Below are positions 1-24,246 of a DNA stretch of 24,246 nt, in pieces. The notes under the pieces were generated by a model, which saw only the letters and a list, made by a program, of their open reading frames with translations, had not been told where the DNA came from and did no database searches. Numbering within the stretch: the stretch's first letter is position 1; each line of letters opens with the position of its first letter. Origin of the DNA: a virus; the IMG/VR virus record IMGVR_UViG_3300042945_000926, positions 1-24,246 of that record; one strand, 5' to 3'. The position numbers were made by a program, and so were the translations under genes.

Positions 1-458
1 GGGATGACATAGAATGTGTTTACCTCCTAAGATGGAAAGATATTGAAGATCTTGAATATGGAGATCGAGTTTTTGGATTTGCAGCAAATTTTGCTTTTGG
101 ATCAGTTAAAGCATTTACAAAGGCTATCTATGACCCATATTTATATTTCCTTGGAGAAGAGATCAGTTTGGGACTTAGGCTATCAGTTAAGGGTGTAAAC
201 CTTGTTGCACCACCAGTAAATGCAATTTGGACCAACTATGACAGAGATAATGGGAAAAGAGATTTTCACTGGGTTGACAACCAACTTTGGGGAATTAGAG
301 ATAAGGCTGCAAGAATTAGGCTTAGTCAGTTATTTCGTGGGGAAGATTTAGGTGTTTATGGATTCCAAGATGATATGGAAGAGTATAGAGCGTTGCAGGA
401 AGAAATGGGCCTTGACTTTGAATCAAAAGACTACATTAAGCCAATATATAAAAACTAA
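1..458 (+). CDS. GlcNAc-transferase-like protein (PF11397/GT60 type), C-terminal part, 5' cut by window
   Basis: The reading frame is open from base 3 to the TAA at 456-458, so the start lies upstream of the window. About 151 residues remain. The stretch DPYLYFLGEEISLGLRL followed by a short span and APP is the acceptor-side signature I know from the family of [Skp1]-hydroxyproline N-acetylglucosaminyltransferases (D-P-x-L-x-F-x-GEE-x-x-x-x-RL...P). The catalytic DxD half would be upstream and is not visible. The family transfers GlcNAc from UDP-GlcNAc to hydroxyproline in eukaryotic Skp1. Bacterial and phage members are mostly uncharacterised. A TTG at 168 could be read as a start, but the family motif runs straight across it, so it is not the real one. 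The next gene is a dioxygenase-like protein 34 nt downstream, which suggests that one enzyme modifies a residue and the other glycosylates it. The family call is fairly firm; the substrate is unknown. Confidence 0.7.
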   Translation, partial: DDIECVYLLRWKDIEDLEYGDRVFGFAANFAFGSVKAFTKAIYDPYLYFLGEEISLGLRLSVKGVNLVAPPVNAIWTNYDRDNGKRDFHWVDNQLWGIRDKAARIRLSQLFRGEDLGVYGFQDDMEEYRALQEEMGLDFESKDYIKPIYKN

Positions 459-492
459 AATGTGCACCTAAAGGTATGATATAGGAGATAAA

Positions 493-1056
493 ATGATTCA
501 AGAGCCCAAAATAATTGAAAATGTTTTAAAAAGGGAAGCGTTTGATAGTTTTACAAATTCTATGAAATCTTCTTATAAAACTTTTTCATATGACCCAAGA
601 TTTGGAAGATATTGTGTAGGGGATGGATACTCTGAAGAGTTTAAGGCTATCTTTGAAGATACAGTTGATGTTGCTAGGAAAGCCTTTAGCAGTGAAACCT
701 TAATGCCAACATATGCCCTATTTGCACACTATGAAGGGAAAGCAAGCCTTTACAAACACAAAGATGATAACGCATGCACTTATACCTTAGATCTGTGTCT
801 TTATCAAAATGATCCTTGGGATTTATATGTAGAAGATACACCATATACCCTATTCCCAAACCAAGCATTGGCTTATTATGGAAACGAGCAAATGCATTGG
901 AGAGAAGACTTTCCAAACCCAGAAACTCAAAATGTTGCAATGATCTTTTTTCATTATGCAGAGCCAGATCACTGGTATTTTACAAAGGGTCCAAGTTACA
1001 TCGATGTAATTACAGGGAAAATGACAAAGGCACAATGGAATTTAGAAAATTGGTAA
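493..1056 (+). CDS. 2OG-Fe(II) dioxygenase-like protein
   Basis: 187 residues, preceded by a good ribosome site (aggaga, 6 nt before the ATG). A central H89-K90-D91 followed by H135 (in MHWRE) looks like the HxD...H iron triad of the 2-oxoglutarate/Fe(II) double-stranded beta-helix fold. The segments around it (YTLDLCLYQ, PWDLYVED, ALAYYGNEQMHW) have the alternating beta-strand character expected of that fold. Known members hydroxylate proline, lysine, asparagine or small molecules. The C-terminal HYAEPDHWYF stretch may form the end of the barrel, with H154 and H160 as alternative ligands. It follows a GlcNAc-transferase-like gene and precedes an SGNH-hydrolase-like gene, so it probably belongs to a modification cassette. 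The 2-oxoglutarate-binding arginine or lysine cannot be placed with certainty. No signal peptide or membrane segment is visible. Confidence 0.62.
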   Translation: MIQEPKIIENVLKREAFDSFTNSMKSSYKTFSYDPRFGRYCVGDGYSEEFKAIFEDTVDVARKAFSSETLMPTYALFAHYEGKASLYKHKDDNACTYTLDLCLYQNDPWDLYVEDTPYTLFPNQALAYYGNEQMHWREDFPNPETQNVAMIFFHYAEPDHWYFTKGPSYIDVITGKMTKAQWNLENW

Positions 1057-1062
1057 ACATCA

Positions 1063-1851
1063 ATGTTTAATTTTTTTACACAAAATATTACAACAGCAGA
1101 TTACAATATGCGGCGAGGTCGTGTGTATAAAAAAACTCGGGGAGAAGATTACATTCCAGATAGGGTTAGTGATGATCCTGCTGTAAATAATATGGACTAC
1201 ACTCTAAATAATTATGGACATAGGTCTAGTGATTTTGTAAAAGATCATCAAGGATTCCACATTCTTTTTGCTGGATGCTCATTTACTTTTGGAGAAGGGC
1301 TGCCATATAAAGAAAACTGGTCAGGAAGACTTTATGAAAAAATGAAAGATTTGTATACCCTAGACGATTATTTTTCTTTAGGGTTTTTAAACGGAGTATC
1401 GTCTAATATCATTTATAACATATTGTTATACTGTAAAGAATTTGGAAAGCCCGATGCCATATTTTGTTTATTGCCACACTCTGTTAGAAAAGTTGATTTT
1501 GTTAAAAGATATTTTATTATAGATTCTGATTATGACAGACGTCATTTAGAGTTGGGAAGGCTTGAAGTTCTAAAGTCTATAACCTTTTTAGAGGAATACT
1601 GCGAAGCATCAGGAATTAAATTAATTTGGTCAACATGGAATAACGCAGATGCTAAGGTATACTCTAAGTTAGATTTTAAAAATTTTGTTTTTTTAGAAGA
1701 TGTAGATATTTTTATGAATGCAAAAAACAAAGAGGAGTCCTCTGACCCATTCTATGAAATAGCAAGAGATGGAGATCACCCAGGACTAAAATATTCCGAT
1801 GGTTTATCAAATATATTTTTAGATAGTTTTAAGGAAAAATATGTTAAATAA
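1063..1851 (+). CDS. SGNH/GDSL-hydrolase-like protein
   Basis: 262 residues, starting 6 nt after the previous stop. Residues 66-80 (HILFAGCSFTFGEGL) match block I of SGNH hydrolases, with S73 as candidate nucleophile inside G-C-S-F-T-F-G. Near the C-terminus D236-G-D-H239 fits the DxxH block V that supplies the catalytic Asp and His. In between, NGVSSNIIYNILLYC could hold the block II Gly and the block III Asn. Families of this fold hydrolyse esters on acylated sugars, lipids or peptidoglycan. Phage versions next to sugar-modifying genes often act on acetylated glycans, which I infer but cannot see here. There is no signal peptide, so it is cytoplasmic or carried in the virion. The last 11 nt overlap a possible 34-codon ORF. 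A bidirectional intergenic region follows, ending the + strand block. Confidence 0.65.
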   Translation: MFNFFTQNITTADYNMRRGRVYKKTRGEDYIPDRVSDDPAVNNMDYTLNNYGHRSSDFVKDHQGFHILFAGCSFTFGEGLPYKENWSGRLYEKMKDLYTLDDYFSLGFLNGVSSNIIYNILLYCKEFGKPDAIFCLLPHSVRKVDFVKRYFIIDSDYDRRHLELGRLEVLKSITFLEEYCEASGIKLIWSTWNNADAKVYSKLDFKNFVFLEDVDIFMNAKNKEESSDPFYEIARDGDHPGLKYSDGLSNIFLDSFKEKYVK

Positions 1852-1945
1852 AATAAAAGAAAAAACCTTTAGAATAAAAAGATCTATCCTAAAGGTTTAT
1901 CTTAAATTTAAAAAGCCTTTAAAGGGCGATAAATTTATATATTAG
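1841..1945 (+). CDS. Possible 34-residue lysine-rich peptide
   Basis: A short ORF begins at an ATG inside the last codons of the SGNH-like gene, with AAGGA five bases upstream, and stops at TAG 1943-1945. The peptide has roughly ten lysines and three arginines, then ends in DKFIY. It overlaps by four bases the end of the convergent lysozyme gene, and its coding bases include the hairpin that I read as that gene's terminator. AT-rich non-coding DNA tends to translate as lysine-rich, so composition is no support. The ribosome site is the only positive sign. Confidence 0.25.
   Translation: MLNKIKEKTFRIKRSILKVYLKFKKPLKGDKFIY
1863..1898 (-). terminator. Rho-independent terminator for the minus-strand lysozyme gene
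   Basis: A perfect 10-bp inverted repeat (AAACCTTTAG / CTAAAGGTTT) has a 16-nt loop. Read on the minus strand, the second arm runs into TTTTTTC then TTTTATTT, as an intrinsic terminator should. On the + strand the hairpin lacks a clear U tract, so it mainly serves the leftward gene that ends at 1942, although it may also slow rightward transcripts. Confidence 0.7.
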
Positions 1946-2505
1946 TGTGGAAATTTAGCCATCCAAGATTTAGTCCTTGGGGTAATTCCCTTCCAAGAAG
2001 ACCAATCTTCTCCACCGTTTGTCATGTAGTATGCAATCTCTGCATTCTTGACGGGATTGAATAGTTCAGCATTTGACTCAAGATCAAACTTAGTTCTACG
2101 ATCAGGGCCAAGATTGTCTATCATGTTTATTTGGAACATTCCATAAGACGAGTCACCAGTCTTGTGGTTTCCGTTAAAAGCCAGTGGTCGCCCATTTGAC
2201 TCCTTTTTAGCCACTGCCCAAGCAACTACAAGGTCTTTGCCCTTGAAGCCTACTAGCGAAAGCAGTTCCTTTAGTTCTAAATCAGTTAGAGAAACCTTAT
2301 TTTCAAAACTCTCTAACTTTTTTGCCTTAGAAACCAAAAAAACCTCTTTCGAGGTAGTTTCCAACGGCTGAGCCTGTTCAAGGCTAAGATTGTTCTTCGT
2401 GCTTAGTTCTGGCGTAGCATTAGCAGCATTAGAAAATACACTGACAAGTGCCACGATACTGAGTGTGCTAATGATCTCTTTGTTTCTTTCGATAAATTTA
2501 ATCAT
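1942..2505 (-). CDS. Secreted lysozyme / lytic-transglycosylase-like protein
   Basis: 187 residues when started at the ATG at 2505-2503, which has a perfect AAGGAGG ribosome site (2517-2511). A start nine codons further upstream is possible but has no such site. Residues 1-30 form a signal peptide: a charged N-terminus (IKFIERNKE), a hydrophobic core and an ANA cleavage site. The C-terminal half (about 88-187) is lysozyme-like: AVAKKESNGRP supplies catalytic Glu102, SSYGMFQINM (119-128) is the SYGxxQIN element of SLT folds, and GGEDWSSW lies near the end. It should cleave peptidoglycan glycan strands outside the membrane after Sec export. It is the only minus-strand gene here, between convergent and divergent + strand units, with its own promoter and terminator. 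It could be an endolysin that needs no holin for export, or a wall-remodelling protein. Confidence 0.75.
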   Translation of the reverse strand: MIKFIERNKEIISTLSIVALVSVFSNAANATPELSTKNNLSLEQAQPLETTSKEVFLVSKAKKLESFENKVSLTDLELKELLSLVGFKGKDLVVAWAVAKKESNGRPLAFNGNHKTGDSSYGMFQINMIDNLGPDRRTKFDLESNAELFNPVKNAEIAYYMTNGGEDWSSWKGITPRTKSWMAKFPH

Positions 2506-2552
2506 AGTTTCCTCCTTAGAAAACAATAACACCCTGGTAGGTGTCTATACCA

Positions 2553-2582
2553 AGTATAACATGAATTTTCCCCAAAAGTCAA
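2553..2582 (-). promoter_or_regulatory. Sigma-70-type promoter for the lysozyme gene
   Basis: On the minus strand TTGACT (2582-2577) is followed after 18 bp by TATACT (2558-2553), with TGt just before it as an extended -10. Transcription should begin near 2546, giving a leader of about 40 nt. That leader contains the perfect Shine-Dalgarno and a small hairpin (ACACC/GGTGT at 2529-2533 and 2540-2544). This is the only promoter in the window with a near-consensus -35. Confidence 0.7.
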
Positions 2583-2592
2583 CTTTGAAAGG

Positions 2593-2601
2593 TGGTATAA
2601 T
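2593..2601 (+). promoter_or_regulatory. Extended -10 promoter, leaderless start for the gene at 2610
   Basis: TGg-TATAAT ends 8 nt before the ATG at 2610. With a normal -10 to start distance the transcript begins at or beside the A of the ATG, and no Shine-Dalgarno is present. It lies back to back with the lysozyme promoter. Confidence 0.68.
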
Positions 2602-2609
2602 AAAGTATT

Positions 2610-3125
2610 ATGGCAACAGGCTCATCAAATAGATTTAATTTACCATATCCACTAGATACTAATCCAGTTAATGTTCATGGAGATATCAAGCAACTTGTGG
2701 ATAAACTAGAAGTGGTTTTACCACCACTAGGTGTCTCATACTTTGAGATTCAAGTAATTAATAATTCAGGATCAGCAATTGGAGCAGCAACACCAGTTTA
2801 CGCAACTGGATATACAACAAAAACAACAATTGCAGTATCTCTTCCATCTACAACAAAACCAATACTTGGATTAACAAAAACATCAATTGCCAATAATGCA
2901 GAAGGAATCGTAGTTGTTGCAGGAATACTAGAAGGAGTCAACACCTCATCGTTTGTTAGTGGAGATGTTTTGTATGTTGCACCTGGTGGAGGATTAACAA
3001 ATGTTCAAGCAGGTGGGGCAGTTGGAGTTGTTGCACATGCAGCCTCTGCTGCATCAAATGGAATTATTATTGTTGAGGCAAAAGGCAACGGGACATGGGG
3101 GGCACTTAAGGCTGGACTAGCCTAA
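2610..3125 (+). CDS. Virion tail/baseplate-associated beta-rich protein
   Basis: 171 residues. The N-terminus (RFNLPYPLDTNPVNVHGDIKQLVDKLEVVLP) resembles a short attachment segment common at the start of phage tail appendage proteins. The rest matches a beta-rich module I know from tail fibres: a strand with VINNSGSAIGAATPVYATG, an ILGLTKTSIANNAEGIVVVAGILEGV core and an FVSGDVLYVAPGGGLT turn. That module forms small trimeric knobs or collars. The gene begins ATG-GCA directly behind an extended -10 box, so its message is probably leaderless. It heads the eight-gene tail block. The protein is small with no enzymatic motif, so a structural role is the reasonable reading. Which part of the tail it occupies is not visible. 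Confidence 0.6.
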   Translation: MATGSSNRFNLPYPLDTNPVNVHGDIKQLVDKLEVVLPPLGVSYFEIQVINNSGSAIGAATPVYATGYTTKTTIAVSLPSTTKPILGLTKTSIANNAEGIVVVAGILEGVNTSSFVSGDVLYVAPGGGLTNVQAGGAVGVVAHAASAASNGIIIVEAKGNGTWGALKAGLA

Positions 3126-3128
3126 GAG

Positions 3129-3137
3129 TGATATAAT
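3129..3137 (+). promoter_or_regulatory. Extended -10 promoter, leaderless start for the gene at 3143
   Basis: TGa-TATAAT sits directly after the previous stop and ends 5 nt before the ATG at 3143. There is no room for a ribosome site, so the message should start at the AUG. Confidence 0.68.
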
Positions 3138-3142
3138 AAACT

Positions 3143-3559
3143 ATGGCAACCTTAAGAAATGTATCGTCTGGCTCATACAATGTTGGAAACACTCCTCCAA
3201 TTATTGTTTGGACTGTTGTTAGTGGTGACACAGCATCGTTTAGAGTTTATGTTACTGATGATGCACAGGTCCCGCTAAATATTCCAGATTGGGATATTCT
3301 TATGCAGATCAAAAGACCATCACTTGAGTCTAATGCTGGATATGTAACTGATCAGGCAAGTTTAATTTTAACATTAATTCCAACTGCAGATGCAGATGAT
3401 GATGATGGGGAGTTTACGGTTTCACTAACTTCTGAGCAGTCACAACTTCTCGAAACAGGAGACATCTTTGACATTGAACTGTCTACAGACCAAAGAGCCT
3501 TAGTGTGGACTGTAGCCCAGGGCAGTATGAAGATTATTGAAGATGTTACATCACTGTAA
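3143..3559 (+). CDS. Baseplate-like beta-sandwich virion protein
   Basis: 138 residues. The pattern VVSGDTASFRVYVTDD, WDILMQIKRPS, ASLILTLIPTADADDDDGEFTVSLTSEQSQLL, GDIFDIELS and VWTVAQGSMKI is a run of alternating beta strands like the N-terminal domain of phage upper baseplate proteins (BppU-like) and small tail sandwich proteins. A DADDDDGE loop is markedly acidic and may bind calcium; that is inference. It starts ATG-GCA behind its own -10 box. Its stop overlaps the next start by one base (TAATG), so the following gene is translated by coupling. Confidence 0.5.
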   Translation: MATLRNVSSGSYNVGNTPPIIVWTVVSGDTASFRVYVTDDAQVPLNIPDWDILMQIKRPSLESNAGYVTDQASLILTLIPTADADDDDGEFTVSLTSEQSQLLETGDIFDIELSTDQRALVWTVAQGSMKIIEDVTSL

Positions 3560-3789
3560 TGGCATCTGTTGAAATAAATAAAAAAAGTTCCAGCGCTACA
3601 GCAAAACTAGCAACAGCATTTGCCTATGGCATATTAAATGTATCTGGAACTGGTCAAAGATCTATAGCAATAAATGAGGTTTTGCCATTTAGGATAAGTT
3701 TTACAAATATAGGGGTTCCCAGTTATTCAGCAAACTCCCCAGCCCCAATTGGAATCGCAATTGTTGGATTCAATAATTATATACTTTAA
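3559..3789 (+). CDS. Small virion-associated protein of unknown function
   Basis: 76 residues, beginning ATG-GCA and overlapping the preceding stop by one base (TAATG), with no ribosome site of its own. The C-terminal half contains PFRISFTNIGVPSYSAN, then PAPIGIAIVGFNNYIL. The proline-glycine-rich, beta-like ending suggests a short structural peptide. I do not recognise a characterised family. Its position inside the tail block and its coupling to a baseplate-like gene suggest that it is a virion component made in equal amounts with its neighbour. Confidence 0.6.
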   Translation: MASVEINKKSSSATAKLATAFAYGILNVSGTGQRSIAINEVLPFRISFTNIGVPSYSANSPAPIGIAIVGFNNYIL

Positions 3790-3795
3790 AATCTG

Positions 3796-3804
3796 TGTTA
3801 TAAT
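3796..3804 (+). promoter_or_regulatory. Extended -10 promoter, leaderless start for the gene at 3811
   Basis: TGt-TATAAT ends exactly 6 nt before the ATG at 3811, the spacing that places the first transcribed base on the A of the start codon. No -35 or Shine-Dalgarno is evident. Confidence 0.7.
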
Positions 3805-3810
3805 ATCATC

Positions 3811-4257
3811 ATGGCAAAGATATCTATAGCAGCAGTAAAATCTAAATTCCAGACTGGCGATAGACCAACACAAGAAGACTACGTTGATCTCATTGACACT
3901 CTTGTGTCTCAGTCTACAGATTTAGGTTCAGCAGGTAACAATGAAAATACAATCAACGGTATTGAAAACGTAACTGTTATTGATAACTTTGATGCTACAG
4001 TTTGGCGTATGGTGAAGTATATTATTTCAATATCAAAGACTTCAGCAGGGGACAACAAGTTCTACGCAACTGAAATGACAATTCTTGTTGACGGAGACGG
4101 TGTTTCTGTCAGTGAGTATGGAACAATCGACAATGATGGGAATATTGGCACCATTAATGTCTCTCGCACTGGAAATACCGTGGCTATTACAGTCACTCCA
4201 GATCCTGCGATCAAGCCAGTCACAGCACGATATGCTCGTATTGGACTTAAGGCATAA
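3811..4257 (+). CDS. Tail-appendage protein with a reusable C-terminal beta domain
   Basis: 148 residues. Residues 1-40 (KFQTGDRPTQEDYVDLIDTL) look like the short N-terminal docking segment of phage fibre proteins. Residues 55-148 form a beta domain that recurs at the end of the large fibre at 4275-5873: both have (V/Y)xR(M/S)(V/A)K(Y/F)(I/L), then ATE/AEV, then D...(V/I)S(V/I)(S/T)EY, then NG, and a terminal (V/I)xVT. Related domains occur in cyanophage and other marine phage structural proteins. The likely role is a knob or trimer tip on the tail. The message is predicted to be leaderless and the first codons are ATG-GCA. It is followed after 17 nt by the large fibre gene, which instead has a classic ribosome site. 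Confidence 0.58.
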   Translation: MAKISIAAVKSKFQTGDRPTQEDYVDLIDTLVSQSTDLGSAGNNENTINGIENVTVIDNFDATVWRMVKYIISISKTSAGDNKFYATEMTILVDGDGVSVSEYGTIDNDGNIGTINVSRTGNTVAITVTPDPAIKPVTARYARIGLKA

Positions 4258-4274
4258 CTAAGGAGATATAAAAA

Positions 4275-5873
4275 ATGGCAACAGTAAATAAAGATTTTAA
4301 AATTAAGTATGGCCTGATCGTTGAAGGTGCAAATGCAACCGTAAACGGAAATCAGGTTCTTACAGAAGATGCATCAGATCAATACATCCTTGATCTCATT
4401 GGCGGAGAAACACTTGTAAAGTCAGTTTCAAATGAATTTGATGTAAGCGGTGCTGGAGAACTTTCAATTGATCGTGCTACAGTAGATGCTTATTACGATG
4501 CAGCAGGAGATGCTGCAGCAGCAGAAACAGCAGCGAACCTATACACAGATGGTAGAGAGACAGCAATTACATCTGCTTACCAGTCATACGCTGACACAGC
4601 AGAAGTAGATGCTAAGGCTTACACAGACACTCGTGAAGGAGCAATCACAACTGCTTATCAGTCATATGCAGATACAGCAGAGGCAGATGCTAAGTCTTAT
4701 GCAGATGGTCTAGCATCAAACTACGATCCAGCAGGATCAGCATCAACTGCACAGCAAAATGCAGAAGACTATGCAGATGCTTTAATCAATGATGCATCAA
4801 ACCTTTCAACAGAGGTTTGGTCAGCATACAAGACAAGCACAGAAATTGGACTTGCACAACAAGCAGCGGAGGATCATGCAGATCAGGCAGTTGCAGACCT
4901 AGTAAATGGTGCACCAGAACTTCTTGACACACTCAATGAGTTGGCAGCAGCACTTCAGGATAACCCAGATGTTATCTCTGATCTTCAGGGTATTGCAGCA
5001 GGAAAGCAAGATGCACTAACTGCAGGTTCAAACATTGATATTACAGGGGCAACAATTTCCGTAATTGGTCTTGATGCAGCAGATATATCAGACTTCAACA
5101 CAGCAGCAGTTGCAGCAACAGCAGCAGCATACGATATGTATGGTGCAGCAGCAGCAGCACAAGAAGCAGCAGAAGACTACGCAGATGGCCTTGCAATCAA
5201 CTACGATGCAGCAGGTTCTGCTTCAACAGCACAGACTAATGCTGAATCTTTTGCTACAAATGCAATTAATGATCTTGACACAGACGATATTGAAGAGGGT
5301 GCAACAAACCAATACTTCACAGATGCTCGTGCTAAGACTTCAGCAGCAGATCTTTTGACTGGTGCTTCACTTACAAACATTACAATCACTGGCTCAGGTT
5401 CAGGACTTACTATTACCGCAGAAAACGGTGTAGCAGATTCTGACACTGATGACCTAACAGAAGGCACAGGAAACCTTTACTTCACAGATGCTCGTGCAGT
5501 AGATGCTCTTGAAGCAGTTGTTCCAGACTTTACGGCAGTTGAGATTAACTCACTTGCTAAGCAGGTTGCATCAACAGTTTCAGTAGCAACTGCAAGCCAG
5601 GTAACAGCATATGAGTTCCTTGGAACAGAATATCGTTCAGCAAAGTTCTTAGTAAAGACAGCACAAGGCTCACACACAGATGTTGCAGAAGTTCTTCTAA
5701 CCATGGACTCTTCAAACAACATATCAATTACAGAATATGCAATGGTTGGAACTAATGGTTCCCTAATGACAATAACAGCAGACTATGTTGAAGTTGGCAC
5801 TACTGTAAGACTTCGTGTAACAACAGCGAACAACACTTCAGTTGTAACAGTTGTTGGAACATTGCTTGCGTAA
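4275..5873 (+). CDS. Tail fibre protein, alanine-rich repeats with C-terminal beta tip
   Basis: 532 residues, started by a strong aaggag site. Residues 1-20 (MATVNKDFKIKYGLIVEG) match the N-terminus of the fibre at 5909, probably the shared virion-attachment segment. Residues 80-205 and 290-335 are alanine-rich helical repeats (AETAANLYTD, AYQSYADTAE, GSASTAQxNAE) suited to a trimeric coiled coil. Residues 211-230 carry the GAPELLDTLNELAAAL element that also occurs twice in the fibre at 6421. Residues 340-353 and 395-408 are two copies of the EGxxNxYFTDARA fibre repeat known from T4-like and cyanophage fibres. Residues 437-532 are the beta tip shared with the 3811 gene. It should be a long receptor-binding or connector fibre. 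Nucleotide composition is biased to CAGCAG-type alanine codons. Confidence 0.8.
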   Translation: MATVNKDFKIKYGLIVEGANATVNGNQVLTEDASDQYILDLIGGETLVKSVSNEFDVSGAGELSIDRATVDAYYDAAGDAAAAETAANLYTDGRETAITSAYQSYADTAEVDAKAYTDTREGAITTAYQSYADTAEADAKSYADGLASNYDPAGSASTAQQNAEDYADALINDASNLSTEVWSAYKTSTEIGLAQQAAEDHADQAVADLVNGAPELLDTLNELAAALQDNPDVISDLQGIAAGKQDALTAGSNIDITGATISVIGLDAADISDFNTAAVAATAAAYDMYGAAAAAQEAAEDYADGLAINYDAAGSASTAQTNAESFATNAINDLDTDDIEEGATNQYFTDARAKTSAADLLTGASLTNITITGSGSGLTITAENGVADSDTDDLTEGTGNLYFTDARAVDALEAVVPDFTAVEINSLAKQVASTVSVATASQVTAYEFLGTEYRSAKFLVKTAQGSHTDVAEVLLTMDSSNNISITEYAMVGTNGSLMTITADYVEVGTTVRLRVTTANNTSVVTVVGTLLA

Positions 5874-5908
5874 TAAAAAATAAAAATAGTTGGAAGAAGG
5901 AGAAGTAA

Positions 5909-6364
5909 ATGGCAACAGTAGAAAAAGACTTTAAGGTCAAGAATGGACTTCAAGTTTCACTTGGGGGATCATTCGGCGGTGCAGTAACAGTAGGAGCACC
6001 AACTCTTGCAGCACATGCAGCAACCAAGGAGTATGTAGATTCTGTGACAGGGTCTATGGCTGTAGGCACAACTCCTCCTTCTTCACCAACTAATGGAACA
6101 CAGTGGCTAGACACTCTAACAAATAGAGTTAATTTTTATTACAACGGATCTTGGTATACCCAAGCAACCATTGACGACACACAAAATCTTCCACAGCACA
6201 TTCACGATACCGCAATTGATGGAACTGGATTCATAGTATCTCAATTTTATGATGGGTCAACATTTAATGCACCACAGGGATCAGGAATCGATGCTGGTGG
6301 ACCGTCTACAACAACCTGGACAGTTGTTTTTGACGGAGGAACTGTAATAGATAACTTCAACTAA
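5909..6364 (+). CDS. Short tail fibre protein
   Basis: 151 residues, with an aagaaggagaag ribosome site. The N-terminal MATVEKDFKVKNGL is nearly the same as the start of the 532-residue fibre, so both probably dock at the same virion site or share a folding nucleus. AAHAATKEYVDS (34-45) is the helix/linker motif (ATKxYVD) that recurs in phage fibres. PTNGTQWLDTLTNRVNFYYNGSWY (61-84) is a beta-hairpin module also typical of fibre proteins. The C-terminus, rich in Thr, Gly and Asp, has no enzymatic motif. The gap to the next gene holds a promoter and a leader hairpin, so this gene ends the 4275-6364 transcription unit or is at least followed by a new start. Confidence 0.7.
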   Translation: MATVEKDFKVKNGLQVSLGGSFGGAVTVGAPTLAAHAATKEYVDSVTGSMAVGTTPPSSPTNGTQWLDTLTNRVNFYYNGSWYTQATIDDTQNLPQHIHDTAIDGTGFIVSQFYDGSTFNAPQGSGIDAGGPSTTTWTVVFDGGTVIDNFN

Positions 6365-6370
6365 AATTGA

Positions 6371-6379
6371 TGTTATAAT
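6371..6379 (+). promoter_or_regulatory. Extended -10 promoter with leader for the fibre gene at 6421
   Basis: TGt-TATAAT predicts initiation near 6386, giving a leader of about 35 nt. Unlike the leaderless genes upstream, this leader carries a hairpin and a good ribosome site (aaggag). Confidence 0.62.
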
Positions 6380-6393
6380 AAGACTATAAAATA

Positions 6394-6408
6394 AGTGGCA
6401 GCCCCACT
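6394..6408 (+). promoter_or_regulatory. Leader hairpin next to the ribosome site of the 6421 fibre gene
   Basis: AGTGG and CCACT form a 5-bp stem around a 5-nt loop, followed two bases later by the GGAG of the ribosome site. It lies near the predicted 5' end of the message and could protect the RNA or hold the site open. The stem is short, so it could also be chance. Confidence 0.35.
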
Positions 6409-6420
6409 AAGGAGATATAA

Positions 6421-8196
6421 ATGGCAACTAGAATGCAACAGCGCAGAGGAACTGCAGAACAATGGACAGATGCAGATCCAATTTTGGCAGCAGGAGAAAT
6501 TGGATTTGAGACTGATACCAACCAGTTCAAAATTGGCGATGGTGTAAATAACTGGTCTGACCTCTCCTACTTTAAAAACCTAGAAGACCTAGGTGGATCC
6601 CTTGACGATTACGTTCCAGTAACAACTAAGGGACAAGTAAACGGAGTAGCGGAACTTGACTCAACAGGAAATGTTCCACTTTCACAACTTGGAAATCTTA
6701 TCGATGGAGCACCAGAAGCACTTAACACTCTTAATGAACTTGCAGCATCCATTAATGATGATACTAACTTTGTAGCATATGTAACAACACAACTTTCAAA
6801 TAAAGCAAATCTTGCAAGCCCATCACTAACAGGTGTTCCACTTGCACCAACTGCAATACTGACAGATAATTCTACTAAGATTGCTACAACTGCTTTTGTT
6901 AAGGGGCAGGCTTATGGCTTAGCATCAGATATCTCTAATCTTGATATAAGATTAACAGACTCAGAAAATGATATAGACTCATTACAAACAACATCAGCCA
7001 CACTTGTTACAAATGTTGGCCAAGCGCAAACAGATATTAGCACTCTAGAAGCAACAACAATCAGCCAAGCAGGAAGAATTTCTGACGTAGAGTCAGACGT
7101 TGTAACTTTGCAGTCAAGCGCTGCAACTGGTGCATCTGACATTACTGCTCTAGAAACTCTAACTGCCTCTCACACTGGAAGCATCACTTCATTGGAATCA
7201 GATGTTACAGAAGCAAAAACAGATATTACAGCACTTGAGTCTACCTCTGCTACTTTAGTATCAGATGTTTCTGGACTAGAGACTTTAACAACATCTCATT
7301 CTGGATCTATTGCAACATTGGAGTCAGACGTTACAACAGCAAAGTCTGACATTGACACGCTGCAGGGTGATCTCGATACAGCAGAAGCAACTCTTGCAAC
7401 TACAACTTCAAACTTTAATTCACATGATGCAAAGACAACAACAGTTCACGGAATTGCAGATACTGCAGCCCTTGCAACTAAGACTTATGCAGATACCGCA
7501 GGAACAAATGCAATCGCCTCAGCAAATACATACGCTGACTCAGTAGTTGCTTCAAAGGCACCTTTGGCTTCACCAGCACTTACTGGAACTCCAACTGCCC
7601 CAACTGCATCAGCAGGAACCAACACAACACAGATTGCAACAACAGCATTTGTTAAATCAGAAGTTGACGCAGTAATCGCAGCAGCACCAGGAGCGCTAAA
7701 CACTCTTGATGAACTAGCAGCAGCACTTGGAGATGACGCAAACTTTGCTTCAACAGTTACAACTAACCTTGCATCTAAAGCACCTCTTGCTTCACCAACA
7801 TTTACAGGAACTGTTGCACTACCTGCAGCATCATCTGTAACACTAAACGGAACTGCACTTTCAGCAACTTTGGCAACAAAGGCAGATAAGACAGCAGCAA
7901 TTTCGTCAAAGTCAGGAGCCTATACAATTGCATCAGCAGATGTTAACTCAATTATTGAGTTTAACTCAGGTTCAGGGGCATCCTTTACGATTCCATCTGA
8001 TAACTCTTTCTGGCCAGATGGACAAAGACTTGAAGTTCTTCAGGTTTCAGGAGGACAAGTGACTATTGCAGGCGCAGCAGGGGTAACAGTAAATGGAACT
8101 CCTACTACCAAGACAAGAACAACTTGGTCTGGTGCAACAATTATTAAGCGAGCAGCAAATACATTCGTTGTCGTTGGAGATCTAGCGTCTTCATAA
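6421..8196 (+). CDS. Long tail fibre / receptor-binding protein with Mtd-like N-terminus
   Basis: 591 residues, aaggag ribosome site. Residues 1-51 (QQRRGTAEQWTDADPILAAGEIGFETDTNQFKIGDG) are the N-terminal module found in many phage fibres and named after major tropism determinant. Residues 97-112 and 423-437 hold the GAPEALNTLNELAA element. Residues 135-160 and 385-411 carry the LTGxPxAPTA...(T/K)IATTAFV fibre repeat. Residues 170-330 are a coiled-coil array in which TALExxTASHxGSIxxLESDV recurs, a trimeric stalk. The last 95 residues (SGAYTIASADVNSIIEFNS onward) are a beta head widely seen at fibre ends. It is probably the main adsorption fibre or one of two. Repeats like these are prone to recombination, so copy number may vary between relatives. 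Confidence 0.82.
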   Translation: MATRMQQRRGTAEQWTDADPILAAGEIGFETDTNQFKIGDGVNNWSDLSYFKNLEDLGGSLDDYVPVTTKGQVNGVAELDSTGNVPLSQLGNLIDGAPEALNTLNELAASINDDTNFVAYVTTQLSNKANLASPSLTGVPLAPTAILTDNSTKIATTAFVKGQAYGLASDISNLDIRLTDSENDIDSLQTTSATLVTNVGQAQTDISTLEATTISQAGRISDVESDVVTLQSSAATGASDITALETLTASHTGSITSLESDVTEAKTDITALESTSATLVSDVSGLETLTTSHSGSIATLESDVTTAKSDIDTLQGDLDTAEATLATTTSNFNSHDAKTTTVHGIADTAALATKTYADTAGTNAIASANTYADSVVASKAPLASPALTGTPTAPTASAGTNTTQIATTAFVKSEVDAVIAAAPGALNTLDELAAALGDDANFASTVTTNLASKAPLASPTFTGTVALPAASSVTLNGTALSATLATKADKTAAISSKSGAYTIASADVNSIIEFNSGSGASFTIPSDNSFWPDGQRLEVLQVSGGQVTIAGAAGVTVNGTPTTKTRTTWSGATIIKRAANTFVVVGDLASS

Positions 8197-8203
8197 AAAG
8201 TAG

Positions 8204-8209
8204 TATAAT
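8204..8209 (+). promoter_or_regulatory. TATAAT -10 box upstream of the Hint-repeat gene
   Basis: A consensus TATAAT lies just after the previous stop, without a TG extension. Initiation near 8216 would leave about 22 nt of leader containing a weak GGGAG ribosome site before the ATG at 8238. Confidence 0.5.
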
Positions 8210-8237
8210 TCAAAAATAGGAATGGGAGATTTAAAAT

Positions 8238-9350
8238 ATGGCACTTCAAAAGACTGGCGATAGAGGAATACGCAAGGTAAGCGTTCCAAACCTATCAGGA
8301 ATGACAAGAACCCAATATCAGGCTGCACTGTCTTCTAATGGCCTAACCTATACTGAAACATCTACTACTACTGGTGACGCTGGACTTGACCAAAAGGTTA
8401 TTTCTCAAGGAACTGCAGCAGGAACCGTTGTAAACATTGGGTCGAACGTTAGCGTAAACTACTATCAGTATGTATACTCTGGATTTTCTCACTATGCAGG
8501 GTTTACACACTACGCAGGATTCTACCACGGATTTTACCATGGTTTCACACACTACGCAGGCTTCTATCATGGGTTTTATCACGGGTTTACACACTATGCA
8601 GGCTTTGCACACTACGCAGGGTTCTATCATGGGTTCTACCATGGCTTCGCACACTACTCAGCGTTCTACCATGGATTCTACCATGGCTTTACACACTATG
8701 CAGGGTTTACACACTACGCAGGATTCTACCACGGATTTACTCACTCATACGGAGGATTTTCCACGGTTGCAATGAACGGTATCTATCCTGGATATCCTGG
8801 ATTCATCTCTCTTGGAGCAACTACAGGAGTTCACACAGTTGACGGTATCAAGCAAGCACAAGAGATTCAGGTAGGAGACAAACTTTACTCTCTTGATATT
8901 GCAAACCTAGATCCAACAATTCAAGGAATTCCAAACTTTAGTTCTACCGAAGAAGACTTTCAGGCTCTTGGAGTAGTTGAAACAACGGTTGTATCTGTTT
9001 CATCTTATGTTTCAGATACCGCAATAGTCATTAATGGTGACATCTTTACTGCGCCACACTTAATTCTTGCAAAAGGACCAGATGGAGTTGTTTCTTTTGT
9101 AAGATCTGAAAACATTACAGAAGAGTATCACGTATGGTCTCTAGAAGAAAGAGATTGGATCCCAGTAACAGATGTTGAGGTAATTGCTTACATCGAACAA
9201 GTTTATACAATTAACTGCGAACCTTATGATATCTTCTTTACACAGAACATGTTGACTCACGATTCTATCTCATGGCTAACAGACAATGAGGGTAATGCAA
9301 TTCTTGATGAAGATGGCAACCCAATTTACCCTAACGGCTCTGGCAACTAA
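8238..9350 (+). CDS. PASTA-like / HYAGF-YHGF repeat / Hint-domain virion protein
   Basis: 370 residues in three parts. Residues 12-74 (VSVPNLSGMTRTQYQAAL ... ISQGTAAGTVVNIGSNVSV) read as a PASTA domain, which in bacterial kinases and PBPs binds cell-wall muropeptides or beta-lactams. Residues 84-174 are a low-complexity array of (S/T/A)HYAGF and YHGF units. Residues 191-343 match a Hint (hedgehog/intein) fold: Ser191 falls exactly where the catalytic Cys1 would be, 12 residues before the DG pair at 202-203, then the VGDKLYS block, TAPH (271-274) as the TxxH block B, and a terminal LTHDS (339-343) in place of the usual VHN-(C/S/T). Twenty-seven further residues follow. Whether it self-cleaves is unknown, as Ser1 and terminal Asp are atypical. 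It is last in the tail block and starts ATG-GCA, so it is probably a surface-exposed virion protein. Confidence 0.72.
   Translation: MALQKTGDRGIRKVSVPNLSGMTRTQYQAALSSNGLTYTETSTTTGDAGLDQKVISQGTAAGTVVNIGSNVSVNYYQYVYSGFSHYAGFTHYAGFYHGFYHGFTHYAGFYHGFYHGFTHYAGFAHYAGFYHGFYHGFAHYSAFYHGFYHGFTHYAGFTHYAGFYHGFTHSYGGFSTVAMNGIYPGYPGFISLGATTGVHTVDGIKQAQEIQVGDKLYSLDIANLDPTIQGIPNFSSTEEDFQALGVVETTVVSVSSYVSDTAIVINGDIFTAPHLILAKGPDGVVSFVRSENITEEYHVWSLEERDWIPVTDVEVIAYIEQVYTINCEPYDIFFTQNMLTHDSISWLTDNEGNAILDEDGNPIYPNGSGN
8487..8759 (+). repeat. Tandem HYAGF / YHGF coding repeat
   Basis: This stretch encodes eight six-residue units ((S/T/A)HYAGF, one of them HYSAF), nine YHGF units and a final THSYGGF. They are ordered mostly as one or two HYAGF units followed by two YHGF units. 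Synonymous third positions vary between copies (tatcatggg, taccacgga, taccatggc), so the copies are not recent exact duplications and the peptide pattern has been kept. Confidence 0.95.
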
Positions 9351-9365
9351 CAGAAAAGAGAAGAT

Positions 9366-10100
9366 ATGAGAAAACCAGGAAGAGGATATTTTCCTGAAGA
9401 ATGGGACGATCCCTACACTATTCCAGATGCAACTATAGCATTGAATAAGGACAGAGTAGGAAAATCCACTCCATATTCAATTAGTCCTCAAATTGCAGAG
9501 TTTACAAAACAATTCAGCGAAAAGGCACAAATGCCTTCAGAAGAAGTGATGAGAGAAATCCATGACGAGTCCTGGTATGACCACTATTTAAGAGATGAAA
9601 GTTATTTTATTCCAGAAAATAGATGGGCACACGAAGTTCAAAGGGGACCAGTGCATGTAAAAGATAATCTGTATGCAATTTATTTAGATGCAGATGTATA
9701 CATAAAGGATTATCCAAGGATATATCGGGGTAAAAATAAAGATGTTCAAGCAATAGGGTATAATTTTATTAGCAGAACTTTATATAGGTATATTAAAGAT
9801 AGGCCAGAGCAATTAGACTTTGTAGACTATGGAGATCTAGCAAATTCTGAATGGTGTGCAGCAACGTATAACTGGGTAGTTAGATGGCTACCTAAAAACA
9901 ACTGTAGGCTAACATTTTACAGCACAGAAGATATAGAAAAGGCATTACATTGCAAAGTTGAGAGATTTGTGATAGAATGTAATGATGAGATGGTAAATGT
10001 AGAAGTGCCTGTTTATTTTAAATCAGATTTAAAGTTAAGCATGCCTTACATTAAGCATGATTCTTTAATAATGTATATGGAGGTCGAAGAAATTGAGTAA
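9366..10100 (+). CDS. Protein of unknown function
   Basis: 244 residues, 15 nt after the Hint gene stop, with a modest agagaag ribosome site. I recognise no family. The N-terminus is charged and proline-rich (GRGYFPEEWDDPYTIPDATIA). The central part has aromatic-rich segments (DESWYDHYLRDESYFIPENRWAHEV, YAIYLDADVYIKDYPRIYRG) and the C-terminus looks like beta strands (RFVIECNDEMVNVEVPVYFKSD). There are no membrane spans or signal peptide. Its end overlaps the next gene by 8 nt, so it is made together with the paired paralogues downstream. A virion or assembly role is possible from location alone. Confidence 0.55.
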   Translation: MRKPGRGYFPEEWDDPYTIPDATIALNKDRVGKSTPYSISPQIAEFTKQFSEKAQMPSEEVMREIHDESWYDHYLRDESYFIPENRWAHEVQRGPVHVKDNLYAIYLDADVYIKDYPRIYRGKNKDVQAIGYNFISRTLYRYIKDRPEQLDFVDYGDLANSEWCAATYNWVVRWLPKNNCRLTFYSTEDIEKALHCKVERFVIECNDEMVNVEVPVYFKSDLKLSMPYIKHDSLIMYMEVEEIE

Positions 10101-10800
10101 AAAAATTACGTTCATTCCAAAAAATGAATATGTTATTGAATATGCTCCAAAGCCAGAGCCAATGTCAAAGAACTTGCCAACTTGGTGGAGAAAGTCACAG
10201 CCGTATGCTGGTGGAGAAAAAAAGGTAATTAATGGGCAGTATAACGAAACAGTAAAAAAATGTCCAGGAATACTTGACTTACTAACTACTGGGTATTTAC
10301 TAAAGACACCATGCGACATATACATTGATGCAACTGGAGATAAAGTAGAGTTTCAGGTTCAAGAACTTCACAGGCAGTCAATCTCTATGCACACAAGAGA
10401 TCAGATTGAATCCTGGGATTTTGATCGTGAATTATTTATGGATGATATCTTTAGGATTCATCCTATGTGGGTAGTTGGAACTCCAAAAGGATACAGCACA
10501 CTCTTTATTCATCCATCCTTTTATAATAACCTACCATTTGAAACAGTCCCAGCAATTATTGATACAGATATGTATGTTTCTGATGGTCCATTTTCTTTTA
10601 GGGTAAAAAGAGGTTTTAAAGGAGTAATTGAGGCTGGAACACCAATTGTTCAATGTATACCTTACAAAAGAGAAGAATGGTCAGCGGATATACTAGAAAA
10701 GCCTTTGCTTAAAGTTTTTAGCACACTTGGAGTTAAGTTAAAGTATAAGTTTGGTGGAGCATACAAGGCTCTAATGTGGGAAAAGAAGGTTTTTAAATAA
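10093..10800 (+). CDS. Tandem paralogue 1, unknown function (DUF6065-like pattern)
   Basis: 235 residues from a TTG start, chosen because GGAGG lies 9 nt upstream (10079-10083) and the next Met codon would lose the conserved beginning. Recognisable segments are NLPTWWRK, VKKCPGILDLLTTGYLL, GYSTLFIHPSFYNNLPF, then ID.D...., GVIEAGTPIVQCIPYKREEW. Each aligns with the next gene (NLPKWWKD, HCMPYFDALTAGYHY, GWSLMITHPVGRWDLPF, GVIPEGTPIMSMIPIKRANW), so the two are paralogues. The pattern reminds me of phage proteins grouped as DUF6065; that assignment is from memory. The fold looks like a beta barrel or jelly roll. It overlaps the upstream gene by 8 nt and ends 1 nt before its paralogue. Confidence 0.6.
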   Translation: MSKKITFIPKNEYVIEYAPKPEPMSKNLPTWWRKSQPYAGGEKKVINGQYNETVKKCPGILDLLTTGYLLKTPCDIYIDATGDKVEFQVQELHRQSISMHTRDQIESWDFDRELFMDDIFRIHPMWVVGTPKGYSTLFIHPSFYNNLPFETVPAIIDTDMYVSDGPFSFRVKRGFKGVIEAGTPIVQCIPYKREEWSADILEKPLLKVFSTLGVKLKYKFGGAYKALMWEKKVFK

Positions 10801-10801
10801 G

Positions 10802-11563
10802 ATGGACCTACACTCAGATAAATATGCTAACCCTGAACCTTTAGAAGATTTAACTGTAAAGTTCTGGACTTCAACCGCATATATTGAAACAACACCACCA
10901 CCAGTTCCAGCAATCACAAATTTGCCAAAGTGGTGGAAAGACAGACCTCTGTATCAAAAAAATGACGATATTCAAAAATTAGGAATTATGAATAACCGTG
11001 GTGCAGACTCTGCAGCAATCAGTGTAAAGCATTGCATGCCATATTTTGATGCATTAACTGCAGGTTATCATTACAGTTTGCCTACCACAATCACAGTTAA
11101 AAAAACAGATGATCCAAACAGGCCAGATATAACTTGGGATGAAGATCGTCCAAGACCAGTAGAGATGCGTGGACACATTGAGTTGCCAGTTCCATCTGGC
11201 TGTTATCCAATTCACTTTGTTTGGGATATGAGATGGGGAACAAAACTTCCAGATGGTTGGTCATTAATGATTACTCATCCAGTTGGAAGATGGGATTTAC
11301 CATTTATAACTATGACTGCTATTCAAGATGCAGACAGGTGGTCTACAAACAACGTGGTTACTTTTTTCCTAAGAAAAGATTTTGAAGGGGTAATTCCAGA
11401 AGGAACCCCAATTATGTCTATGATACCTATTAAAAGAGCAAATTGGCAGATGGAAGTAGATCATAAACTTCAAAATGAAGGCAGTTGGGATCTAGAAAGA
11501 AAAAGAAATTATATCTATGGCTTCTACAAGAAGCATCGTTGGATTAGAAAAAAATACAGATAA
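10802..11563 (+). CDS. Tandem paralogue 2, unknown function (DUF6065-like pattern)
   Basis: 253 residues, starting one base after the previous stop. It shares the whole conserved frame of the upstream gene, including the tryptophan pair after NLP, the ALTAGY helix, the LPF turn, and EGTPI with the IPIKRANW ending. It differs by an insertion around KTDDPNRPDITWDEDRPRP and a longer basic tail rich in Lys, Arg and Trp. Two diverged copies kept side by side suggest a heteromer or two related substrates. No catalytic motif is obvious. It is followed 10 nt later by an oxygenase-like gene with its own ribosome site. Confidence 0.6.
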   Translation: MDLHSDKYANPEPLEDLTVKFWTSTAYIETTPPPVPAITNLPKWWKDRPLYQKNDDIQKLGIMNNRGADSAAISVKHCMPYFDALTAGYHYSLPTTITVKKTDDPNRPDITWDEDRPRPVEMRGHIELPVPSGCYPIHFVWDMRWGTKLPDGWSLMITHPVGRWDLPFITMTAIQDADRWSTNNVVTFFLRKDFEGVIPEGTPIMSMIPIKRANWQMEVDHKLQNEGSWDLERKRNYIYGFYKKHRWIRKKYR

Positions 11564-11573
11564 GGAGAAAGAA

Positions 11574-12236
11574 ATGGAAGATCAGCAAGTATATGGTGAC
11601 TCTAAAATGAAAAGCACCAGTAAGTCATCAAAGCCTCAGAAGTTCTTTGAGAGACAGATTGATATGAATAACTTGGAAGAACTAGAAAAGGTTCTTCATG
11701 TTACTTACGACAGAATTAAAAATGGAGAATTAATTTCTGGTCCTAAAAATGAAAACACTCCATGGGACAACTCTGGTAGCGTAACTACTGTAAACTGGAA
11801 TAAGTATAATGTGTTCCAGATCTACGATGAAAACATTCACACACTTTTCCGTGCAGTCAGAGATATGGCACAAGATGCCTGTGAATACTACGAACTTGAC
11901 TTTATTAAAGAGCAGTTTATGGTTCAGGGTTGGTTTAACATTAACTATAATCATGTTGGAAAGTTAGACTGGCATGAACACGGTGGTGATGGAGCCCCAC
12001 ACTTCCATGGATACTATTGTGTTAACGCTGAGCCTTCAATAACTCATTACCGTGTATTTGATGAGGAAATTGAAAATGTAAATAAAAACAATCGTGCAAT
12101 TCTTTCAGAAACTGGGCACCCACATGCTATGGGTGATTGGGATTGGGAAGGTCCAAGAGTTACGATGGCTTACGATGTTATCCCACTTAGGTTTATTCCT
12201 AAAGAATGGGAACAACACTGGATTCCACTGGTATAA
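11574..12236 (+). CDS. 2OG-Fe(II) oxygenase-like protein
   Basis: 220 residues from the ATG at 11574, which has AAGGAG upstream; an earlier in-frame start at 11517 would overlap the previous gene with no such site. Residues 119-160 (GWFNINYNHVGKLDWHEHGG, then HFHGYYCVNAEPSITHYRV) match the core of a phage/bacterial 2OG-Fe(II) oxygenase family (W-x-N-x-N...H-x-H...SG-x-YY-x-x-x-x-P). H134 and H136 are candidate metal ligands, H182 or H184 (GHPHAMG) the distal His, and R195 in GPRVTMAYD the residue that usually binds 2-oxoglutarate. The pairing H-x-H rather than H-x-D is noteworthy. The substrate is unknown; a nucleotide, amino acid or protein side chain is possible. The end of this gene contains the -10 box of the next. 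Confidence 0.65.
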   Translation: MEDQQVYGDSKMKSTSKSSKPQKFFERQIDMNNLEELEKVLHVTYDRIKNGELISGPKNENTPWDNSGSVTTVNWNKYNVFQIYDENIHTLFRAVRDMAQDACEYYELDFIKEQFMVQGWFNINYNHVGKLDWHEHGGDGAPHFHGYYCVNAEPSITHYRVFDEEIENVNKNNRAILSETGHPHAMGDWDWEGPRVTMAYDVIPLRFIPKEWEQHWIPLV

Positions 12237-12237
12237 T
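12229..12237 (+). promoter_or_regulatory. Extended -10 promoter, leaderless start for the gene at 12244
   Basis: TGg-TATAAT is formed by the last sense codons and stop of the oxygenase gene (CTG GTA TAA) plus one base. It ends 6 nt before the ATG at 12244, the ideal spacing for initiation on the A of the start codon. Confidence 0.66.
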
Positions 12238-12243
12238 AATAAT

Positions 12244-12378
12244 ATGGGAAAAATTGAAAAATCTGTAGACATTTTAATTGGTGGACCAGGCGGTGCTGGC
12301 TTTGGAGTAACAGAGGCACTTGCCGATGAACTAGTTAGATGCTGTTCAGATAAAATAGTTATAGTGGAAAAGGAATAA
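12244..12378 (+). CDS. 44-residue Rossmann-like beta-alpha-beta protein
   Basis: The peptide reads as strand (VDILIGG), glycine loop (GPGGAGFG), helix (VTEALADELVRCC) and strand (KIVIVEKE) ending with acidic residues. This is the layout of the ADP-binding unit of FAD- and NAD(P)-dependent oxidoreductases (GxGxxG plus a terminal acidic residue), but nothing follows. It has its own leaderless-type promoter and overlaps the next gene by one base (TAATG), so it looks expressed rather than decayed. Whether so short a piece binds a nucleotide is unknown. It may be a remnant of a flavoprotein or pair with another subunit. The [3Fe-4S]-type ferredoxin two genes on makes a redox link conceivable. Confidence 0.6.
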   Translation: MGKIEKSVDILIGGPGGAGFGVTEALADELVRCCSDKIVIVEKE

Positions 12379-12689
12379 TGTCAATACTTCTTGTCTTTAT
12401 ACTTGCCCTAACTCTTTTGGTTTTTTATAAGTATCATATTGATACTCAAATAACAATCAAAGAGATTACCAAGGATAGAAATCAGTTTAGAGCAAATATG
12501 TGGAAGTTTATTAATTCAAGAACAAAAGAGATAGAGTATCAAAAAAACTTTGTCAATCCATATAATGCACTAAAACTTAAGATTGCAAAACTATCAAAAG
12601 ACATTGAAGAAACTGAGTTTAAAGATTTTGACAATGTAAAAGAAGAGATTCTTTCAGCATTAAAAGACATCGATAGTTACGGAGAGTAA
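12378..12689 (+). CDS. Small membrane-anchored coiled-coil protein
   Basis: 103 residues. Residues 2-17 (SILLVFILALTLLVFY) form one membrane segment, followed by a charged region in which IKEITKDRNQFRANMWKFINSRTKEIEYQ and LKLKIAKLSKDIEETEF have heptad-like spacing. The topology, a short N-terminal anchor and a long helical tail, resembles phage spanins, the small membrane proteins that span the envelope at lysis, but also many inner-membrane accessory proteins. I cannot tell which side the tail faces. It overlaps the preceding stop by one base, with AAGGA nearby. There are no cysteines or catalytic residues. Confidence 0.6.
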   Translation: MSILLVFILALTLLVFYKYHIDTQITIKEITKDRNQFRANMWKFINSRTKEIEYQKNFVNPYNALKLKIAKLSKDIEETEFKDFDNVKEEILSALKDIDSYGE

Positions 12690-12692
12690 AAC

Positions 12693-12893
12693 GTGATTGA
12701 GGTAAGCATTTCTAAAGCCTGTCAGGCTTGGGGTCAGTGCATTTTTGACGCACCACAAGTTTTTGATTTAGTTGATAGCGAAAGAAAAACTTGGAAATAT
12801 TTGGTAGATGACTCAAATCTTGCTGGAATTAAAAGTGCACAATCACACTGCCCTAATAGAGCAATATCGTTTTTAGAAGTTGAAAATGATTAA
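12693..12893 (+). CDS. [3Fe-4S]-type ferredoxin
   Basis: 66 residues from GTG, with GGAGAG 6 nt upstream. Three cysteines are placed as in small actinobacterial [3Fe-4S] ferredoxins: C10, C16 and C53-P54. The usual frame is present (CQAWGQCIFDAPQVFDLVD ... AQSHCPNRAI). The second position that would bind a fourth iron is absent. In hosts these ferredoxins pass electrons to cytochromes P450 and other oxygenases. A phage copy could feed a host P450, or one of the oxygenase-like proteins here, though 2OG enzymes do not usually need one. It is in an overlapping run of four small genes and ends inside the start of the next. Confidence 0.85.
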   Translation: MIEVSISKACQAWGQCIFDAPQVFDLVDSERKTWKYLVDDSNLAGIKSAQSHCPNRAISFLEVEND

Positions 12894-13008
12894 CTCTATT
12901 AGGTGCAGATTTCTCGGACACAAAATTGAAGAGTCTCATTGTCCATACACTCTAAAGACCTATCAGACATGTCTAAGATGTGGGGCTAAAGGTGTCAAAG
13001 AAGAATAG
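12886..13008 (+). CDS. 40-residue zinc-finger-like protein
   Basis: The ATG lies within the last codons of the ferredoxin gene (8-bp overlap). The peptide has a Cys/His pattern: C7, H12, H18, C19, C29-x-x-C32-G. CRFLGHK at the N-terminus and TCLRCG at the C-terminus resemble a small treble-clef or zinc-ribbon protein seen in many phage genomes. There are enough ligands for one zinc ion. The function is unknown. It overlaps the start of the glycosyltransferase gene by 17 nt. Translation is probably coupled to the ferredoxin, since no ribosome site is seen. Confidence 0.65.
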   Translation: MINSIRCRFLGHKIEESHCPYTLKTYQTCLRCGAKGVKEE

Positions 13009-14092
13009 AGTTGCGGTCTATGGAGTTTGTAAAAATGAAGAGTCAAACATCCTAACTTGGTATGAATCTGCTAAAAATGCAGACTATATCTTTTTATTAG
13101 ATACTGGATCTACAGATAACACAGTCGAAATTGCTAAAAGTCTGGGTATAAATGTTTTATCCGCATCCTTTTTGCCATGGTCAGAAACTCAAGCAAAGAA
13201 TACAGCACTAGCGCTTCTGCCAAATGATATAGATATATGCGTCTGCCTTGACCTTGATCAGGTAATTGTAACTGAGAACTGGAAAGAGATACTGTCAGAT
13301 ATAGAATTAGGATTTGGCATTGCAGAACATCAATACACGTCTAACACTGGTTATATTGACTCAGTTGTTACTACAACAAGTTCTTGGATTCACGAAAGAG
13401 GGGGAATCTCTTGGGTTAAGTATAGACCCATAACCTTTGACTACAAAAGAGATCTAAATGAAAGATTGACCGTTCCAATTGTAATTAAGCATTTGATCGG
13501 GAGCCTTGAAAGATTTGAGCACAGAGAGCCTTTGTATATAGAGGCTTTTATAAATGAATTAAAAACTATTGAATTATACTCCTCAAGAGATCATAAACTT
13601 CATACACTAAAACTAATAGCCTTGTCTTATTTTGAATCAGAAGATTATGAAAACTTTGTTAGATATTATCATGATTTTATTAATTTTTATGAAACAGCAG
13701 ATTTCCAAGATAAAGAAAGAGAGTATACTGTTTTATCTTTTTATCTTATAACTTTAGCGATGTCTGTTTATAGAATGGCAGATGCTGGAGAATCCTTAGA
13801 AAGTTTGCTAGATATAGTAAATGATACTAATATAAGAAATGATATAAATCTTAGATTGGCAATATATCACTGTGTTCTTAATAACAAAAATAAAGCAAAA
13901 GAGTTTTTAAATAATGTAGAAGATGGATTTTGTGACAATGTTGTTTCTTCAATAAATAATATTTTAAATAATGGAATCAACACTATTGATGCCCTAGTAT
14001 TATCTGAATACTATGGTGCTATCGGTTGGGGAAAATCTCATCAGGGGATGGTTAATGAATTTATCAAACTAAAGAACGTGGTTCATCTATAA
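12992..14092 (+). CDS. Family 2 glycosyltransferase with helical C-terminal domain
   Basis: 366 residues from a GTG (MSKKNRVAVYGVCKNEE), preferred over a GTG four codons earlier because of the GGGG 6 nt upstream and the natural start. VAVYGVCKNEESNILTWYES, then DTGSTDNTVEIAKSLG (37-52) and the DLDQ motif (87-90) match family 2 glycosyltransferases, which use UDP- or GDP-sugars. D37, D42 and D87/D89 are the nucleotide- and metal-binding candidates. The C-terminal half (about 180-366) is helical and TPR-like, which could bind a protein acceptor. It lies directly upstream of, and overlaps by one base, the sugar epimerase gene, so the two probably make and transfer a nucleotide sugar. The acceptor is unknown; a tail fibre or host wall polymer would suit. 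Confidence 0.78.
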   Translation: MSKKNRVAVYGVCKNEESNILTWYESAKNADYIFLLDTGSTDNTVEIAKSLGINVLSASFLPWSETQAKNTALALLPNDIDICVCLDLDQVIVTENWKEILSDIELGFGIAEHQYTSNTGYIDSVVTTTSSWIHERGGISWVKYRPITFDYKRDLNERLTVPIVIKHLIGSLERFEHREPLYIEAFINELKTIELYSSRDHKLHTLKLIALSYFESEDYENFVRYYHDFINFYETADFQDKEREYTVLSFYLITLAMSVYRMADAGESLESLLDIVNDTNIRNDINLRLAIYHCVLNNKNKAKEFLNNVEDGFCDNVVSSINNILNNGINTIDALVLSEYYGAIGWGKSHQGMVNEFIKLKNVVHL

Positions 14093-15096
14093 TGAAAGTT
14101 TTAATTACAGGTGTTGCTGGATTGGTAGGTAGTTCTTTAGCAAGAAGCCTATCTAAAAACCATGAAGTTGTGGGTCTTGACAATCTTACTGGTGGATATC
14201 AGGATAACATTCCAGACGGCATTGAGTTTATCAAAGATGATTGTGGGTCCGTAAAGTCTGATATTTTTGAAGGTGTAGATGTAGTGATTCACGCTGCTTG
14301 CACACCTCACGAAGGCTTGTCAATATTTTCACCAAAAACAATTACAGACAATACTTACGGAATTTCTATGAACATATTAACATGCTCGATTCAGGCTAAT
14401 GTCAAAAAATTTATCTTTACTTCTAGTATGGCGAGATATGGAACTCAAGAAGTTGTTCCGTTTACTGAGGATATGAGGCCAAAGCCACAAGACCCGTATG
14501 GCATCTCCAAGTATGCCTTTGAGGAGTCTTTGAAGGTCCTCTCAGAAGTTCACGGTATGGAGTATGCAATTGTAGTCCCACATAATATAATAGGTCCAGG
14601 ACAGGTCTATACAGACCCTTTTAGGAATGTTGCAGGTATCATGATTAACAGAATGCTTAATGGTAGACAGCCAGTAATATATGGCAACGGATTGCAGATG
14701 AGATGTTTTTCAGATATATCAGATGTTGTAGATCCAATTGTAAAAATAGTTGAAACCGATGTTGGGAATGGGGAAATAATTAATATTGGGCCAGACTCAA
14801 ATTTTATAACAATAAAGGATTTGGCAGAAAAGATTGCAGATATAATTGGTTTTGATTTAGATCCAATATTCTTACCAGATAGGCCAAAAGAGGTTAGGTT
14901 TGCAAACTGCTCTGCAAATAAAGCAAAGGCTATTCTTGGGTATGACCCAGTAACACCTCTTGACAAAACTATTAAAGATATGATAGAATTTGTTAAAAGG
15001 CGTGGACCTAAAGATTTTGATTTTTATTTACCAGTAGAGATTGTAAGTAGCATTACTCCAAAAACTTGGATTGACCACAGCATTTTCAATTCTTAA
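14092..15096 (+). CDS. NAD-dependent nucleotide-sugar epimerase/dehydratase (extended SDR)
   Basis: 334 residues, start overlapping the preceding stop by one base. The Rossmann motif GVAGLVG (7-13) with D30 gives NAD binding, and TSSMARYG (110-117) plus Y136-x-x-x-K140 (PYGISK) are the catalytic residues of the SDR family. The Asn/His loop (PHNIIGPGQ) and the C-terminal sugar-binding region are intact and the length is normal. UDP-glucose 4-epimerase-type enzymes and related dehydratases share this architecture. The reaction cannot be chosen from sequence alone. Coupled to the glycosyltransferase upstream, it probably supplies the sugar that enzyme transfers. A 90-nt regulatory gap follows. 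Confidence 0.85.
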   Translation: MKVLITGVAGLVGSSLARSLSKNHEVVGLDNLTGGYQDNIPDGIEFIKDDCGSVKSDIFEGVDVVIHAACTPHEGLSIFSPKTITDNTYGISMNILTCSIQANVKKFIFTSSMARYGTQEVVPFTEDMRPKPQDPYGISKYAFEESLKVLSEVHGMEYAIVVPHNIIGPGQVYTDPFRNVAGIMINRMLNGRQPVIYGNGLQMRCFSDISDVVDPIVKIVETDVGNGEIINIGPDSNFITIKDLAEKIADIIGFDLDPIFLPDRPKEVRFANCSANKAKAILGYDPVTPLDKTIKDMIEFVKRRGPKDFDFYLPVEIVSSITPKTWIDHSIFNS

Positions 15097-15100
15097 AAAC

Positions 15101-15112
15101 TGTATCTATACA
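15101..15112. promoter_or_regulatory. Short inverted repeat, possible operator upstream of the reductase gene
   Basis: TGTAT-CT-ATACA is a perfect 5-bp inverted repeat with a 2-nt centre, lying about 35 nt before the reductase -10 box. Its spacing suits a regulator site. It faintly recalls an NrdR box but does not match the known consensus well. Confidence 0.3.
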
Positions 15113-15120
15113 TAAGGGTG

Positions 15121-15145
15121 AGAGTTTTACTTTTTACAAAACTCT
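15121..15145. promoter_or_regulatory. 8-bp inverted repeat overlapping the reductase promoter
   Basis: AGAGTTTT and AAAACTCT form a perfect 8-bp stem with a 9-nt loop that spans the -35 to -10 spacer and reaches the extended -10. It has no clear U tract on the + strand, so it is more likely an operator or weak attenuator than a terminator for the epimerase gene. Confidence 0.45.
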
Positions 15146-15153
15146 GCTATAAT
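15126..15153 (+). promoter_or_regulatory. Promoter of the ribonucleotide reductase gene
   Basis: TTTACT, a 16-bp spacer and TGc-TATAAT (15145-15153) precede the gene. Initiation near 15160 gives a leader of about 27 nt that contains AAAGGA before the ATG at 15187. Confidence 0.65.
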
Positions 15154-15186
15154 TAACTCTATTCCGTTTTAGAAAGGACGAAACAC

Positions 15187-17217
15187 ATGTCAGATTTTTT
15201 TAGTTTTAAACTCCCAGAGGATTTTGTAGAAAAGTATAAGTCTCAGGAAAGCCCATTTGGTTTTAAAGATGCAGCAGAAAACTCACTTGGAGAGATTACT
15301 TTTATTCGCACATATTCTCGTGTGAAGGAGGATGGAACTAAGGAAAGATGGCATGAAGTTTGTCGTCGTGTAATTGAGGGTATGTATTCAGTTCAGAAGA
15401 ACCATGCTAAAGAAAACCGTTTGCCTTGGAATGACTATAAGGCTCAGAAGTCTGCACAAGAAGCATTCCAAAGAATGTTTGAGTTAAAGTGGACACCACC
15501 AGGAAGAGGTATGTGGACATTTGGAACTCCTATGACTATGGAGAAGAAAAACTCTGCAGCACTACAAAACTGTGCGATGGTTTCAACAAAAGACCTCGAC
15601 AAGAATGATCCAGGAGCCCTATTTGCTTGGGTAATGGATGCTCTAATGCTTGGCATTGGTGTTGGCTTTGATACAGTTGGACAGGAAAAAGGTTTTCAGA
15701 TCTATACTCCTTCAGAACCAGCAGCGATCTTTGATATTCCAGACACTCGTGAAGGTTGGGTAGAATCAGTTCGCATTTTGCTAAACTCTTACCTTCGTCA
15801 GAACCAGCCTATTCAGAAGTTTAACTATGACCTCATCCGTCCTCTAGGAGCACCCATTAAGGGCTTTGGAGGGGTAGCCAGCGGACCAGCCCCCTTGATT
15901 CAACTACATGCACAGATCGACAAGGTAATCGGCGGTAGAGCAGGAGAAACTCTTGATAGCCGTGCTATTACGGATATCATTAATCTTATTGGAACATGTG
16001 TTGTTTCTGGAAATGTTCGTCGTTCTGCAACTCTTGCTTTAGGTGCAGCAGGAGATGAAGACTTTATTAATCTTAAGAATTCTGAAGTATTCCCAGAGCG
16101 CAACTCGTTTGACCCAGAAAATCCAGGTTGGGCTTGGATGTCAAATAACTCAGTTTCTGCAACAGTTGGAATGGATTACGAGAAGTATACTGATCTAATT
16201 GTTAACAATGGAGAGCCAGGTTTTATCTGGCTTGATGTTGCTCGTAACTTTGGTCGTCTAGCAGATCCTGCAGATGGAAAAGACTATCGTGTTATGGGCT
16301 TTAATCCTTGTGCGGAGCAGCCATTGGAGTCGTATGAACTTTGCACACTTGTTGAAGTTCACCTTAATCGACATGAATCCAAGGAGGACTTCCTCAAGAC
16401 ATTAAAGTTTGCTTACCTTTATGGAAAGACTGTTACACTGCTACCAACACACTGGCAGCAGACAAACGGTATCATGCAGAGAAACCGTCGTATTGGAACT
16501 TCTCTAACTGGTATTGCATCCTTCGCTGATCAAAAGGGATTACCAGCAGTCCGTGAATGGATGGATGAAGGATATAAAAAGATCCGTCACTATGATCATC
16601 AGTATTCAGAATGGCTATGTGTTCGTGAATCAATTCGTGTAACAACAGTTAAGCCATCAGGATCAGTTTCAATTCTTTCTGGTGCAACTCCTGGAGTTCA
16701 CTGGGGACCTGGAGGAAACTTTTTCCTTCGAGCAGTAAGATTTGGAGATACAGATCCAATGCTTCACCTATTTAGAGCAGCAAATTACAATGTTGAAAAA
16801 GATGTTGTATCAGCAAACACGTCAGTTGTATACTTCCCAATTAAGTCAGGTCATCCAAGATCCGAAAAGGATGTTACATTATTTGAAAAGATTGCTCTTG
16901 CAGCAACTGCTCAAAAGTATTGGTCAGATAATGGTGTTTCTGTAACACTTTCATTTGACAAAGAAACAGAGTCGAAGCATGTCGCACCTGCGCTGCATAT
17001 GTATGAGGGACAGTTAAAGGCAGTCTCATTCCTACCAATGGGAAATCACACATATCCACAGCAGCCATATACTCAGATTACTGAAGAAGAATATGAAGGA
17101 TATGTTGGAAAGTTAAAGCATATTGATTTTGGCGCTATTTATGACGGTGTAGATAATCTAGAGGCGATGGGCGAGGCTTACTGCACAACAGATTATTGCG
17201 AAATTAAAGCCAAGTAG
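15187..17217 (+). CDS. nrdJ: Class II (adenosylcobalamin-dependent) ribonucleoside triphosphate reductase, monomeric type
   Basis: 676 residues. It reduces ribonucleotides to deoxyribonucleotides using a coenzyme B12 radical. The key residues match the Lactobacillus leichmannii enzyme: C129 (QNCAMV) and C386 as the active-site disulfide pair, C375-A-E377 (NPCAEQ) as the thiyl radical Cys and its Glu, with the 11-residue spacing C375 to C386 preserved. C666-x4-C671 at the C-terminus (YCTTDYCE) is the shuttle pair that hands electrons from thioredoxin. The finger loops around MLGIGVGF and VVSGNVRRS fit the monomeric, substrate-triphosphate form. Some AT-rich bacterial and marine phages carry this type, which works with or without oxygen if cobalamin is present. 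It has its own promoter. No thioredoxin gene is seen here, so the host's may be used. Confidence 0.95.
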   Translation: MSDFFSFKLPEDFVEKYKSQESPFGFKDAAENSLGEITFIRTYSRVKEDGTKERWHEVCRRVIEGMYSVQKNHAKENRLPWNDYKAQKSAQEAFQRMFELKWTPPGRGMWTFGTPMTMEKKNSAALQNCAMVSTKDLDKNDPGALFAWVMDALMLGIGVGFDTVGQEKGFQIYTPSEPAAIFDIPDTREGWVESVRILLNSYLRQNQPIQKFNYDLIRPLGAPIKGFGGVASGPAPLIQLHAQIDKVIGGRAGETLDSRAITDIINLIGTCVVSGNVRRSATLALGAAGDEDFINLKNSEVFPERNSFDPENPGWAWMSNNSVSATVGMDYEKYTDLIVNNGEPGFIWLDVARNFGRLADPADGKDYRVMGFNPCAEQPLESYELCTLVEVHLNRHESKEDFLKTLKFAYLYGKTVTLLPTHWQQTNGIMQRNRRIGTSLTGIASFADQKGLPAVREWMDEGYKKIRHYDHQYSEWLCVRESIRVTTVKPSGSVSILSGATPGVHWGPGGNFFLRAVRFGDTDPMLHLFRAANYNVEKDVVSANTSVVYFPIKSGHPRSEKDVTLFEKIALAATAQKYWSDNGVSVTLSFDKETESKHVAPALHMYEGQLKAVSFLPMGNHTYPQQPYTQITEEEYEGYVGKLKHIDFGAIYDGVDNLEAMGEAYCTTDYCEIKAK

Positions 17218-17219
17218 TA

Positions 17220-17228
17220 TGATAAAAT
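17220..17228 (+). promoter_or_regulatory. Extended -10 promoter, near-leaderless start for the LamG gene
   Basis: TGa-TAAAAT begins 2 nt after the reductase stop and ends 9 nt before the ATG at 17238. No ribosome site is visible, so the message probably starts within a few bases of the AUG. Confidence 0.5.
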
Positions 17229-17237
17229 AGACTTATA

Positions 17238-20200
17238 ATGTCTAGTCCATCAAACCTATATGCGGAAAAAATATTTTCAGAGCACCCAAAATCTTTGTGG
17301 GCTCTAGATGATAAGTGTGACTACATTTCATTAATCAATGAGTCTTTTAGAGATATGGACTCTTGGGAGATAACTGGAGGAATAAATTCCGAGTATTCTA
17401 TTTCAGATGAGCCTTTTCCAGAAAGCGTAACGACAAGAATAACTGGGGATGTAATTCCAGACAATATTCTTGGAACAATTGTGTGCGTAAGTCCAGATAT
17501 GCCTTTAAACCTTAATCAGTTAAATTCTGATTTAGGGACTTTTACTGTAGGAACATATATAAAATCCCTTAGCCCCTATTTTGCTGGTATAGAGATTGGG
17601 TATGAGTATGACGATACAACTAGTGGAGAACTTGTCAGAAACCTAAAACCATTCAGCGTATCTGTTTCTGAAACTTGGATTCTTGGATCAGAAACATTCA
17701 TGATACCAGATGAAAACACATCATTTAGAATTGTTCTCAAGATTAAATATTATGGTGGGGCAGAAGAAAATATTTCAAACATATTTTTGTTAAATGGTTT
17801 AAGTGTTGGGCAATGGTCAGAAGAATTTAACTCAAACTCTCTTGGAGTTTTTCCAGTTACACTTCCTCAAAATCTACCAGTCGATCAGTCATACGGAATT
17901 GAAGCAAAGGCTTATGGGCTAAGTGAGCAATCTGGATACTACCTTATATCTGAAGATCTTACATTTCTTGGTGCAAAAAATAGTGGAGTTCCAATGGTTT
18001 TTGGTGCTTCAAATACAACAATCATCAGACCTATGGATGGCCCATCTTTAATTATTCCAGGCGGTGGATTTTTAAATGAAAGTGGAAAGCACAAAGAGTA
18101 TACCGTAGAGATGTGGTTAAAAATTGATTCCTACACTTCTGATGATACAAGGATTTTTGGTCCAATAAAATCAACAGATGGATTATACGTAAGTGGTCCA
18201 TTCTTAAAGTTAAAGGTTGGTGACTATGTTGGGGCACACTGTGTTGGTGAATGGTCCAGACCAATGCTCATACATATCCGAGTTGTAGATGATACTGCAA
18301 GCCTTCTTTTAAACGGAGATGAAGTTATTTCATTTACAATAGATCAGTCTAGTATTACATTTCCAGATAAATCAAAAGAAATTGGAGGAATTAATATTGA
18401 TCAGGACTGGTTGGGGTTTTACGCATCAGAATATATTCCAAGGTTTGAACTTGACTGTGTTGCTGTATATTCTTATAAGGTTCCTACAACTGTTGCTAAA
18501 AGAAGATTTGTTTATGGCCAGGGCGTAGAGTTTGCAGAATCAATCAATAGTGGATTTGGTGGAACATCCGTATACTTTGATTTTCCATTTTCTAAATATA
18601 CAAATAACTATACCTACCCAGATATAGGAAGATGGTCACAAGGAATCGTTGACAATCTCAGAGTCGATAATAATATTTTATCAATTCCAAATTACCAACT
18701 ACCATCTATAACGCTAAACAAGTCTAACGCATTAAACTTTATAAATACACACAATTCTACATCAATTCAGGCAGAACAGGACAACTTCATAACCTTTGGA
18801 ATAAGTCGTTACCTTGAGTCTACAGAATTTGATAACCTACAGGGCAACCTTGCATTTAATAATATAGATCTAATTGGTGGTCAAACAAAAGCATTGTATG
18901 GAATATTTAAAAATAAAACTTTGACTCAAAATAAACAAATTTTGTTTAGAATAGAAGACTTGACAAATGGCAATTACCTATCAGTTGATTTAGAAATGGA
19001 AGACGTTAAGTATAGGTTTAAGTTTAATGGGGAAGAGTCAGTAATAGAATCTGCCCCAGGATATATTATTAATGAAGTATTTGCTGTTGGTTTTAATATT
19101 AAAACATTCTCGGACTATTATGGACAAAACCTTTCAACCTTCTTTGGCAACCCATCTAACCTTTCAGTTTATGTGGGAGGATCTAGGGAATTATCGAATA
19201 CATTTTTGGGCAATATATATTCTTTTGGTTTTTGTAATTCAAGAAATCTTTCTAAAATAAAAGATTCTTTTGGAGAAACTGGAGTAGTCCTATTTAATGA
19301 AAATGCGTTTGATAATTTATCAGAAAATATTGCGGATTCAGACTTATATAGTAGATCTATGTGGGATTACTTTTTAGATGGAGGAAGCCCCAGAAGTTTT
19401 GCTGTAAGTAATTTGCATTCTCACGTAGGAACCTATACGTTGAGGCCAAGATTATATATGGAAAAATTTATACTTGATATAGACTCAAACGGATACTGGG
19501 AAGACTATGTTCCCCTTACATATTTTGCAAAGTATGTAGAAGACACAACTGGTTCTATGTATTATGATTTAGACTTTTTGCAGTTGAACATTGACTATCC
19601 AACTCCAAATATATATAAAGAGGTAGAAAAGAAGACTGGAACTTGGACATATCAAGAGTTACAGTATGAGTATCAGGCACCACTTCAAAGAACATACTCT
19701 TCATTAGATAACCATCTTTATACTGGATACAACGATTACCTAGATTTAAAAAATCGTGTAAATAAAAACTACGCCTATGATACAGATGCTGCGTTACTAA
19801 AGTCTTATATTAGTTTTCAGTATATTGCAACAGGTGCAAATGCAAATCATAGATTTTTTACAGATGTAGATGACGCACCTCAAAACGGAGTAATTCAGCC
19901 ATTAGATGGATGGACAACAACAAAGTATGAGTTTGTTAATAACATGATCGCCTATCCACCAAAGGGTGTTGATTTTAATGATTTAGCATTAGTTATGCAT
20001 TTAGACTTTAATGTTTCTGGAATTTTATCAAATCCACTTAAAGTTAAAAAAATGCAAGTAGCCTCTCAAGCGTTTAACTCTAATAGTTTTAACCCTATTG
20101 GAACAAGGTTTTCAGAGGATGTATACCCATATCAAAAGTCTGGAATTTATTATGACTATAAGGCTCTAAACCCATTCACAATATACAAGGGAAGTTCTCC

Positions 20201-20954
20201 ATATTTATATCTAACAAGAACAAGTGGAATTGAACTACGTGGTGGATATGATCCTATGGTTGATCGTGGAATCGCTATTCCAATTAATAAATCAAAAAAT
20301 CCAAACTACAAGGTAATGGCTTTGCAGGCTGGAATTAGATACGACAAAGATGCATTCCCATTATCCCCAACAGAAATATTTCAGGTAGAAGATAAGAATA
20401 GTTTAATTAAATTTTATATTCAGGCCATACAGCAAGATGGAAAGCGTGGAAAGATATATGCCATTAACTATAAAAATGGTCAAAGAGAAAACGGCATTGG
20501 GTATTATCTGAATGGAAACGTGGTTCGTGAGGCAGTGATAACTGTGGGAGAGTGGGCATTCTTGGGCATTTCATTTTCTAAGTTGTTAGATTTTTCAGAA
20601 TACTCTGGGTCTTTAAAATTAAATGGACCACTACTTTTTAATGCTATATCTTACTACCAGTCTATAAGATTGCAGCAGGTTCAGAAAAAGTTTACCAGAC
20701 CATGGTTTAAGTTAATGGGTTCAGGATCTTATGACCTAAACTGGACGTATTGGTATGGATCATTTACTTGGAATGAGACCCTGATTCAGTCAACAACAAA
20801 CCTTTATGGTGTAGACCCAGCAGACATTTATAGCGCATATATTGGGACAAATAAGATAGTGGTTGGAGATAATTATGGGCTATCGCTTAAAAACTATGAA
20901 TACTCCCTATATTCTGACGTAGTATGGAACAAGACAGTTCAAGACGCCCTTTAA
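17238..20954 (+). CDS. Large virion protein with LamG-like domains
   Basis: 1238 residues, the longest product in the window. The N-terminus (YAEKIFSEHPKSLWALDD) is a form I know from phage proteins that carry concanavalin/LamG domains, followed by a beta-rich first region. Residues about 268-415 hold a LamG/ConA-like fold: YTVEMWLKIDSYTSDDTRIFG, then LHIRVVDDTASLLLNGDEVISF, then GFYASEYIPRFELDCVAVYSY. A second module near residues 510-680 (ALYGIFKNKTLTQNKQILFRIED, then LSVYVGGSRELSNTFLGNIYSFGF) looks similar. The end is aromatic-rich with no coiled coil. LamG domains bind glycans or proteins, so it is likely a minor tail or fibre-like protein. It lies beside the head genes, not the fibre block. 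There is no signal peptide. Confidence 0.72.
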   Translation: MSSPSNLYAEKIFSEHPKSLWALDDKCDYISLINESFRDMDSWEITGGINSEYSISDEPFPESVTTRITGDVIPDNILGTIVCVSPDMPLNLNQLNSDLGTFTVGTYIKSLSPYFAGIEIGYEYDDTTSGELVRNLKPFSVSVSETWILGSETFMIPDENTSFRIVLKIKYYGGAEENISNIFLLNGLSVGQWSEEFNSNSLGVFPVTLPQNLPVDQSYGIEAKAYGLSEQSGYYLISEDLTFLGAKNSGVPMVFGASNTTIIRPMDGPSLIIPGGGFLNESGKHKEYTVEMWLKIDSYTSDDTRIFGPIKSTDGLYVSGPFLKLKVGDYVGAHCVGEWSRPMLIHIRVVDDTASLLLNGDEVISFTIDQSSITFPDKSKEIGGINIDQDWLGFYASEYIPRFELDCVAVYSYKVPTTVAKRRFVYGQGVEFAESINSGFGGTSVYFDFPFSKYTNNYTYPDIGRWSQGIVDNLRVDNNILSIPNYQLPSITLNKSNALNFINTHNSTSIQAEQDNFITFGISRYLESTEFDNLQGNLAFNNIDLIGGQTKALYGIFKNKTLTQNKQILFRIEDLTNGNYLSVDLEMEDVKYRFKFNGEESVIESAPGYIINEVFAVGFNIKTFSDYYGQNLSTFFGNPSNLSVYVGGSRELSNTFLGNIYSFGFCNSRNLSKIKDSFGETGVVLFNENAFDNLSENIADSDLYSRSMWDYFLDGGSPRSFAVSNLHSHVGTYTLRPRLYMEKFILDIDSNGYWEDYVPLTYFAKYVEDTTGSMYYDLDFLQLNIDYPTPNIYKEVEKKTGTWTYQELQYEYQAPLQRTYSSLDNHLYTGYNDYLDLKNRVNKNYAYDTDAALLKSYISFQYIATGANANHRFFTDVDDAPQNGVIQPLDGWTTTKYEFVNNMIAYPPKGVDFNDLALVMHLDFNVSGILSNPLKVKKMQVASQAFNSNSFNPIGTRFSEDVYPYQKSGIYYDYKALNPFTIYKGSSPYLYLTRTSGIELRGGYDPMVDRGIAIPINKSKNPNYKVMALQAGIRYDKDAFPLSPTEIFQVEDKNSLIKFYIQAIQQDGKRGKIYAINYKNGQRENGIGYYLNGNVVREAVITVGEWAFLGISFSKLLDFSEYSGSLKLNGPLLFNAISYYQSIRLQQVQKKFTRPWFKLMGSGSYDLNWTYWYGSFTWNETLIQSTTNLYGVDPADIYSAYIGTNKIVVGDNYGLSLKNYEYSLYSDVVWNKTVQDAL

Positions 20955-20956
20955 TA

Positions 20957-20965
20957 TGGTATACT
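20957..20965 (+). promoter_or_regulatory. Extended -10 promoter, leaderless start for the gene at 20973
   Basis: TGg-TATACT ends 7 nt before the ATG at 20973, right after the LamG gene stop. A GTG at 20967 is in frame but too close to the -10 box to be transcribed, so the ATG is the better start. Confidence 0.6.
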
Positions 20966-20972
20966 TGTGGTT

Positions 20973-21377
20973 ATGAACAATAAAGACGGACTACTTTTTG
21001 GTAAAAATGGCAAACCACGCATGCCAGGTCAAATTGGTGAAACAAAAGTAACAATGGTTGAAAAGAATTATAACTGGGGAGTTTATGTTTGGAAAAGAAA
21101 GAATGGCAAGTGGTTTACAGATGGAGAAGGAAACATTCTAAATGTCCCATCATTCCGTGGTGATCTAGGACAACTTGCAAAACTAAAAGAGGCTGCAGAA
21201 TATTATGGTGAGCCAGAAGGCGAACCGCATTTTTTCCCAGGAATGGGAAGAATATCTGATGAAGAGTATAGCGAACAAGTAGATAGAATGAAGGCTGGGC
21301 TTATTCCTAACCTAAATGACCTTGGCGCTGTTCAAGCAGCAAAAGATACTATTGCAATGTATGGAGATGAAGAGTAA
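20973..21377 (+). CDS. Small protein of unknown function preceding the portal gene
   Basis: 134 residues from the ATG chosen by the promoter position. KDGLLFGKNGKPRMPGQIGETKVTMVEKNYNWGVYVWKRKNGKWFTDGEGNILNVPSFRG looks like a small beta-rich N-terminal part. It is followed by a helical segment (GQLAKLKEAAEYYG) and an acidic C-terminus (EEYSEQVDRMKAGLIPNLNDLGAVQAAKDT). I do not recognise a family. The stop overlaps the portal start by one base, so it is co-translated with the portal and is probably a head or packaging accessory protein. No cysteines or catalytic motif are seen. Confidence 0.6.
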   Translation: MNNKDGLLFGKNGKPRMPGQIGETKVTMVEKNYNWGVYVWKRKNGKWFTDGEGNILNVPSFRGDLGQLAKLKEAAEYYGEPEGEPHFFPGMGRISDEEYSEQVDRMKAGLIPNLNDLGAVQAAKDTIAMYGDEE

Positions 21378-22966
21378 TGTCTGAAGATAACGAATATTTT
21401 ATTGGTGCAAGAATTGATCAAATTGCAAAAGCAGATGATACTTTTGCAAAACAAGATCCATTTAATAAGTCTTGGGATGAACTAAAGACTCTTACTGGTT
21501 TAGATAATAACTTCAAGCGCCGTGCATCAAGAATGTCAAAGGCTGAAGCAACACCAGCATATTTAGATTCTGCAAATGCCGTAAGCACAGGAATTGACGG
21601 GGCTAAGTCAAAAGAAATTAATCCTGGAATGCTTTATAGAAATGGCTATGGACTTTTTGATGTAATTACACCACCTTGGAATGTTTACGAACTAGCCAGT
21701 TTTTATGATACATCATTTGCTAACCACGCTGCTATTGACGCAAAGGTTGAGAACATTGTTGGCCTAGGATATGACTTTGAAGTATCACCAAGGACAATGC
21801 TAAAGTTGGAGTCGTCTACTGATTCTGGTGCAACAGATAGAGCACGTAAAAGAATTGAAAGGGCAAAGATTGAGTTGACAGACTGGCTAGAGTCTTTAAA
21901 TGATGAAGACTCTTTTACCTCTACAATGGAAAAAGTTTTTACAGATATGCAAGCCATTGGAAATGGATACCTTGAAATTGGTAGAACAGTCAAGGGTGAG
22001 ATTGGTTATGTAGGTCACATTCCAGCAACAACAATGAGAGTTCGTAGACTTCGTGATGGCTTTGTTCAAGTTATTGGAAACAAAGTAGTTTACTTCCGCA
22101 ACTTTGGTGCAAAGAATCAAAACCCAGTAACGGATGATCCAAGACCAAATGAGATTATTCATTTTAAGCAATATTCTCCACTAAATACTTTTTATGGAGT
22201 TCCAGATATTATTTCTGCAATTAGCGCCTTGCACGGTGATTCATTAGCATCACAATACAACATTGACTATTTCCAAAATAAAGCAACTCCAAGATATGTT
22301 GTAACTCTTAAGGGTGCAAAGTTGTCAGCCGATGCGGAAGATAAAATGTTTAGATTCTTACAGACTGGACTTAAAGGACAAAATCACAGAACACTTTATA
22401 TTCCACTTCCTGGAGATTCAGAAAACAATAAAGTTGATTTTAAAATGGAACCTATTGAAAATGGTGTTCAAGAAGGATCCTTTAAAGAATATCGTAAATC
22501 AAATAGAGATGACATCCTTGTAGCGCATCAGGTCCCTCTTTCAAAATTAGGTGGTTCAGACTCTTCTGCAATTGCTTCTGCATTGTCACAAGACCGCACA
22601 TTTAAGGAGCAGGTTGCACGACCTGCACAAAGAAATTTAGAAAAAATGATCAACAAGATTATGCGTGAAAAGACAGATATTTTAGAATTTAAGTTCAACG
22701 AACTAACTCTAACAGATGAAATTGCTCAGTCTCAGATCCTTGAGAGATATGTAAAGACTCAGGTCATGACTCCAAATGAAGCAAGAGTTGCGCTCAGACT
22801 GCCACAGCGTGATGGCGGAGATAAGGTTCTTGACCTAAAGCCACAGCAGGTTTCCAGTGACAACGCTAACCGTGAAAGAGACTCTGAAAGAACTAATAAT
22901 CAGTCTGATGGCGCAGCCACAGTTAGCGGACGAAATCCGAAAGGGGAAGGTCGCTCTTCTGAATAG
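21377..22966 (+). CDS. Phage portal protein (PBSX / HK97-portal group)
   Basis: 529 residues, overlapping the preceding stop by one base. The portal forms the dodecameric ring at the head vertex through which DNA enters and leaves. Recognisable PBSX-family features are NGYGLFDVITPPWNVYELASFYDTSFANHAAIDAKVENIVGLGYDFEV, a central beta region that includes YLEIGRTVKGEIGYVGHIPATTMRVRR, the GVPDIISAISALHGDSLASQYNIDYFQNKATPRYVV helix-strand, and the VPLSKLGGSDSS turn. The C-terminal helical wing (LTDEIAQSQILERYVKTQVMTPNEARVALRLPQRDGGDKVL) is followed by a disordered polar tail. Length is normal for the family. It lies directly before the head protease, the usual order. The large subunit of terminase is not in the window. 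Confidence 0.92.
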   Translation: MSEDNEYFIGARIDQIAKADDTFAKQDPFNKSWDELKTLTGLDNNFKRRASRMSKAEATPAYLDSANAVSTGIDGAKSKEINPGMLYRNGYGLFDVITPPWNVYELASFYDTSFANHAAIDAKVENIVGLGYDFEVSPRTMLKLESSTDSGATDRARKRIERAKIELTDWLESLNDEDSFTSTMEKVFTDMQAIGNGYLEIGRTVKGEIGYVGHIPATTMRVRRLRDGFVQVIGNKVVYFRNFGAKNQNPVTDDPRPNEIIHFKQYSPLNTFYGVPDIISAISALHGDSLASQYNIDYFQNKATPRYVVTLKGAKLSADAEDKMFRFLQTGLKGQNHRTLYIPLPGDSENNKVDFKMEPIENGVQEGSFKEYRKSNRDDILVAHQVPLSKLGGSDSSAIASALSQDRTFKEQVARPAQRNLEKMINKIMREKTDILEFKFNELTLTDEIAQSQILERYVKTQVMTPNEARVALRLPQRDGGDKVLDLKPQQVSSDNANRERDSERTNNQSDGAATVSGRNPKGEGRSSE

Positions 22967-22998
22967 TCCAAATAGTAAGACTATTTAAAAAAGGGGCC

Positions 22999-23011
22999 TA
23001 TAATATATAAT
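22999..23011 (+). promoter_or_regulatory. TATAAT tandem boxes before the protease gene
   Basis: Two overlapping-phase TATAAT boxes (22999-23004 and 23006-23011) precede the ATG at 23015 by 10 and 3 nt. Neither has a TG extension. Whichever is used, the message is leaderless or nearly so. The first has the more plausible spacing. A short hairpin lies just upstream (AAATAGT/ACTATTT, 22970-22986). Confidence 0.5.
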
Positions 23012-23014
23012 ACT

Positions 23015-24246
23015 ATGAGTATCTCTAAAGCCCATTGGAACACTGAGGGCGAGAATGTTCGCCTATCGATGCCTTTGACAAAAGTTGACAAAGAACGTCG
23101 TATGGTTTCTGGTTTTGCATCTTTAGATAATATTGATAAGCAAGACGACATCGTAACAGCAGAAGCATCAATGCAAGCGTTTGCAAAATTCCGTGGGAAC
23201 ATTAGAGAGATGCACCAGCCAGTAGCAGTAGGCAAGATGGTATCATTTAAAGAAGATAAGTATTTTGATCCAGAAACAAAGAAGTTTTATAACGGAGTAT
23301 TCGTATCCGCATATGTTTCAAAAGGTGCACAAGATACTTGGGAAAAAGTTCTAGACGGAACACTAACTGGTTTTTCTATCGGTGGTAGAATGAACAAGTG
23401 GGATGATGCCTATGACGAGAAGTCAGATAAGTCAATTAGAGTTATTAAAGAATATGATTTAGTAGAGTTGAGTCTTGTTGATTCCCCTGCTAATCAGTTT
23501 GCAAATATTGTTTCTGTTGAAAAGGTAGATGGTATGGATATTATTAAAGGTGATGAAACAGTATTAGAGAATGTTTTTTGGGATCAAGAAACTGGTCTCG
23601 TAATGGTTTCAGAAAATGAGTCAGAAGTTAGCCCCACAACAGGTGAACAAATGACCAATATAGGGTTCGTTGAAAAAACGGATAGTGAAAAACTAAATAT
23701 GATAAAGTTCTTAGTTGATAGTGCTAAAGGCATTAATACTTCTAAGATGAACAAGGAGGAAAACCTTATGGCAAAAGCAACAAAAAAGACAACAGAAGAA
23801 ATCGTTGAGAAGACAGATGTTGTAGCAGAAGTAGTTGAAACTACTGAAGTAGTTGAAGCAGTAGAGGTCGCTCCAGAGGCAGATGCAAAGGCAGATACCG
23901 TAGAAGCAGAAGAAGAAACAACAGAGAAGGCTGCAAAGCCAGGATCTGCTGAAGAAACTCCTGCAGAAGATGCAGAGGAAACTCCTGCAGATGAAGAAGC
24001 GGAAGATAAGAAGCCAATGGCACCTAAGTCAGATGAAGTAATTGCAGAGTCAATTGCAGAAATCAATAACACTCTAACATCAGCCTTTAGCGATCTAGTA
24101 AATACAGTCAAGTCTTTGCAGGCAGAAGTAGAACTTCTCAAGTCTTCAAAGGTAGATATTGACACAGCAAAAAATTCTTTCGAAGCAGTTGCAAAAGATA
24201 TTGCATCAGCACGTGAAGAATTCGACAAGTTTGGTAAGCGAGTAGA
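23015..24246 (+). CDS. Head maturation protease with C-terminal scaffold extension, 3' cut by window
   Basis: The frame stays open to the window edge (410 codons seen). Residues about 28-170 match the XkdF-like/S78_2 head protease family: MVSGFASLDNIDKQDDIVT, then the REMHQP stretch with catalytic H67, then TLTGFSIGGR with catalytic S121, and KEYDLVELSLVDSPANQFA. This serine protease is expected to cleave scaffold and coat during capsid maturation. Residues from about 250 onward are rich in Glu, Ala, Thr and Lys, with few hydrophobics, then helical (DEVIAESIAEINNTLTSAFSDLVNTVKSLQAEVELLK), which suits a scaffold. An in-frame internal ATG with a strong ribosome site begins this part. The start at 23015 follows the TATAAT boxes rather than a ribosome site. 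Confidence 0.85.
   Translation, partial: MSISKAHWNTEGENVRLSMPLTKVDKERRMVSGFASLDNIDKQDDIVTAEASMQAFAKFRGNIREMHQPVAVGKMVSFKEDKYFDPETKKFYNGVFVSAYVSKGAQDTWEKVLDGTLTGFSIGGRMNKWDDAYDEKSDKSIRVIKEYDLVELSLVDSPANQFANIVSVEKVDGMDIIKGDETVLENVFWDQETGLVMVSENESEVSPTTGEQMTNIGFVEKTDSEKLNMIKFLVDSAKGINTSKMNKEENLMAKATKKTTEEIVEKTDVVAEVVETTEVVEAVEVAPEADAKADTVEAEEETTEKAAKPGSAEETPAEDAEETPADEEAEDKKPMAPKSDEVIAESIAEINNTLTSAFSDLVNTVKSLQAEVELLKSSKVDIDTAKNSFEAVAKDIASAREEFDKFGKRV
23768..24246 (+). CDS. Nested scaffold protein from an internal in-frame start, 3' cut by window
   Basis: The ATG at 23768-23770 is codon 252 of the protease frame and is preceded by AAGGAGGA at 23753-23760, 7 nt away. That is among the strongest ribosome sites on the + strand in this window. 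The sequence from here (MAKATKKTTEEIVEK) lacks the protease domain and consists of an acidic, Ala/Glu/Thr-rich stretch followed by a helical region, as in phage scaffold proteins. Separate internal starts for a protease and its scaffold are known in lambda (C and Nu3). I infer that this phage makes the scaffold both alone and fused to the protease. The stop is beyond the window. Confidence 0.7.
   Translation, partial: MAKATKKTTEEIVEKTDVVAEVVETTEVVEAVEVAPEADAKADTVEAEEETTEKAAKPGSAEETPAEDAEETPADEEAEDKKPMAPKSDEVIAESIAEINNTLTSAFSDLVNTVKSLQAEVELLKSSKVDIDTAKNSFEAVAKDIASAREEFDKFGKRV

Follow-up and report, generated by a model that had tools for sequence, protein, structure and literature searches.

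The window, meaning the whole stretch of viral DNA that was analysed (IMG/VR record IMGVR_UViG_3300042945_000926; 24,246 nucleotides), carries on its plus strand, at positions 8238 to 9350, an ORF with an ATG start codon which encodes a protein of 370 amino acids, the stop codon not counted. Three parts follow one another in this protein, namely a PASTA domain at residues 14-73 (positions 8277-8456), a low-complexity tract of aromatic residues, His and Gly at residues 84-174 (8487-8759), and a predicted Hint domain extending from Ser191 to Asp342 (8808-9263). Tract and Hint domain are connected by a linker of residues 175-190 (8760-8807), which ends at the predicted scissile bond Ile190-Ser191; this end is taken from the VIA alignment with the RecA mini-intein 2in0, in which residue 191 of the model is aligned to intein residue 1. 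The Hint domain is followed by a C-terminal tail of 28 residues (343-370; 9264-9347). The positions marked by conservation counts within the Hint domain are Ser191 (8808-8810), which corresponds to intein position 1, Thr271-x-x-His274 of block B (9048-9059), and Asp342 (9261-9263), which replaces the terminal Asn of inteins. A preliminary description of the locus had proposed the same three parts with borders at residues 12-74, 84-174, and 191-343, which differ from the present ones by at most two residues; the trio is real, as judged from Pfam, unit counts, and predicted fold, and it is conserved in relatives. Its assignment to the tail region is supported by gene position, the gene lying directly behind a tail-fibre gene (6421-8196, plus strand), which was recognized by an Mtd_N domain in Pfam and by matches to tail-fibre PHROGs. 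Downstream, a gene for a protein of 244 residues without Pfam or PHROG match is found at 9366-10100 (plus strand).

The PASTA domain is matched by PF03793 with an E value of 6.8e-8 and 32.8 bits, above the curated cut-off of 23.2, and residues 11-80 of the AlphaFold2 model have ten-residue mean pLDDT values of 84-90. When a profile of 15 PASTA heads (A3) was compared with the PDB, no chain was found at E 0.01, and the best PDB match of the window protein by phmmer reached only E 0.24. A PD-T4-6 defence match was set aside, as it maps onto the PASTA region.

The recount of the tract gave eight six-residue units of the form [STA]HY[AS][GA]F and nine YHGF units, exactly as first described, and only seven types of amino acids (18 His, 18 Tyr, 18 Gly, 18 Phe, 10 Ala, 6 Thr, and 3 Ser). 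At the DNA level, the array is detected by Tandem Repeats Finder with a score of 370 and a period of 102. Because all 85 nucleotide differences among the 36 pairs of YHGF units are synonymous, these units are held alike by selection at the protein level; the six-residue units are kept less strictly, with 46 synonymous differences and 42 in amino-acid-changing codons over 28 pairs. Disorder is predicted for the tract since the pLDDT of the AlphaFold2 model is below 50 over residues 82-189. Within the family described below, the slot before the Hint domain is filled by HYAGF/YHGF, FFPPFFP, AFGAFG, FTPFGVFSF, PVIIAEP, PAFNEP, NPYYNPY, and other repeats. The HYAGF/YHGF tract of the preliminary description is present, with its YHGF units under selection, and represents one of several tract types. 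The pH or metal sensing and the likeness to squid beak proteins proposed there for the tract are speculative. In the family, F/Y/W/H account for a median of 27% of the 62 residues ending eight before Ser1, a fixed stretch that misses longer and shorter tracts, as compared with 7.5% in the heads and 11.7% in the Hint domains; the median of charged residues in the same stretch is 1.6%, versus 8.4% and 20%, respectively. Aromatic is the commonest but not the sole flavour of the tract, because in 43 of 94 members F/Y/W/H make up less than 25% of the measured stretch, the PVII- and Pro-rich types being non-aromatic.

Two degenerate DNA patterns of the array, searched over viral contigs, returned 26 and 17 stretches. 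Seven of these lie outside the family, as seen upon inspection of 10 loci, and the remainder belong, by name, to contigs with a family member. An unrelated protein of 164 residues with a single YHGFYHGF is identical in six environmental contigs (L215, L223, L224, L225, L235, and L239), and a frame of 89 residues is the other match outside the family. The notion of a widespread motif was rejected; besides this unrelated protein and the one coincidental frame, the array patterns were detected only in contigs with members of the PASTA type.

For residues 191-342, a Hint domain is predicted mainly from structure. By sequence, PF14890 is matched with an E value of 0.034 and 14.4 bits, below its cut-off of 35.8; of the two domains for which the preliminary description had suggested profile searches, PASTA was thus recovered by Pfam, and Hint, being subthreshold there, by the predicted fold. 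A match to PHROG 38766 (“virion structural protein”) covers residues 176-342 with E 3.7e-5, and the best PDB sequence match to the Hint region is 2lwy (E 1.5e-4). The ten-residue mean pLDDT values of the AlphaFold2 model are 79-95 over residues 191-340, except for 63 at residues 221-230. The top PDB rows of a Foldseek search with this model are bacterial intein-like (BIL) domains and inteins, followed lower down by Hedgehog, with 6y75 at E 2.8e-8; the same structure is the top row of VIA-align (Z 18.2, 1.8 Å, 135 residues). Residues 191..342 align from first to last with residues 1..440 of 2in0, the Mycobacterium tuberculosis RecA mini-intein, with Z 17.1. A relative with an FN3 head and an FFPP tract (L081) was modelled in the same way. 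Its top VIA row has Z 18.4, and in the row of 2in0 (Z 17.0) residues 256..408 are aligned to 1..440; Ser256 and Asp408 are invariant in alignment A6. The Hint fold is, therefore, predicted in two members with different heads, from models built on shallow alignments of 16 and 20 sequences for the window protein and L081, respectively; the VIA rows for the window model spanned residues 187-345, and the lists were filled by Hint and, in the case of L081, FN3. An ordinary beta-helix fibre, the outcome that would have removed the modular reading, is ruled out for this region by the AlphaFold2 model together with the fold search.

With the window protein as query, 22 related loci were found and aligned. 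Besides the window, they include 12 distinct complete proteins with PASTA head, HYAGF/YHGF tract, and Hint domain in the same order; L021 lacks the 5′ end, L022 breaks off within the tract, and the Hint domain of L023 is degenerate. Searches with the Hint module only yielded 225 relatives and a wider profile 249, of which 80 each were kept for further analysis. Of the 97 distinct ORFs with I.CEP.D in these loci, 94 were retained once ORFs lacking their 3′ end and ORFs forming part of another one had been removed; outside this set are L022, which is cut short, and seven modules without the exact motif, including L023. For a motif-free recount, 101 distinct C-terminal stretches of 200 residues, closed at the 3′ end, were taken from 208 loci, and Pfam and PHROG scans were done for 87 proteins with a complete 5′ end. 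The Hint module thus constitutes the C-terminal end of at least 94 distinct environmental phage proteins; the median identity between pairs of the 94 is 38%, and clustering at 60% gives 26 groups. The module is C-terminal in 94 of 94, and it is followed by 2 to 28 residues (median 5), the window protein having the longest tail. A polymorphic toxin, in which a Hint domain precedes the toxin, was rejected, as nothing follows the Hint domain of the window protein. No relative was confirmed in contigs of cellular genomes, which is weak evidence given the narrow patterns used.

Three slots are evident from these proteins: an exchangeable head, an interchangeable low-complexity spacer, usually with few charges and many aromatic residues or prolines, and a C-terminal Hint module starting from a nearly invariant Ser. 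Up to an E value of 0.01, Pfam matches were obtained for fn3 in 38, PASTA in 33, collagen in 6, and PF14890 in 18 of the 87 proteins (best E for PF14890, 7.5e-5), and PHROG 38766 was matched by 29. PASTA is one option for the head and not the core of the family, because fn3 is found at least as often; the wall binding supposed in the preliminary description is accordingly conjectural. Direct evidence that heads have been exchanged comes from L048 and L055, whose Hint modules are 91% identical and preceded in both by a PVII-type tract; the head of L048 is of the fn3 type (E 0.0025, below the curated cut-off), that of L055 consists of two PASTA domains (E 8.1e-17), and the Hint module of L055 has a terminal Asn.

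Among named phages, no relative of the whole window protein was found at E values up to 10. The Hint module as query led to 23 records (19 Erwinia, 2 Dickeya, 1 Alcaligenes, and 1 Salmonella), a second such query to Yersinia fHe-Yen9-02 (E 0.07) and Vibrio CKB-S2 (E 0.8), and a third to 3 Erwinia, 1 Yersinia, and one unannotated uncultured record; the named-phage records examined are those of AD1, fHe-Yen9-02, and CKB-S2 (annotation only). The proteins of Dickeya AD1 (L129:3005-4444) and Yersinia fHe-Yen9-02 (L130:2996-4438), designated P0002 and P0003, are recovered by a profile built without them (E 3.2e-17 and 7.5e-18) and match PHROG 38766 over their full length (E 1.3e-255 and 2e-200). 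They resemble the window protein in their homologous C-terminal Hint domain, are annotated as virion structural proteins, and lie near genes annotated as tail fiber protein; unlike the window protein, they carry collagen-like repeats in front of the Hint domain and have kept Cys1, T-x-x-H, and a terminal His-Asn, followed by T or V. This is an apparently complete Cys1/T-x-x-H/His-Asn set.

The linkage to a tail-fibre gene is a feature of the family. In 75 of 86 loci, the start of the Hint gene is preceded, at a distance of -1 to 44 nt, by the end of a gene resembling 6421-8196; many of these matches are limited to an N- or C-terminal portion of the 6421-8196 protein, and in the other 11 loci no such gene was found directly upstream (the 86 loci being those of the 87 proteins with complete 5′ end minus one with less than 400 nt upstream). 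The downstream gene 9366-10100 has a relative in 17 of 17 loci of the HYAGF type and in 0 of 77 others (blastp, E 1e-4, flanks available), so that its product is a candidate partner specific to the HYAGF-type tract or head. For T2-type phages, gp38 is described as a separate receptor-binding protein at the fibre tip with glycine-rich motifs (PMC12892980). Such adhesins are marked by a poly-glycine II sandwich fold, for which the tract of the window protein, modelled with pLDDT below 50, would be the candidate. Here too, a separate protein with repetitive motifs accompanies a fibre gene, and it would, like gp38, make contact with the host, while its domains differ from those of gp38. It could be argued from this likeness that solely head and tract matter, forming a tip adhesin with repeat-supported loops on which the Hint domain is an incidental passenger; this is very improbable, as the Hint domain is the sole module common to all members while heads and tracts change. 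As to the host, the best named matches of the portal protein are from Streptomyces phages (47.9% over 99%) and that of the ribonucleotide reductase is from Actinomycetia phage DSL-LC01 (62.5%). An actinobacterial host is suggested by these matches, and a PASTA domain that binds the wall would be well suited to such a host. In Yaboi and DSL-LC01, two actinobacterial phages to which the portal and reductase searches had led, no Hint module was seen in the stretches covered (49 of 131 kb and 99 of 129 kb, respectively).

Conservation was evaluated for 96 non-redundant modules, composed of the 94 environmental ones and the two proteins of cultured phages. Since Ser191 and the block-B motif were absent from the search patterns, their columns are unbiased, whereas parts of INCEPYD and FFT..L..D were contained in the patterns and the respective columns are biased. 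Position 1 is Ser in 94 of the 96, that is, in all environmental modules, and Cys in the two jumbo-phage proteins. The block-B His is present in 96 of 96, as is the Ser/Thr of this block, and Thr196, Gly213, and Asp214 are kept in 93, 96, and 95 modules, respectively. In the motif-free recount of 101 stretches, position 1 was Ser in 99, Trp in one (L023), and cut short in one; the block-B His was found in 100, with Tyr in L023, and the last Hint residue was Asp in 97 and Asn in 4. The neighbours of Ser191 vary, residue 190 being K in 38, Y in 31, E in 6, and others in the rest, and residue 192 being V, I, or L.

A different picture is obtained for the other half of the intein active site. The position of the terminal Asn is occupied by Asp in 90 and by Asn in 6 of the 96 modules, with Asp in 90 of the 94 environmental ones; the penultimate residue is His in 39, Tyr in 28, Phe in 26, and Met in 1 of the 94, so that 55 are without His. 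The window protein ends its Hint domain with His-Asp (341-342), and His-Asn occurs in none of the 94. The position of the block-F His is Asp in 96 of 96, a biased count because the set was defined by CEPxD or an equivalent. With terminal Asn, penultimate His, and block-F His lost, part of the intein chemistry is gone, and because this is the Asn-cyclisation half, no splicing is expected. Class 1 inteins are characterized by a terminal Asn, a nucleophile at +1, and a C-extein; in place of these, there are Asp342, a short tail, and an unconserved +1 residue, which is S in 36, G in 22, T in 9, R in 8, A in 7, and others in the remainder of the 94 (Ser in the window protein). A mini-intein that still splices, or the relic of one, would account for the whole intein fold, spaced as in inteins from position 1 through to the final residue, and for the ends of the AD1 and fHe-Yen9-02 relatives, in which His-Asn is followed by T or V. 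The C-terminal flank with a median of 5 residues, the lack of conservation at +1, and the Asp in 90 of 94 speak so strongly against it that we give it hardly any weight. Class 3 inteins have a W-C-T motif with Trp two residues after the block-B His and Cys at the block-F position of D107 in gp41-1 (PMC7664689). The window protein has Ile276 at the first of these positions, where no Trp is among the residues listed for the 96 modules, and Thr324 at the second, aligned to gp41-1 D107, where Ser is found in 79 and Thr in 12 of the 96 and no Cys is listed; as the motif is absent, class 3 was rejected. The window protein has a single Cys, Cys327, three residues past the class 3 block-F position. 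This residue was rejected as a nucleophile, as Val stands there in the gp41-1 alignment and four relatives with Ser1 intact have Thr or Val instead; of the seven modules outside the motif set, four have Thr or Val for the Cys of INCEPYD.

In its overall pattern, with the residues of N-terminal cleavage kept and those of splicing lost, the module resembles what has been described for B-type BIL domains, which possess all intein motifs except the C-terminal one and carry out N-terminal cleavage (PMC7765530). Read from its sequence, the window protein has the nucleophile Ser191 and Thr271-x-x-His274 and is without the His-Asn of the C-terminal motif; the Hint fold and the occurrence in variable multidomain proteins are further likenesses. 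Unlike B-type BIL domains, the family has Ser for Cys at position 1 and an INCEPYD motif, and its members are phage proteins that carry low-complexity tracts and are encoded behind tail-fibre-like genes. His-Asn, the hallmark of A-type BIL domains, is present only in P0002 and P0003. Among solved BIL structures, the fold is similar to Tetrahymena thermophila BUBL1 BIL2 (6y75, 6tmm) and to the domain of Clostridium thermocellum (2lwy), 6y75 being closest; 6y75 is titled C1A-N143A, from which Cys and Asn follow as the natural ends, unlike Ser and Asp in the window protein. The Hog-Hint domain of Hedgehog (1at0; fold Z 17.2) shares the C-terminal place of the Hint domain behind a cargo and differs in that the window protein has only 28 residues after the Hint domain, Ser1, and a bacterial virus as source. 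The phage Hint domains reported in PMC5526547, PMC5259590, PMC3556154, and PMC8790156 are located in reductase-like, helicase, or terminase proteins.

From the observed architecture, conservation, exchange, and gene order, we infer catalysis, a place on the virion, and contact with the host. The reading that we favour, with about an even chance of being right, is that of an adhesin linked to the tail fibre, from which a single acyl shift at Ser191 would release, or transfer, head and sticky tract. The protein would act as adhesin or decoration linked to the tail fibre, a role deduced from gene position and domain types. The head would touch the host surface, which in the case of PASTA might be actinobacterial peptidoglycan, and the spacer would be a flexible tether able to associate with itself. 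Once folded, the Hint domain would run one single-turnover reaction, in which Ser191, aided by Thr271 and His274, would shift the peptide bond Ile190-Ser191 to an ester. This ester would be resolved by water or by a nucleophile on a neighbour, and the 40.8 kDa chain would be divided into a free head with tract of 21 kDa and a Hint end of 20 kDa. The Hint domain would thus behave as a B-type BIL domain in Hedgehog topology, with N-terminal cargo and C-terminal processing domain. Autoprocessing, which the preliminary description had supposed to govern the exposure of the tract, appears plausible from the retained residues of the N-terminal cleavage step, with control of exposure as only one of several outcomes. 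A more specific version, in which the ester of Ser1 would be taken up not by water but by a nucleophile of the adjacent tail fibre or of the host wall, is an unlikely one on present evidence; head and tract would then be covalently mounted, the Hint domain would leave, and exchange of heads and tracts before a fixed fastener would alter the target of adhesion.

Ser is a weaker nucleophile than Cys, and position 1 is never Cys in the 94, which, together with the loss of part of the intein chemistry, is unfavourable to a reaction at Ser191; moreover, a structural role of the invariant Ser and His is conceivable. The main rival assumes a catalytically dead Hint domain that serves as C-terminal cap, dock, or folding chaperone, with Ser191 and His274 in a structural or binding role and the chain remaining whole. 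We regard it as doubtful but in need of serious consideration. The replacement of the terminal Asn by Asp in 90 of 94 and the presence of the penultimate His in only 39 of 94 would be in line with it, and cap-like chaperones encoded behind tail fibres are known (PMC10579305). It is less easily reconciled with the invariance of Ser1 and of the block-B Ser/Thr-x-x-His in 94 modules that have a median identity of 38% and differ in the neighbours of Ser1. The natural variant L023 (5001-5816), with PASTA head, short tract, and a Hint profile fit of E 2.8e-26, has a bearing on both. Ser1, Thr196, VGD, the block-B His, and CEPYD are lost together, as would be expected if these residues formed one active site, and the joint loss of Ser1 and block B argues against the dead domain. 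That the loss of the motifs is tolerated is in favour of a dead domain, and L023 counts against autoprocessing, as one phage keeps the protein without cleavage site; no second Hint copy was seen in its contig of 58.8 kb.

Besides release of an adhesin, cleavage at Ser191 might serve assembly. The Hint domain could aid trimerisation or docking of the fibre-linked protein and then be removed by its own cleavage, in the manner of tail-spike intramolecular chaperones, which are lost by autoproteolysis (PMC10579305). The C-terminal position, the kept cleavage residues, and the gene order right after a fibre-like gene are compatible with such a transient chaperone. We consider it improbable, since no known chaperone domain is tied to the Hint fold by the analysis.

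PASTA, fn3, Hint, and BIL domains are already known, and the names PASTA, fn3, and Hint exist for proteins of uncultured phages in BFVD. The entry A0A6J5NY54 of an uncultured Caudovirales phage (“PASTA_pknB”) is matched over 361 alignment columns with E 5e-19, so members of the family are already in databases; A0A6J7WKC1 (“Hint domain”) is another BFVD entry of this kind, and both names look automatic. In the open-licence PMC literature, no paper was recognized as describing the combination, a tail-fibre-linked family, or the Ser1/Asp-ending form.

To our knowledge, the natural role of BIL-type Hint domains is largely open. The family offers Hint modules in a constant position, for the most part in genes that follow a tail-fibre-like gene, and whatever precedes the modules in the protein can be exchanged; this role thereby becomes testable with small proteins. 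It also provides a set of natural low-complexity tethers of differing chemistry in the same slot, which would be useful for studying such tracts on virions, and points to a fastening or release reaction of one turnover that may be part of phage adhesion.

Some further observations concern gene content. In 20 chosen long contigs, the Hint module occurs once in 15 and twice in 5, and two Hint-tailed genes lie about 10-12 kb apart in some phages (L077/L085, L136/L141, and L135/L142); L077 and L085 differ in their heads, and their Hint modules are 64% identical. At 10093-11563 of the window, two adjoining proteins match PHROG 7084 of unknown function (E 1.2e-44 and 3.3e-26), and relatives of these proteins flank many Hint loci, including loci with other heads. 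A minus-strand gene at 1942-2532, situated among plus-strand genes, encodes a protein with a lysozyme-like SLT domain (PF18896, E 5.1e-16).
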